Below, piece by piece: positions 1 through 64,000 of a DNA stretch of 64,000 nt (positions within the stretch are counted from its first letter, which is position 1; the number at the start of each line of letters is the position of its first letter). The position numbers and the translations under genes are program-made. The notes beneath the pieces are model-generated. The model was not told where the DNA came from and made no database searches. It saw nothing but the letters and a program-made list of their open reading frames with translations. This DNA comes from Rugalucina vietnamica (lineage: Eukaryota > Mollusca > Bivalvia > Lucinida > Lucinidae), in the NCBI GenBank assembly GCA_964017185.1, contig OZ024878.1, forward strand, positions 5,651,151 to 5,715,150, given 5' to 3'.

Positions 1-190
1 TTTGCAGGGGTAGACCTATTTTTACTCCAAAACGTAGATTGTGGGTACTCTTTAGGCGGTTCTAACGTGTTCCTATAATGTATGTTTTGAGCAAAAATAA
101 GAAAAATGTCAAAATTTTTCTACTGAAAATTTTCATTTTTTACAACTTTAAAAATCACTGTATATTGCATGGGCAAATTTTCGTAATGTT
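1..190 (+). mobile_element. FB1 fold-back element, cut by window edge
   Basis: This is the right part of an FB1 element. The palindromic core is visible (ACATAGATTGTGGGTACT, then the reverse-complement arm ending in TTTTGAGC), followed by the A/T-rich arm and the terminal TTTTCGTAATG. Forward orientation is defined here as the copy that starts CATCAGGAAAACATGTCC and ends TTTTCGTAATG. No protein is encoded, so it is non-autonomous. Confidence 0.75.
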
Positions 191-235
191 GACATTTGGG
201 CATCGGATTGATAAACTCATCATTTAAAGTGGAAT

Positions 236-236
236 A

Positions 237-275
<39 letters not shown>

Positions 276-278
276 ATA
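236..278. repeat. (AAAT)n microsatellite
   Basis: About ten uninterrupted AAAT units. It lies between FB1 and FB2 remnants. Confidence 0.95.
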
Positions 279-292
279 CATTTCATTGTAAA

Positions 293-558
293 TCAGTTAC
301 TGCGAAGCTGATCTGCGCCTTCGTTTTCGCCTGTGCGAATTGTTGGTTTTCCCGTATGGCGGCTCATATTGTCTATTTTAACCTTAGCAAAACCGTTTAT
401 TGTAGACCATATATATTTCCTATACGGATAGTACAATTCCTCTACTTTCTAAATCCAAAATTTCCAGCCTCTAACCGTCTTCTGTGACTGTACAGCCCGG
501 TTTGTGTCGGACCTAGTCGGAACCCAATTTGTTGGTTTTCTCACACACAGGCTCATAT
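293..558. mobile_element. FB2 fold-back fragments
   Basis: Two rearranged halves of the FB2 family. Positions 293-369 hold the core arm (GCGAAGCTGATCTGCGCCTT) through the GGCGGCTC end. Positions 418-558 hold the arm with GATAGTACAATTCCT, CTGTACAG and TTTGTGTCGGACC, ending at CAGGCTC. The two halves are not in the order found in complete copies such as 55728-55960. Confidence 0.6.
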
Positions 559-767
559 GTTGTTTCCGTAGCCAAGGTGACCTGTCAGTATCATTCCCTA
601 TAAACATATAGAGTACCCCACATCAAAGGATTGTCTTTTCTAAGTGAGTATTTGGTCATTAAGATCATCTACTCGTACCTGGAACTCGTACCTGGATAAA
701 GCCATACATGTATAAAGGACAATAATACTCCATATGCACTGAATATGCATAGAGGCTCGTTACTAAG

Positions 768-1135
768 CTGAAAGACTACAAGGCTGTGGTACTGCCACCA
801 AACTTCATCTTATTAGACAAACAACATGAAAGATGCTAAACCATCTACACTTAAAATTCTTGAGAGGAATATCAAGTCATGATTTCAGGCCCATGGGTCC
901 TGATAAAAGGTAAAAGTAGGCAATAAAGCAAGAATCTAAAGCGTAGATTAGATTTTTAATCTAGCACAGCTAAGATGCGCTGGTCATTTTACAAAAACGG
1001 AAAATCTCATGTCTTTTGAGCGAAGCGCCCTCAAGGTTGCAAGAAGAAACGCTACAAAGAACCCTCAAAGCGTCACTGATGGGTTTTAACATAAAATAGA
1101 GGCTTGGGAATCAAAAGCGCTGTCTTGTGAACAAA
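768..1135 (+). pseudogene. LINE-A RT remnant (decayed)
   Basis: Scattered matches to the C-terminal third of the LINE-A ORF at 26971-30201. They include the piece for a K-V-Y-K-A-V-V-L-P stretch (about 770-795), the A-Q-L-R-W block (about 963-985), and the block encoding G-Q-K-K-R-Y-K-D-T-L (about 1030-1070). Order is kept, but indels and stops are many. This is an old copy. Confidence 0.6.
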
Positions 1136-1149
1136 GGACATTTAGAAAA

Positions 1150-1395
1150 CTTACTCATGCAATACACAGAGATTTTTTAAGTTGTAAAAATGAAAAAAAT
1201 CTGTAGATTTTTTTTTGGTATTTTCCTTAAGTTTGCTCAAAACATAGATCGCTGAGGCGGTTCTAACGAGTACCCACAATCTATGTTTTAAAGCAAAAAT
1301 AAGAAAAAAATAGGTATACCCCTGCATACTCCAGTTTTACTATATAAAAGTGGGGTTTAAGGGGGTATTCATTGCACGGACATGTTTTCCTGATG
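1150..1395 (-). mobile_element. FB1 fold-back element, reverse orientation
   Basis: FB1 copy with a shortened core (GAGGCGGTTCTAACGAGTAC) and the characteristic CCCCTGCATACTCCAGTTTT...AAAAGTGGGG sub-hairpin. It ends CACGGACATGTTTTCCTGATG. LINE-A remnant lies on both sides (768-1135 and 1432-1515), so FB1 appears to have landed in an older LINE-A copy. Confidence 0.75.
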
Positions 1396-1431
1396 TCACC
1401 GAATTTCTAGCTTGAGACATGATCTGTTCTT

Positions 1432-1515
1432 CGCGAAACCGACAGTTTAGAGCAAACATTATCTGAGTCAGCCAAAGGATCCAGAAATAATGATGTCCTT
1501 TCTCACTCCTGATAA
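1432..1515 (+). pseudogene. LINE-A 3' end remnant
   Basis: Matches the end of the LINE-A ORF around the C2H2 finger (ACCGACAGTTTAGAGC) and the terminal AATAATGATG...TCTTTCTCA. It is degenerate and continues the remnant interrupted by the FB1 copy just upstream. Confidence 0.55.
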
Positions 1516-1897
1516 ATATTTGGTTCAGCTGAGGTTGCTGAGTAGGTAAACTTTGGGTAATAGCTGCGTCAGGTTTTTTTTTTTTTTTTTGCAATATGTT
1601 TCTTTTCTACTAATTATTCAAAGCTGTTGATCAAATCAAATTTATGCAACTCCCGACTAACATAGGGAAACAATTAATGCAGTAGATATGCCAGGTGTTT
1701 TCAACGCCAGTGATTGAGCCAGTTCCTGATTATTGCCTTCTTTCACCTTCCTAATCTTTGTAACTGACAATGTAAGTTTAATATTAAGCATTGTCCTACG
1801 TGATCGATCTCGACAGACTTAATAATTTACTTTTATTTATATTACTTGTTTTGAGTCACATTTGCAATAACAGATATTATAAAACGGGTTTATCATC

Positions 1898-2150
1898 AGG
1901 AAAACACGTCCATGATGAACCCCGCTTTTATATAGAAAAAAACTGGGGTCTGCAGGGGTATACATATTTTTCTCATTTTTGCTCCAAAACACAGACTGTG
2001 GGTGCTCGTTAGAACCGCCTCGCCGAGTACCCATAATCAATGTTTTGGGCAAAGGTATTAAAATTATCATTTTTTCCCAATGATTTTGTTTTTATAATAA
2101 TTTTTAATGCTGAAAAAATCTGTGTATATTGCATGGACAAGTTTTCGTAA
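1898..2150 (+). mobile_element. FB1 fold-back element
   Basis: Starts CATCAGGAAAACACGTCC and ends TTTTCGTAATG. The core is shortened on its second arm. The flanks AACGGGTTTA (left) and AACGGTTTTA (right) resemble each other and may be a short imperfect target duplication. Confidence 0.75.
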
Positions 2151-2151
2151 T

Positions 2152-2637
2152 GGAACGGTTTTAGGTCAGCTTGACCGTCCACTTACATGTACATGTACAC
2201 CAGTGTATACATCCAACATGTCTTGTACTGATGCGCCTTTGCTCTGAGTATGAAAAAATGGTGTTGAATGACGAACATAGAAGTAAAAAATTATGGAGGT
2301 TGATCTTAGCTTTCATACATTTTGCCGGTCTGTGACCAAAATAAGGAAGTTAGAATAAGGAAGCTTAAGTGTTTGCTACTCTAGACACTATTCCTATTGG
2401 TTGAATAAATTGTTAGCCGTTTCGTGTGAAAACAGAAGCATTTTACCATGAGGCGTTTCTTTAACATGGTCGATAATACTCTTTGATTTTGAACGTAAGC
2501 AACATTTTTTTGTAAACTGAAAATGCCTTTTACGAAATATATACAATCAGATAAAAGTTAAGATTATTGCTTGGATTTTTTCAGTTTTCAGGAATAAACA
2601 ATGAAACCATCAGAACAGAATTATTTTCCTGTCATAT
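2152..2637. other. no recognisable feature
   Basis: Unique-looking AT-rich DNA. I see no exon, hairpin or family match in this stretch. Confidence 0.4.
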
Positions 2638-2706
2638 ATGAGCCGAATCATGAGAAAACCGGATTTTTGCCTGTGCGAAAACAAAGGCGCAGATCAGCTG
2701 ATGTGA
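2638..2706 (+). mobile_element. FB2 fold-back fragment
   Basis: Left terminus only: GAGCCGAATCATGAGAAAAC, then GCGAAAACAAAGGCGCAGAT. It breaks off inside the core palindrome. Confidence 0.65.
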
Positions 2707-2791
2707 TGTGATGTTTCGTAAATGAGTGATTTTGCAAAGCTGTACTGGTTCAATTTTCCTCTCAATTCAGGTAGGGGCCCCAAAAAGATTG

Positions 2792-2836
<45 letters not shown>
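2792..2836. repeat. poly(A) tract
   Basis: 45 consecutive A. It may be the tail of a retroposed fragment, but no family is recognisable on either side. Confidence 0.95.
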
Positions 2837-2839
<3 letters not shown>

Positions 2840-2959
2840 AAGACAGTTTTATAGTGCCGTTTATCAGTCAAGTATCAGTCAATTTCCCCTAGAAACATAA
2901 CTGTATGGCGATAACGTTGGTGCCAGAGAAAAACGTGAAATCTTTACTGTTGATTAAGC

Positions 2960-3178
2960 ATTATTTTGGAATCCCGCATTAAGCGGACTTTTACCTCATT
3001 CGGATTTTACTGGTCTTTGTATCGACTATTCTGTTGAACGATGTAAATCACAGTGATAGTCTTTGGCTCCTTGTTGTCACTGAAGAGGCTTAAGTAGCCA
3101 AAACCATGGTATGGCCCATCTCCTTTCTCATTAATATGTTCGCTGCTCTTAAAGGATCTTAGTTTTATTTTTATATGC
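2960..3178 (+). repeat. interspersed repeat R1
   Basis: Shares an ordered block with 7675-7890 and 51345-51560. The block has a 'CTAGTCTTTGTATTGACT'-like piece, 'CTTTGGCTCC', 'GTCACTGA.GAGGCTT', 'ATGGTATGGCCCATC' and 'CTGCTCTTAAAGGAT', ending in a T-rich tail. The fixed 3' end and variable 5' end suggest a retroelement 3' end. No coding potential. Confidence 0.6.
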
Positions 3179-3409
3179 AAAAAGAGACGGTGTACGTATG
3201 CTTAAAATTGACTTTGTTCAGAGGGTTCCGCGGTGTGACAAGCTTTGTCAACCACAGCTCACATACAGTGTATTCTACTTCGTATAGCACATTGTCACAC
3301 AGTCTGACTAGCCTGATTTAGGGCATTCATAAGGAATGGCACTTTGTATTGCTTTTGACGATTGAAATACTTGTTTGACTTCCTCTGACAAAGTGACAAA
3401 GGCTTTGGT

Positions 3410-3500
3410 CATGTCAGAGTGTGGGACGAAAACGGGAGAACCCCGAGAAAAAAACACCTGGCACACCCGCAAGCAGAACTTGGCTTGTCTCACGTGGATC
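3410..3500 (-). mobile_element. SINE fragment
   Basis: Matches the body of the SINE at 54851-55087 on the opposite strand (GGGAGAACCCCGAGAAAAA..., CACCCGCAAGCAGAACTTGG). Both the tRNA-like head and the 3' tail are missing. Confidence 0.6.
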
Positions 3501-3631
3501 TCAGTCTAATTTATATAATTATTATATATATATTATGTATATTTTTTTAACTGTGGCAGTCAGCATTGTCGCAACGTTTGCTGTTTTGTGTATTTTTTCG
3601 TGCAAGTTCTTGTATATTTCTGAAACATTCT

Positions 3632-4056
3632 TATGATTCATTGACTAGTAAGAGATTCACCACAAGGTCCGAACAACTAACTAAATGTTGTGAACCACTG
3701 CAGAAGCTGAGGGTGAGGTTAGGTACCTGTAAAATCGACTAAGGCCCGCCAGTAATTTTAAATTATTGATCGTTCCAAGGCGATACATCTGTGGTGGTTC
3801 TTATTGCTTTATGTCTTGATGTTACAACTTTTTGTGCTGTTTGCGCCTTATGCACATGTATGTTATCATATTTTAGTTAAGTTTAGGTAACTGAGTGGCC
3901 ACCTATTGGGAAAATAGCTGCTCATTCGGCTTACGATATGTTTTCATGGTACAAGTGCCTGATTGTTAATTTAGTTTTTCCCACCTAGGGTTTTGGAGAG
4001 GGGTTCTCTTTCTGATTGCGCCATTCTCCGATTGTTGCCTACTTGTGCCTTTTTAA
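3632..4056 (+). mobile_element. LINE-B 3' UTR, 5'-truncated copy
   Basis: Collinear with 9121-9541 and 59160-59520. It starts at GATTCATTGACTAGT, passes AACTGAGTGGCCACCTATTG, and ends at the family 3' terminus GTTGCCTACTTGTGCC plus a T run. No coding sequence remains. Confidence 0.75.
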
Positions 4057-4504
4057 GATATACATGTACATAAAAGCAATTAGCATCTTTTTCTTTTGTT
4101 TTTGTTTTTTGTGAAATCAGCAAAAATATAATCATCTTGAATATTCTACTTACAGATCCGTTTCATAAGTTTAATACATAGCGATTTGTTTCATAAGTAA
4201 TGGCATAGCAGTACCAGTACTTGAACCTTGGCGAACGTTAATTTGATGTTTGCTGATTTGAATGGATTTCGCTGCATAGAACAATTCACAGACTTTAACA
4301 TTTTAGATTTTGATCTATTGATTTATAAACAGTAACAAATATTAAACTGATAAGCAAATTATCATAACTTTTGGGATACAAATAATATGAAATAAGGCAC
4401 TACCTTTGTGGCGGCATTCTACTCCTAGTGCGCCGCAGATAATTCTAAATAAGCTTCCTCACCCTGATGACCATTTCGGACCATTTCCATTATGGAAAGT
4501 CATT

Positions 4505-4640
4505 TGATCAATTAGTATAATGCAGTGCGTGTTGAAACGTCACAGTGACGTCAAAATATATGGCATGTTAGTTAATCAATTGGTATAATGCAGCGCGTGT
4601 TGCAACGTCACAATGACGTAAAAAAAAAAAAAAAAAAACA
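4505..4640. repeat. 60 bp direct repeat with TGACGT half-palindromes, then poly(A)
   Basis: Two copies of a ~60 bp unit (AATTAGTATAATGCAG.GCG..., then ACGTCACAGTGACGTCAAAA). Each contains an ACGTCAC.GTGACGT palindrome and the first contains TGACGTCA. A run of 18 A follows. It resembles a CRE/ATF site, but no adjacent gene start is seen. Confidence 0.5.
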
Positions 4641-4758
4641 ATTCCGGTTCCGGTTTACGAAAAATTGTTTTCTATCAATGTACAGAAGAACTGACTAGAA
4701 CAGAACACTTTTTACCACGTTCTGATAGTTCGTCTCTCACTAATGAGAAAGACCATCA

Positions 4759-6963
4759 TTATTTCTTGAATAGTGCTGATGTGTGTTGGTGAGTTCTTTG
4801 ATGGCTGACTAGGCCAATTCTGGCTCTAAACTGTCGGTTGCAAGTAGAGCAAGTCAATGTCATAGAGTCTGCTGGTGGCACATTTGTTTTGGCTTTGCGC
4901 TCTCTTCGCTTTCTTTCAGCTTCACAGATTCTTTTCTTTTCATAGAGAGCTGCTCCTTTGTTGATGAGACCTCGCCACTTTGATCGCTCCTGTGCAGTCT
5001 GTTCCCAGGACCCCATTGGTATTTTGAAATCCTTCAGAGAGGCTTTGAGGGTGTCTTTGTAGCGTTTCTTCTGGCCACCTTGAGAGCGCTTTCCCTCCTG
5101 TAGTTCTCCATAGAAAACTTTCTTTGGAAGTCGCGCATCAGGCATTCTTATAACATGGCCAGTCCATCTTAGCTGTGCTAGCTTTAAGACTGTATGCATG
5201 CTTTGCATCCCTGCTTTCCTCAGGACCTCTGTGTCTGGAATCTTGTCCTGCCACTTGATTTTTAACAACTTTCTCAAACAGCTTAAGTGGAAATGGTTAA
5301 GTCTCTTTGCATGGCGTTGGTATACTGTCCAGGTCTCACATGCATACAAGAGGGTTGGCAGTACCACAGCCTTGTAGACTTTCAGCTTGGTGTCAAGCTT
5401 GATTCCATTTCGCTCCCAGACATTTGCACGGAGTCTTCCGAATGCCACACTAGCTTTTGCAATTCTGGCAGTGATCTCATCATCAATATGCACTGCTCTG
5501 GAGAGAGTGCTTCCCAGGTAGGTGAACTTGTCAACAACTTTCAGTTTTTGCCCATTCACAGTGATGGTTGGTTCATTATATGGTTTTCCGGGGGCTGGTT
5601 GGTGTACAACCTCTGTCTTTTTTGTGCTGATTGTGAGATCATAGTTATCACATGACTGTGAGACTTGATCCATGGCTCTTTGCATTTTTGCCTCTGTGTT
5701 GGCATTCTTATCCATATCATCTGCATAGAGGAGCTCATCTAGCACATCAGTCTGGACCTTAGTTTTGGCTTGCAACCTTCTGAGGTTGAATATGTTGCCA
5801 TCAAAACGGTACCTGATTGGAAAACCAGTGTCACTGTCCTGAAAAGCATCCATAAGCATGGCAGAAAACATCATGCTGAACAGTGCTGGTGCCAGAACAC
5901 AGCCTTGTTTGACCCCATTTGTTACTTCAAATGGTTCAGAGAACTCTCCCTCATTCTGCACACGTGCCTGCATGCCATCATGAAACTGCCGCACCATAGC
6001 TATGAATCTGGGTGGACAGCCAAACTTGGCCATGATTTTCCAGAGTCCATCACGACTAACAGTGTCAAAAGCTTTGGTGAGGTCAACAAACGTCATGTAT
6101 AGATCTACATTCTGTTCTTGGCATTTCTCCTGAAGCTGTCTTGCTGTGAAGATCATGTCTATTGTCCCTCTGTCTTTTCTGAATCCACATTGACTTTCTG
6201 GGATAAGTCCCGTCTGATCAAGATGAGCATTCAGACGATTCAACAGAATTTTTGCAAGTATCTTCCCAGCAATTGATAGGAGGGAGATGCCTCTGTGATT
6301 GTCACAGACTTGAGGATTTCCTTTCCGCTTGTATAGGTGGATTATGGATGCATCCTTAAATTCTTGTGGGATAGCCTCCTTCCTCCACATACAGTGAAAC
6401 AACTCTGTCAGTTTCTCTGCCATGGGTAGCCCCCCAGCCTTGTAAACTTCGGCAGGAATTGCATCTGCACCTGGGGCTTTGCCAGATGATAGTTGTTGAA
6501 CTGCTTTTCTTGTTTCCGTAACGGTAGGAAATTCATCTAACAGAACATTGCACTCTATCTGTGGAAGTCTGTCGATTGCATCCTGATTGATGCTTGATGG
6601 TCGATTAAGCACACTATTGAAGTGTTCCGCCCACCTTTCCAAGATAGCCTCTTTATCTGTGAGAAGAGTGTTTCCATCTGCACTGAGCAATGTGGTGGCT
6701 CCAGAACTCTTTGGACCATAAATGGTTTTCAGTGCATCATGAAATTTCTTCATGTCCTTTCTATCCGCAAAAGACTGAATTTCTTCTGTTTTCTTCCTCA
6801 GCCAGGAATCTTGCATGTCCCTAAGCTTGGTCTGGACTGTCTTACAAATGTTGCTGTAGGCTGCTTTCTTGGATACTGAGCTAGTTCTACCATAAGAGCG
6901 ACGCAGGAGCGTCGCTATCAACTTTAACATTGATTTAATACACTTCAAGAAAGTTTTAACCAA
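4759..6963 (-). CDS. LINE-A reverse transcriptase, 5'-truncated copy with open frame
   Basis: An open frame of 734 codons on the minus strand. From about residue 26 onward (DNA from 6885 downward) it matches the C-terminal two thirds of the LINE-A protein at 26971-30201, with only scattered substitutions. The first 25 residues come from flanking DNA, not from the element. Visible parts in order are the RT fingers (IPAEVYKAGG), GFRKDRGTIDMIF, the palm aspartate motif FVDLTKAFD, the catalytic YADD box, the thumb region and a C-terminal C2H2 finger (CSTC....HQRTH). The AP-type endonuclease is absent because of 5' truncation, as usual after incomplete target-primed reverse transcription. No stops or frameshifts over about 700 codons indicates recent insertion. 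It is not expected to be autonomous. Confidence 0.9.
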   Translation of the reverse strand: MVKTFLKCIKSMLKLIATLLRRSYGRTSSVSKKAAYSNICKTVQTKLRDMQDSWLRKKTEEIQSFADRKDMKKFHDALKTIYGPKSSGATTLLSADGNTLLTDKEAILERWAEHFNSVLNRPSSINQDAIDRLPQIECNVLLDEFPTVTETRKAVQQLSSGKAPGADAIPAEVYKAGGLPMAEKLTELFHCMWRKEAIPQEFKDASIIHLYKRKGNPQVCDNHRGISLLSIAGKILAKILLNRLNAHLDQTGLIPESQCGFRKDRGTIDMIFTARQLQEKCQEQNVDLYMTFVDLTKAFDTVSRDGLWKIMAKFGCPPRFIAMVRQFHDGMQARVQNEGEFSEPFEVTNGVKQGCVLAPALFSMMFSAMLMDAFQDSDTGFPIRYRFDGNIFNLRRLQAKTKVQTDVLDELLYADDMDKNANTEAKMQRAMDQVSQSCDNYDLTISTKKTEVVHQPAPGKPYNEPTITVNGQKLKVVDKFTYLGSTLSRAVHIDDEITARIAKASVAFGRLRANVWERNGIKLDTKLKVYKAVVLPTLLYACETWTVYQRHAKRLNHFHLSCLRKLLKIKWQDKIPDTEVLRKAGMQSMHTVLKLAQLRWTGHVIRMPDARLPKKVFYGELQEGKRSQGGQKKRYKDTLKASLKDFKIPMGSWEQTAQERSKWRGLINKGAALYEKKRICEAERKRRERKAKTNVPPADSMTLTCSTCNRQFRARIGLVSHQRTHQHTSALFKK

Positions 6964-6992
6964 AAACAGATTATATTGTTAAATTGGCATAT

Positions 6993-7353
6993 AACCCGGT
7001 AGACTACATCTAACATAATATTTGGTCTACCCTGTGTATATTCTAGTTTATTGAAGCTTGAAATATTGCACCCTACTAGCCGTGGCACACCATTTTATAC
7101 AATCAGTCAGTGTTTGATGCATAATAACACATACAATCGGTTGTATTTACAAATAACACTTGTCAAACAGTTGCATGTAAATATTTGATTCCAATGAAGC
7201 CGCTCGAAAAGGCACTGGGACACAAAATGGCAAAAATACAGTTCAAACTATGTAAGGTAGTCTTGTATGATACAAGATTTCAAGCGTCGATAACCTCGAC
7301 TTTACATAGGATAGACCAAATATTATTTAAGGTGTAGTCTGCTGGACGCTGGG
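6993..7353. mobile_element. hairpin element with imperfect inverted arms (FB6)
   Basis: The left arm (about 6993-7070: CCGGTAGACTACAT..., ATATTTGGTCTACCCTGTGT, GAAGCTTGAAAT) pairs with the right arm (about 7262-7353: ATTTCAAGCGTCGA, ACATAGGATAGACCAAATAT, TGTAGTCTGCTGG). The middle about 190 bp is unpaired. It looks like an aged MITE. No family partner was seen elsewhere in the window. Confidence 0.5.
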
Positions 7354-7594
7354 TCATTTTATTGGAATAATATTTTTAGTTCAAACGTTCCTGTAGTGTG
7401 AAAAGTCAATGTTAACATTGATATCTTTGTCACAGAAGTTATGTTACGGCACATGTTCAGTTGAATATTTACCCCGCTTGTGTTATTAAAACATTCTAAG
7501 TAGATGTGTCTGATGACAAGGAGCAGATCATTACACACAGAAGTGTATCTGCTTGTTTTACTTGTAACCGGCAGCTAAAAGATAGGTCAGATTA

Positions 7595-7890
7595 TATTTT
7601 CCTTTTGGTCCTTTGAGATCTGTGAGGATATTCTGAGAAATCCGAAATTTATTATCGGTTTAGCTTCATTTTCTAACAATGTTAATACATTTGGCCCCAT
7701 TTGGATTACACTAGTCTTTGTATTGACTTCCATCTTAAAAGTTGTAAATGTACAGTAATTGTATGTGGCTCCATGTTGCCATTTCTTATGGGTCACTGAT
7801 GAGGCTTGAGTGGCCGAAACCGCGGTATGGCCCATCACTTTTTTTATTAATATGCTCACTGCTCTTAAAGGAGCTCAGTTTTATTTTTAT
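7595..7890 (+). repeat. interspersed repeat R1
   Basis: The longest R1 copy. It begins near TTTTGGTCCTTTGAGATCTG (also seen near 13840) and carries CTAGTCTTTGTATTGACTTC, GGCTCCATGTTGCCA, GGGTCACTGATGAGGCTT and CCGCGGTATGGCCCATCAC, ending in GCTCTTAAAGGAGCTCAG. Confidence 0.6.
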
Positions 7891-8040
7891 TATGAGCGTT
7901 GTTTTTTAATTGTCACTTGATTGATACCTTTTCCTGTACTTTGACTTTATAGAATTATTTTCCCTGCTTTATGGCGCCATTTAAAATCCTTGCACAGGTT
8001 ACGCCTTACATGATTTTCATATTTTGCATATATAATTATC

Positions 8041-10660
8041 AAGACTGGTTTGATGAGAATGATGAGGAAATTCAGAGGCTTCTTGAAGAATAGGTCTGAT
8101 TGCGCAAGGCACATCCATATGATACTAGCTCAGTATCTAAGAAAGCAGCCTACAGCAACATTTGTAAAACAGTCCAGTCCAAGCTTAGGGACATGCAATA
8201 TTCCTGGCTGAGGAAGAAAACAGAAGAAATTCAGTCTTTTGTGGACAGAAAAGACATGAAGAAATTTCATGATGCACTGAAAAACATTTATGGTTCAAAT
8301 AGCTCTGGAGCCAGAACATTTCAAGACTTGCTGAATCGACCATCAAGCATCACTGAGGATGCAATCGATAGACCTCCACTGATAGAGTGCAATGTTCTGT
8401 TAGATGAATTTCCAACCGTCATGGAAAGAAGGAAAGCAGTTCAACAACTGTCATTTGGCAAAGCTCCAGGTGCAGATCCAATTCCTGCAGAGGTTTATAA
8501 GGCCGGGGGCTACCTATGGCAGAGAATCTGACAGAGGTGTTTCACTGTATGTGGAAAAAGGAGGCTATCCCACAAAAATTTAAGGATGTATCCATTATCT
8601 ACATATACAAGCGGAACGAAAATCCTCAAGTCTGTGACAACCATAGAGATATATCCCTCTTATCCATTGCTGGAAAGATACTGGCAAAAATTCTGTTGAA
8701 TCGCCTGAATGTTCATCTTGATCAAAAGGGACTTATCAAAGAAAGTCAGATAAGACAGAGGAACAATAGACATGATCTTCACAGCAAAACAGCTTAAGGA
8801 GAATGCCAAGAACAGAATATAGATATATACATGACGTTTGTCGACCTCACCAAAGCTTATGACACAGTTAGTTATGATGGAGTCTGGTGATGAGTGAGAG
8901 TTATGATGGCCCCGACTTAAAGCTATTCATTTTAGTTGGTTGGGGCCGGAGCTTCTTGTCTGTTGCTTGGCCCACCGGGGTCTAACTGATGCTTTTCTTT
9001 TGCTCCGGAGTTAGTAAGTTATTCGGCGCACAGGGATCTCCATCTCCGGGCAGCTTACTGAATCTGTGAGTCCTGGTTTTTGATTCATCAGGATGCTTAT
9101 CATGATTTATTTGTTTGTTTTTGATGATTCATTGACTAGTTAGAGATTCACCACGAGGACCGAAGAACAAACTAAATGTTATGAACCACTGCAGTAGCTG
9201 AGGGTGAGGTTATGGCTATGTAAAATCGATTTAAACCCGCCAGTAACTTTGTGTTACTGATCGTTCCAAGTCGATACTTCTGTGGTGATTCTTTTTGTTT
9301 TGTGTCTTGGTGTTTAAATTATTTTTGTGCTGTTAGCGCCTTAAGTATGTTTTCATATTTTTGGTTAGGTTAAGGTAACTGAGTGGCCACCTATTGGGAA
9401 AATAGCTGCTCATTCGGCTTACGAAATGTTTTCATGGTATAAGTACCTGATTGTTAGTTTGGTTTTTTCCCACCCCGGTTGTTGGAGTGGGAATCTTTTT
9501 CTGATTGCGTCTTTTCCTGATCTTTGCCTACTTGTACCTTTTTATGATGGAGTCTGGAAAATCATGGTTAAGATTGACTGTTCATCCAGATTCATAGCAA
9601 TGGTGAGGCAATTTCATGACGACATGCAGGCACGTGTGCAAAATGATGGAGAGTTCTCTGAACCCTTTGAGGTAACGAATGGGATCAAACAGGGTTGTGT
9701 TATGGCACCAACACTGTTCAGTATGATGTTTTCTGCCATGCTCATGGATGCTTAAGGACAGTGACATTGTTTTTCCAATCAGGTACCGTTATGATGGAAA
9801 TATATTCAACCTTAGAAGGTTTCAAGCCCAAACTAAAGTGCAGACTGATGTGCTAGATGAGCTCCTGATATGGATAAGAACGCCAGCTCAGAGGCAAAAA
9901 ATGCAAAGAGCCATGAATCATCTCTCATAGTCATGTGATTACTATGATTTCACAATCACCACAAAAAAGACAGAGGTTGTACACCAACCAGCACCTTGAA
10001 AACCGTACAATGAACCAGCCATCACTGTGAATGGATATAAACTGAAAGTTGTTGATAAATTCACCTACCTGGGAAGCACTCTCTCCAGAGCAGTGCACCA
10101 GGTCACTGCCAGAATCGTGAAAGCCAGTGTGGCATTTGGAAGACTCCGTGCAAACGACTGGGGGCGAAACGGAATCAAGCTAGACACCAAGCTGAAAGTC
10201 TACAAGGATGTGGTACTGCCAACCCTCTAGTATGCATGTGAGACCTGGACAGTATACCAGCGTCATGCAAAGAGACTTAACCATTTCCACTTAAGCTGTT
10301 TGAGAAAGCTGTAAGACAAAATTCCAGACATAGAGGTTCTAAAGAAAGCAGGGATGCAAAGCATGCATACTGTCTTAAAGCACAGCTAAGGTGGACTGGC
10401 CATGTTATCAGAATGCCTAATGAGTGACTTCCAAAAAAGTCTTCTATGGAGAACTACAGGAGGGAAAGCGCTCTCAGGGTGGCCAGAAGAAACGCTACAA
10501 AGACACCCTCAAAGCATTTCTGAAGGATTTCGACATACCGATGAAGTCTTGGGAATAGACTGCACAGGAGCGATCAAAGTAACAAAGGAGCAGCTATCTA
10601 TGAAAAAAAAAGAGAATCTATGAAGCTGTAAGAAAGCACAGAGAACATGCTTATATTAAT
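8041..10660 (+). pseudogene. LINE-A pseudogene interrupted by a LINE-B insertion
   Basis: Starts at DNA equal to 27973 of the intact copy (CAAGACTGGTTTGATGAGAA), so the endonuclease is missing. It then follows the RT and thumb to about 10660. Stops, frameshifts and deletions are spread along it; for example the YADD region reads through a deletion near 9870 and the linker before the RT has lost about 80 bp near 8320. Positions 8888-9541 are a separate LINE-B insertion. The C2H2 finger is not recognisable. This copy is clearly older than those at 4759-6963 and 26971-30201. Confidence 0.85.
8888..9541 (+). mobile_element. LINE-B 3' end nested in LINE-A, with 16 bp target-site duplication
   Basis: The inserted 654 bp is flanked by identical TTATGATGGAGTCTGG at 8872-8887 and 9542-9557. 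Inside it matches the LINE-B 3' region also present at 16917-17292 and 58950-59520, and it ends in the family terminus TTTGCCTACTTGTACC plus T. Variable 5' truncation plus a TSD of this length indicates target-primed reverse transcription. Confidence 0.9.
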
Positions 10661-11145
10661 TTGGTCTAAAATGGTATAAAGGGATATTCTCTGTAAATTA
10701 ACTGGCAATTTATCAATTACGTCAGGTTCAGTTAAAACAAAGCAGTCACATAGCTTCTAACAGAGCTGTTCATCTCTATTGTAATAGAAACCAGTACAAA
10801 TTTTATGAGTCAAAATGTCTATCAAAACGCTTCTTAAAACTTACCCAGTAAATAAATTTTGTAAAGTTATAGTGTTGTTAGCATATGGTTACCTTGTGGT
10901 ATGGATACATCCTTTAAAGAAATTTTGTGTTTTCATTCAAAATGTTACTACTCATTAATCAAGGTTTTACAGGATAAAGAATCCCAAATTTCTTTCAATG
11001 GAATTAGCAAAGATCAGATACAAAGCAGCATTAACAGTTTTCAGGATCAGTCAAAACTGGACATGAAATTATGAGGCTCTAAAACGTCTATTCATAATTT
11101 CATTCAATTTATCAATTCATAACAAACAGGGGTAGTGCTATGTTC

Positions 11146-11423
11146 CATTACGAAAACATGCCCATATGATATACAGTAATTTTTTCAGGTCAAAAATCGA
11201 TAATTTTCAGAGGAAATTTTTTGATATTTTTCTTATTTTTGCTCAAAACATAGATTGTGGGTATACGTTAGAACCGCCTCGGCGAGGCGGTTCTAACGAG
11301 TACCCACAATCTATGTTTTGGAGCAAAAATTAGAAAAATATGTATACCCCTGCAAACCCCAGTTTTTCTATATAAAAGTTGGGTTTAAGGGGGTATACAT
11401 TACACGGACATGTTTTCATGATG
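11146..11423 (-). mobile_element. FB1 fold-back element, complete
   Basis: Starts CATTACGAAAACATGCCCAT and ends CGGACATGTTTTCATGATG. The core at about 11240-11325 is an inverted repeat with arms of about 38 bp centred on CCTCGGCGAGG. No clear target duplication. Confidence 0.85.
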
Positions 11424-11663
11424 TACAGTCCTAGTAATATTTGCAGTTTCTGGTTTAGCATAATTAAACTATACTGTATATTAGCAAAGTTATGAAGACT
11501 CCGTAAGTATAAAATCGTTATTCAACGTTATACTGTCTGTTGGGACAGGCCGAAGTAGGTATTTGCAGTTTCATAAGGGTGCTCCCCTCTAGAGACTCAG
11601 ATTGCAATGATTAATATGGTTGGGTGATATCAATATCGCAAAGAATCTATTCATAATTACCAA

Positions 11664-11906
11664 GGCCCAGTTGTTCAAAACTAACGACGTCGTTAGTAAA
11701 CGTTTCGTTAAAATTTCAAACGTTAATATTACAAATACACTGTTATTTTTTGTTGAAAAAATGTGAGAATCCTTTGCACTGCAAAGGATTCTCACATTTT
11801 TTCAACAAAAAATAACAGTGTATTTGTTACTTTAGCTGATATTTGCTTAACAAATTTATATCTTAACGATATCGTTAAGCTAACGATGCTTTGAACAACT
11901 GGGTCC
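11664..11906. mobile_element. FB3 hairpin element with a perfect 48 bp inverted repeat
   Basis: The ends GGCCCAGTTGTTCAAA and TTTGAACAACTGGGTCC form terminal inverted repeats. In the centre, 11731-11778 is the exact reverse complement of 11780-11827, with one base at the tip. A second, damaged copy lies at 24702-24962. No protein is encoded. Confidence 0.85.
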
Positions 11907-12185
11907 AAGTATCAATCTTCTAGTACAGATGCTGGTTTAGGAGAAAATGAGTCGATGATAAGAATTAAAGAACAACCCTCGTACATTTAGAATCAATTTA
12001 GTCAACCATCGATGTACTTACCATTACAGTATAAGATAAAGATGATTACTGCAGGAACAAATGGACATCGCGACAAATCACGATAGGAGGAAGTATATGT
12101 TATTATCCAAATTGTAAAAGCAGTCACAGGGAGAAATTCCTTAAGATCCTGAGTAGCAAAGGAATGTTACACAGAAATAATTTCC

Positions 12186-12451
12186 AATTACGAAAACATG
12201 CACATGTTACCAACAAAGATATTTTCCGAACCAAATTTGAAAATTTCATTGGAAAAAAATCTGATTTTTTTTTTTTAAATAATTTGACTCAAAAATACAT
12301 TGTGGGTACACGTAAGAACCGCCTCGGCTACCCACGGTTACCCACAATGTATGTTTTGGATCAAAAATAGGTATACCCCTGTATACCCCAGTTTTACTAT
12401 ATAAAAGTGGGGTTTAAGGGGTATACATTTCACGGACATGTTTTCCTGATG
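12186..12451 (-). mobile_element. FB1 fold-back element
   Basis: Starts AATTACGAAAACATGCAC and ends CGGACATGTTTTCCTGATG. The core is shortened and has ACCCACAATGTATGTTTTGG in the second arm. Confidence 0.8.
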
Positions 12452-12712
12452 CACCGAAGTTATATCTATGACTTTGATCTAGATAATGCAAGAAATGTTG
12501 GAAAATTAGTTATTTTATAATCTTTGATATAAGAAAATAGGGAAATTTATTTAACAGACATGCGGAAATTAAAAAATGGACTCAAAATGCAATAAGGAAC
12601 TTTAATTTGAACCGGGAAATAAAGATCAAACCTGTATAATTTTCTTCCGCCATATAATTAGGTTAATATAAAATTTGTCTAGACGGTTCTTGTTTCATCT
12701 ACTATCATTTCC

Positions 12713-12962
12713 ATACTTATTAGTACTTATTCTATTTCTAAGGTAATAGCGTGGGGGAACTCCCTCTTTGTAGAGGGCTAACCTTCTTTCCGCACTACTA
12801 AATACACATTTTGCAATTTTGGGTGTCTATATTAATTCCATCCCATTTTCACTCTCGCGGGTGACTTTCCATTTAGAAGTGACTTCAAGAAATAAAGCAT
12901 ACTGATAAGGAGGTAACGATATTTTTTTTTGAAAATAAATAATAATTATAATAATAATGATA

Positions 12963-13016
<54 letters not shown>

Positions 13017-13465
13017 ACACCTGAAATTCAATGGAAATTTTTCTCCTTGAACAAAACATTGGGAATTTATCCCATGAGAAAAAACAACTTTGAGATAAAG
13101 CTGTGAAAATTGGTGTGTGAGGGTGCTCCTTGGTGAATTGATCTTAGTTTGTCATATAATTTTAACGTTTCAATTTGAAGAATTCTGATTATTTTTTAGA
13201 TAAAAAATAAGAAAAAAATGTTCATTAGTTCTTATACTATTTCTAAGGTAATATCGAGGGGGATGTCCTGGTGGTAGAGGGTTAACCTTCTTACAGTACT
13301 ACTAAATAGGCATTTTGCAATTTTGGGTGTCTATATTAATTCCATTCCATTTTCACTCTCGCGAGAGACTTTCCATTTGGAAGTCACTTCAAGTAATAAA
13401 GCATACTGATAAGGTAACGATATTTTTTTTTATCATAAATAAAAAATAATATTAAAAATAATGAG

Positions 13466-13516
<51 letters not shown>

Positions 13517-13518
13517 AA

Positions 13519-13564
<46 letters not shown>

Positions 13565-13768
13565 AAAAAACAAACAAACAAACTGAAATTCAATGGAAAA
13601 TTTTCTCCTTGAACAAAACATTGGGAATTTATCCCATGAGAAATACAACTTTGAGATAAAGCTGTGAAAATTGGTGTGTGAGGGTGCTCCTTGGTGAATT
13701 GATCTTAATTTTGTCATATAATTTTAACGTTTCAATTTGAAGAATCCTGAATATGTTTTAGATCAAAA
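12713..13768. repeat. tandem duplication, period about 505 bp, with expanded A-rich tracts
   Basis: Two adjacent copies share TTCTAAGGTAATA, TTTTGCAATTTTGGGTGTCT, GACTTTCCATTT and CATTGGGAATTTATCCCATG in the same order. In the first copy the variable middle is (AAT)n plus poly(A) (12945-13018). In the second it is about 95 nt of nearly pure A (13466-13563). The ORFs there are low-complexity artefacts. Confidence 0.85.
13466..13563. repeat. long poly(A) tract
   Basis: About 98 nt, A with two isolated C. It lies inside the second copy of the 505 bp duplication. Its length may vary between alleles or be an assembly artefact. Confidence 0.95.
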
Positions 13769-14184
13769 ATAAGAAATAAATGCATTTCACATTATAAAAG
13801 TATCCCCGTACATCACCCAAAGTGCACATTATATTTTTCTTTCGATCCTTTGAGATCAGTTAAGATGTTCAGAGTGTTCAAACACTTACATTGTACGTTT
13901 AGAAACATACTTCTAAGCAATGTTTTAATTACCTGACCCCGTTTAGGAACATGTCTTGAATTTAGACCTCGAAATTGCAGCACTGTAGTCTGGCTTTCGT
14001 TGTCGGTTTAAAAAGGCTACCGATGCGGGTTCATTACCCGAAATTGCGCAATATAGTCAATACTCTATCTCCCTTTGAATGTTTTACTGCTTCCAAAGGA
14101 TCAAACCATTATATTATATGGGGTATATATTACATGGACTTATTATCCTTATGGTGCTGCGGAAAAAAGTGTTTTGTTATGTTT

Positions 14185-14464
14185 CATTAGGAAAACATGT
14201 CCGTGTAATGTATACCCCCTTGAACCCCACTTTTATATAGTAAAACTGGGGTACGCAGGGGTATACCTATTTTTCTTATTTTTGCTCCAAAACATAGATT
14301 GTGGGTACTCGTTAGAACCGCCTCGGCGAGGCGGTTCTAACGTGTACCCACAATCTATGTTTTGAGCAAAAATAAGAAAAATATCAAAAAAAAATTCTAA
14401 TGAAATTTTAGATTTTCGCAACCAAAAAAATTTCTATATAGTGCACGGGCGTATTTTCGTAATG
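14185..14464 (+). mobile_element. FB1 fold-back element, complete
   Basis: A typical full copy: CATTAGGAAAACATGTCCGTG at the left, the CCCACTTTTATATAG/CTGGGGT sub-hairpin, the central palindrome at about 14287-14366, and TATTTTCGTAATG at the right. Confidence 0.85.
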
Positions 14465-14468
14465 TTTT

Positions 14469-14541
14469 CTTCCCAACCTAGTGTCTATGTTGGGGCCTAG
14501 AGTGTAATTGCATCGATTCTTGTTCCCTCTATTCTTACGTA
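14469..14541 (+). repeat. short interspersed repeat R2
   Basis: Matches 55436-55512 and 56931-57001: TTCCCACCTAGTGTCTATGT, then GTAATTGCATCGATTC and CCCTCTATTCTTAC. About 75 bp, always cut at similar ends. Possibly a retroelement 3' end. Confidence 0.55.
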
Positions 14542-14574
14542 AAACCAAGAAATACCCATTAAGTACATATATAT

Positions 14575-14808
14575 GAGCCGCCTCGTGAGAAAACCAACAA
14601 TGTGGTTTCCGAACAGGTCCGACACAAACCGACCTGTACAAGCACAGAAAAGAGCTAGAAGCTTGAAATTTCGGATTTAAGTAGAAGAGGAATTGTACTA
14701 TCCGAGTAGCGAAAACAAAGGCGCTGATCAGCTTCGCAGTTACTGCGACGTTAATCTGCACCTTTGTTTTCGCCTATGCAGATTGTTGGTTTTCCCATGT
14801 GGTGGCTC
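14575..14808 (+). mobile_element. FB2 fold-back element, complete
   Basis: GAGCCGCCTCGTGAGAAAAC at the left pairs with GTTTTCCCATGTGGTGGCTC at the right. Between them is a long arm and a core palindrome built on AAAACAAAGGCGCTGATCAG. A second, half copy lies at 14868-14937. Confidence 0.85.
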
Positions 14809-14867
14809 ATATCATATAAAAGTGACTCAAAGTCTGTTATTTGGTAAAGGACATCAGTTCATGTTCG

Positions 14868-14937
14868 GTTACTGCACAGCTGATCTGCGCCTTTGGTTTC
14901 ACATATGCAGATTATTGGTTTTCTGATGCGGCGGTTC
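14868..14937 (+). mobile_element. FB2 half element
   Basis: Only the core arm (CACAGCTGATCTGCGCCTT) and the right end (TTTTCTGATGCGGCGGTTC) remain. Confidence 0.65.
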
Positions 14938-15029
14938 AGGTATGGTAGATGGTGTTTCATCTTTGAATAATCTAAGATTTCAGAATTGGTGGTGTCGTTA
15001 CCATCTATCCATGTTAAGTTAAAAAAAAA

Positions 15030-15193
15030 GCACATACTCCAATACATATGGCCTAGGCGGTTCAAACCAGTATCCAAAATCTATGTTTTGGATATAAAAT
15101 ATGAAAAAAAGGTATACCCCTACCTACCCCAGTTTTATTACATAAAAGTGGGGTTTAGTGGGGTATTCGTTGCATTGACATGTTTTCCTGATG
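15030..15193 (-). mobile_element. FB1 partial element
   Basis: Retains the second core arm (GGCGGTTCAAACCAGTATCC), the GGGGTATACC-type stretch and the terminus CATTGACATGTTTTCCTGATG. The first half is missing. Confidence 0.7.
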
Positions 15194-15320
15194 TGTTCAT
15201 ATGGACTCAGTGAGTTTTGACTTACGGTTTGGGTACCTAAACCGCTCTATCTGACAATCATGTAAACGTTGTCATTTATGTAACACACACCTTTGAATTC
15301 TGAACCGACAATTGAAACTG

Positions 15321-15445
15321 GTTGTGACTAGGCAATTAAAAAGGTGTTAATTTTGCTACGTATTACTCATCGTATCGTATCGGACAATGACTGGTTGTGA
15401 CTAGGCAATTAAAAAGGTGTTAATTTTGCTACGTATTATCGGACA
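15321..15445. repeat. two-copy direct repeat, about 69 bp
   Basis: The block GGTTGTGACTAGGCAATTAA...TTTTGCTACGTATTA occurs twice in a row, separated by a short TCGTATCGTATCGGACAATG spacer. It is nearly identical, so recent. Confidence 0.9.
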
Positions 15446-15478
15446 ATGATGGCGGAAGTTGCTGTATAAGAAAAAATA

Positions 15479-15960
15479 TACAAATACAAATACAAATACA
15501 AATACAAAATTTTATTTGGCATCAAAACATTCTAACATGCTATTGGCCATACAAAGTAGCAAGTGAAACAAACATTTAACAGAGGAGTATACAAAAACAT
15601 GGTGAAATACATACAACAAAAGGAACAGTAGAAATATATAGAGATATATAGGACATGAATCTTGGTTATAACATATATACGGTTTAATTTACATCATCAT
15701 TGATTTGGATTCGTCGTTTTTCTGCGAAATGTATATATTTACATAGTCTAGTTAATATTCTTTCGGACTTTGAAGACATCAATGTCGAAAATTTATGTAA
15801 ATTAGGCCATCGGCAATAATATCGTGGCAAGTATTTGCGTCTAATATTAGTATAGTAAATATACACAAACGAGCATGTACCAAACTTTAAACAACGGTCA
15901 AACTTTGGCAACCGATGTATACTCAAAAAATTCTAAGGGCCACTGTATTATTTTCCATAT
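15479..15960 (-). pseudogene. LINE-C-type retrotransposon 3' end
   Basis: Read on the minus strand, the sequence ends in (TATTTG)n at 15479-15505, typical of a microsatellite-like LINE tail. The open frame 15684-15926 has a C-terminal RT-ORF look: Y-L-P-R-Y-Y-C-R-W-P-N-L-H-K-F, then a helical L-T-R-L-C-K-Y-I segment. It is similar in spacing to R-K-F-F-V-R-P-N-F-I-K-F in LINE-C at 31107-31388. The RT core is absent. Confidence 0.55.
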
Positions 15961-16076
15961 GTCGTGGTGTAATGCACTCCCAGTTCAACTCAAATTTAAT
16001 GCCAATCCAAGGGTCCAATTCCCTTCTTCATTTGCTTTATCGTGAATACTGACGATAAGAAATTTGAAACCGGAAA

Positions 16077-16115
16077 ATGCCATGTCAAAGCCCAGTTACA
16101 TGTGTTTGTAAATCT

Positions 16116-16165
<50 letters not shown>

Positions 16166-16394
16166 AATAAATAAAAAAATAAATAAATAAATAAGTAAAT
16201 GACCATCATTAGCAAAAATGAATTTTACTTAAACAACATTTGCCGCCATGCTTTTTAGACTGACTTTAATGGAAAAATCAAACTTGTGTTGATTTTTTGT
16301 AAATCTATGGAATTTCAGAAAAATGCCATAATTTCATGATTTTCGAAAAAATGCCAATACTGTTCTGTGATTGGGCTTTGGCAGGGCGTTTCCT
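16077..16394. mobile_element. candidate hairpin element with poly(A)/(AAAT)n inside
   Basis: The left end TGCCATGTCAAAGCCCAGTT and the right end TGTGATTGGGCTTTGGCAGG are imperfect inverted repeats about 20 bp long. The inside carries about 49 A (16119-16163) followed by AAAT repeats and an AT-rich middle. It is a single copy in the window, so the family status is unproven. Confidence 0.4.
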
Positions 16395-16599
16395 TTTTCC
16401 AATGTCTTGTAGTCAGTTACTTTGGAACAATACCTGAGATAATGCAAATGAAACGGTCATTGTGCATCCTTTGGGATGTTCATTAAATATGGATTTAATT
16501 AGGTTTCACTAGGTTTCATCTCGCAACTTATTAGGTTTGCTAGAGTCTGCAATCATGTTACAGACTTCAACGCTCGAAATAAATGTTTAACGGCCAAAC

Positions 16600-17292
16600 T
16601 TCTCCAACAGGGCTAGCGGTATCATAAACTTCGAAAAACCTTTTCTAAATTTTATCGTAGACACTATGAATTGATTTCCAAATATAATATTGGGTTAAAG
16701 ACGCTTTTAAGTGAGGGCCTTTCGGAACCTGAATTTTATGGTGACTTGGTTTACAAATTTAAGAAACTTATAGGAAGTAATGATTTTCTTTTCAGTTCAG
16801 AAAAATCATAACACGTTACAGACGTATAGGTTATAACTTGGATGTTATGCGACAGTCTGCATGCTTAGTTTTTAACCCAATCACGGTTGATAATTACGCT
16901 GCCTTCTTTAATTGCACGCCGGTGGGTCGGGCGTCAGACTCTATGATGGCCCCGACTTAAAGCTATTCATTTTAGTTGGTTGGGGCCGGAGCTTCTTGTC
17001 TGTTGCTTGGCCCACCGGGGTCCAACTGGTGTTTTCTTTTGCTCCGGAGTTAGTAGTTTATTCGGCACCCAGGGATCTCCATCGTCAGGCAGCTTACTCA
17101 ATCTGTGAGTCCTGGTTTTTGATATATCAGGATGTTTATCGTGATTTATTTGTTTGTTCTTGATGATTCATTGACTAGTTAGAGATTCACCACGAGGACC
17201 GCAGAACTAACTATATGTTATGAACCACTGCAGAAGCTGAGGGTGAGGTTATGGCCATGTAAAACCGGTTTAAGCCAGCCAGTAACTTTGTA
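16600..17292 (+). pseudogene. LINE-B ORF C-terminus plus 3' UTR
   Basis: The first about 310 bp encode, with one frameshift near 16800, a C-terminal domain containing SEPEFYGDLVYKFKKLIG, then R-R-I-G-Y-N-L-D-V-M-R-Q, and FNCTPVGRASDSMMAPT before the stop. I recognise this as a recurrent retroelement ORF C-terminus in marine invertebrates; the clade is not assigned. The 3' UTR starts at about 16955 and stops abruptly at 17292. The paralogous copy is 58600-59520. Confidence 0.65.
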
Positions 17293-17346
17293 AACATCAT
17301 GATAAATCAAAAACCAGGACTAACAGATTGAGTAAGCTGCCCGAGA
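17293..17346 (-). mobile_element. inverted LINE-B piece joined to the copy upstream
   Basis: This 54 bp is the reverse complement of about 17087-17148 (CAAAAACCAGGACTAACAGA versus TCTGTGAGTCCTGGTTTTTG). It is joined directly to the truncated UTR, making a fold-back end. Confidence 0.7.
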
Positions 17347-17739
17347 TCCTATAAGAGCATAGCATGCGCAAAACTAAGTTCTCAAAGACTTGCTAAGAAC
17401 ATAGTTCATCCTTAAAGCGAGTGTTGAATAATGTGTTTCATTTTGACGTAAAATACAATTATATGCATATATGACAATAAGAAGAAGCAGCTATTAACCA
17501 AAACGTGTCTAACCTTTCGTTAGACTGTTCCGACTGTTTTAAGGGTGATTGGGCGTGGTGGGTAGGAATTTTGGCCCCACCTATAGGAACGTGAGAAAAA
17601 GATGGACAGATTTTGCCTAAGGCAAAGGATATAACCGTCTGACCGACCACCTGATTCTTGGTAAACACTTAGAAGGTCTTAGCCGGTTTAGTCATACCAT
17701 CCATACACATGTATATAAATTTTATTTGTTTCCTTTGGT

Positions 17740-18830
17740 GGATATACATATATACAGAAGGCCAATGATTTTGAAACTTGGTGTGAAGCATCAGGCAATG
17801 GAGCTCTACAAAGTTTATATAAATCATGACCATGGGATGACCTTGACCTTTTTTACGGCAAGGTCAACTTAGGCCACCCATGCATTTGAATGGGAAAATT
17901 AGGAAAATTTCATTTAATGGCAGAAAACTTGCTAGGAATGAGCAAATGGACAGAAAATTTATGTTTATGAAAATATTTTGGGCCCAGGGGGTTGCCTTCC
18001 CCTGCCCCGGGGATATATACATGTATATGACCATAATATTCAAACATCTTCTATGAAACCGCTTAGCCAATCGAAGCCAAACTTTATGTGGAGCATCCTT
18101 AGAAAGAGGGAATGAAAGTTTGTATAAATGGTCAAGGTCACATGACCAAGATGGCCGCCATGGCTATAAATAGCAAAAAAACTTTGAAAATCTTCTTCTC
18201 CAGAACCAGAAGGCCTATGATTTTGAAACTTGCCATGAAGCAGCAGGCAACGGAGCTCTACAAAGTTTATATAAATCATGACCCTGGGATGCCCTTGACC
18301 TATTTTACGCCAAGGTCAACTGAGGTCACTAATGCATTCGAATGGGAAAAAAAGTAAAATGGAATTATATGGGGGAAACTTGCTGGGAGTATGCAAATGG
18401 ACAGAAAATTTATGTTTATGGAAAAATATTTGACCCCAGGAGGTTGTCTGCCCCTGCCCTGGGGCTATATACATGTATATGGCCAAAATATTCAAACATC
18501 TACTTCTCTGAAACCGCTATACCAATAAAAGCCAAACTTTAAGTGGAGCATTGTTAGGAAGAGGGAATGAAAATTTATATAAAAGGTCAAGGTCACATGA
18601 CCAAGATGGCTGCCATTGCTATAAATAGCAAAAACCTTTAAAAATATCCAGAACCAGAAGGCCTATGGTTTTGAAACTTGGCATGAAGCATCAGGCAATA
18701 GAGCTTTATAAAGTTTATATAAATCATGACCCTGGGATGACCTTGACCCATTTTATGGCAAGGTCAACTGAAGTCACATATCCTAGATCTCAGGTGAGCG
18801 TTTATAGGACCATTGGTCCTCTGGTTTTTT
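17740..18830 (+). mobile_element. pearl-like element, 5'-truncated, three internal units
   Basis: Three diverged ~430 bp units carry CTATGATTTTGAAACTTG, CATGACCCTGGGATGACCTT, TTACGGCAAGGTCAACTTAG and GGTCACATGACCAAGATGGC. The element closes with ATCTCAGGTGAGCGTTTATA, then the hairpin AGGACCATTGGTCCT and CTGG before a T run. No protein. The same ending occurs at about 33448, 46548, 51336, 62500 and 63757. Confidence 0.75.
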
Positions 18831-18873
18831 AAACTGACCCCTTCGTCAATTTTTGCGCAATTGTGGACGAACG

Positions 18874-18880
18874 AAAAAAA

Positions 18881-18912
<32 letters not shown>

Positions 18913-18929
18913 AAAAAAAAAAAAAAAAA
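18874..18929. repeat. poly(A) tract
   Basis: 56 nt, A with a single G. It lies just right of the pearl-like element. Confidence 0.95.
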
Positions 18930-19133
18930 CGTTTGACGGTCGATATTCACAGGTCGTCATTGAAAATGATTGGGCAACATATATGCCAAATTTCGGATGA
19001 ATTGACTGAAACAACAAAACGTTATTCAAATTTTAATGGCGAGTTGCGTTGGCTGTGGAACTCAGTATTTGAAAGCACGTTCCGCACGTCATGACATCAC
19101 AATGTTGGACAGAAGTCTCATAAAATGATGTAA

Positions 19134-19375
19134 CATTACGAAAACACACCCATGCAATATACAAAGATTTTTTAGGTTGTAATAATTTAAAATTTTCGGT
19201 GGAATTTTTTCAATATTTTTCTTATTTTTGCTCAAAACATAGATTTAACGAGTACCCACAATCTATGTTTTGGAGCAAAAATAAGAAAAATAGGTATACC
19301 CCGGCATACCCCAGTTTTGCTATATAAAAGTGGGGTATAAGGGGCTATACATTACACGGACATGTTTTCTTGATG
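19134..19375 (-). mobile_element. FB1 fold-back element with most of the core deleted
   Basis: CATTACGAAAACACACCCAT at the left and ACGGACATGTTTTCTTGATG at the right. The palindrome loop is lost (ACATAGATTTAACGAGTACC), which leaves short arms. Confidence 0.8.
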
Positions 19376-19426
19376 ACATCGCAGCTTTGCCATAGCTGTT
19401 GACTGACACGTAAAGCCCAAAACCAA

Positions 19427-19474
19427 ACAAACACAAACAAACAAACAAACAAACAAACAAACAAACAAACAAAC
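19427..19474. repeat. (CAAA)n microsatellite
   Basis: Twelve CAAA units. Confidence 0.95.
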
Positions 19475-19827
19475 AAGTTCGGGTTCTGTCAGAACTATTA
19501 CCGAGCATATCAGATGTCCCCAGCCTCTTTCCTGTTGAGTTCTTCTAGGTGTTGTTTATCGTTGGTTGGGGATAGGCTATGCAATTAGCAGCTTTTAGAG
19601 TTCAATTCGTACTAAGGATGAGCTATGTTGTTAGCAAGACTTCCAGAACCTTTTTGTTTTTGCTTAATATGCTATATAAAATATGATACGAGCACGTTGA
19701 AAATAATAAAACGCGACAGCAGTGGCGGTGTAAGGACTTGATACGATACAACGAAGAGAAAATACTAGTGCGGAGACAAAGAACAGGTTAGTTCAACGTT
19801 AGTCTGGTAAATCAAAGTCATACAATG

Positions 19828-20229
19828 TTATGCATCAAGATCTCCGCAAGTACAAGTATTTTGTAGTTACACAGTATTGAAACTAAAGGGGAAGATATGG
19901 ACCACATAAAACCGTACATAGTTTGGATCAAAAATAAGAAAATAGGTATACCCCTGCAAACCCCAGATTTTCTATATAAAAGTGGGGTTTAAGGGGGTAT
20001 TCATTGCACGGACAGGTTTTCCTGATGTTATGCATCAAGATCTCCGCAAGTACAAGTATTATTTGTAGTTACACAGTATTGACACTAAAGGGGAGGATAT
20101 GGACCACATAAAACCGTATATAATTTGGATCAAAAATAAGAAAATTAGGTATGCCCCTGCAAACCCCTGTTTTTCTATATAAAAGTGGATTTAAGGGGGT
20201 ATACATTACACGGACGTGTTTTCCTGATG
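19828..20229 (-). repeat. 200 bp tandem duplication, each unit ending in half an FB1 element
   Basis: Unit 1 is 19828-20027 and unit 2 is 20028-20229. Each consists of about 95 bp of non-repeat DNA (TTATGCATCAAGATCTCCGC...) followed by about 106 bp of the FB1 right half, ending CAGGTTTTCCTGATG or CGTGTTTTCCTGATG. The unit junction falls exactly at the FB1 end. Confidence 0.9.
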
Positions 20230-20325
20230 CCAGTCATCTTGTTCGACATGCGGTTTGTAAATTGTATGATGTATTTTGTCGTCCTTTGTTTCCCGCCTGT
20301 TGTCTTTGGATTTTTTTTATTATTT

Positions 20326-20561
20326 GAGCCGCCTAGTGGGAAAACACACACTACATGGTTTCCGAACAGGTCTGACACAAACCGAGCTGTACAAGCACAG
20401 AAAAGTGCTAGATGCTTGTAATTTTGGATATAAGTAGAAGAGGGATTGTACTATCTGTTTAGCGAAAACAAAGGCGCTGATCAGCTTCGCGTTTACCGCG
20501 AAGCTGATCTGCGCCTTTGTTTTCGGATATGCAGATTGTTGGTTTTCTCATGAGGCGACTC
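20326..20561 (+). mobile_element. FB2 fold-back element, complete
   Basis: GAGCCGCCTAGTGGGAAAAC at the left and CATGAGGCGACTC at the right. The core has GCTGATCAGCTTCGCGTTTA and its reverse complement. Confidence 0.85.
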
Positions 20562-21365
20562 ATTTCTTTTAATTCCTTATTTTGACATTCAGACTGGCTC
20601 GACTGACTTTATCGTTAAAGATGCAGCACTATAATCACATTTTGTAAACATGTCGGAGCAAAGGTCACATTGGTTCCGTGTTCCGTTAACTTAACAGATA
20701 ACGGGACAAGGCAGGTCACGGGGGTGCGACAATTAATAACGCAAGGATTATAACCTGCTGTTTGTTGTTTAAATAAATAAATGAATGTAACCGTAGCAAC
20801 TTGACAGCAATCAGCTTATTAATTTCTATATATAGGACTGAAAAGTACAATTGTACTGATAATTCAAAGATGCATGGTAATAAGGCTATACCAATTTTCG
20901 CACGAACAGGTAAATAACGGTAAATAAATGCAATATCTGTAGGGGCGAACTCTAAAGCTTGAGATAGCGTTGCACACTGAAGCAAGCAATAATATCTAAA
21001 AGTTTGCAGTAAATACGTCATACCTGTAAACCCTAAAACGCAAGTGAGTCGATATTGTTTGTTTATAACGGTTTCCTTATATCTATAAACGATTTATATG
21101 TTACATTGTTTGTATACTATATTTCGATATGTTCGTCATGGGTGCATTTGTAACATGTCCATTTTGTTTGAAAATGCAATTTTGATATACTTGTTGTTAG
21201 TAACGTTGCTAACCATTCAGTAATAAGGAATTTGTCTGTGAATAAGTTATAATATGTACATGTAAAGCCCAATCGGTAACACCGTGAATTGAAATCCCAC
21301 AACACTGTTTTACAGTGTTGATGTACTTTTACTCGCGTCACGAATACCGTAGCATTATATCATAC
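20562..21365. other. no recognisable feature
   Basis: AT-rich DNA without a convincing exon or repeat match. Low-quality ORFs only. Confidence 0.4.
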
Positions 21366-21598
21366 GAGCTGCGACGAGAGAAAACCGGTCTTCTGGATTT
21401 CCGACCAGGCCTGACACAAACCGGCCTGTACAGTCTCAGAAGAAAGCTAGAATCTTGAAATTTTGGGTAGAGGTAAAGGAGGAATTGTTCTATCCTTGTA
21501 GCGAAAAAAGGGGCTGATCAGCTGTGCAGTAACTGCACAGCCGATCTGCGGCTTTGTTTTCGCATACACAAAAATCCAGTTTTCTCATGACGCGGCTC
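21366..21598 (+). mobile_element. FB2 fold-back element, complete
   Basis: GAGCTGCGACGAGAGAAAAC to TTTTCTCATGACGCGGCTC. The core palindrome is AAGGGGCTGATCAGCTGTGC with its partner arm; the first arm has lost part of AAAACAAAGG. Confidence 0.85.
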
Positions 21599-22241
21599 AA
21601 TGTAAAATGCATGCAATGCCAGTGACGTCTCCAAAGGTTTAATGGAACTAAAAAAACAACACTTTATATAAGTAGTCATTGTACTCAATTTTTCTGTCTG
21701 ACATGTTTTCTTTACACAACACCTCATTTTTTGCAATCCAGTTCTCTGTATGGTTACCATAGATGAGCCTATAGAATAAACATGTTGCATGCAATTCAAT
21801 GTCATATTCTGTTACTTTTTAAATGTCTTGAGTTGACTTTTTACCCATTGACCAGACGAACATAAATTACACGAAGTCATTGCCCGTATGATAAGCATGA
21901 AAAGTATCGACTTGGCAAAAATGCGTTAAAACAGTGACTGTCTAATTAGTATGGGAGAAAAGTCACAGGAAAACTTGCATCTTCCGGTTTCTCCGCTACC
22001 TGCTAGCTAAGGCATAGTTTGCCGAAAGAGAGGCACTGATGCCCAGCAAATAATGCAACTAGCAGACAGTGCAAATATGCACAGGCTAATTATGAACGTT
22101 TTTGTCTGCATGTGCATGAGTTAGGTGTTTTCATGACCTGCAATAGCCAATACAATAAAACGTATATTTTTCGTTTTTTGTCAGGCCCCCGGCTGATGTA
22201 CAGTTGAGTGTCAAAAATGCTAAAATTATTAAACATGATTC
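21599..22241. other. no recognisable feature
   Basis: Nothing beyond AT-rich DNA is supported here. An (AAAT)n run follows at 22242-22274. Confidence 0.4.
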
Positions 22242-22274
22242 CTCATAAATAAATAAATAAATAAATAAATAAAT

Positions 22275-22490
22275 GAGCCGCCACACGGGAAAACCAACAA
22301 TCTGCCTAGGCGAAAACAAAGGCGCAGATCAGCTTCGCAGTAACTGCGAAGCTGATCAGCGCCTTTGTTTTCGTTTCTCGGATAGTACAATTCCTACTCT
22401 ATTTAACTCCAAACTTTCAAGCTTCTAGCTCTTTTCTGTGCTTGTACGGACCTGTTCGGAAACCACATTGATGGTTTTCCCACGAGGCGC
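22275..22490 (+). mobile_element. FB2 fold-back element
   Basis: It begins directly after an (AAAT)n microsatellite with GAGCCGCCACACGGGAAAAC and ends CACGAGGCGC. The core arms GGCGCAGATCAGCTTCGCAG and GCGAAGCTGATCAGCGCC pair almost perfectly. Confidence 0.85.
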
Positions 22491-22757
22491 AGTCAGACAT
22501 GCAGTTTTTTTTTTTCACAACCAGCGAGGTCCTCGTATAACATTCTACGCAATAGACGCACCGTACCCGCAGGGAGTCTTAGCTCCTTGCTCCCTAAAAC
22601 AAAGCTGCCCATTCTCCCCAGTTCCCATTTTTTTTTCTCACCTCCCTGCTCCCTGCTCCCTGCGCCCTAAAATCCAAAAGATATTGCTTGCTCCCCAGAT
22701 CCCTGAAAATATTTTGTAGTGCTCCTTAACTTCCTTGAAATAAATGCCCATCGTCCC

Positions 22758-22909
22758 CATCAGGAAAACATGCCCGTGACAGGTAAACCCCCTTGAACCC
22801 CACTTTTATATAGCAAAACTGGGATCTGCAGGGATATACATATTTTTCATTTTTTGCTCCAAAACATAGATTATGGGTACTCGTTAGAACCGCCTCGGTT
22901 TTCGTAATG
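22758..22909 (+). mobile_element. FB1 element with a deletion from core to right end
   Basis: Starts CATCAGGAAAACATGCCCGT and runs into the core (CGTTAGAACCGCCTCGG), then jumps to TTTTCGTAATG. The second arm is deleted. Confidence 0.75.
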
Positions 22910-23847
22910 CCAGCTTCCCAAATCTCTGTCACAAAACAGTAAGTGGCAAACATGATCTTCTGGGAGCAATGACGGACCGAGAAAGCATTTCTTGAATGAT
23001 GCACAGAGATTTATCTTGAACTCGACTCAAAATAATTGAAAAACGATGTAAGTTGATCGCCTGTAAATCCTTGAATTGTTGATTGTCACCTCCCCGTGGC
23101 CAACTTTGTCCCATTTACCGTAAGTTAATGGCACAGGGAACCAAAGTGACCTTTGCCACGACATATTTACATATTGGGATTATAGATTGGTTCTTATTCA
23201 ATGTTTTGGTAACCGTACATGCAGTTACAATGACAATTTGATAAAATTTACCTTGTTTGCCTTTTTGAAACGTTCTATCATGACGTTCATAATAATGCAC
23301 ACCACCTGTATCGTAGTAATACAATAATGACATGCGCATGTCACTGTTACAAAGTGGCGGGAAACATATCTCTGACAGCTCTACCAGGAAGTAACTTTAT
23401 CTCGCTAGATTCTGATTGGTTAATCCACTGACCTCTTTCCGGGTATAGTATTCTCTATAAAATATAAACCATTATTTAAGCCAACGCGAAAGAAACCGTA
23501 CAAAAGGATATTCTGATATCGTCATAGCCTTAACCAGCCTGTGCTGTTATAGAAGTTGGCTAATACATGACAAACAAACATGCTGAACTGGGCAAAATTC
23601 GTTTTAGTAAATTTTAACAATGTTTTCTTCTGACAGAGCCTCGTTGCTGCAAGACTGCATATTAAAAGGAAATGTATTGCATGTTGCATTTGTCTATATC
23701 ATTACAAAAATTCAACATCGGTCTTTATACTTTCTATTCCATGTTAATCCATTTCCATAATTTTAGCCCCACATTTTAGTTTTTAAAAAATGACCAGCTG
23801 ATACTAGGAACCAGCGTGACACATAGGTTTTGCAATATATCATAACT
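22910..23847. other. no recognisable feature
   Basis: Apparently unique DNA. I could not identify an exon with good splice borders. Confidence 0.4.
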
Positions 23848-24081
23848 GAGGCTTCGTATGAGAAAATCAACAATGTGGTTTCCGAACAAGTCCGACACAA
23901 ACCGAGCTATACAAACGCAGAAGATGACTAGAGGCTGGAAATTTTGGATTTAGAAAATAGAAGGAATTGTACTATCCATGTAGCGAAAACAAAGGCGCTG
24001 ATCAGCTTCGTAATTACTGCTAAGCTGATCTGCGCCTTTTTTTCGCATAGGCAAACATTTTGTTTATTAATACGGTGGCTC
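23848..24081 (+). mobile_element. FB2 fold-back element
   Basis: GAGGCTTCGTATGAGAAAAT to AATACGGTGGCTC. The core arms GGCGCTGATCAGCTTCGTAA and TAAGCTGATCTGCGCC remain paired. Confidence 0.8.
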
Positions 24082-24153
24082 ATTTACTGTGACATAGTTT
24101 TGGTTAAGGATCAGATTTCGTATTCTTTTAATGTACTTTATTAAATATGAAAT

Positions 24154-24388
24154 GAGCCGCATCGTGAGAAAACCGGATTTTTGCCTAGGCGAAAACAAAG
24201 GCGCAGATCAGCTTCGCGGTAACCGCGAAGCTGATCAGCGCCTTTGTTTTCGCTACTCGGATAGTACAATTCCTCTTCTACTTAAATCCGAAATTTCAAG
24301 CTTCTAGCTCTTTTCTGAGCTTGTACAGGCCGGTTTGTGTCGGACCTGGTCGGAAACCCCGAAGACCGGTTTTCTCGCGTCACGGCTC
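24154..24388 (+). mobile_element. FB2 element with 11 bp target-site duplication
   Basis: The element GAGCCGCATCGTGAG...CGCGTCACGGCTC is bounded by AAATATGAAAT at 24143-24153 and again at 24389-24399. This defines the exact ends of the family (235 bp). Confidence 0.9.
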
Positions 24389-24701
24389 AAATATGAAATA
24401 TTTTATTAACTTTGATGTGATATAAACTGCTTCACTGAATTGTGGAAAAAAAGTTTGCAGACAGATACATTTTAGGAAGTAAAGAAAACAGCCGCTTCAT
24501 GTGCAAACCTGTCTTAAATAAATAATTATGAAAGCATTATTGTTTTATAGCATATTCGAAAGGAAAATACACACATCAGCATGTGCGATAGTATTTGTAT
24601 GGTGATTTCTTGAGTGTATATTAATTAATCTGAGTGATTAAGGATTATTGCAAGTCTACGCGTTGCAGGAGGCTCTTTCTGTGTCTTAGTTGGTCACCAG
24701 G

Positions 24702-24962
24702 GGTCAGTTGTTCAAAATAAACGATGTCGTTTTGTTAACGATTCGTTAAAGTTTCAAATGACAAAATTACAAATACACTGTTATTTTTGTTGAAAAATGT
24801 GAGAATCCTTTGCAATACAAATACACTGATATTTTTTGTTGAAAAATGTGAGAATCCTTTGCATTAACAAAAAAAAAAAAAACAAAACAACAAGAAAAAA
24901 AAAAAGTGTATTTGCTTTTGAAGTCTAGGCTTAACGACAGCGTTATGAACAACTGGATCCAG
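24702..24962. mobile_element. FB3 hairpin element, rearranged
   Basis: Ends GGTCAGTTGTTCAAAA and GAACAACTGGATCC match the FB3 copy at 11664-11906. Here the left arm segment (AAATACACTG...CCTTTGCA) is directly duplicated. The right arm is largely replaced by an A-rich stretch (24869-24904), so the perfect hairpin is lost. Confidence 0.75.
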
Positions 24963-25299
24963 AACTTCAGAGTAGATTTCCTCTTTAGCGAATGATAAAC
25001 TAAATTCTTGGAAGTGCAAGGGAAGGGAAGTAAAGATAATAATTTAAGTGTTTAAGATGAGGATATACTTTTTGCCCTGCCTCTTATCCACTATTGAATG
25101 ACTGATACGCAACAAAATATGTGAGACACGGAACATTAAAATGATATCCACGCGGAAAAGTATTAAATGTAATTCAAGAATTATTGACTATTGTGGATAC
25201 AGGAGAGATCGATAGTTAATACCAGGCATTGCAGGTAAATTATTGTTGCAGTGTTCTTGCTAAGAAAAAACAATACAAAACATGAATAAACTCTATTCG

Positions 25300-25335
<36 letters not shown>
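25300..25335. repeat. poly(A) tract
   Basis: 36 consecutive A. No recognisable retroposon body is attached. Confidence 0.95.
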
Positions 25336-25337
<2 letters not shown>

Positions 25338-26039
25338 AACATGCACAGAAATTTGATTACAACATTCGAACAAAGAGCCAATTTTCCTTTCCAAATCTCC
25401 CCCTCCATAAACCAACAGGGCTGTGAATTTTCCTATTTAGCTGATTCCTTAAAAAAGCGAACTAAAAAAACTGCCAGTCCAGAAGCAGTATGTTCGAATC
25501 TGATGAATTTTAGAGGGGTGGCTGGGTTTCTATAGGTTTTTCCCCTTGGGCATGTATTTCCTCTTTTCTGTAATGATGTAAAATTGTTTAACACTGTTTA
25601 CAAAATCGTTATTGTGGGGGTTGACAGAGGGTATCCAATCCCCGCTCCCCCCTATACCCCCATTCGCCCCCACTTCCCTCCCCCTTAAACCCCACTTCCC
25701 TCCCTCTCTGTCTCACTTCCCTCCCCCAGCATCTTAAATACTCGCCAAGACAACTTGACCCTTTTAAATTCCATGAACTTTGTTAAAATATAGCATAATG
25801 AAAAGAAAAGTACATCATCTACAATATAACACGTAAAGTAGTGTATCAACTCTTCATAATGTATCATACATTACAACATGCAAATGCTTAGTATTATATA
25901 AACGCACTCAAGTTGTCTCTGGGACTCGTTTATATCTTTCTCCTGATACTGATCAATTTCTGATCATCACCTCAGGTGCAGGGTGGGTGGCCTTAGCGAA
26001 TCAAGGACAATCACGCCAGTTTGCATGTAACCGCCTGAA

Positions 26040-26841
26040 TGATTTCTTCCGCTCCGTCTACCGAAACAGTCTTTGCATATCTGGACCAGGCATATCCAGA
26101 CACACAGGTTTTATTTTGGAATTACCTTTTCCTAGATGAATTGCTGGCCACAGCTGAAGGGCTCCATCTACCCTTTCATAGGTTTTGTTTAGAGACCTGT
26201 AAACTCCTAGGAGGACTGTCAACCAAAACTAATGAGTTCCCCCTGCCCAGCTAGGTTTTTGTGTAGAGAACTAGCAAACTCCTAGATGGGTTGCCGTCCA
26301 AGGCTAACGAGCCCCATCTGCACCGCATGGCAACAGGTAGTACTGATTACATGTTACAGTAGCAGATAATCTGACCTGACTCTGGATACAGCAACATGTT
26401 GTGGAACATGCAGAGCGTGATAAGGCACTATAGATGTTACGGTCATCCACTGCATCCAAACCTAACTCCAGACGTCTTGACCTGTGTCTTGCCTCTGGGC
26501 ACAGTTGGGTGAGGACGAGTGAGTGAGGTTGACGCTGCGCACCTCTTCCTCACTATAATCCAATTTCATAGCGCACGTCATCTTATTTCTCAACACACAA
26601 GCACTTGCATACACAACAATTTCATCACACATGCACCCACATACCTACAAAAGTCCTGTGGCGATGGGCAAGCGGCGAAGCAGCAGGTGTAGGACACACT
26701 GGGAGCTGTAGTTGCAGACCTGCACGCAGGCGGCTCAGTTCTATATGGTCGTTTTCCGTGAGGAGAAGCAGTAAGCGAAATTCGGCAGTCGGCTGAGCGA
26801 CTGAGCAGACCTATTTAGGACCGCACTGCTCACCCCCGTAG
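26040..26841 (+). mobile_element. probable LINE-A 5' UTR/promoter region
   Basis: A non-coding stretch leading into the intact LINE-A ORF. Positions 26128-26324 contain three diverged units of about 60-75 bp (CCTAGATGAATTGCTGGCCA; CCTAGGAGGACTGTCAACCA; CCTAGATGGGTTGCCGTCCA), the kind of short tandem array often found in LINE promoters. A G-rich block (CATGGGGAAGGGGCTAGAAA, 26842 onward) follows. The left boundary is uncertain. Confidence 0.5.
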
Positions 26842-26970
26842 CATGGGGAAGGGGCTAGAAAAGGTGCCCTAAACAATTGCCTGCTTCAAACCCCCTGGCT
26901 GGTTAACCGCGATCAGCGGGGATCCCTTTTTAGCGGTCGAAAAAATAAGAAAAAAACAAAGATAATCCCT

Positions 26971-29900
26971 TTGAGGATTGGCGCATGGAATGTGCGAACA
27001 TTGATGGACAGTGCTGGGTCAAATAGACCGCAGCGTAGAACGGCCCTTGTGGGCAGAGAACTTGGGAGGTATGGAATTCAGATAGCAGCTCTGAGTGAGA
27101 CTCGGTTAGCAGATGTTGGGGAGATCAAAGAAGTTGGTGCTGGATACACCTTCTTCTGGAGTGGACGCAAAAGTGAAGAGAGGCGTGAAGCAGGAGTTGG
27201 CTTTGCCATTAAAACAGAACTTGTTGGTAAGCTTTCAGGATTGCCAAAAGGCATCAATGACCGCCTAATGACATTGAGACTTCCTCTGTCAGGCAATAAA
27301 CATGCAACTATTGTCAGTGCCTATGCACCCACGATGACCAATCCAGATGAGGTTAAAGACAAGTTCTATAATGACTTAGATGACATTATTTCTGCTACAC
27401 CCCGTACAGACAAACTTATCCTTCTTGGAGACTTTAATGCCAGAGTTGGTACAGACCATCAGACCTGGGAAGGAGTTATAGGTCCAGAAGGTGTTGGAAA
27501 GTGCAACAGCAATGGTCTCTTGCTTCTAAGGAAGTGTGCTGAACATGATCTTCTAATCACCAACACAGTCTTTCGTCTACCTAACAGAAATAAAACATCC
27601 TGGATGCATCCCCGTTCCAAACATTGGCATCTCATAGACTATGTTATAGTGCGGAGAACAGATAGGCAGGATGTCAGAGTGACAAAGACTATGTGTGGTG
27701 CAGACTGCTGGACAGACCATAGACTGGTTGTCAGCAAACTCAACCTTAGAATCCAGCCTGCGAGGCGACCTCAAGGCAAGAAAGCTGCTAAAAGACTGGA
27801 TGTCTCAAAGCTGAATCAAGACAGCATGCGACAAGCTTTCTTAACAGACATTTGCAACCAACTGGATGCAATCAATCTCAGTTCAGAGAACCCCGAAGAA
27901 AACTGGACAGTCTTCCATAAAACAGTTCATTCTTCAGCTGCTACTACTTTAGGACATCCATCTCGCAAACATCAAGACTGGTTTGATGAGAATGATGACG
28001 AAATTCAGAAGCTTCTTGAAGAAAAACACAGATTGCACAAGGCACATCAAGATGATACTAGCTCAGTATCCAAGAAAGCAGTCTACAGCAACGTTTGTAA
28101 GACAGTCCAGACCAAGCTTAGGGACATGCAAGATTCCTGGCTGAGGAAGAAAACAGAAGAAATTCAGTCTTTTGCAGACAGAAAGGACATGAAGAAATTT
28201 CATGATGCACTGAAAACCATTTATGGCCCTAAGAGTTCTGGAGCCACCACATTACTCAGTGCAGATGGAAACACTCTTCTCACAGACAAAGAGGCTATCT
28301 TGAAAAGGTGGGCAGAACATTTCAATAGTGTGCTAAATCGACCATCAAGCATCAATGAGGATGCAATTGACAGACTGCCACAGATAGAGTGCAATGTTCT
28401 GTTAGATGAATTTCCAACCGTCATGGAAACAAGAAAAGCAGTTCAACAACTGTCTTCTGGCAAAGCTTCAGGTGCAGATGCAATTCCTGCAGAGGTTTAT
28501 AAGGCCGGGGGGCTACCCATGGCAGAGAAACTGACCGAGCTGTTTCACTGTATGTGGAGGAAGGAGGCCATCCCACAAGAATTTAAGGATGCATCCATAA
28601 TCCACCTATACAAGCGGAAAGGAAATCCACAAGTCTGTGATAACCACAGAGGCATTTCCCTCCTATCGATTGCTGGGAAGATACTAGCAAAAATTCTGTT
28701 GAACCGCCTGAATATTCATCTTGATCAGAAGGGACTTATCCCAGAAAGTCAATGTGGATTCAGAAAGGACAGGGGGACGATAGACATGATCTTCACAGCA
28801 AGACAGCTTCAGGAGAAATGCCAAGAGCAGAATGTAGATCTATACATGACGTTTGTCGACCTCACCAAAGCGTTTGACACAGTAAGTCGTGATGGACTGT
28901 GGAAAATCATGGCCAAGTTTGGCTGTCCACCCAGATTCATAGCAATGGTGCGGCAATTTCATGATGGCATGCAGGCACGTGTGCAAAATGATGGAGAGTT
29001 CTCTGAACCCTTTGAGGTAACAAATGGGGTCAAACAGGGCTGTGTTATGGCACCAACACTGTTCAGCATGATGTTTTCTGCCATGCTCATGGATGCTTTT
29101 CAGGTCAGTGACACTGGTTTTCCAATCATGTACCGTTTTGATGGCAATATATTCAACCTTAGAAGGTTGCAAGCCAAAACTAAGGTGCAGACCGATGTGC
29201 TAGATGAGCTCCTCTATGCAGATGATATGGATAAGAATGCCAGCTCAGAGGCAAAAATGCAAAGAGCCATGGATCAAGTCTCACAGTCATGTGATAACTA
29301 TGATCTCACAATCAGCACAAAAAAGACAGAGGTTGTACACCAGCCAGCACCTGGAAAACCGTACAATGAACCAACCATCACTGTGAATGGAGAAAAACTG
29401 AAAGTTGTTGATAAATTCACCTACCTGGGAAGCACTCTTTCCAGAGCAGTGCACATTGATGATGAGGTCACTGCAAGAATTGCAAAAGCCAGTGTGGCAT
29501 TCGGAAGACTCCGTGCAAATGTCTGGGAGCGAAATGGAATCAAGCTTGACACCAAGCTGAAAGTCTACAAGGCTGTGGTACTTCCAACCCTCTTGTATGC
29601 ATGTGAGACCTGGACAGTATACCAGCGTCATGCAAAGAGACTTAACCATTTCCACTTAAGCTGTTTGAGAAAGCTGTTAAAAATCAAGTGGCAACACAAG
29701 ATCCCAGACACAGAGGTCCTGAAGAAAGCAGGGATGCAAAGCATGCATACTGTCTTAAAGCTAGCACAGCTAAGGTGGACCGGCCATGTTATAAGAATGC
29801 CTGATGAGCGACTTCCAAAGAAAGTCTTCTATGGAGAACTAAAAGAGGGAAAGCGCTCTCAAGGTGGCCAGAAGAAACGCTACAAAGACACCCTGAAAGC

Positions 29901-30201
29901 CTCTCTGAAGGATTTTGACATACCAATTGGGTCTTGGGAACAGACTGCACAGGAGCGATCAAAGTGGCGAGGTCTCATCAACAAAGGAGCAGCTCTCCAT
30001 GAAAAAAAGAGAATCTGTGAAGCTGAAAGAAAGCGCAGAGAACGCAAAGCCAATACCAATGGGCCACCAGCTGATTCAATGACATTGACTTGCTCTACTT
30101 GCAACCGACAGTTTAGAGCTAGAATTGGCCTAGTCAGCCATCAAAGAACTCACCAACACACACGAACCTATTCAAGAAATAATGATGGTCTTTCTCATTA
30201 G
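26971..30201 (+). CDS. LINE-A polyprotein: AP endonuclease, reverse transcriptase, C2H2 finger
   Basis: An uninterrupted frame of 1076 codons from a TTG at 26971; the frame is open back to 26842 without an in-frame ATG. The first ATG (27004) would cut off the endonuclease start GAWNVRTL. Domains in order: an AP-type endonuclease at about 2-255, with N7, E43 (LSETR), D154/N156 (LLGDFNARVG) and D249-H250 (WTDHRLV); a basic linker; reverse transcriptase at about 440-800, with D630 (FVDLTKAFD) and YADD at 749-752; a thumb/connection region; and a C2H2 finger CX2CX12HX3H (C1041, C1044, H1057, H1061). The protein would nick target DNA and copy its own RNA there. All catalytic residues are present, and near-identity to 4759-6963 points to recent activity. 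It is an APE-type non-LTR element; the clade (RTE/Proto2-like is possible) is not settled here. Confidence 0.93.
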   Translation: MRIGAWNVRTLMDSAGSNRPQRRTALVGRELGRYGIQIAALSETRLADVGEIKEVGAGYTFFWSGRKSEERREAGVGFAIKTELVGKLSGLPKGINDRLMTLRLPLSGNKHATIVSAYAPTMTNPDEVKDKFYNDLDDIISATPRTDKLILLGDFNARVGTDHQTWEGVIGPEGVGKCNSNGLLLLRKCAEHDLLITNTVFRLPNRNKTSWMHPRSKHWHLIDYVIVRRTDRQDVRVTKTMCGADCWTDHRLVVSKLNLRIQPARRPQGKKAAKRLDVSKLNQDSMRQAFLTDICNQLDAINLSSENPEENWTVFHKTVHSSAATTLGHPSRKHQDWFDENDDEIQKLLEEKHRLHKAHQDDTSSVSKKAVYSNVCKTVQTKLRDMQDSWLRKKTEEIQSFADRKDMKKFHDALKTIYGPKSSGATTLLSADGNTLLTDKEAILKRWAEHFNSVLNRPSSINEDAIDRLPQIECNVLLDEFPTVMETRKAVQQLSSGKASGADAIPAEVYKAGGLPMAEKLTELFHCMWRKEAIPQEFKDASIIHLYKRKGNPQVCDNHRGISLLSIAGKILAKILLNRLNIHLDQKGLIPESQCGFRKDRGTIDMIFTARQLQEKCQEQNVDLYMTFVDLTKAFDTVSRDGLWKIMAKFGCPPRFIAMVRQFHDGMQARVQNDGEFSEPFEVTNGVKQGCVMAPTLFSMMFSAMLMDAFQVSDTGFPIMYRFDGNIFNLRRLQAKTKVQTDVLDELLYADDMDKNASSEAKMQRAMDQVSQSCDNYDLTISTKKTEVVHQPAPGKPYNEPTITVNGEKLKVVDKFTYLGSTLSRAVHIDDEVTARIAKASVAFGRLRANVWERNGIKLDTKLKVYKAVVLPTLLYACETWTVYQRHAKRLNHFHLSCLRKLLKIKWQHKIPDTEVLKKAGMQSMHTVLKLAQLRWTGHVIRMPDERLPKKVFYGELKEGKRSQGGQKKRYKDTLKASLKDFDIPIGSWEQTAQERSKWRGLINKGAALHEKKRICEAERKRRERKANTNGPPADSMTLTCSTCNRQFRARIGLVSHQRTHQHTRTYSRNNDGLSH

Positions 30202-30225
30202 TGAGAGACGAACCACCAACCGCCT
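30202..30225 (+). other. LINE-A 3' end and junction with LINE-C
   Basis: The shared LINE-A 3' terminus TGAGAGACGAAC is also found, reverse-complemented, just right of 4735. After it, this copy passes directly into LINE-C coding sequence. No poly(A) tail is present. Confidence 0.6.
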
Positions 30226-31665
30226 GAAAATTCTGAAAATGATGTAAATGATGTTATGTTTATGTATTTGAAGGTGTTTGTACTTTTATATGCACATGAC
30301 ACCATCATCGTTGCAGAATCTGCCGAAGACCTGCAAAAGTCTCTAACAGCATATGCTCTATATTATGAAACCTGGAAACTGTTGGTTAATGGTAGTAAAA
30401 CAAAAATTGTTATTTTCTCAAGGGGTCGATTGCAGAATATTAACTTTGTATTAAACGATGAAAGCATAGAAATTGTAAAGGAATTTAAATATCTTGGTAT
30501 TTTATTTAGTAGAAGTGGGTCATTTTCTGCTGCGAAAAAAACACATTGCTGCTCAGGCAACTCGTGCAATGTTTTGTCTTTGGTCGCTTTTGTTACCAAT
30601 AGACCTCCAGATTGAAATGTTTGAGAAAACGGTAAAGCCTATCCTTCTTTGTGGCTGTGAAGTCATTGGAACAGGTAATATTGATATTCTTGAACAAGTC
30701 CAGTTGAAATTTTTGAAAACTATTTTAAATTTGAAGAAGTCAACACCTAATTGCATGGTCTATGGCGAGACCGGCGTCATGCCACTTAAAGTAGATATAG
30801 AGTATCGAATAATATCATACTGGTCCAAATTATTATATCCTACCACTAATAATTTGTCATCAAAACTATACGCAATAGCATTATCTAATTTTAAACACAC
30901 AGTAAACAGCCGGTTCAGTTGGCTAGAAAACGTCAAACGTATGTGGTTTAATGGTGCTTGGGATAATCATACATTTCCAAACAATGTTTGGCTAATAAAA
31001 GCTGTAAAACAGAAACTTGTGGATCTTTTTCTGAATGAATGGCAATCTCAAATAGAGAATAATTCTTCATGTTATAACTATCGGCTTTTTAAAACCAAAT
31101 TTTGTTTTGAGAGCGACCTCGTTAGGCTCCCGGCTAAATCTAGAAAAATTTAGAACAAGAAACCATAGGCTTCCAATCGAGACTGGGCAATGGAGAAGAA
31201 TATGGATAGAGAATAGAAAGTGTCATTTATGTCATTTAGATATTGGTGACGAGTTTCACTACATGTTAACCTGTTCTTATCTCAATAATCTTAGAAGGCA
31301 GGATATAGACAGAAAATTCTTTGTGAGACCCAATTTTATAAAGTTTTTATCTCTTCTTAATGCAACACATCTTGCTACACTAAGGTAACTTTGCCTGTTT
31401 ATTAAAGGTATTTTCGATTGTTTGTAACTTACCCCTCCCATTGAAATATGTTTAAACCTATGATCATTTAGCTAAATTTTCTAGAGGAAAAATGTTTCAG
31501 TAAAAATTGTGAATCATATTGTATTGTATGCTTTTTATATGTTTATTGAATGCGGTATATTTATGCAGTTTGTACACTGCGCCTCGTATCATGCTGTATA
31601 TTCATTGTACCTCATGTTGCCTCGGTAACGAGGATTGAGAGATTGAAAATAAACTTGTACACTTG
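30226..31665 (+). pseudogene. LINE-C reverse transcriptase fragment, frameshifted
   Basis: Three overlapping frames (30256-30615, 30494-31153, 31107-31388) make one RT C-terminal half broken by frameshifts near 30530 and 31130. The catalytic box reads YAHD instead of YADD, followed by T-I-I-V-A-E, W-K-L-L-V-N-G-S-K-T-K and F-K-Y-L-G-I, in the order typical of non-LTR RTs. The end contains P-I-E-T-G-Q-W, CHLCHLDIGDEFHYMLTC and R-K-F-F-V-R-P-N-F. The 3' UTR closes near GAGATTGAAAATAAACTTG (about 31645). The 5' part with the RT fingers and endonuclease is missing. It is inactive and unlike LINE-A in sequence. Confidence 0.85.
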
Positions 31666-31846
31666 TATGTAACCACAACTTGACCCAGGTTTCTAACTAG
31701 GCCGTAAAACACCTGCAAATGGGTGAATTTGGAACCCATGTTGACAGTCAAAGGAGAACTTTCAAAACCCAGATGCCTGTTTATGTTGGCGACTGTTATA
31801 AAGTTTTCACAACAGTACAAGTTATTAGCAACACCTGTCAATAATT

Positions 31847-31974
31847 GAGCCGCCTCGTGGGAAAACCAACAATGTGGTTTCCGAACAGGTCCGACACAAA
31901 TCAGGCTGCACAGTCACAGAAGCAGACTAGAAGCTTGAAATTTCAGATTTAAGTAGAAGAGGAACTGTACAGAA
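31847..31974 (+). mobile_element. FB2 half element
   Basis: The left end GAGCCGCCTCGTGGGAAAAC and the long arm through TAGAAGAGGAACTGTACA are present. It is cut at the left border of the large inverted-repeat structure, before the core. Confidence 0.8.
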
Positions 31975-32175
31975 TATTATAATTTGACCTTTCTGACGGA
32001 GTTGGAGTGTGAGTTGGAATTGGAATTGGACTTGGTCTTAGTAATATTAGCGAGGGTTGTTTCAAAACAACGAAGGTAAATAAGTATAAAAGCAGAACTA
32101 TATACAGGGCAATGTACGGATACGGTATTTGAATTCTGAATATGGACGATAAATGAGGGGTGTCTCAAAGAGTTT

Positions 32176-33448
32176 TATTACTTCTTTTTCAGAACCAGAA
32201 GGCATATGCTTTTGAAACTTGGCATGAATCATCAGGCAATGGAGCTCTACAAAGTTTATAGAAATCATGACCCTGGGATGACCTTGACCTTTTTACGGTA
32301 AGGTCAATTTAGGTCGCCCATGCATTTGAATGGGAAAAAATAGGAAACTGTCATTTAATGGCAGAAAACTTGCTAGAAATGAGCAAATGGACAGATTTAT
32401 GTTTGTGAAAATATTTTGGGCCCAAGGGGTTGTCTGCCCCTGCCCCGGGTCTATATACATGTATATGACCAAAATATTCAAACATCTTCTTCTCTGAAAC
32501 CGCTTGGCCAATCAAAGCCAACCTTTATGTGGAGCATCCTCAGGAAGAGGGAATGAAAGTTTGCATAAATAGTCATTGTCACATGACCAAGATGGCCACC
32601 ATGGCTATAAATAGCAAAAACATTAAAAATTCTTCTTCTGCAGAACCACAAGGCCTATGATATTGAAACTTGGTATGAAGCATCTGGGAATGCAGCTCAA
32701 CAAAGTTTGTATAAATCATGGGGTGACCTTGACCTACCTTACGGCAAGGTCAACTTAGGTCGCCCATTCATTTCAATGGGGAAAATAGGAAACTGTCATT
32801 TAATGCAGAAAAATTGCAAGGAATGAGCAAATGGACAGAAGATTTATACTTATGATAATATTTTAGGCCCAGGGGATTGTATGCCCCTGCCCCGGGGCTA
32901 TATACATGTTTATGACCAAAATATTCGAACATCTTCATCTCTAAAACCGCTTGGCCAATCAAAGCCAAACTTTATGTGGAGCATCCTCAGGAAGTATGAA
33001 TTAAAGTTTGCATAAATTATCATGGTCACATAACCAAGATGGCCACCATGGCTATAAATAACAAAAATCTTTAAAAAATCTTCTTCTTCAGAACCAGGAG
33101 GCCTATGATTTTGATACTTGGCATGAAGCATCAAGGAATGAAGGTCTACAATATTTGTATAAACCATGACCCAGAGATGACCTTAACCTATTTTACAGCG
33201 AGGTCAACTTAGGTCGCCCATGCATTTGAATGTGGAAAATTGTTAAAATGTCATTTGAAGGTCAAAACTTGCAGTAAATTGGCAAATGGACTGAATTTTC
33301 ATGATTTGAAAAGACATTGACACCAGGGGTTATTCTGACCCTGCCCAGGGGTTATATACATGCATATTACCATTGTAGTCAAACAAGTTTATTAGTATAT
33401 ATCGCAGGTCTCAGATGAGCGTTTATAGGACCATTGGTCCTCTTGTTT
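32176..33448 (+). mobile_element. pearl-like element inside the left inverted arm
   Basis: Three diverged units with CTATGATATTGAAACTTGGT-type starts, GGTCAACTTAGGTCGCCCAT, and CACATGACCAAGATGGCCAC. It closes with ATCTCAGATGAGC-type text, then CGTTTATAGGACCATTGGTCC. It was inserted after the inverted arms formed, since the right arm is uninterrupted at the matching site (about 35225). Confidence 0.8.
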
Positions 33449-33860
33449 CAATTGATTGACAACAATTGGTTAATTTCATTATCTATACAAAAGTTGGTTT
33501 TCTCTTAGCATATCCGGTAATGACACACGGCCACGTCGTCGTCCACCCCCAGCTTTTGCCGGCTGTGCAGGCAGATTTCCCGGGTTTGGCAGATTCTCCT
33601 CGTTTTGCAGATTTTCCGGGATAGGCAGATTCTCTAGAACTGGAGGATTTTCTGGAACTGGTGGATTTTCTGCAGGAGGCTCCTGTTGGTTATTTGCAGC
33701 CTGGTCTTCACCATCGCTCAGCTCTTGCAGAAGTTGCTTGCGACAGTCGTTAGCGTTGTTCGGCTCGCCATGTTGCTGCTGGTTACGCTCTACTTGGTCC
33801 GATCGTTTTATTAACCTGCGCTCTAGATCTCTGACGTGTAGGGTTGAATCCTATGAACGA
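33449..33860 (-). pseudogene. proline-rich terminal exon copy, left arm
   Basis: On the minus strand a TTTTCGTTCATAG acceptor-like site (about 33855) leads into an open frame. It reads D-S-T-L-H-V-R-D-L-E, a Gln/Asn-rich part (VERNQQQHGEPNNAND), QELSDGEDQ, then PAENPPVPENPP repeats and a basic G-R-R-R-G-R stretch. It ends early (RENQLLYR then stop) because of a deletion. I do not recognise the protein. Confidence 0.5.
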
Positions 33861-34688
33861 AAAGGGTGTCGTCAAAATTCACCTGATCATCTACAGTAAC
33901 ATAGATGCAATTGAAGATGACGATATAATGTATGTTTGTCTTCTGCCAAATTACTCGGAATGGTTTGCATACAAAGGCTCTTGCACGAGGTTTTGGGGGC
34001 CCCCGCCCATTGGGGCCTAAAGAAATAGATGTGGTTGCTTGTGCCTCCAGACAAAGCTTAAACGATGCTGACTGGCTATCTGATTACTGGTTAATCGCTC
34101 ACGTCTGAGCCTGCCCAGGAAAAGTGGTTCCAAGGCGAACCATCTGCACATAAATGCCCATTTTTGGCTTTGTTGGATGGTTATATTTAAAGCACTTGTT
34201 GGATGTCATGACATCCTCATTTTGGGTAAGAGTCTCATAAAGTGGGGGCAACGTCCCGACATGACCTTAGCTGTTGACAGGGATCAATTCAAACAAAAAT
34301 TCAAACAAAAGCTTTCATTTTTAATAAACATGTGAATTGAAATAATATTACGCGAACCTTGCCGAATACGATGAAGTTATTATTGCAATTGCATGATATA
34401 ATGCATTTGTTTGTGTGTATCACATACAATATTTACAGCCATTAAAATCTATATTTTTAAAATTTCTTCGCTTTATATATGACGTTTACGGTAACGTTAC
34501 CAAAAAATGTTTTGTGTCCGGTTTCATGTAGTGCTCGTGAGCCGATAGGGAAGCAAACACTATTGTACACTAACAATATTTAAATTACACGGAACCGGGT
34601 CTGAATCTACTAGTAGCGGAAATGACGTCAATTTAATATTGTTCAGTACTGTAACGTATAATTCAGTCTTTGTACGACACCCTTTTTT

Positions 34689-35224
34689 TCATAGGATTCA
34701 AGCCCTACGCGTCAGGGATCTAGAGAGCAAGTTAAAAGAACAACCGGACCAAGTAGAGCGTAACCAGCAGCAAATGGCGAGCCGAACAACGCTAACGACC
34801 GTCGCGAGCAACTTATGCAAGAGCTGAGCGATGATGAAGACCAGCCTACAAAAAACAACAGGAGCCTCCTGCAGAAAATCCACCAGATCCAGAAAATCCT
34901 CCAGTTCCAGAAAATCCGCCTATCCCAGAAAATCTGCAAAACGCGGAGAATCTGTCAAACCCGGGAAATCTGCCTGCCCAGCCGGCGAGGGGTCGACGAC
35001 GACGTGGCCGTAGGTCGTTACCGGATAAGTTAAGAGAGAACCAGCTTCTGTATAGAAGGTTCCTGGCAAAGAAGGTCCCAAAACTTTTAGACAGCTGGGC
35101 GTCAGCAGTGACACTAGTGACGACGAGTATATCTAATAAAATTCTATTGAAAAGTTTACTTCATGTAATGAAATTAACCAATTGCTGTCAATATATTGAA
35201 AAAAGATGTAATAAAACTCTTTGA
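34689..35224 (+). pseudogene. proline-rich terminal exon copy, right arm
   Basis: Same exon as in the left arm, starting after CCTTTTTTTCATAG. It has a one-base frameshift in the A-run near 34850. From 34859 the frame stays open to TGA at 35222-35224: QEPPAENPP, DPENPPVPENPPIPEN, a basic ARGRRRRGRRS, then YRRFLAKKVPKLLDSWASAV and a hydrophobic tail. Composition is strongly Pro/Asn/Glu-repetitive. Function is unknown; the coiled, acidic then basic pattern could be a nucleic-acid-binding tail of a transposon or host protein. Confidence 0.5.
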
Positions 35225-35496
35225 GACACCCCTCTTTTATATTCCATATTCAGAAGTCAAATACCGTATCCTAACATTGCCCTGTATACAGTTTTGCTTT
35301 TATACTTATTTACCTTAGTAGTTTTGAAACAACCCTCGCTAATATTACGAAGTCCAAGTCCAATTCCAATTCCAACACCAGCTCCAACTCCGTTAGAAAG
35401 GTCAATTATTAACATCACTCACTTTTGTATGATTTTAATTTGATAATTGCACTTGACCTAATGATTGTAAATCAAGCTTTAAATTCACTGATCAGG

Positions 35497-35622
35497 GAGG
35501 GGGCAAATGTCCTAGGTATGCACATTGACGAGGGGGCAAATGTCCAACTCTGTCAATCAGTTAGGGGGCAAATGTCCTCACATGCCATTTTTGGGCAGGG
35601 GGCAAATGTCCGGGGGGAGGGG
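35497..35622 (+). repeat. four spaced GGGGGCAAATGTCC motifs
   Basis: The 14-mer GGGGGCAAATGTCC occurs four times with spacings of about 27-36 bp. Non-coding. Confidence 0.85.
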
Positions 35623-35763
35623 CATATCCTACACTCTTTTGATCCAACATAAATATAAATGACTTTCAAAAGTTTGCATCTCTTTTTCAATTGTACTAAC
35701 AAAATAATTATATTGTTTTCTGAGGTCCTTAGCGGTATCATTAACGGCTTCTCCCACCATAAC

Positions 35764-35899
35764 TCATTACGAAAACTTTTCCATGCAATAAAAAGATATT
35801 TTTAAAGTTCTAAACAATAAGAAATTTCAGCAGAACATTTTTGAATTTTTTCATATTTTTTTTTTTGTCAAAACATAGATTGTGGGTACTCGTTAGAAC

Positions 35900-35945
<46 letters not shown>

Positions 35946-36416
35946 TGTCTTTATTTTACGAGGATAACATATTAAGCATCAGCTTATCTTACATATGGTC
36001 CTCAACAACACACATACAACAATAAAACAATAATATATACAAACAAACCATACAATATCAACAATTAAAAGTATAGTTAATTTTGTCTAGGAATTTTTTA
36101 AAAAAGAAATATACAAATATTTGTAGTAAAGAATGTGATTGCAATGATTTAAAATGGACATTTGATATCATACTAAAACATTAAATTCCAGCAGAGTAAT
36201 TTTAGCACAGGAATGAATAAAAAAAACACGGATAAGAACCGCCTCGAAGATTGTGGGTACACGTTAGAACCGCCTCGAAGAGGCGGTTCTAACGAGTACC
36301 CACAATCTATGTTTTGGAGCAAAAATAAGAAAAAAGTAATACCCCTGCAAACCCCATTTTTACTATAAAAGTGGGGTTTAAGGGGAAATTCATTTCACGG
36401 ACATGTTTTCCTGATG
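35764..36416 (-). mobile_element. FB1 element interrupted in its core by a tailed retro-insert
   Basis: The left end CATTACGAAAACTTTTCC and right end ACGGACATGTTTTCCTGATG belong to one FB1. In the core (CGTTAGAAC at 35890-35898) an insert begins with (AAT)n at 35899-35944 and continues to about 36230. The insert's ATATGTCTTTATTTTACGAG start looks like a minus-strand retroelement 3' end with an (ATT)n tail. TAGAAC and TAAGAAC at the two sides may be its target duplication. Confidence 0.7.
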
Positions 36417-36621
36417 TGTTCAAAATATTTGCTTTGTTTACTTGTACTCTTATGTATTGTGGAAAACGATCATTGCCCCTTAATGGATGCCGGATACACC
36501 TCAAAAAAGACAAAAAAGGAAAATCCTGTAGAAAATATCTTGATCCCCTGAGCTTCAAGTAGGCGTTCATACCTTGGGTGGTTTTAGACAACTATCTAAA
36601 GGGTAACAATCTAAAACATAT

Positions 36622-36690
36622 CGGTTAATGGCCCATCCCCTTTCTCATTATTATGTTCGCTGCTCTTAAAGAATCTCCGTTTTATTTATA
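36622..36690 (+). repeat. R1 repeat 3' fragment
   Basis: AATGGCCCATCCCCTTTCTC and GTTCGCTGCTCTTAAAGAAT, as in other R1 copies. Only the 3' part is present. Confidence 0.6.
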
Positions 36691-37341
36691 TCCACTAGAA
36701 AGCAAATATGACCACGGAGAAGACCGTCTTATGTCTTGAGTACCACGCGTCTTGATTTAGCATCAGAAAAACATGTCCGTGTATTGAATACCCCATTAAT
36801 CCCACTTTTATACAGAAAAACTAGGGTTTGTAGGGGTATACATTTTTTGCTTATCTTTTGCTCCAAAACATAAATTGCGGGTACTCGTTAGAACCGCCCC
36901 GCCGATATATTAAAATATCTTTTTTGTGAGTATTCAAGGTCAATGTCATTTCATTATGACTTAATACTCCAAGATCAGGCTTCAGGTGAGCGTTCTCAGG
37001 ACCAATGGTCCTCCGGTATTTATATTCACTAGGAAGCAAATATGACCACGGAGAAGACCGTCTTATGTCTTGAGTACCACGCGTCTTGATTTAGCATCAG
37101 AAGAACATGTCCGTGTATTGAATACCACATTAATCCCACTTTTATATAACAGAAAAAACTGGGGTTTGTAGGGGTATGCCTTTTTTCTTATTTTTTTTTT
37201 GCTCCAAAACATAAATTGTGGGTACTCGTTAGAACCGCCCCGCCGATATATTTAAAATATCATTTTTTTTTCAAGCAAAATTTTCAATTGGTACAGCTGA
37301 GAAAAATCTCCATATATTGCATTACCAAAACTTTTGTAATG
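36685..37341 (+). mobile_element. duplicated FB1 locus with a pearl-like tail between the copies
   Basis: 36685-36904 is repeated at 37019-37250 (period 334 bp). Each carries the host block AAATATGACCACGGAGAAGA...CGCGTCTTGATTTAG, then an FB1 start (36761 and 37095). In the first copy the FB1 ends in its core and is followed by a pearl-like 3' tail (36917-37018, with TTCAGGTGAGCGTTCTCAGG and AGGACCAATGGTCCT). In the second copy FB1 continues to its right end at 37341. Confidence 0.8.
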
Positions 37342-37454
37342 GAACATTTGATCCTCTCAGCTATGAACTTGTCCCCTCCTTCTAGTGCATAAATGGTGGT
37401 TTGTATATCAGTCAATAATGTGAAAGGAATTTTTTATTTCTTGATTACCAATAC

Positions 37455-37605
37455 TTCATGTGTGTTGGTAAATTATGTTTTGGCTGACTAGACCAGTTTC
37501 AGCTCTAAACTGTCGGTTGCAAGTATCTAGCAATATACATTAAAAATTAATGTTATAGAAGCTGGTGATGGCTTTATTTATATTAGCTGTGCTGGCTTTA
37601 AGACA
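37455..37605 (-). pseudogene. LINE-A 3' fragment
   Basis: The complement of the LINE-A end: GTGTGTTGGTAAATTATGTT and CTCTAAACTGTCGGTTGCAA (the C2H2 region), then TTAGCTGTGCTGGCTTTAAG from further upstream in the ORF. Heavily decayed with internal deletion. Confidence 0.7.
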
Positions 37606-37611
37606 TAGAGG

Positions 37612-37775
37612 ATATTTACTTTTTTGAGGTGAATACCAAATATATTTCATGGAGTGAGTTGAAAACATCAAAATTTTCACGAGTGCGTAGCACAAGTGAA
37701 AATTTAGATGTTTTCAAGTCACGAGATGAAATATATTTGGTATTTACCGATAAAAAGTAAATTTTCTTTTTATTT
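37612..37775. mobile_element. hairpin element FB4
   Basis: The left arm (TTTACTTTTTTGAGGTGAAT, ACCAAATATATTTCATGGAG, AAAACATCAAAATTTTCACG) pairs with the right arm (GTGAAAATTTAGATGTTTTC, ATGAAATATATTTGGTATTT, AAAAAGTAAATTTT). The loop is GTGCGTAGCAC. About 70 bp arms with few mismatches. Non-coding. Confidence 0.75.
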
Positions 37776-38177
37776 TATACAATACACGGGCATTTTCCTA
37801 TTCACAAAGCAGGCGGTAAAAATGCAAAAACCAAAAATTTTTGAAAACAAAAATAATTTTGGTACCACATTGTTCCTAACGTTCTAACTTAGAAAATGAA
37901 TACCCACACTTTATGTTTTCGTTCGTAAATAACGGAGTTATAGGCATTTGAATTTCTGAAGTGAGGCACATTTAATGACGTCAAGTGAATGGAAACGTCA
38001 GAAGTAATCCAAACTCTACAGTGAAAATATCGGCTGATATCAATCACTAGTGAAAATATCAATATCAATAATGCAGTGAAAATATCACTTTTATCCATTT
38101 TTGATATACATTAATTTCACTGCTAAGTATAAAATAAATATGCATGTCTTAGGATCTCAGTTTAAATTTTTATTTGT

Positions 38178-39110
38178 ATCCCTGCCTTTTTCAGGACCTC
38201 TCTGTGTGGAATCTTGTCTTGTGACTTGATTCTTAACAGGTTTCTCAAACAGCTTAAGTGGAAATGATAAGGTCTATTTGCATAACGTTGGTATAGTGTC
38301 CAGATCTCGCATGCATATAAAGGAATTGGCAGTGCCACAGTCTAGTAGACTTTTAGCTTGACTCTAAGCTTGAAAGCTTGATTCCATTAGGCTTCCAGAC
38401 ATGTACATTTTCACTGCTCTGTAGAGATTGCTCCCCAGGCAGGTGAATTTATCAACAACTTTCATGTTTTTTACTGTTTTACAGCGTGTACGGCTTCCCA
38501 GGTGCTGGTTTGTGTTTTGTGCTGATTGTAAGATCATAGTTATCACATGATTGTGAAGTTCGATCCATTTCCCTTTGCATGTTTGACTAGAGGCTGGCAT
38601 TCAGGATAGAGGAGATCAACTAGCACATCTCATTACGAAAACACGCCCATGTAATATACAAAGATTTTTTTCAGTTGTAAAAAAAATGAAAAATTCATCA
38701 GAAAAAAATGATATTTTTCTTATTTTTGCTCAAAACATAGATTGCGGGTACACGTTAGAATCGCCTCGGCGAGGCGGTTCTAACGAGTACCCACAATCTA
38801 TGTTTTGAGCAAAAATAAGAAAAAATATCACATTTTTTCCAGGGAAAATTTCCATTTTTACAACCAAATAAATTTCTGTATATTGCATGGGCGTGTTTTC
38901 GTAATGGGAGCTCAACTAGCACATTGTAATCTTCGTAAGTTGAATAACTTGCCTTCAATGCTGTACCTGAATGGAAAATTAGTATCACGATCAAAATCAT
39001 CCACGATCATCATGCTGAACAGTTACACTGTTGATGCTCTTACACAGTCCTGTTTGACCCCATTTCTCCCTTGAAAAGGTTGAGAGAACGCTCTATCATA
39101 CACGAACCAC
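38178..39110 (-). pseudogene. LINE-A remnant split by FB1
   Basis: Minus-strand matches to the LINE-A thumb and RT. 38190-38600 covers TTTTTCAGGACCTCT, CTCAAACAGCTTAAGTGG and CCTTTGCATG; 38925-39110 covers CTGTACCTGAATGGAAAA and CTGTTTGACCCCATTT. Many indels. The FB1 element at 38631-38906 interrupts it within the segment that encodes the region just before YADD. Confidence 0.75.
38631..38906 (-). mobile_element. FB1 element with 18 bp flanking duplication in LINE-A
   Basis: CATTACGAAAACACGCCCAT to TTTTCGTAATG. The flanks GGAGATCAACTAGCACAT (38611-38628) and GGAGCTCAACTAGCACAT (38907-38924) differ at one base. The intact LINE-A has this sequence once, so it was duplicated on insertion. Confidence 0.9.
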
Positions 39111-39424
39111 CATTCATTCTTTTTCAAAGACTTTTCATCATTGTGTATATAGACATGGTGGCTATAAATAGGCAAGTAATGAAAAATCCTCCGGTGGGTA
39201 CCTATTTTATTTTCCGTTATTGGAGGGTCTATGTCTGGATTGCTGTGTATACCTATATCCAGATATTCCTGTTCATATGGAACTGGCGAATTAGAAATTT
39301 TGATAAAGTTTGGACTTCTGAAAGCAGGCTTTTCTACTGTCTGAAAGTCGACCATTCCGAATTAGAAACCAGTCTTTGGGAAACAATGACATGACAATTG
39401 CAGACTGAGATGGATGTGAATAAT

Positions 39425-39696
39425 CATCAGGAAAACATTTCCGTGCAATATATACCCCCTTAATCCCCACTTTTATACAGCAAAACTGGGGTATGCAGGG
39501 GTATACCTATTTTTCTTATTTTTGCTCCAAAACATAGATTGTGGGTACTCGTTAGAACCGCCTCGGCAAGGCGGTTCTAACGTGTACCCACAATCTATAT
39601 TTTGAGCAAAAATAAGAAAAATAAAAAAAAAAATTCACCTGAAAATTTTCAACTTTTAAAGCTCAAAAAAATCTCTGTTTATTGCATGAGTAAGTT
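39425..39696 (+). mobile_element. FB1 fold-back element
   Basis: CATCAGGAAAACATTTCCGT at the left. The core is complete (39537-39607). The right end is decayed (GCATGAGTAAGTT). Confidence 0.8.
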
Positions 39697-39717
39697 AAAA
39701 TACTGATAAGAAAAGAA

Positions 39718-40051
39718 CATCAGGAAAACATGTCCATGCAATGTATACCCCATTATATCCCACTTTTATATAGCAAAACTGGAGTATGCAGGGGTCTACC
39801 TATTTTTCTTATTTTTTGCCCATAAAAATAGGTCGGCAAGGCGGTTCTAACGTGTACCCACAATCTATGTTTTGAGCAAAGATAAATAAATATATATAAA
39901 AAAAAAATTCTACAATAAATTTTCATTTTACACAGCTTCAGAAAATTTTAGTACTTAATTTTTGGAGAGGGATTCTCTTTCTTATTGCGCCTTTTCCTGA
40001 TCGTATCCTATTTGCACCTTTCTTTATATTGCATGTGCCTGTTTTCGTAAC
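39718..40051 (+). mobile_element. FB1 element with a LINE-B 3' tail inserted
   Basis: CATCAGGAAAACATGTCCAT to CTGTTTTCGTAACG. The first core arm is mostly deleted. At 39955-40023 lies about 69 bp of LINE-B terminus (TTTTTGGAGAGGGATTCTCT, GCGCCTTTTCCTGATCG), which shows an extreme 5' truncation. Confidence 0.75.
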
Positions 40052-40123
40052 GAATGAAAAGAAATGAACAGGAAGTCTGTATGTTTGAATTTAAGGCTTT
40101 ACGTCCCAGTCAACAATGTTTCA

Positions 40124-40975
40124 GTCATGTCGGGACGGAGAGTGCACTTCCTGTGTTTTACTAGTACTGTTGGGATTTAAAGTGTGTTGCAAAAGGACAC
40201 AACACGGTATCGCGTGTGATGATCGAACTCTTTTGACTTCTCAAGTCCGATGCTGTGCCACCACCACGCTCCCTCTGGATATATAATATTTTGCTTACTC
40301 AGCAAGAATTTTTTTTTTCCTAAAAAACATTTCTGTTTGTTTACAGTGCGAAAATTAATATTAAACGTACACATAAACACCTTACTTACTTGAAAATTGT
40401 CAACATATTTTACTCTCTGGTCCATTGTTTTTCTGTGTTATAAAATGAATGACGCAGGAAATCTGAGAAAATTATCGCGCTATGCGCTTTATTTTCGTTT
40501 TTTTTCTTAAAAAATATGAAAAAAGGGAAAAAATACAAGGCATTCAATTAGTCATGTCGGGACGGAGCCAACACTTCCTGGGTTTAACCAGTACTGTAGG
40601 GAGTTAAAAGGATCGTGTAGTGATCGAACCCAGGACCTCTCAATAACGATGCTCTACCACCGCGCCCCCTCTGGATATATAAATCAACAAGAAATCGGGA
40701 GTGTTTTATTTTTCTAGAAAACCTTTCTGTTTGATTGAAGCGCGAAAATGAATATTTAACGTACCCATTAACACCTCCTCACTTACTTGAAAACATAGTC
40801 AAAATACGTATTTTGCTCTCTGTATTTTTGGCCCCTTGTTTTTCTGTGTTATAAAATGAATTGCGCAGGAAATCTGAGAAATTATCGCGCTATGCGCATT
40901 TAACACAATATGGTTCGAAGGAATGTTTTTTTTTATTTAAAAAAAATGGAATCAATACAAGGTATCCAACCTCTG
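40124..40975. repeat. tandem duplication, period 427 bp, with tRNA-like box B
   Basis: Two copies start GTCATGTCGGGACGGAG (40124 and 40551). They share CTCTGGATATATAA, AACGTAC...AACACCT, GTTTTTCTGTGTTATAAAAT and ATTATCGCGCTATGCGC. The GATCGAACCC block in the second copy, read on the minus strand, resembles a Pol III box B, so the unit may contain an old SINE. Confidence 0.75.
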
Positions 40976-41361
40976 CAACCGGTATTCTGAGAATCGAATA
41001 TTTATATAATTAAAATTTAGTAAGAGATTGTAAAGGACCGCATGCCTCCATAATGGCATTTTTTTTGAGTTTCCACACTTAGTGAAAATGGTTCTAGAGG
41101 CTAGTTTGTTTCTACAAATAACCATTCTTAAAATCATTGTTTTCTACAGTCTGAGGAAGTCAACTATTCCCTGTTTTAGAACTGGGCGTTGGAATAATGA
41201 AAACTTTAGTCAATTGCAGAGGGTAGAAATGAAAATATAAAGGAAATACCTGTATTTCATTTTTGCTTAAACAACAAGAGCACAAGTAGGTGTTCTGAGG
41301 AGTGTTTATTTATTTTTTTCCAGAACTCACTTCCATTGTTTTCACCACGAAAATGAATAAT

Positions 41362-41640
41362 CATCAGGAAAACATGTCCGTGTAATGTATACCCCCTTGA
41401 ACCCCACTTTTATATAGGAAAACTGGGGTATGCAGGGGTATATCTATTTTTCTTATTTTTGCTCCAAAACATAGATTGTGGGTACTCGTTAGAACCGCCT
41501 CGGTGAGGCGGTTCTAACGTGTACCCACAATCAATGTTTTGAGCAAAAATATATAAAATATTGAACAATTTCTACTGAAAATTTTTATTTCTTACAACTT
41601 TGAAAATCTCTGTATATTGCATGGGCAAGTTTTCGTAATG
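41362..41640 (+). mobile_element. FB1 fold-back element, complete
   Basis: CATCAGGAAAACATGTCCGT to CAAGTTTTCGTAATG. The core at about 41465-41540 is near perfect. Confidence 0.85.
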
Positions 41641-41756
41641 CTACAAACATATTAACAGCTCTTCATCCCTTCTGGCAAAAAGTCAAATATTTTCCTTTTG
41701 TACTAGTTTACCCTTTGGCGAACCACCTCATTGCTCCCTGTGATATAATGATGTCA

Positions 41757-42036
41757 CATTACGAAAACTTGCCCATGCAATATACAGAGAGCTTTTTCAG
41801 CTTTCAAAATTGAAAATTTTGTTGGAAAATTTTGGATATTTTTCTTATTTTTGCTCAAAACATAGATAGTGGGTACACGTTAGAACCGCCTCGACGAGGC
41901 GGTTCTAACGAGTACCCACAATCTATGTTTTGGAGCAAAAATAAGAAAAATAGGTATACCCCTGCATACCCCAGTTTTGCTTATATAAGAGAGGGGTTTA
42001 GGGGGGTAAATGTTGCACGGACATGTTTTCTTGATG
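41757..42036 (-). mobile_element. FB1 element with a 42 bp flanking duplication
   Basis: A 280 bp element (CATTACGAAAACTTGCCC...GGACATGTTTTCTTGATG). The 42 bp on its left (41715-41756, TTGGCGAACCACCTCATTGC...) is repeated on its right (42037-42078) with one mismatch. Confidence 0.92.
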
Positions 42037-42215
42037 TTGGCGAACCATCTCATTGCTCCCTGTGATATAATGATGTCAGCCAACTATTTCAGAAAACAAA
42101 ATCACCACTATGATAGTGATAATGATACATCTGCGTTTCAGATAGGTGTTCGAGGAGAAACTTTAAAAAAGGAGAAAATGGAGGAAAATCGATTGATAGA
42201 TGCTCGTTGCTTTAT

Positions 42216-42505
42216 CATCAGGAAAACATGTCCATACAATATATACATGTGTACCTCCTTAAACCCCACTTCTATATAGAAAAAACTGGGGTATGCAGGG
42301 TTTACCTATTTTTCTTATTTTTGCTCCAAAACATAGATTGTTGGTACTCGTTAGAACCGCCTCGGCGAGGCGGTTCTAACGTGTACCAACAATCTTATGT
42401 TTTGAGAATAAATAAGAAATATATATATATAAAAAAATCTAATGAAATTTTAGATTTTTTACAACCAAACAAATTCTGTATATTCGATGGGCAAGTCTTT
42501 GTAAT
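42216..42505 (+). mobile_element. FB1 fold-back element
   Basis: CATCAGGAAAACATGTCCAT to GCAAGTCTTTGTAAT. It lies about 100 bp upstream of the first recognised ETV6-like exon. Confidence 0.8.
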
Positions 42506-42602
42506 ATTTCAGTACGTATTTCTCTACCAGTTTACATAAATGTGCATACTATCAGAGGCGCTTGTTTGATTTTCAGTTGATTCTGTTTCTTCTATATTTC
42601 AG

Positions 42603-42684
42603 AAGAGAATGAGCAGTGCTTCATTCCCAACATGGACAGGGAATACCGTAACTTCTAGTGTAGCAGTACATCCAGCAAGCTTAG
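42603..42684 (+). CDS. ETV6: ETV6/Yan-like gene, exon 1 of those visible
   Basis: The exon follows a strong acceptor (TTTCTTCTATATTTCAG) and ends at a consensus donor (TTAG|GTAAGA). Its frame is open throughout and includes M-S-S-A-S-F-P-T-W-T-G from an ATG at 42609 with A at -3, a plausible translation start. If so, the first six bases are 5' UTR and upstream exons are non-coding. It ends in phase 1, matching the next exon. Alone it has no recognisable domain; it is assigned by position, strand and phase. It encodes the Ser/Thr-rich N-terminus before the PNT domain. Confidence 0.65.
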
Positions 42685-42696
42685 GTAAGACGTACT

Positions 42697-43110
42697 TTAA
42701 CTCTTAATTTCAAGTGCCTATAGCCATATTTAAACTCTTTAATTTCTGTGCCTATAGCCATATCTTAACTCTTATTTTTATGCATGTAACCATATTTTAA
42801 ATTTTACATCATGTGCCTATAGTCATATTATATAGTTATATCCATATTCAGACTCTTTGTCTATGCTTAAACCTTAATTTAACTATTAAATTCTGTGCCT
42901 ATGTCCGTATTTTATTTGTTTTTATTTCTGTGTCTATAGCCTTATATGCATATCAATTCTTTATTTCTGTACCTATAGCCATATTTATACTCTTAAGTCT
43001 CTGTGCTTTTAGACTTATTTTAACTCTTAGTTTCTATACCAACAGCCACACTTTAACTATTTATTTCTATACCAACTCTTTATTGCTATGCCAACAGTCA
43101 TTTTAATCCT
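42697..43110. repeat. degenerate minisatellite in the first intron
   Basis: About ten units of 35-45 bp built on TGTGCCTATAGCCATATTTT and AACTCTTATTT. They become more diverged to the right. Confidence 0.75.
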
Positions 43111-43187
43111 TTTAATGTCTGAGCTGTGTGGCCATCTAGGCAATGCACGCTACGTTAAGTGTTAACTCCGACGGTGATTTGATTTCA

Positions 43188-43319
43188 CATTACGAAAACT
43201 TGCCCATGCAATAAAAGAAGTTTGTTTTTTCTTTTTTTTTGCAGAAAAAAAAATTAAAATTTTGTTGGATTTTTTTTTTATTTTTCTTATTTTTGCTCAA
43301 AACATAGATTGTGGGTACC
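43188..43319 (-). mobile_element. FB1 half element
   Basis: The left end CATTACGAAAACTTGCCC through ACATAGATTGTGGGTACC. It is cut inside the core, about 90 bp before the PNT exon. Confidence 0.75.
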
Positions 43320-43412
43320 GAATGCAAAGCTTTTGATTTTAAATATATTACATATGTAAATATACACATACAGAGTGTAGTCAACATAATTCTCAGTGTT
43401 ATATACTTACAG

Positions 43413-43520
43413 CAAAACATCCACAGAGATGGAATAAGGAAGAAGTTCGAGTGTGGCTACACTGGTGTACCGAGGAGTTTTCTATAGACATGGTACCACC
43501 GGAGAAGTTTGATATGAATG
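43413..43520 (+). CDS. ETV6: ETV6/Yan-like gene, exon with first half of PNT domain
   Basis: 108 bp between TATATACTTACAG and GTGAGA, phase 1 to phase 1. With the carried base it encodes A-K-H-P-Q-R-W-N-K-E-E-V, then R-V-W-L-H-W-C-T-E-E-F, and ends at P-P-E-K-F-D-M-N. W-x8-W-L-x-W with an upstream H-P is the start of a Pointed (SAM_PNT) domain, a five-helix module for self-association and protein docking in ETS factors. The F-x-M-N-G-K-A-L junction to the next exon, in particular, is as in ETV6/TEL and Yan and differs from ETS1 and ERG. In that subfamily PNT polymerises head to tail and supports repression. FB1 sits in the intron just before. Confidence 0.9.
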
Positions 43521-43850
43521 GTGAGACTAGACTGACTATTATTTATTTATTTATTTACAGTATTTATTTATTTATTTAGGCCACTTCATAATTATTTTTG
43601 GGGCGCCATACTATTATAAAAAACGACAAGAAATCGGCAATACCAAACAAAATCTTTTATGGATCTACATTAAGCTTTATGTCTGACTTTGTCTAAATCA
43701 GGATAAAATCGTTTTCCTTCACGGGACGCAAAAGTTAAAAGGAAGGTTCAGGAAGCTCCACAATGAACCACTGATACCCATCTTAAGCACACAGAGGAAA
43801 CAAAAAGTTATTTGAACATCTATCTCATTGCAAAGTGTATGTTTATCCAG

Positions 43851-43955
43851 GAAAAGCACTATGTCTGTTGGCAAGAAGCGACTTTATGGAGAGGCTACCC
43901 AACAATGGAGATGTGCTCTACAACTGTCTACAGAATCTGATTTCCAAGAATACAG
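43851..43955 (+). CDS. ETV6: ETV6/Yan-like gene, exon with second half of PNT domain
   Basis: 105 bp between TATGTTTATCCAG and GTATGA, phase 1 to phase 1. It completes G-K-A-L-C-L-L-A-R-S-D-F, then PNNGDVLYNCLQNLISKN. The pattern GDVLY.LLQ..L is the last PNT helix of ETV6-type proteins. Joined to the previous exon the domain is about 68 residues, the usual length, with no stop or missing core residue. Whether the hydrophobic surface pairs needed for polymerisation are kept cannot be judged without a model. It is followed by an intron of about 8.9 kb full of repeats. Confidence 0.9.
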
Positions 43956-44298
43956 GTATGACTAGTATACACTTCATTACGTACTTTGAGCATGCATGAT
44001 TTATGGTATAATTTTATATCCTTATGTTACATGGGCGGTTTGAGGGTGAAAATTATTCACAATCATATCAAGTATGTACCTGCCGGGGAACAAGGCTGTG
44101 TATTTTGTTAGTTTGATGGTGTTACCGAACACGGTGAATAAATAAATATGCAGGAAGCGAGGTTAAGTATCCTTTAAATGCAAGACTGCCAAAATTTACT
44201 AGACAATCTGTCCAAACTCATCAAATCCATATAGACAAAGACCAATCAGAGATTTGCACAAAGCTGGAAGTGAACCTCCCGAAAGGGAAGCGTGATTA

Positions 44299-44573
44299 CA
44301 TCAGGAAAACATCTCCGTGCAATGAATACCCCCGTAAACCCCACTTTTATATAGAAAAACTTGGGTTCGCAGGGGTATACCTATTTTTCTTATTTTTGCT
44401 CCAAAACATAGATTTTGGGTACTCGTTAGAACCGCCTCGCCGAGGCAGTGCTAACGAGTACCCACAATCTATGTTTTGAGCAAAAATAAGAAAAATATCA
44501 AAAATTTCCGCTGAAAATTATCGATTTTTGACCTGAAAAAATTACTGTTTATCATATGGGCATGTTTTCGTAA
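44299..44573 (+). mobile_element. FB1 element (E1) of the 44 kb duplication
   Basis: CATCAGGAAAACATCTCCGT to CATGTTTTCGTAA. The core has one arm mutated (CGAGGCAGTGCTAACGAGTA). Part of the H1-H2-E1-H1'-E2-H2'-E3 array. Confidence 0.85.
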
Positions 44574-44617
44574 AGTATTCACAATCATATCAAATATGTA
44601 CCTGCCGGGGAACAAAC

Positions 44618-44886
44618 CATTACGAAAACTTGCCCATGCAATATACAGTGAATTATTTAAGCTGTAAAAATTAAAAAAAAAAAATCAGTAAAACATTTGT
44701 TGTTTTTTCTTATTTTTGCACAAAACATAGCTTGTGGGTACACGTTAGAACCGCCTCGGCGCGTACCCACAATCTATGTTTTGAAGCAAAAATAAGAAAA
44801 ATAGGTTTACCCTTGCGAACCCAAGTTTTTCTATAAAAGAGTGGGGTTTAAGGGGGTGTTTATTTCACGGACATGTATTCCTGATG
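44618..44886 (-). mobile_element. FB1 element (E2) splitting the duplicated unit
   Basis: CATTACGAAAACTTGCCCAT to ACGGACATGTATTCCTGATG. The core is shortened (GAACCGCCTCGGCGCGTACC). Compared with the unsplit first copy, only a few bases are altered at the insertion point (AACAA/GGCTG), so there is no long TSD here. Confidence 0.85.
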
Positions 44887-45078
44887 CTGTGTATTGTGTA
44901 AGTTTGATGGTGCTACCGAACACGGTGAATAAATAAATATGCTGGAAGCGAGGTTAAGTATCCTTTAAATGCAAGACTGCCAAAATTTACTAGACAATAT
45001 GTCCAAACTCATCAAATCCATATAGACAAAGACCAATCAGAGATTTGCACAAAGCTGGAAGTGTGGGAAGCGTGATTA

Positions 45079-45355
45079 CATCAGGAAAACATGTCCGTGC
45101 AATGAATACCCCCGTAAACCCCACTTTTATATAGGTAAAACTGGGGTATGCAGGGGTATACCAATTTTTCTTATTTTTGCTCCAAAACATAGATTGTGGG
45201 TACTCGTTAGAATCGCCTTGCCGAGGTTCTAACTTGTACCCACAATCTATGTTTTGAGCAAAAGTAAGAAAAATATCAAAATTTTTTAGGTAAAAAATTT
45301 CAATTTTTAAAGCTAGAAAATTCTCTGTATATTGCATGGGCAAGTTTTCGTAATG
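45079..45355 (+). mobile_element. FB1 element (E3)
   Basis: CATCAGGAAAACATGTCCGT to CAAGTTTTCGTAATG, starting after H2'. The core is slightly shortened (CGCCTTGCCGAGG). Confidence 0.85.
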
Positions 45356-46556
45356 AGGAGCTTCGGGGTAAGCACCGCTTACAATTAAATCTCCTGAAGG
45401 TGCGTTTATAGGATGGCCATAATCCGGCGTCCGTCCATCGTTCGTCCGTCGTCCATAATTGCAAAGATCTCCTCTGAAACAACTTGACCAATCAAAGATT
45501 ATCTTCATGTGGAGCATCCTTAGGAAGGGGGAACAAAATGGTCCAGGTAACATGGCCAAGATGGTCGCCATGGCTACAAATAGCAAAATTCTTTACAAAT
45601 CTCCTTTTCCAGAACCATAAGGTCTATGGTTTTGAAATTTGACATGCAACACCAAAGAGAGGATCTCTACAAAGTTTATATATTTCATGGCATAGGTCAC
45701 CAATGCATTTGAATGGCGGAAACTTGTTAAAATGTGACTTGCAGGAAGTGAGCAAATAAACTGAAGATTTATATACTAGTACATGTATATAACCATGATA
45801 TTCAAAGATCATTTTCTCCTCAAACTGCTTGGCCAATTAAAGCCAAATTTTATATGAAGCATCTATAGAAAGGGGGAACCAATGTGCATATAAGTAATCG
45901 GGAACCAGTGGGTACATAAGTAATCCAGGTCACATGTCTAAGATGGCCGTCATGCCCATATGGTAAAAATCCTACAAATTCTTCTCCGGAACTGGTGGAC
46001 CGATTTCAACAAAACTTGACATGCATAATTGGGGACTAGAGTAATATAATGTATACATAAATTTTGACCCTGTGATGACCTTGACCTATTTTACGGCAAG
46101 GTCAACATAGGTCGCCTATGCATTTGGATGGGGAAACTTGTTTTAAAAATGTCACTTGAAGGGCAAAACTTGCAGGACATGGGCAAATGAAATGGAATTT
46201 GAAGATTCTGAAAAGAATTTATTTGGACCACAGGGGTGGGTCTGTACCCACCCCGGGGTAGTATACATGTATATAACCATAATATTCAAAGATGTCTCTG
46301 AAATTGCTTGGTCAATCAAAGTCAAATTTTATAGAAGCATCTTTGTGAAGGGGATACCAATGTATTTATAAACCAGGTCACATGACCAAGATGGCTGCCA
46401 TGCCCATATATGGTAAAACTCCTTTAAAAATCTTGTTCTCAGGAACTGTTGGAGCTATATACATGTATATGACCTTTATAGTAAAAACGTGTATTGGTAT
46501 ATGTCTCAGATCTCAGGTGAGCGTTTACAGGACCATTGGTCCTCTGGTTTTTCTTT
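45356..46556 (+). mobile_element. pearl-like element
   Basis: Three diverged units: ATTGCAAAGATCTCCTCTGA, CCAAAGAGAGGATCTCTACA, GACCTTGACCTATTTTACGG and CACATGACCAAGATGGCTGC. It closes with ATCTCAGGTGAGCGTTTACA, AGGACCATTGGTCCT and CTGG. The 5' end (AAATCTCCTGAAGGTGCGTT) is diverged. Confidence 0.75.
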
Positions 46557-46675
46557 GTTAGTGGTGTATGTCTGGTGTCATGTCTAGTTGTGTAAGCTGA
46601 CTACTTCAGAAAGACACAAGCATCTGATTGTAGAGCAGCTGTTTGAAAATATTGTATAACGAAAATCGTTGTGAC

Positions 46676-46998
46676 CATCAGGAAAACATGTCCGTGCAAT
46701 ATATCCACTTTTATATAGTAAAACTGGGGTTTGCATGGGTATACCTATTTTCTTATTTTTGCTCCAAAACATAGATTGTGGGTACTCGTGTACCCACAAT
46801 CTATGTTTTGAGCAAAATTTTTCTTATTTTTGCTCCAAAACATAGATTGTGGGTACTCGTCAGAACCGCCTCGCTAACGTGTACCCACAATTTATGTTTT
46901 GAGCAAAAATAAGAGAAATATCAACATTTTTCTGGTGAAATTTTCAATTTTTGTTACTGAAAAATCTCTATGTATTGCATGGGCAAGTTTTCGTTATG
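46676..46998 (+). mobile_element. FB1 element with a duplicated core
   Basis: CATCAGGAAAACATGTCCGT to CAAGTTTTCGTTATG. The segment TTTTTCTTATTTTTGCTCCA...GTGGGTACTCGT occurs twice (46748-46790 and 46818-46860), each with its reverse arm. This gives two small hairpins in a row. Confidence 0.8.
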
Positions 46999-47089
46999 AC
47001 CTTATGGGGAGACTCATTCTAATGCTACTGCCATTTCTCATACCAAACAATAATTGTAATTGTAAGCAGTTTATCTAATATTTTACTTG

Positions 47090-47236
47090 CTTGATTGGGG
47101 TATCCAGGGGTATACTTATTTTCTTATTCTACGTTTGCTCCAAAACATAGATTGTATGTACTCATTAGAACAGCCTCGGCGGTCAAAAATCTCTTTAAAA
47201 ATCTCTGTATATTACATGGGCATGTTTTCGTAATGG
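47090..47236 (+). mobile_element. FB1 partial element
   Basis: GGGGTATCCAGGGGTATACT to CATGTTTTCGTAATG, with the left terminus and the second core arm missing. Confidence 0.7.
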
Positions 47237-47458
47237 TCTTACTTTCAAACTTAATTCATGAATGTGAATGTGAAAGTTTATTTGATACGACGAATAAACC
47301 TAAGACTAATGAAATGTTTGTAGATATATATCCGCATTACATGTATAACAAAATGCGGAAGTGTTCCGTGTTCAAACAAAACATAAAAAGTTTAATAAGT
47401 AGACGTTTTAGTATCAAATTTCATTGTCCGTTACACTTTCAGAGTTGTTAAATCGATT

Positions 47459-47607
47459 TTTCGCCGAGGCGGTTCTAACGAGTACCTACAATCTATGTTT
47501 TGGAGCAAGAATAAGAAAAAATAGGTTTACCCTTGCATACCCCAGTTTTGCTATATAAAAGTGGGATATAAAGGGGTATACATTTAACGGACATGTTTTT
47601 CCTGATG
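47459..47607 (-). mobile_element. FB1 right-half element
   Basis: CGCCGAGGCGGTTCTAACGA to GACATGTTTTTCCTGATG. Only the half after the core centre is present, as at 19922-20027 and 59598-59711. Confidence 0.75.
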
Positions 47608-47630
47608 CTTCAATTTACACTGTCACCTTA

Positions 47631-47647
47631 CATTACGAAAACTTGCA

Positions 47648-47680
<33 letters not shown>

Positions 47681-48914
47681 TGTAAAAACTGAAAATTCCA
47701 TTCAGAAAAAAAAAAATAATATACACTGAAAAAAGTTATAAGATAAGAGGCCATCTCATATTTTTTCTTCTAGTTCAGAAAGTAAAATACGATCAATCAA
47801 ATTCATGATCAAATGAATAAACTAATGTCTAACAGTGGCTCTGTGAGTTTCTGCATTCCAAAATGCGTGATATTTCTCACACAGACGATGAGTAAAGGTA
47901 CCCTCTTTTCAAAAAGTCACACTTTATTAACATCAAATTAAATATCTTATTATGACATTGTGTTCTACATTTTAATTTAATTGAAAGTGCTACTGACTGC
48001 TATGATGCAAGATAAAATCAAGTCAGATGTGTTGCTGCAATAAGAATCTTCGTTTCTGTAAGACAGCAACATGAATAACAGGAATTCACCTTTTTGCATG
48101 CAGTTTGGATACAAACTTTGTTCATCTACGGTTGCATTATCAGCAGTATGGAATTGAAATTGTCACTGATTATCAAGGTCTAATACTAGACTCTGATAAA
48201 CTTTGAAAATATAAAAAATCATTCACCAATTTCGTTACTTTGTTCGTTAAAAATTGGCATTGAAACCGGAAGTATGCGGCAGCCGTGACCTGTTTGGCCT
48301 CGAAAATAGTCTAAAATAGCTCATTTGAATTATATCTTTCATTTTCAGGCCTCATCAAGTGAATTTCACAGGGATTAACACGTTTAAGAGGCATATTGAT
48401 GAATTTTCAAAAAATCTCAAAAATAGCGATTTTTAAAAAGTCTACCAGTACAGAAAATTCCAATGTTTGATGTTTTTCCGAGCCGGAAGGGCCCCTTTGA
48501 TGACACCCGTTCCTGATTTAAATAAATGTTGTGCTTTATCCATTTTTTTTTATTCAAAAACAATGATTTTTGTATTTGTACTCCGAAAACGCGTTTGATG
48601 AAAGAAATTTATTTCTGAACACTTTGGGACTTTACTTAGTTGAAAGACACGTATGTATTTAGACAAAAAGTCGTGCAACTTTGAACATGGCTTGGAATCA
48701 AAAAAGGAGTTTGAAAAGTGGCCTCTTATAACACTTTTCAGTGTATTTGCTGAAAACATAGATTGTAGGTACACGTAACAGCATCGACGAGGCGGTTATA
48801 AAGTGTACACACAATCTATGTTTTGGATCAAACATAAAAATGATATGTCCCAGTTTTTCTACATTAAATTGGAGTATAAGGGGGTATTCGTTACCTGGAC
48901 ATGTTTGACTGATG
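47631..48914 (-). mobile_element. FB1 element split by a TIR transposon
   Basis: The left part 47631-47721 (CATTACGAAAACTTGCAC, T-run of about 25) and the right part 48746-48914 (GAAAACATAGATTGTAGGTA, then ATGTTTGACTGATG) belong to one diverged FB1. The insert between them is described separately. Confidence 0.75.
47724..48743. mobile_element. non-autonomous DNA transposon, CACTG ends, TA flanks
   Basis: Terminal inverted repeats CACTGAAAAAAGTTATAAGA(TAAGAGGCC) and, as reverse complement of the right end, CACTGAAAAGTGTTATAAGA(GGCC), about 27 bp. Both sides carry TA (47722-47723 and 48744-48745). Length 1020 bp, no transposase frame. CACTG ends occur in several animal DNA-transposon superfamilies; with only TA flanks the superfamily is open. 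Confidence 0.85.
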
Positions 48915-49204
48915 TTTTGGGCTCTCTTTACTCTTCAAATATTTTCAGATTGCAGTAATATAACATCCATTCACAGCTGCATAAGCTGCCCAGTATTTAA
49001 GACAGCTCGTATAAGAAAAACAGGCTTTTGCATCTAGATTTCATCAAATACATACATGTACGTCTCTACGGCCAAAGCGGAATATGCACTTGTATGTATT
49101 TTGTCATGGTTCCGTAGTGGTTATTCAGCCCATGCGTTTAATTTCAGCTTCGCGGTAACGACGACCAGTAACAGTCAAAAATTCCAAGCTGCCTGATAAA
49201 TATA

Positions 49205-49317
49205 AGAACCTAATTGTCAATTTAGTTTTTCCCCACCTCGGTTCTTGGAGTGGGAATTTCTTTCTGATTGCTCCTTTTCCTGACCATTGCCTACTTGTAC
49301 CTTTTTATGGCAGCATG
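49205..49317 (+). mobile_element. LINE-B 3' end, short copy
   Basis: AAGAACCTAATTGTCAATTT..., CCCCACCTCGGTTCTTGGAG, TTGCCTACTTGTACCTTTTT. About 110 bp, strongly 5'-truncated. It directly precedes the pearl-like array. Confidence 0.75.
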
Positions 49318-49325
49318 TCGCTTTT

Positions 49326-51336
49326 TAGCTCACCTGAGCCGAAGGCTCACAGGTGAGCTTATAGGATAGGCAGGCATCCGTCGTCCGTCGTCGTCCGTCG
49401 TCCGTCGTCCGTCCACAATTTCAAAGAAGAATATTTCTGAAGCTAGTAGGCCGATCTTGATCAAATTTAATGTGAACCATAATTGGGTTGGGGGATTGAT
49501 GGCATTAGGTTTTGGAGCAGATTGTATCAAAATTGTGGTTTCCATGGCAACAGATAGGTCCCATAGACTTACAATGGGAAAAACTAAAAAAATCTTCTTC
49601 TCTGAAACCACTAGGCCCACAGCTTTTATATTTGGTATGTAGCAATGGCTAATGGTCCTCTACATAAATTGTGCCATTCGTGCCCCTTGGGTCAAATTTG
49701 GCCACGCCCCGGGGGTCGATAGTCTCCATAGACTTACTATGGGAAAAAAAAAATAAAAAATCTTCTTCTCTGAAACCACAGGACCCACAGCTTTGATATT
49801 TTGTATGTGGCAATGGCTAATGGTCCTCTACATAAATTGTGCCAGCCATGCCCCTGGGGTCAAATTTGGCCACGCCCCGGGGGTCGATAGTCTCCATAGA
49901 CTTACAATTGGAAAAACTAAAAAAAATCTTCTTCTCTGAAACCACTAGGCCCACAGCTTTGATATTTGGTATGTAGCAATGGCTAATGGTCCTCTACATA
50001 AATTGTGCCATTCATGCCCCTGGGGTCAAATTTGGCCACGCCCCGGGGGTTGATAGTCTCCATAGACTTACTATGGGAAAAAAAATTAAAAAATCTTCTT
50101 CTCTGAAACCACAGGGCCCACAGCTTTGATATTTTGTAGGTGGCAATAGCTAATGGTCCTCTACATAAATTGTGCCGATCATGCCCCTGGGGTCAAATTT
50201 GGCTACGCCCCGGGGGTCGATAGTCTCCATAGACCTACAATAGGAAAAAAACTAAAAAAAGCTTCTTCTCTGAAACCACTAGGCCAACAGCTTTGATATT
50301 TGGTATGTAGCAATGGCTAATTGTCCTCTACATAAATTGTGCCATTCATGCCCCTGGGGTCAAATTTGGCTACGCCCCGGGGGTTGATAGTCTCCATAGA
50401 CTTACTATGGGAAAAAAATTAAAAAATCTTCTTCTCTGAAACCACAGGGCCCACAGCTTTGATATTTTGTTTGTGGCAATGGCTAATGGTCCTCTACATA
50501 AATTGTGCCAATCATGTCCCCAGGGTCAAATTTGGCTACGCCCCGGGGGTCGATAGTCTCCATAGACCTACAATAGGAAAAACTAAAAAAAATCTTCTTC
50601 TCTGAAACCACTAGGCCCACAGCTTTGATATTTGGTATGTAGCAATGGCTAATGGTCCTCTACATAAATTGTGCCATTCATGCCATTCATGCCCCTGGGG
50701 TCAAATTTGGCCACGCCCCGGGGGTTGATAGTCTCCATAGACTTACTATGGGAAAAAAATAAAAAAATCTTCTCTGAAACCACTAGGCCCACAGCTTTTA
50801 TATTTTGTATGTAGCAATGGCTAATGGTCCTCTACATAAATTGTGCCATTCATGCCCCTGGGGTCAAATTTGGCCAGGCCCCGGAGGTTGATAGTCTCAA
50901 TTTTAGACTTGCTATGGGAAAAAAAATTCAAAAATCTTCTTCTCTGAAACCACAGGGCACACAGCTTTGATATTTTGTATGTGGCAATGGCTAATGGTCC
51001 TCTACATAAATTGTGCCAGCCATGCCCCTGGGGTCAAATTTGGCCATGCCCCGGGGGTAGATAGTCTCCATAGACCTACAAGGGGAAAAACTAACAAAAA
51101 TCTTCTTCTCTGAAACCAAAAAGCCCAGAGCTTCTATATTTTGTATGTAGCAATGTTTGGTAGTCCCCATTATAAATTGTGCCAGTGACGCCCCTGGGTC
51201 AAATTTGGCCATGCCCCGGGGGTCAATAGTGTCCATGCATAGACTTTCATTTGTCGATTCTCATTTAATTTAAATCTCATGAGCTTACAATGTGATAATC
51301 TCTCAGGTGAGCTACAGGACCAATGGTCCTCTAGTT
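49326..51336 (+). mobile_element. pearl-like element with about ten 167 bp tandem units
   Basis: The left end is TTTTTAGCTCACCTGAGCC, with a small GGTGAGCTTATAGGAT lead and a GTCGTCCGTC-rich stretch. Then come about ten units of about 167 bp, each with TCTCTGAAACCACTAGGCCC, GCAATGGCTAATGGTCCTCT, TTGTGCCATTCATGCCCCTG and CCACGCCCCGGGGGT. The right end is TCTCAGGTGAGCTACAGGAC and the hairpin AGGACCAATGGTCCT then CTAG. Units alternate between two subtypes, so the array grew partly as dimers. No protein. Confidence 0.88.
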
Positions 51337-51344
51337 CATTTTCT

Positions 51345-51560
51345 TACCAATGTTTAACATATTTGGTCCCCTTTAGATCATACTAGTCTTTCTATTGACT
51401 ACCATGTTGAAAGTTGCAAAATTACAGTAATTCTCTTTGGCTCCATGTTGCCAAATCTAAAGGGTCACTGACGAGACTTCAATAGTCGAAACCGCGGTAT
51501 GGCCCATCCCCTTTCTCATTTATGTATTCGCTGCTCTTAAAGGATCTAAGTTTTGATTTT
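51345..51560 (+). repeat. interspersed repeat R1
   Basis: ATACTAGTCTTTCTATTGAC, TTTGGCTCCATGTTGCCA, GGGTCACTGACGAGACTT and GAAACCGCGGTATGGCCCAT, ending GCTCTTAAAGGATCTAAG. It begins right after the pearl-like element. Confidence 0.65.
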
Positions 51561-51659
51561 TTAATTATATCAGACCAATTACCCTGAAGAGTATTTTCTC
51601 ATGACGCTCCCCATTGCACGTTTTTTCTTCATTTACCACCAGGATATACTTAACAATTT

Positions 51660-51878
51660 GAGCCACCGCATGGGAAAACCAACAATCTGCATAAGCGAAA
51701 ACAAAGGCGCAGACCGGTGATCAGTGCCTTTGTTTTCGCTACACGGATAGTAGAATCCCTCTTCGACTTAAATTCACTTGAAATTTCAAGCCTCTAGTCT
51801 GCTTGTGTGACTGTACAGGCTAGTTTGTGTCAGACCTGATCAGGAACCCAAATTGTTTGTCTTCTCATGCAGCGGCTC
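51660..51878 (+). mobile_element. FB2 fold-back element
   Basis: GAGCCACCGCATGGGAAAAC to CTTCTCATGCAGCGGCTC, flanked by ATTT on the left and ATTT on the right. The core is shortened (GGCGCAGACCGGTGATCAGT). Confidence 0.8.
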
Positions 51879-52122
51879 ATTTTAGTCTACATCTAGCATA
51901 ACAATACATGATTGGTTGTTTGGGAATATAATACGGAAGTGCTTGAAATATCTTGTTTAAGAATATCCCTGCGGTCTGTCAGGTGCAGAATTATTGCTGA
52001 TTATTTTACTATTTGAGCTTTAAAGGATGCAACAATCGTATTTAAGTAATTAGGCTGAGTAAGCTATTTGATCATTTCGAACCATATGAGTATGTGAAAG
52101 TCAAGCATGCGTCGCTTTACCT

Positions 52123-52349
52123 TAGCCGGGACGCGAGAAAACCGGTCTCCAAGGTTTCCGGCAAGATCCGACACAAACCGGCCTGTACAGTCACAAAAGA
52201 AGGCTAGAAGCTTGAAATTTCGGATTTATGAAGAAGATGTATTTTACTATCTGTGTAGTGAAGCCAAAGGCGCTGATCAGCTGGGCAGTAACTGCACAGC
52301 TGATCTGCGTCTTTGCTTTCGCATAGGCAAAATCCGGTTGTCTCATGCA
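52123..52349 (+). mobile_element. FB2 fold-back element, ends decayed
   Basis: TAGCCGGGACGCGAGAAAAC to CGGTTGTCTCATGC. The core arms GGCGCTGATCAGCTGGGCAG and TGCACAGCTGATCTGCG pair. Confidence 0.75.
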
Positions 52350-52436
52350 AATGATAAAACACAAAAATACGGATAGAAGGTTGAAGATTGGAATACACAC
52401 TGTAGTTTATTTTGGGTTTTTGGGTTTGGGTAAGCC

Positions 52437-52438
<2 letters not shown>

Positions 52439-52506
<68 letters not shown>

Positions 52507-52514
52507 ATATGTAG

Positions 52515-52550
<36 letters not shown>

Positions 52551-52551
52551 A
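52439..52551. repeat. (ATT)n microsatellite in two blocks
   Basis: 52439-52503 and 52519-52551, separated by AATATATGTAGT. Confidence 0.95.
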
Positions 52552-52838
52552 CATGTATTATTATCATATTTAACTCAGAGTAAAGTGTCGTTCAAACTTG
52601 CAAAACTTGCATGTATTATTTGCCGACATACCTGATCAAATAGAACGGTTGCCAAAGTACGGGTTTTTATATTATATTTTTGTCGTTCTCAGTGTTTAGA
52701 AGGATCTCGAGTTCTTAACTACCGATCGTTTTTTATGATCATTTATGATGTTCTGTTCTTTGGTTGTTTCTTTTTTAAATGTAGTCTGGCTCGAAACCTG
52801 AAACCATTCATTCCACTTACATGTGTTCTGTATTGTAG

Positions 52839-52934
52839 GTGGCGGTATGTTCAGTCAGCATACTCTAGCCACGCCCCCGGGAGTTATCGGGTCTCCACTC
52901 ACTCCTGCAAACAAGTCATCTACATTGCCAACAG
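52839..52934 (+). CDS. ETV6: ETV6/Yan-like gene, linker exon
   Basis: 96 bp between TGTGTTCTGTATTGTAG and GTATGA, phase 1 at both ends. It encodes G-G-G-M-F-S-Q-H, then T-L-A-T-P-P-G-V-I-G-S-P-L-T-P-A-N-K, and ends S-S-T-L-P-T. Three Ser/Thr-Pro sites are candidate MAPK sites, as known for the Yan and ETV6 linkers. There is no folded domain. It joins the same open frame as the PNT exons, but the identity rests on phase, strand and composition. An FB2 element starts 12 bp after its donor. Confidence 0.72.
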
Positions 52935-52946
52935 GTATGAAATATG

Positions 52947-53166
52947 GGCCGCCGCACCAGAAAACAAACAATCTGCATATGCGAAAACAAAGACGCAGAT
53001 CAGCTGTGCATTAATTGCACAGCTGATCAGCGCCTTTGTTTTCGCTACAAGGATAGTACAATTCCTCCTCGACCTATTTCCGAAATTTCAAGCTTCTATC
53101 CTTCTCCTGTGACTGTACAGGGCCTGGTCGGAATTCCAAATTGTTTGTTTTCTCATCCAGCGGCTC
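52947..53166 (+). mobile_element. FB2 element 12 bp inside the intron
   Basis: GGGCCGCCGCACCAGAAAAC to TTTTCTCATCCAGCGGCTC. The core GGCGCAG...TGATCAGCGCC forms arms of about 30 bp (ATCAGCTGTGCATTAATTGC and its complement). In the pre-mRNA the hairpin would lie next to the 5' splice site of the preceding exon. Confidence 0.85.
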
Positions 53167-53740
53167 ATATATTTACATTTACTGTCCTTACACCATCTAT
53201 CAGAAACTGACTATTTCAAAATCACTTTTTCCGAAACACCTTCAGAAATATAATAAACCTCAGTGTCATCCTTTTGCATTTCAGAAGTCTCAAAAAAAGG
53301 GCCACAAATGTTTTGAAAATCGGTTCACTATAGAACTGTTATGTCCAAAATTCATTGGATTGGCATTTTGTGTGTATGCAAGAATAATAGCAAATCTGTT
53401 GGTTTGAAGGTCAATCATGTATACAATTTTGTTTTGGTTTCACGCATTCCAATCTAAAACAGGCAACTTTATTTCTTTCCGGGAAAATAGTTACTTCCCT
53501 TGCTCACATTTTCACAATGAAAAAAAAATCTGTATTAAAATTGTTCTCTGGCATATACAGGATCTTACACGAGTGGCCATTTCATATGAAATTGAGGCTT
53601 AGGCGAGTTTAATAATATTTATATGAAATGACCACGAGTGTAAGATACATGTAGGCTTTAATATGTGAATTTTAGATTAGGATTTTATCGCCTTCAAAGT
53701 GTACATATTACATGTAATAACGAAAATTGAAATGAAAATT

Positions 53741-53862
53741 GAGCCGCGTCGTGAGAAAACCGGATTTTTGCATAGGCGAAAACAAAGGCGCAGATCAGCT
53801 TCGCAGTAGCTGCGAAGCTGATCAGCGCCTTTGTTTTTGCTACACGGATAGTATAATTCACA
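53741..53862 (+). mobile_element. FB2 element lacking its right arm
   Basis: GAGCCGCGTCGTGAGAAAAC and both core arms (GCGCAGATCAGCTTCGCAGT, GAAGCTGATCAGCGCC) are intact. It stops at GATAGTATAATTCA, where an ATTCACAAAATACTAA-rich stretch (53855-53960) begins. Confidence 0.8.
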
Positions 53863-54009
53863 AAATACTAATATAATTCACAAAATATATATTCACAAAA
53901 TACTAATCTTTTATCAAAATATATAATTAAAAAGAATATATATATTCACAAAATACTAAACTTTTACCTCCTTAACCCAAATCGTCATTTAGGCATTTGA
54001 AGCAGGGTA

Positions 54010-54530
54010 TCCAAGAATTTCATAGAAAGTATGTCTTGGTTCCGGCAGACAAAGCCGCGAACAATGTTGTTGTCGTTTTTAGGTTTCACTACGTTAAAAC
54101 AGGAGCTTGATGGTACCAGGGCTTATCTGGAGACAGATACTGATGAAATGTCTGTAGTTAATGCTCACTTAAACGATTTACCTGTTAAGTTTTCTGTTTG
54201 TGTCAATGAAGGCCAAGACAAACTTCCTACGATGTATTGGTTACCTAAGCTTCACAAAAGACCACACAAAGCTAGATTTATTGCAAATTCTAGCTCTTTC
54301 AAAACCAATTTTTATTTGAAGTTTCATATACTGCCTAGATTTGATAGCAGTAAGGCAGGAACTTAATAATTTAGAAAGTTCAGTAGTAGAACAAGAGCTA
54401 GAATTTGCAATAAACCTAGCTTTGTGCGGTCTTTTGTGAAGCTTAGGTAACCAATACATTGTAGGAAGTCTGTCTTGGCCTTCATTGACACAAACAGAAA
54501 ACAGGTAAATCGTTTGAGTGTTCCACAGCT
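54010..54530 (+). pseudogene. Penelope-like RT fragment with an inverted second piece
   Basis: The plus-strand part (54010-54300) encodes, with a frameshift near 54100, K-Y-V-L-V-P-A-D-K-A-A-N-N-V-V-V, then LKQELDGTRAY, and LPTMYWLPKLHKRPHKARF, a hallmark N-terminal block of Penelope-like reverse transcriptases. From about 54530 back to 54300 the minus strand repeats the same block and continues (IANSSS, TTELSKLLSSCLTAIKSR). The two parts are therefore joined head to head. The catalytic palm and GIY-YIG endonuclease are absent. It lies in an intron of the ETV6-like gene and is inactive. Confidence 0.82.
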
Positions 54531-54850
54531 CTATTGTAAAAACCCATGCGCGGATCATTTTTTTTTCAATTCGTTGAATGGCCAATTTCATTCATTCTGT
54601 CTATTACCCTCTTGTACTTATCATCTTTGTATGCTCAGAGGCAAAAATAGCAAATTTTCCTTCTTATTTTAAATTTTGAATTTTGTATCTTATTCCTTGA
54701 CTCTGTCTGAATTTTGCTTAGTTTTTGTCGGATTTCTGTCATCTTCGACAGTCGCTATTACTCAAAGCATAAATACCATAAATTGGGTAGTTACACAAAT
54801 ACTGCATTTTGAAGCTTTGGTATTATTAACGATAATAATTATATCTGGGC

Positions 54851-55087
54851 GGCAGCCCCGTGGCCGAGCGGTTAAGAGCGCTGTTTCTTAATCACTGGAT
54901 CATCTCACCGCTGTGTCTGGTGTGGGTTCGAGCCCCGCACTGGCCACATGTTAGACAAGCCAAGGTCTGCTTGCGGGTGAGCCAGTTGGTTTTTCTCGGG
55001 ATTCTCCCGTTTTCGCCCCACTTACTAATTGGCCCGTCTCATATGAGCTGAAATAATCTTGAAAGGGACGTTAAACTGAATAATAAC
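54851..55087 (+). mobile_element. tRNA-derived SINE
   Basis: The head (54851-54950) has Pol III box A TGGCCGAGCGGTTAAG (54861-54876) and box B GGTTCGAGCCCC (54925-54936) with a Leu/Ser-like long variable part. The body contains TCTGCTTGCGGGTGAGCCAG and TTTCTCGGGATTCTCCCGTT. The tail GAAAGGGACGTTAAACTGAA is followed by an AATAAT-rich 3' end. Other copies are at 3410-3500 and 61515-61712 on the minus strand. It may belong to a known bivalve SINE family; this was not checked. Confidence 0.88.
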
Positions 55088-55435
55088 AATAATAAAAATA
55101 ATTATAATAATCTCTGTATTTCTCGTGTCTTTGGATGGAATTATAACTTAATTACATCAAAAGTGATTCTTTTACATGTGTTCGTCAGTTGAACACATTT
55201 TTTTGTTTTTAATCAATTTTCTATTCAGGGAAAAAAGGGTTTCGGCGTTGTCCCCAGTAAAAATGGTAATCGGTGTTTCAGGAAAAGTGGTTTATCTTTA
55301 TCTTCATTATACGACTGTTTATTGTGCCTGCCTCTCTGGCGTGCTCGTTGCCTTCAAAAAAAGGCGTTTCGGTTGAAACTTAGCCGGATGGCTATCTTGT
55401 TTGGAAAGAGCTAGTCATTCTGCTCTTCGTGTGTG

Positions 55436-55512
55436 TTTTCTTTCCCACCTGGTGTCTATGTTGGGACTTTAAAATTGAATTGCATCGATTCCTGGTCCCT
55501 CTATTCTTACTG
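55436..55512 (+). repeat. short interspersed repeat R2
   Basis: TTCCCACCTGGTGTCTATGT, GAATTGCATCGATTCCTGGT and CCCTCTATTCTTACTG, matching 14469-14541. Confidence 0.6.
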
Positions 55513-55514
55513 TC

Positions 55515-55672
55515 TTCAACATTGACTTGCTCTACTTGCAACTGACAGTGTAGAGCTAATATTGGCCTAGTCGGTCAACAAAGAACTCACCACCACATAT
55601 GAACAATCTAATAATCAAGAAATAAAGATGACCTTTCACATTACTAAGCCGGAGACGTACGACCATTTATTC
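55515..55672 (+). pseudogene. LINE-A 3' end fragment
   Basis: ACATTGACTTGCTCTACTTG to GAGACGTACGACC, covering the C2H2 finger and the element's 3' terminus (equal to 30081-30213). About 85-90% similar by eye and 5'-truncated to about 150 bp. Confidence 0.8.
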
Positions 55673-55727
55673 ATAAGAATGAAGTCCAATCAGGGTGGGG
55701 GCGGTTATGAAACAGAGGACACCAAAT

Positions 55728-55960
55728 GAGCCGCCTAATGGGGAAAACCAACAATCTACATATGCGAAAACAAAGGCGCAGATCAGCTTCGCAGTAACTG
55801 CGAAGCTGATCAGCGCCTTTGTTTTCGCTACTCGGATAGTACACTTCCTCTTCTACTTAAACCCGAAATTTCAAGATTCTAGCCATCTTCTGTGACTGTA
55901 CAGGCCGGTTTGTGTCGGACCTGTTCGGAAACCACATTGTTAGTTTTCCCACGAGGTGGC
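55728..55960 (+). mobile_element. FB2 fold-back element, complete
   Basis: GAGCCGCCTAATGGGGAAAA to TTTTCCCACGAGGTGGC. The core at about 55765-55830 has perfect arms of about 31 bp: GCGAAAACAAAGGCGCAGAT... and its complement. Confidence 0.88.
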
Positions 55961-56764
55961 ATAAAAATCAAGCCGTGTGCTACGCACGTCATAGGATGGG
56001 CATTTCCGTAGTCACATTTCCTTGTATTTGGAGCATTGGCTCTCAGACAATTGATAGTTATCATTGTTAACCGTTTACATTGTTACCATTTAGACTGTTC
56101 CCTTTTATATTTTACCCTATAGATTGTTATCCTTTATATGTGTTTATGAAAACCATCCTAGGTACATGTATGATTAATGAATGTGGGATTTTTTTCTCAA
56201 ACCTTTCTTTGTTATTTTGTGGACTTGCATGCGATGGCCGAACAGGAATAGCGTCAACGATCTGTTGGACGAACTCGAGTGGCCATCCTTGGAGGACCAC
56301 AGGGTGAAGTCCTCCATAACTTTTTTTTACAAGATTCACTCCGGTACAGTGGCTCTTGATAAAGATAGATATCTGACCCCAGCACTCAACTTAAGAAGTA
56401 CCAGGGCATCTCACGATTCACAATACTCAAGATCATACGGCCTATAGTGATGCTCTAAAAATCTTTTTCGACCTAGGACTATCCCTTTATAGAATAGTCT
56501 TCCCTCTTCAGTGGTCTGATCAAAGACTGCTGAAAAATTTAACGCTCTTATTTAGATCAGGGGTTCAGAGTATACATATTAGTATACCTCTGTTTAGCTT
56601 CTTGTAATGTTCTCCCCATCTTTCTAAATTCAAAATTCAGCACCCACCCCATACCTGAAATTGATCGACTCGGTATATGAAGATAGATGACTCTTTAATT
56701 GATTATTATAATGTTCTCTATATGCCTTATTGACAAGAGAATTATCTTAAGATTGCACAACATG

Positions 56765-56877
56765 CATGGTATAAGTGCCTGATTGTTAATTTAGTTTTTT
56801 TCCCACCTCGGTTTTTGGAGTGGGAATCTTTTTCTGATTGCGCCTTTTCCTGATCGTTGCCTACTTGTACCTTTTTC
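56765..56877 (+). mobile_element. LINE-B 3' end, short copy
   Basis: ATGGTATAAGTGCCTGATTG, CACCTCGGTTTTTGGAGTGG, TTGCCTACTTGTACCTTTTT. No more than the last 110 bp of the element. Confidence 0.78.
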
Positions 56878-56930
56878 CTCTGCACGCGTGACGTTAATAG
56901 TTATTTTTGTGTGATATTTTACGCCATACT

Positions 56931-57001
56931 TTCTTTCCCACCTAGCATCTGGGTCCGGATTTTTTTAATTGTATCGATTCCAAGTCCTTTAATTCTTACT
57001 T
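56931..57001 (+). repeat. short interspersed repeat R2
   Basis: TTTCTTTCCCACCTAGCATC, AATTGTATCGATTCCAAGTC and TTTAATTCTTACT. The most diverged of the three R2 copies. Confidence 0.5.
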
Positions 57002-57058
57002 TAGATTACATCAGAGACAGCGCAAATTTCAATTATATTTCATATGTCTTTACAACAG

Positions 57059-57262
57059 GGCTACTCCTAGTCCCTAGTACCAGTGGTCAGATAACTCTGT
57101 CCCCACCCACGGGAAACCAGGTCTCCAAGCCTGCAGCCCCCGGGGCACAGGTGTCATTGAGACCGCTCATCCCGATCCAGCCACGCCTGGGCCAGTCCAC
57201 AATGACCTCATTGGCGATCAACCAAGGTCAGAGCCGAGCGTCGCCGAAACTTTCTCTTAAAG
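57059..57262 (+). CDS. ETV6: ETV6/Yan-like gene, long linker exon
   Basis: 204 bp between CATATGTCTTTACAACAG and GTATAG, phase 1 at both ends. It encodes G-L-L-L-V-P-S-T-S-G-Q, then ITLSPPTGNQVSKPAAPG, then AQVSLRPLIPIQPRLGQ, and ends Q-S-R-A-S-P-K-L-S-L-K. GC content is clearly higher than the flanks, and the alternate frames are stop-rich. Pro/Gln/Ser-rich low complexity with two Ser-Pro sites fits the linker between PNT and ETS domains. No folded domain or known motif beyond that. Confidence 0.78.
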
Positions 57263-57617
57263 GTATAGAATTTGATCAGTCTTTTTTTTTCTTGGGCAAA
57301 TAAGATCAATCATTGAATAACAGAACCAAAATTGCTTATGAGCTGAAGAAATATTTTTATACCAAAGATAAATGAAACACATTAATGAAATGAATTTGTG
57401 CCTTCACTTTAATCACTAGTACTAGAGTGTAGTTTGGTAATACCAGTGCTTTAAGGTTGAACTCGAGTTCGCCACTTTGATGTTCATTATTAACAACACG
57501 TAAATATTGTGAGTATGAAAGACTATTATGATATATCATTGAGACATATGTATATACCATACAAACACCAAGTATGAAAATCTCCACCAATTGGCAATTG
57601 TTATTTTGAAGTTGTAG

Positions 57618-57686
57618 AGAGAATGAGCATTGACGATGACTCGATTGAAAGTGGTTTTGGCTCCCCAGGGCTAGGCCCATCAAGAG
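57618..57686 (+). CDS. ETV6: ETV6/Yan-like gene, short acidic exon
   Basis: 69 bp between TTTGAAGTTGTAG and GTATGT, phase 1 at both ends. It encodes E-R-M-S-I-D-D-D-S-I-E-S-G, then F-G-S-P-G-L-G-P-S-R. The acidic/Ser stretch followed by a Ser-Pro could be a kinase or cofactor docking site. The acceptor polypyrimidine tract is weak, so skipping or alternative use is possible; skipping keeps the frame. Confidence 0.7.
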
Positions 57687-57842
57687 GTATGTATCAGAAA
57701 ATCCCGGGCCTTTCTCGAGTTTCTGGTCATTATCATTTGTTTCCAGGTGATATGAATTGCTTATTACAATTGAACTTTCTATTATATAGCCGCGAAATGC
57801 AGCGATAACTGGTGTCGGTAGCAAGATAATAAGAGATTATTA

Positions 57843-58006
57843 TATGACAATTTTCATATCATACCCCGTATCAACCTGAGACTTCCGTATCAGCCCGAGA
57901 CTCCCATATCAGCCTGAGGGCCGAAGGCCCGAGGGCTGATATGGGAGTCGAGGGCTGATACGGAAGTCGAGGGTTGATACGGGGTATGATATGAAAATTG
58001 CCATAT
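57843..58006. mobile_element. hairpin element FB5 with about 80 bp arms
   Basis: 57843-57923 is nearly the exact complement of 57926-58006. Visible blocks are TATCATACCCCGTATCAACC, ACTTCCGTATCAGCCCGAGA and CTCCCATATCAGCCTGAGGG, with the tip GGCCGAAGGCC. Inside each arm 'CGTATCA.CC.GAGACT' recurs. An AT-rich extension pairs a little further out. Confidence 0.88.
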
Positions 58007-58069
58007 CATGATCTCTTTATCATATATTTTTATTGAAAAAAAAAAGTGTTTGATACAGTTCAATGCACA

Positions 58070-58345
58070 AAATGTTTCCCAACATAATTTCAAGTGGAAA
58101 AAAGAAAGAATGAAAACAAAATTCTGGGGTGTGATATGGGGGTGTGATATGAGTCCATATCTCCCTAGGGAGATATGGATTTTGACAAATTTTGAACTGA
58201 TACAGCTTTCCCAACATAATTTCAAGTGGAAAAAAGAGAGAATGAAAAAATATTCTGGGGTGTGATATGGGGGTGTGATATGAGTCCATATCTCCCTAGG
58301 GAGATATGGATTTTGACAAATTTTGAACTGATACAGCTTTCGAGA
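58070..58345. repeat. 130 bp direct repeat with a palindrome in each copy
   Basis: CCCAACATAATTTCAAGTGG...TTTTGAACTGATACAGCTTT occurs at 58078-58208 and 58208-58340. Each copy has the palindrome CCATATCTCCCTAGGGAGAT(ATGG). It lies next to FB5, and may be part of the same larger element. Confidence 0.85.
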
Positions 58346-58599
58346 TATGGTGTCCCGATACGTGCATAGGACTTGCGCCTGTATCGCATATGTAAAAAGA
58401 ACGTATTTTACAGTAAATATATGATAATAGTAAAGCAGTGGTCAGGAAATGGCGCAATCAGACCGAAAGTTCCACTTTAATACCCTGATAGGATAAAACT
58501 AAATCGACAATCAGGTATCAATACATTTAGAGAACATAAAGTAAACCGATATTTCAGTTATGCCCAAATAGTTTGACACTCGGTAAGAAACTGCTAACA

Positions 58600-59520
58600 A
58601 ACTCAGACGTCTCCAGCAGGGCTATCGGTCTCATAAACTTCGAAAAAACTTTTTTCTAAATTTTATCGCATACACTATGAATTGTTTTCCAAATTTAATG
58701 CTGGACTAAAGATGCTTTTACAGGAGGGCCTTTCGGAACAAGAATTTTATGGGATTTTGTTTACAAATTTAAGAAACTTATAGGAAGGAATGATTTTTCT
58801 TTTCAGTTCAGAAAAATCATAACACATTACAGACGTATAGGGTATAACTAAAATGTCATGCGACAGTAATGCGACAGTCTGCATGCTTAGTTTTTAACCC
58901 ATCGTGGTTGATAACTATCCTGCCTTCTTTAATTGCACGCCGGTGGGTCGGGCGTCAGACCCTATGATGACCCCGACTTAAAGTATTTGGTTGGGACGGG
59001 AGCTTTTGTCCGTCATTTTGTCCACTAGTGTTCAACTGGTGTTTGCTCCGGATTTCAGTAAGTTATTCGACGCCCAGGGATCTCCATCGTCGGGCAGCCT
59101 ACTGGATGTGTGAGTCCTCGTTTTTGATTCATTATAGTGGTTATCATGATTTATTTGTTTGTCCATGATAATTCATCTACTAGTTAGAGATTCACCACGA
59201 GGACCGAACAACTTACTAAATCCACTGCAGAAGATGAGAGTGCGGTTAGGGCCCTGGAAAACCGTTTTGAGCCCCCTCCATTGTTTTATATTTTGGAGTC
59301 GATTTTTGTGCTGTTTGAATCTTCAATCTACGTTCTCATAGTTTTAGTTAAGTTCGGGTAACTGAGTGGCCGCCTATTGGGAAATAGCTGCACACTCGGC
59401 TTACGATGTGTTCTCTAAGTATAAGAACCTGATTTTGTTTTTCCCGCCTCGGTTTTTGGAGTGGGAATTTCTTTCTAATTGTGCCATTTCCTGATCATTG
59501 CCTACTTGTATCTTTTTCCA
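58600..59520 (+). pseudogene. LINE-B ORF C-terminus plus full 3' UTR
   Basis: The longest LINE-B copy here. 58612-58960 encodes the same C-terminal domain as 16600-16955 (FYG...FTNLRNL-type frameshifted start, R-R-I-G-Y, M-R-Q, FNCTPVGRASD), with frameshifts and a short duplication (CATGCGACAGTAATGCGACA). The UTR runs to the terminus TTGCCTACTTGTATCTTTTT. Inactive. Confidence 0.75.
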
Positions 59521-59597
59521 GGTGATTGGATGTTGATTTTCTTGAAGTGGTGTCTTGAATTTATATTTTAATTGTGATAACGGTGATGCAGTTTCTC

Positions 59598-59711
59598 ACC
59601 CACAATGTATGTTTTGGATAAAAAAGTAAATCATTTATACCCTTGCAAACCCCATTTCCATATAAAAGTGGGGTTAATGGGTATTTATTTCACGGACATG
59701 TTTTCCTGCTG
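59598..59711 (-). mobile_element. FB1 right-half element
   Basis: CACCCACAATGTATGTTTTG to CGGACATGTTTTCCTGCTG. It lies about 110 bp before the last visible ETV6-like exon. Confidence 0.75.
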
Positions 59712-59823
59712 GGTGGGTTAAGTATGTATGCATGTCTTGCTGAAATGTTTAAGTAGCATATGCAGCACCAATTGCACCTTAACTCTATATGGGTTAGGTT
59801 CTCTCATCAAAATGTAATTTCAG

Positions 59824-59922
59824 TGCCAAGCCCTGGAAAACATGTGATAAAAACAGAGCCAGGTTCGGGCCCTAACACCAGCAAGAACACGATGCTTTCT
59901 CTGGGAGCTAACAGAACAACAG
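59824..59922 (+). CDS. ETV6: ETV6/Yan-like gene, exon with sumoylation motif
   Basis: 99 bp between CAAAATGTAATTTCAG and GTACTA, phase 1 at both ends. It encodes V-P-S-P-G-K-H-V, then the motif I-K-T-E-P, then G-S-G-P-N-T-S-K-N and M-L-S-L-G-A-N-R. I-K-T-E fits the psi-K-x-E sumoylation consensus, and ETS-family linkers are known SUMO targets that strengthen repression. It is the last exon I can place; the ETS domain with its conserved Trp and Arg residues was not found in 59923-64000. Confidence 0.72.
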
Positions 59923-59949
59923 GTACTATATTGCCTTTCATTGAAAATG

Positions 59950-60586
59950 TTTTAGCTCACCTGAGCCGAACGCTCTCAAGGCGAGCTTATAGGATGGCCA
60001 TGATCCGGCTTCCGTCCGTCGTCCGTCCGTGGTCCGTCGTCGTCTACAATTTCAAAGATCTTCTCTGAAACCGCTAGGACAATCAAGTTGAAATTTTATG
60101 TGGAGCCTCCTTGGGTAGTGGCATTGAATTTTTGTTTGCGATATTTTGGTCACATGGTCAAGATGTCCGCCACGCCCATATATGATAAAAACCCTTCAAA
60201 AATCTTTTTCTCCAGAACGGGTGAGCTGATTTCCACAAAACTTGATATCTTTGTTAAAATGAAGACCTTGGGATGTCCTTGACCTATGTTGCGGCAAGGT
60301 CAATTTTGGAAACAGGCGTTTACATTGGAAAAGGCGAAAACAATGGATATTTTGGAAATAATTGCGGCCTGGGACTTGAAAATTGCTCGATGCAGACAAC
60401 TAATGGAGTCAATGAAGGTATGTATTTAATTAGGGTCATTTCTTGTCCTTGACCCAAGGTCATTGAAATGTCAAAATCAAGTCACAATTTCAAAGATCTT
60501 CTTCTCTGAAACCGCTAGACCGATCAAGTTGTAATTTTATGAGGTGCCTCCTTGGATAGTGGATTTTTTTATGCCCCCAACTTTGA
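59950..60586 (+). mobile_element. pearl-like element, left part
   Basis: Starts TTTTAGCTCACCTGAGCC only 28 bp after the donor of the last exon. Units carry TCTGAAACCGCTAGGACAAT, GGTCACATGGTCAAGATGTC and GATGTCCTTGACCTATGTTG. It is interrupted by other repeats at 60587-61975 and resumes at 61976. Confidence 0.75.
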
Positions 60587-60615
60587 AAAAGTTGGAAGGG
60601 CATATTGCTTTCGGC

Positions 60616-60689
<74 letters not shown>

Positions 60690-61487
60690 CTGTTAACTTT
60701 TGAACGGTGAGTGCTAGGGTTTTGAAATTTCATATGCACATTCCTCATGAAAAAATAGTCGACCCGTATTTTTTCATGCCCAAGGTATGCCCTTTTTCTG
60801 AGTTATGTCCCTTTGAAAACAAAATTTGAAAATATCTCAAAAAGTGTTTGAGCTAGGGCCTTCATATTTGATATACTGATTATGGCTGAGGAGTAGATCA
60901 GCTGATAAACTTTTGAGAACTTTACCGCAAATTTTGACAAAATTACGGAATTTTGAAATTTTGATTATTTTAAATTTTCAGTTTTTCAGTGAAATTTGAA
61001 ACTTTTAAATAGTGAATGCTAGGGTTTTGAAATTTCATATACATATTCCTCATGAAAAAATAGTTGACACACAAATTGTTTTTTCATGCCAAAGTTATAT
61101 CCCCTTTTCTGAGTTATGTCCCTTTGAAGACAAAATTTGAAAATCTTGAGTGCAAGATATCTCAAAAAGTATTTGAGTTAGAGCCTTCATGATCCTTCAT
61201 ATTTGGTACACTGAATTTGGCTGAGGAGTAGATCACCTGATTCACTTTTGAGGACGTGAGGTCAAATTTTACAGAATTATGGAATTGTGAAATTTTTATT
61301 CCATTTTTAAGTGTGCATCTGTTATCACTGTTAGTCCTCATGTTTGCTATTTGTGCCCAGGTCAACTCTGTTTGCTTACATGATTTTCATGAAAAATAAT
61401 GAATTAAATGAATCATATAAGTTGTGCCAGGTTAGAGGCAAGCATACAGATTGGGGCACTTTGTTTTACAAACACTTACTTCAAGTG

Positions 61488-61488
<1 letters not shown>
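60587..61488 (+). repeat. repeat G: TATGCCCCCAACTTTG element with (TG)n
   Basis: Starts TTTTTATGCCCCCAACTTTG, has a small GTTGG hairpin and (TG)n at 60621-60691. It then has two units of about 304 bp (TAGGGTTTTGAAATTTCATA, TTCCTCATGAAAAAATAGT, TTATGTCCCTTTGAA) at about 60711 and 61015. No coding potential. Its right end near the T-run at 61489 is not certain. Confidence 0.7.
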
Positions 61489-61518
<30 letters not shown>

Positions 61519-61712
61519 CAGTTTTACGTCCCTTTCAAGATTATTTCAGCTAATATGAGACGGACCAATCAGTAGGTGGGGCGAAAACGGGAGAACCCCG
61601 AGAAAAACCACCTGGCACACCCGCAAGCAGAACTTGGCTTTTCTCACATGTGGCCAGAGCGGGGCTTGAACCCACACCGGACACAGCGGTGAAATGATCG
61701 AGTGATTCAGTA
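61489..61712 (-). mobile_element. tRNA-derived SINE, minus strand, head damaged
   Basis: The T-run 61489-61514 is the 3' A tail. The complement then carries the tail motif (TTTTACGTCCCTTTC), the body GGGAGAACCCCGAGAAAA and box B (GGGGCTTGAACCC). The box A part is lost after GATCGAGTGATTCAG. Confidence 0.82.
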
Positions 61713-61975
61713 GCGTGCCCCAAGCGTGTGTGAGACGCGCGTTGAAAGTTTGCTGTGCGCCTGTAGCGCGTGCATAGCGTGTTTGGGATGTAACACAAAC
61801 GAACACCAAAACTTTTTTATACGGGTGGCACACGCCTCAGTCACGCAATATTGTATGACTGCTGTAACGAGTTAAAGGAAGAAATTAATTTTCACACGTC
61901 CAAAATCTTCAGCGTGTTGAGATTTTTCATACACCCGGCGCGCGTTTGGGTTTTAAGCTACAGTGTGACTGCTGT

Positions 61976-62505
61976 TTTAAGGTCAAGGTCATGTATTGCC
62001 CTTGACTTAAGGTAATTGAAATATCAAAATTAAGTCACAATTTCAAATATCTTGTTCCCTGAAACCGCTTGGCCTATCAAGTTGGAATTTTATGTAGATG
62101 CATTGAAATTTGTTTGTCACATGACCAAGATGGCCGCCATCCCCATATATGGTATACACTCTTCAAAACTCTTCTACTCCAGAACCGGTGGGCAGATTTC
62201 CGCGAAATTTGGCATGTAGCACCGGGAACTCCAGCCCATCATAGTTTGCTCAAATGATGAACCTGGGATGACCTTGGCATATTTATGGTAATGTCAATTT
62301 TGGAAACATAGGCTTTCACATGGAAAAATCTGAAGACGATTGATTTTTTGAAAACGATTGCAGCCTGAGACCTGAAACTTGGCAGAATCAGACAACGTCC
62401 AATAAAGGTGTGTGTGTATTCAAGGTCAAGGTCATTTCATGATGACTAAATGCACCTAGATCAGGCTTCAGGTGAGCGTTCTCAGGACCAATGGTTCTCT
62501 GGACT
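61976..62505 (+). mobile_element. pearl-like element, right part
   Basis: Continues the element begun at 59950: GAAACCGCTTGGCCTATCAA, CACATGACCAAGATGGCCGC, then ATCAGGCTTCAGGTGAGCGT, AGGACCAATGGTTCT and CTGG. Confidence 0.75.
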
Positions 62506-62774
62506 TTGAATCCTACAAGCTCTGGGTTTTGTCCTTGAATGAGAAACAGAACTCCCAGACAGTACTGGTTTTGGTGCTCAGAAAGCAGTAATTTTGCTCT
62601 AATTTGACTGAAAAATTGTTTACCGGGACATATAAAACAAAAGCACTTTTTCTCAGGTACTACTCACTATTCATAGGTTCGGCCCCAGCATTAGCTCCCT
62701 AACACCAAAAAAGGTCTGGACTGATGGATCACCCCAAACATACCCGAAATTTCCAGCACACCCTAAAAATGTGC

Positions 62775-63764
62775 ATTTTAGCTCACCTGAGCTACAAGGT
62801 GAGCTTATAGTTTACCCATGCTCCATCGTCCGTCGTCGTCGTCGGCGTTGTCGTCGTCATTCACAATGTTCAAACATCTCCAATCAAAGCCAAACTTTAT
62901 GTGGAGCATTGTTATTAAGGGGAAATGAAAGTTTGTTTTGGCTATAAATAGCAAAAACCTTTGAAAATCTTCTTCTTCAGAACCAGAACGCCAATGATTT
63001 TAAAACTTGGCATGAAGCATCAGGCAATGGAGTGTACAAAATTTGTATAAATCAAGACCCTGGGATGACCTTGACCTATTTTACGGCAAGGTAAATATAG
63101 GTTGCCCATGCATTTAATGAGGAAAATTGTTAAAATGGGATTTGAAGTCCAAAACTTGCAGGAAATGAGTAAATGAACTGGAGATTAACGATTCTGAAAA
63201 GAATTTGGACCACAGGGGTGTGTCTGCCCCTGTCGCGGGGCATTATACATGTATATAACCATAACATTCAAAGATCTTCCATAAAACAGCTTGGCCAATA
63301 AAAAACAAATTTTATAAGAAGCATCTGTATGAAGGGGGAAGCAATGTGATCATAAATAAACCAGGTCACATGACCAAGATGTCCGCCATGTCCATATATG
63401 GTAAAAACCCTTCAAAATGCTCTTCGCAGGAACTGCTGGACCTATTGCAACACAAATGACTAGAGTGCCACAATGTGTGTATAAATCATGATCCTGTGAT
63501 GGCCTTGACAGATTTTTACGGCAAGGGCAATGTAGGTCACATATGCAGAAAATTGTTAAAATGACACTCAAGGGAAAAACTTCCAGGAAATGGACAAGTG
63601 GACAGAATATTTAAGAAACTGAAAAAGAAATTAACCCCAGGTGGTATTCTGACCCTGTGCTGGGACTATATACATGTATATGACCTTTATATACAAACAA
63701 ATTTATTGGTATATATCTCAGATTTCAGGTGAGCGTTTACAGGACCATTGGTCCTCTGTTTTTT
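62775..63764 (+). mobile_element. pearl-like element, complete ends
   Basis: The left end TTTTAGCTCACCTGAGCTAC and GTGAGCTTATAG; (CGT)n-rich GTCGTCGTCGTCGGCG; two to three units with CCTGGGATGACCTTGACCTA and CACATGACCAAGATGTCCGC. The right end is TTTCAGGTGAGCGTTTACAG, AGGACCATTGGTCCT and CTG before a T run. Confidence 0.82.
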
Positions 63765-64000
63765 TTTTTGCATCCTGTTTGTCTAGTTTGGTTAAAATTA
63801 AAAAGCATTGGGTGTAAAATAGAAACTCATGGACCTCATGCCACGATGACATTTTAAATTAGAAACTCAAGGACCTCATGCATAAGTTTGAAGGAAGCTG
63901 TTATTTAAGTGGGTTGGTTCCTGCTAGGGAATTTAGTACAGGAACGCCAGCAAATATAATACATAACATATACTTGAAACAAATAAAAATGCAACATTTT

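Follow-up and report, generated by a model that had tools for sequence, protein, structure and literature searches.

A host segment and three elements in an intron

The window, that is the whole stretch of 64,000 nucleotides analysed here (C10:5651151-5715150 in the assembly), holds at 44054-45355 an array of short elements and duplicated host DNA. Just upstream of the array are two exons, which encode the first and second parts of a SAM/Pointed domain (Table 1). Joined, they match Pfam SAM_PNT (PF02198) with an E value of 6.5e-23, and the array starts ~98 bp downstream of the second of them. The preliminary description of this DNA had placed the array in the big intron of an ETV6-like gene, and as far as tested these Pointed-domain exons agree with an intronic setting.

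The array itself is genuine. Sequence comparison bears out the proposed order H1-H2-E1-H1'-E2-H2'-E3, in which H1 and H2 are the left and right parts of the first host copy, H1' and H2' those of the second, and E1, E2 and E3 are elements. As had been claimed, E2 is reversed between the two parts of the second unit, and the host DNA is duplicated in tandem, as direct copies with one element at the joint. The unit, however, had been given as 521 bp, and is corrected here to 522 bp (277 bp of element and 245 bp of host DNA). Between the host copies there are 7 substitutions in 232 aligned bases (3.0%; 1/40 in H1 and 6/192 in H2) and one gap, and because the copies are 97% identical over 232 aligned bases, their likeness is not a matter of chance.

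We searched the assembly (1,089,854,562 bases, or 1.09 Gb) with host sequence 44040-44297, skipping very common words. Three matches were returned, all in the array, corresponding to unit 1 and to the two parts of unit 2. Under the same search, host 44054-44298 has two copies in the array and no copy elsewhere in the 1.09-Gb assembly. We rejected the idea that H1-H2 belongs to a dispersed repeat, as the genome matches are confined to the array.

Table 1. Positions of the exons, host copies, elements and tracts, numbered within the window
Feature	Position	Strand	Remarks
Exon, first part of SAM/Pointed domain	43413..43520	+	borders by eye
Exon, second part of Pointed domain	43851..43955	+	borders by eye
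H1, first host copy, left part, 42 bp	44054..44095	+	39 of first 40 bases match H1'
H2, first host copy, right part	44096..44298	+	against H2': 6/192 substitutions and one 11-bp gap
E1, full-length element, mosaic	44299..44575	+	5' part E3-like (B), 3' half type A
Interval of E1 with the B-to-A switch	44334..44456	+	44334 B-like, A-type run from 44456
22-mer of E1 in common with E2	44350..44371	+	5 exact places genome-wide
H1', second host copy, left part	44576..44617	+	
E2, reverse element between H1' and H2'	44618..44886	-	
Same E1/E2 22-mer within E2	44814..44835	-	
H2', second host copy, right part	44887..45078	+	
E3, full-length type B element	45079..45355	+	

The array has a single duplication joint, between positions 44575 and 44576, at the 3' end of E1. 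The joint reads CGTAAAG followed by TATTCAC, in other words a normal element 3' end, and the native flank in unit 1 reads GAAAAT followed by TATTCAC. The terminus of E1 is CGTAAAG, the usual element terminus being CGTAATG. In the flank immediately before 44054, at the outer edge of the first host copy, no element is seen. Unit 1 also contains the empty site of E2, where CACAGCCTTGTT stands against CACAG, E2 and GTTTGTT in unit 2, and two bases at the joint are not the same. Unit 1 has H1-H2 without interruption, and E2 is therefore an ordinary insertion into unit 2. The outer end of E3 adjoins the downstream flank and marks the end of homology only, with no joint. It had been claimed that every breakpoint of the rearrangement coincides with an element end. 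One duplication joint and one insertion (E2) do coincide with element ends, but with E2 an ordinary insertion and the end of E3 a stop of homology, one true joint is left.

The element and the duplications near its ends

The elements, named FB1 in the preliminary description, had been drawn too short. Their 5' part was omitted, and FB1 is the 3' part of an element of ~277 bp, whose 5' part has 22 further matches within the window besides E1-E3. Full copies are ~277 bp long, and most have both ends, with CATCAGGAAAACATGTCCGTGCAAT or near it on the left and ATTGCATGGGCAAGTTTTCGTAATG on the right (type B and others). The terminal inverted repeats are 25 bp and imperfect: when the usual 3' end is reverse-complemented, 20 of its 25 bases agree with the usual 5' end (counted by eye). 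As a single strand, E3 has a folding energy of -72.5 kcal/mol (z -14.6 relative to shuffled sequences), which is a strong hairpin with a self-complementary interior. A first look across the genome gave 16339 candidates for the element, of which 40 were scored. In 20 random stretches from 13 contigs, 200 kb in total, we found 28 copies or pieces (2.5% of bases, 10 of them full length). The 64-kb window has 34, which is ~four times denser than the random stretches, and is thus rich in the element.

On one hand, the element is like MITEs and foldback elements in being short, in having very many copies and terminal inverted repeats, and in forming a strong hairpin. On the other hand, it is unlike them in that its apparent target duplication is only ~1 bp, and its interior does not resemble the sub-repeats of Drosophila FB. 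Helitrons and Helentrons insert between fixed bases (A and T, or T and T) and have ends without inverted repeats of such kind; this identity does not fit the element, whose flanking bases vary and whose ends are inverted repeats.

The 68 full copies compared in this work are a biased set that mixes copies from the window, from the best genome hits and from the random stretches. In 37 copies with standard ends, the flanking base on the left equals that on the right in 25/37 (12.3 expected; 8 to 16 in other registers), and two flanking bases agree in 8/37. Empty sites in other repeats and in unit 1, among the matches listed, point to a target duplication of 0 to 2 bp. From these flanks, the target-site duplication appears to be ~1 bp. 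A long target duplication as a general habit of the element was rejected, 67 of the 68 full copies being without a long flanking repeat.

To see whether duplications are more widely associated with element ends, we looked for a further direct copy within 1.5 kb; in the random stretches one was found for 1/33 element-end flanks, against 82/600 random non-element 40-mers, and there is no sign of a general link. In the window the corresponding figures are 8/41 element-end flanks (at 4 loci) and 38/600 non-element 40-mers, which cannot be generalised because the window was picked for the array. With a looser threshold and both strands, 9/177 element ends over all loci examined have a nearby second 40-bp flank, and eight of these nine are in the window.

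Several duplications in the window involve the element in different ways. At 41715-42078, a 42-bp direct repeat (41/42 alike) lies exactly against both ends of element b (41757-42036, reverse), the sole such case among the 68 full copies. At 19825-20229 are two tandem copies of ~97 bp of host DNA together with the 5' part of the element; the joint lies at the element's 5' end, with ATG common to host and element, and the host part is found at two places in the genome, both at 19825-20229. At 36683-37267, duplicated host DNA and an element piece recur 334 bp apart. This last case does not fit the same scheme as the array, since its copies break off within the element and are separated by ~90 bp of other sequence.

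The middle element and its tract in common with E2

If the whole unit had simply been copied, E1 and E3 would be left with a roughly even divergence. Instead, substitutions between them amount to 1/54 in the first 54 bases, 8/88 in the next part, and 22/131 with 5 gaps in the 3' half. At the far 3' end (44501-44575) they reach 18/74 (24%), against 3.0% between the host copies. Counting substitutions only, the excess in the 3' half has a probability of ~1e-5 at twice the host rate, and with the 3' half so far above the host, E1 and E3 as simple copies were rejected.

In the alignment of the 68 full copies, type A comprises 20 copies >90% like E1, and type B three copies >92% like E3. Of 18 diagnostic sites between the types, from 44456 to 44563, 17 carry the A base in E1 and all 18 the B base in E3, and the one A-type site of E1 that bears a B base is 44510. 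The two sites further left, 44334 and 44440, both carry the B base in E1; 44440 is a weak diagnostic site, with G in only 60% of type A. Genome-wide, of the copies with type-A markers 193 have T and 4 have G at position 44334 (E1 being one of the four), and of those with type-B markers 5 have G (including E3) and 5 have T, in counts that need exact marker words, tally only T or G, and miss diverged copies. Because G at 44334 is found in 3/196 other A copies compared with 4/9 other B copies, E3 is a much more likely source of the 5' part of E1 than a type-A element is. For the 5' side of the mosaic, the evidence comes from this one strong site, 44334.

A three-sequence scan of E1 with E3 and each of 19 single A copies gave p <0.05 in 9/19, and 0.078 to 1.0 in the other 10. 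The fit of E1 to type A is partly built in by the choice of groups; the difference between E1 and E3 and the counts at 44334 are independent of that choice. By these base comparisons E1 is a recombinant of two element copies, in which crossover and conversion would look alike, and the exchange point is bounded to ~120 bp inside the joint element. The preliminary description had also proposed that the elements take part in the duplication. This is very probably so, because the middle element is a mosaic of two types, beyond what copying alone gives, but most simply they would have served as passive homology in recombination.

E1 and E2 are in facing orientation with 42 bp between them, and have a rare tract in common. 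The 22-mer TATAGAAAAACTTGGGTTCGCA occurs exactly at five places in the genome, E1 and E2 being two of them, and its core AAACTTGGGTTCGCA was found only in E1 and E2 among all sequence examined. Over the rest of its length, E2 is no nearer to E1 than to the middle copy of the 68. One of the two elements probably received the tract from the other, through conversion or template switching across their possible hairpin. Local conversion is made likely by the presence in both elements of a 22-mer with just five exact places in the genome.

Pairs of facing elements with 41-58 bp between them are found repeatedly in the genome, and they rank high in the search since the query itself is such a pair. 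The spacers of five of them (L002-L006) each occur in full only once in their locus, and the idea that the spacer is generally repeated near inverted element pairs was rejected (0/5).

A probable unequal exchange between elements, and its rivals

We favour, with moderate confidence, an origin of the array by Bar-type unequal crossing-over between copies of one element at different, heterozygous sites. One starting chromosome would have carried H1-H2-E3, its only element being on the right of the host DNA. The other would have carried an additional type A element, E0, just left of H1, inserted between GAAAAT and TATTCAC. An exchange within the element, between E3 of the first chromosome and E0 of the second, would then give H1-H2-(E3/E0 mosaic = E1)-H1'-H2'-E3. 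A single step of this kind would leave the left edge of the first copy without an element, host copies differing like alleles, and a mosaic element exactly at the joint. E2 may have joined unit 2 either after the exchange or earlier, on the chromosome that carried E0, and a short tract would also have been copied between the facing E1 and E2. Where E1 meets H1', its 3' end is that of a normal element, which is what an E0 insertion would show. The flanking bases are A/A for E3, T/T at the proposed E0 site and A/T for E1, so that the two ends of E1 look as if they stem from different insertions. E0 is absent from the one assembled chromosome, and we infer its former presence, the single crossover event and the order of events.

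This reading rests on a single assembled chromosome, and two haplotypes joined in a row via the element would give a false tandem copy that looks identical, since a mis-join through a repeat would mimic the signature of a crossover, mosaic element included. The host divergence of 3.0% is comparable to that between alleles of a variable species, and the other three element-linked duplications in the window are similar (2.4 to 4.3% in their host parts), so that this range in all four duplications is a concern. We nevertheless consider such an artefact improbable, as the array is just 1.3 kb and can be spanned by long reads, the contigs are chromosome-sized (35 to 83 Mb), the window contains no N, and one haplotype would also need to have had an element left of H1. 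Judged from its sequence, the array is most likely a genuine, well-resolved element-mediated tandem duplication. After the assembly question, the next rival to crossover is that the 522-bp H1-H2-E was copied in tandem in another way (replication slippage, hairpin template switching or end joining), and that the 3' half of E1 was then overwritten by gene conversion from a type-A element. This would yield an identical sequence, conversion seems to be active locally (as the few exact places of the E1/E2 22-mer suggest), and the very strong single-strand fold of E3 would suit it. It requires two events, however, and a joint at the exact end of the element would be either a coincidence or a special property of that end, of which the random stretches give no sign, and we think this route unlikely.

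An aberrant insertion would account for the type difference between E1 and E3 by independent arrival: a type-A E1 would have inserted beside E3 with nicks far apart, at the 5' end of E3 and 245 bp upstream, and fill-in would have produced a very long target duplication. The 42-bp direct repeat that abuts both ends of element b resembles a long target duplication of this kind, but it could also be obtained by a Bar-type exchange (X-E with E-X), and in an ungapped test such a repeat is present in only one of the 68 full copies, the usual duplication apparently being ~1 bp. An independent type A element would moreover be expected to have T at 44334 (193 T and 3 G in the others), and E1 has G like E3. 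We find this explanation very doubtful. We also regard as highly improbable a reading in which the host duplications, differing in length (42 bp at element b, ~97 bp at 19825-20229 and 245 bp in the array), are made at the element's ends by the cutting machinery of the element itself, as transposition with very long target duplications beside older copies.

Unequal crossing-over between element copies, the origin that we favour, is itself already known and a textbook mechanism, and what is unusual here is the level of detail. The Bar duplication, in the passages of PMC13322080 that deal with it, has one roo element between its copies in the fruit fly, and an exchange involving elements at two sites is the explanation given. 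Like Bar, the array consists of direct tandem copies of host DNA between which a single element is kept. The host part at Bar is 203.5 kb (PMC13322080), compared with 245 bp of intronic DNA here, where the element is a short foldback. The array also differs from Bar, as described there, in that its joint element is a mosaic of types and its second copy holds a further element. Exchange between roo elements has been described at white (PMC7003089, citing Goldberg 1983). The feature in common, going by that description, is ectopic exchange between dispersed copies, yielding duplication and deletion; at white, though, a new event was observed in the fly, whereas we infer ours from one assembled chromosome. 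A review (PMC9659126) gives, in its treatment of the subject, recombination between copies as one route from transposable elements to tandem repeats. The array may have that route in common with such tandem arrays, but it has just two units, each with otherwise single-copy host DNA.

The array may thus give a view, at the level of single bases, of a very abundant short element duplicating host DNA by acting as homology, with probable later conversion of facing copies. If many insertions are heterozygous, exchanges of this kind could steadily supply small tandem duplications.

Tandem repetition of other kinds was also observed. A satellite-like array with a 166/333-bp period lies at 49553-51236 in the window, with no listed element piece inside it. 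At locus L040 (4263-4643), the 3' end of an element exactly abuts a 57-bp repeat, which is found twice in a row and again 1.5 kb further on.
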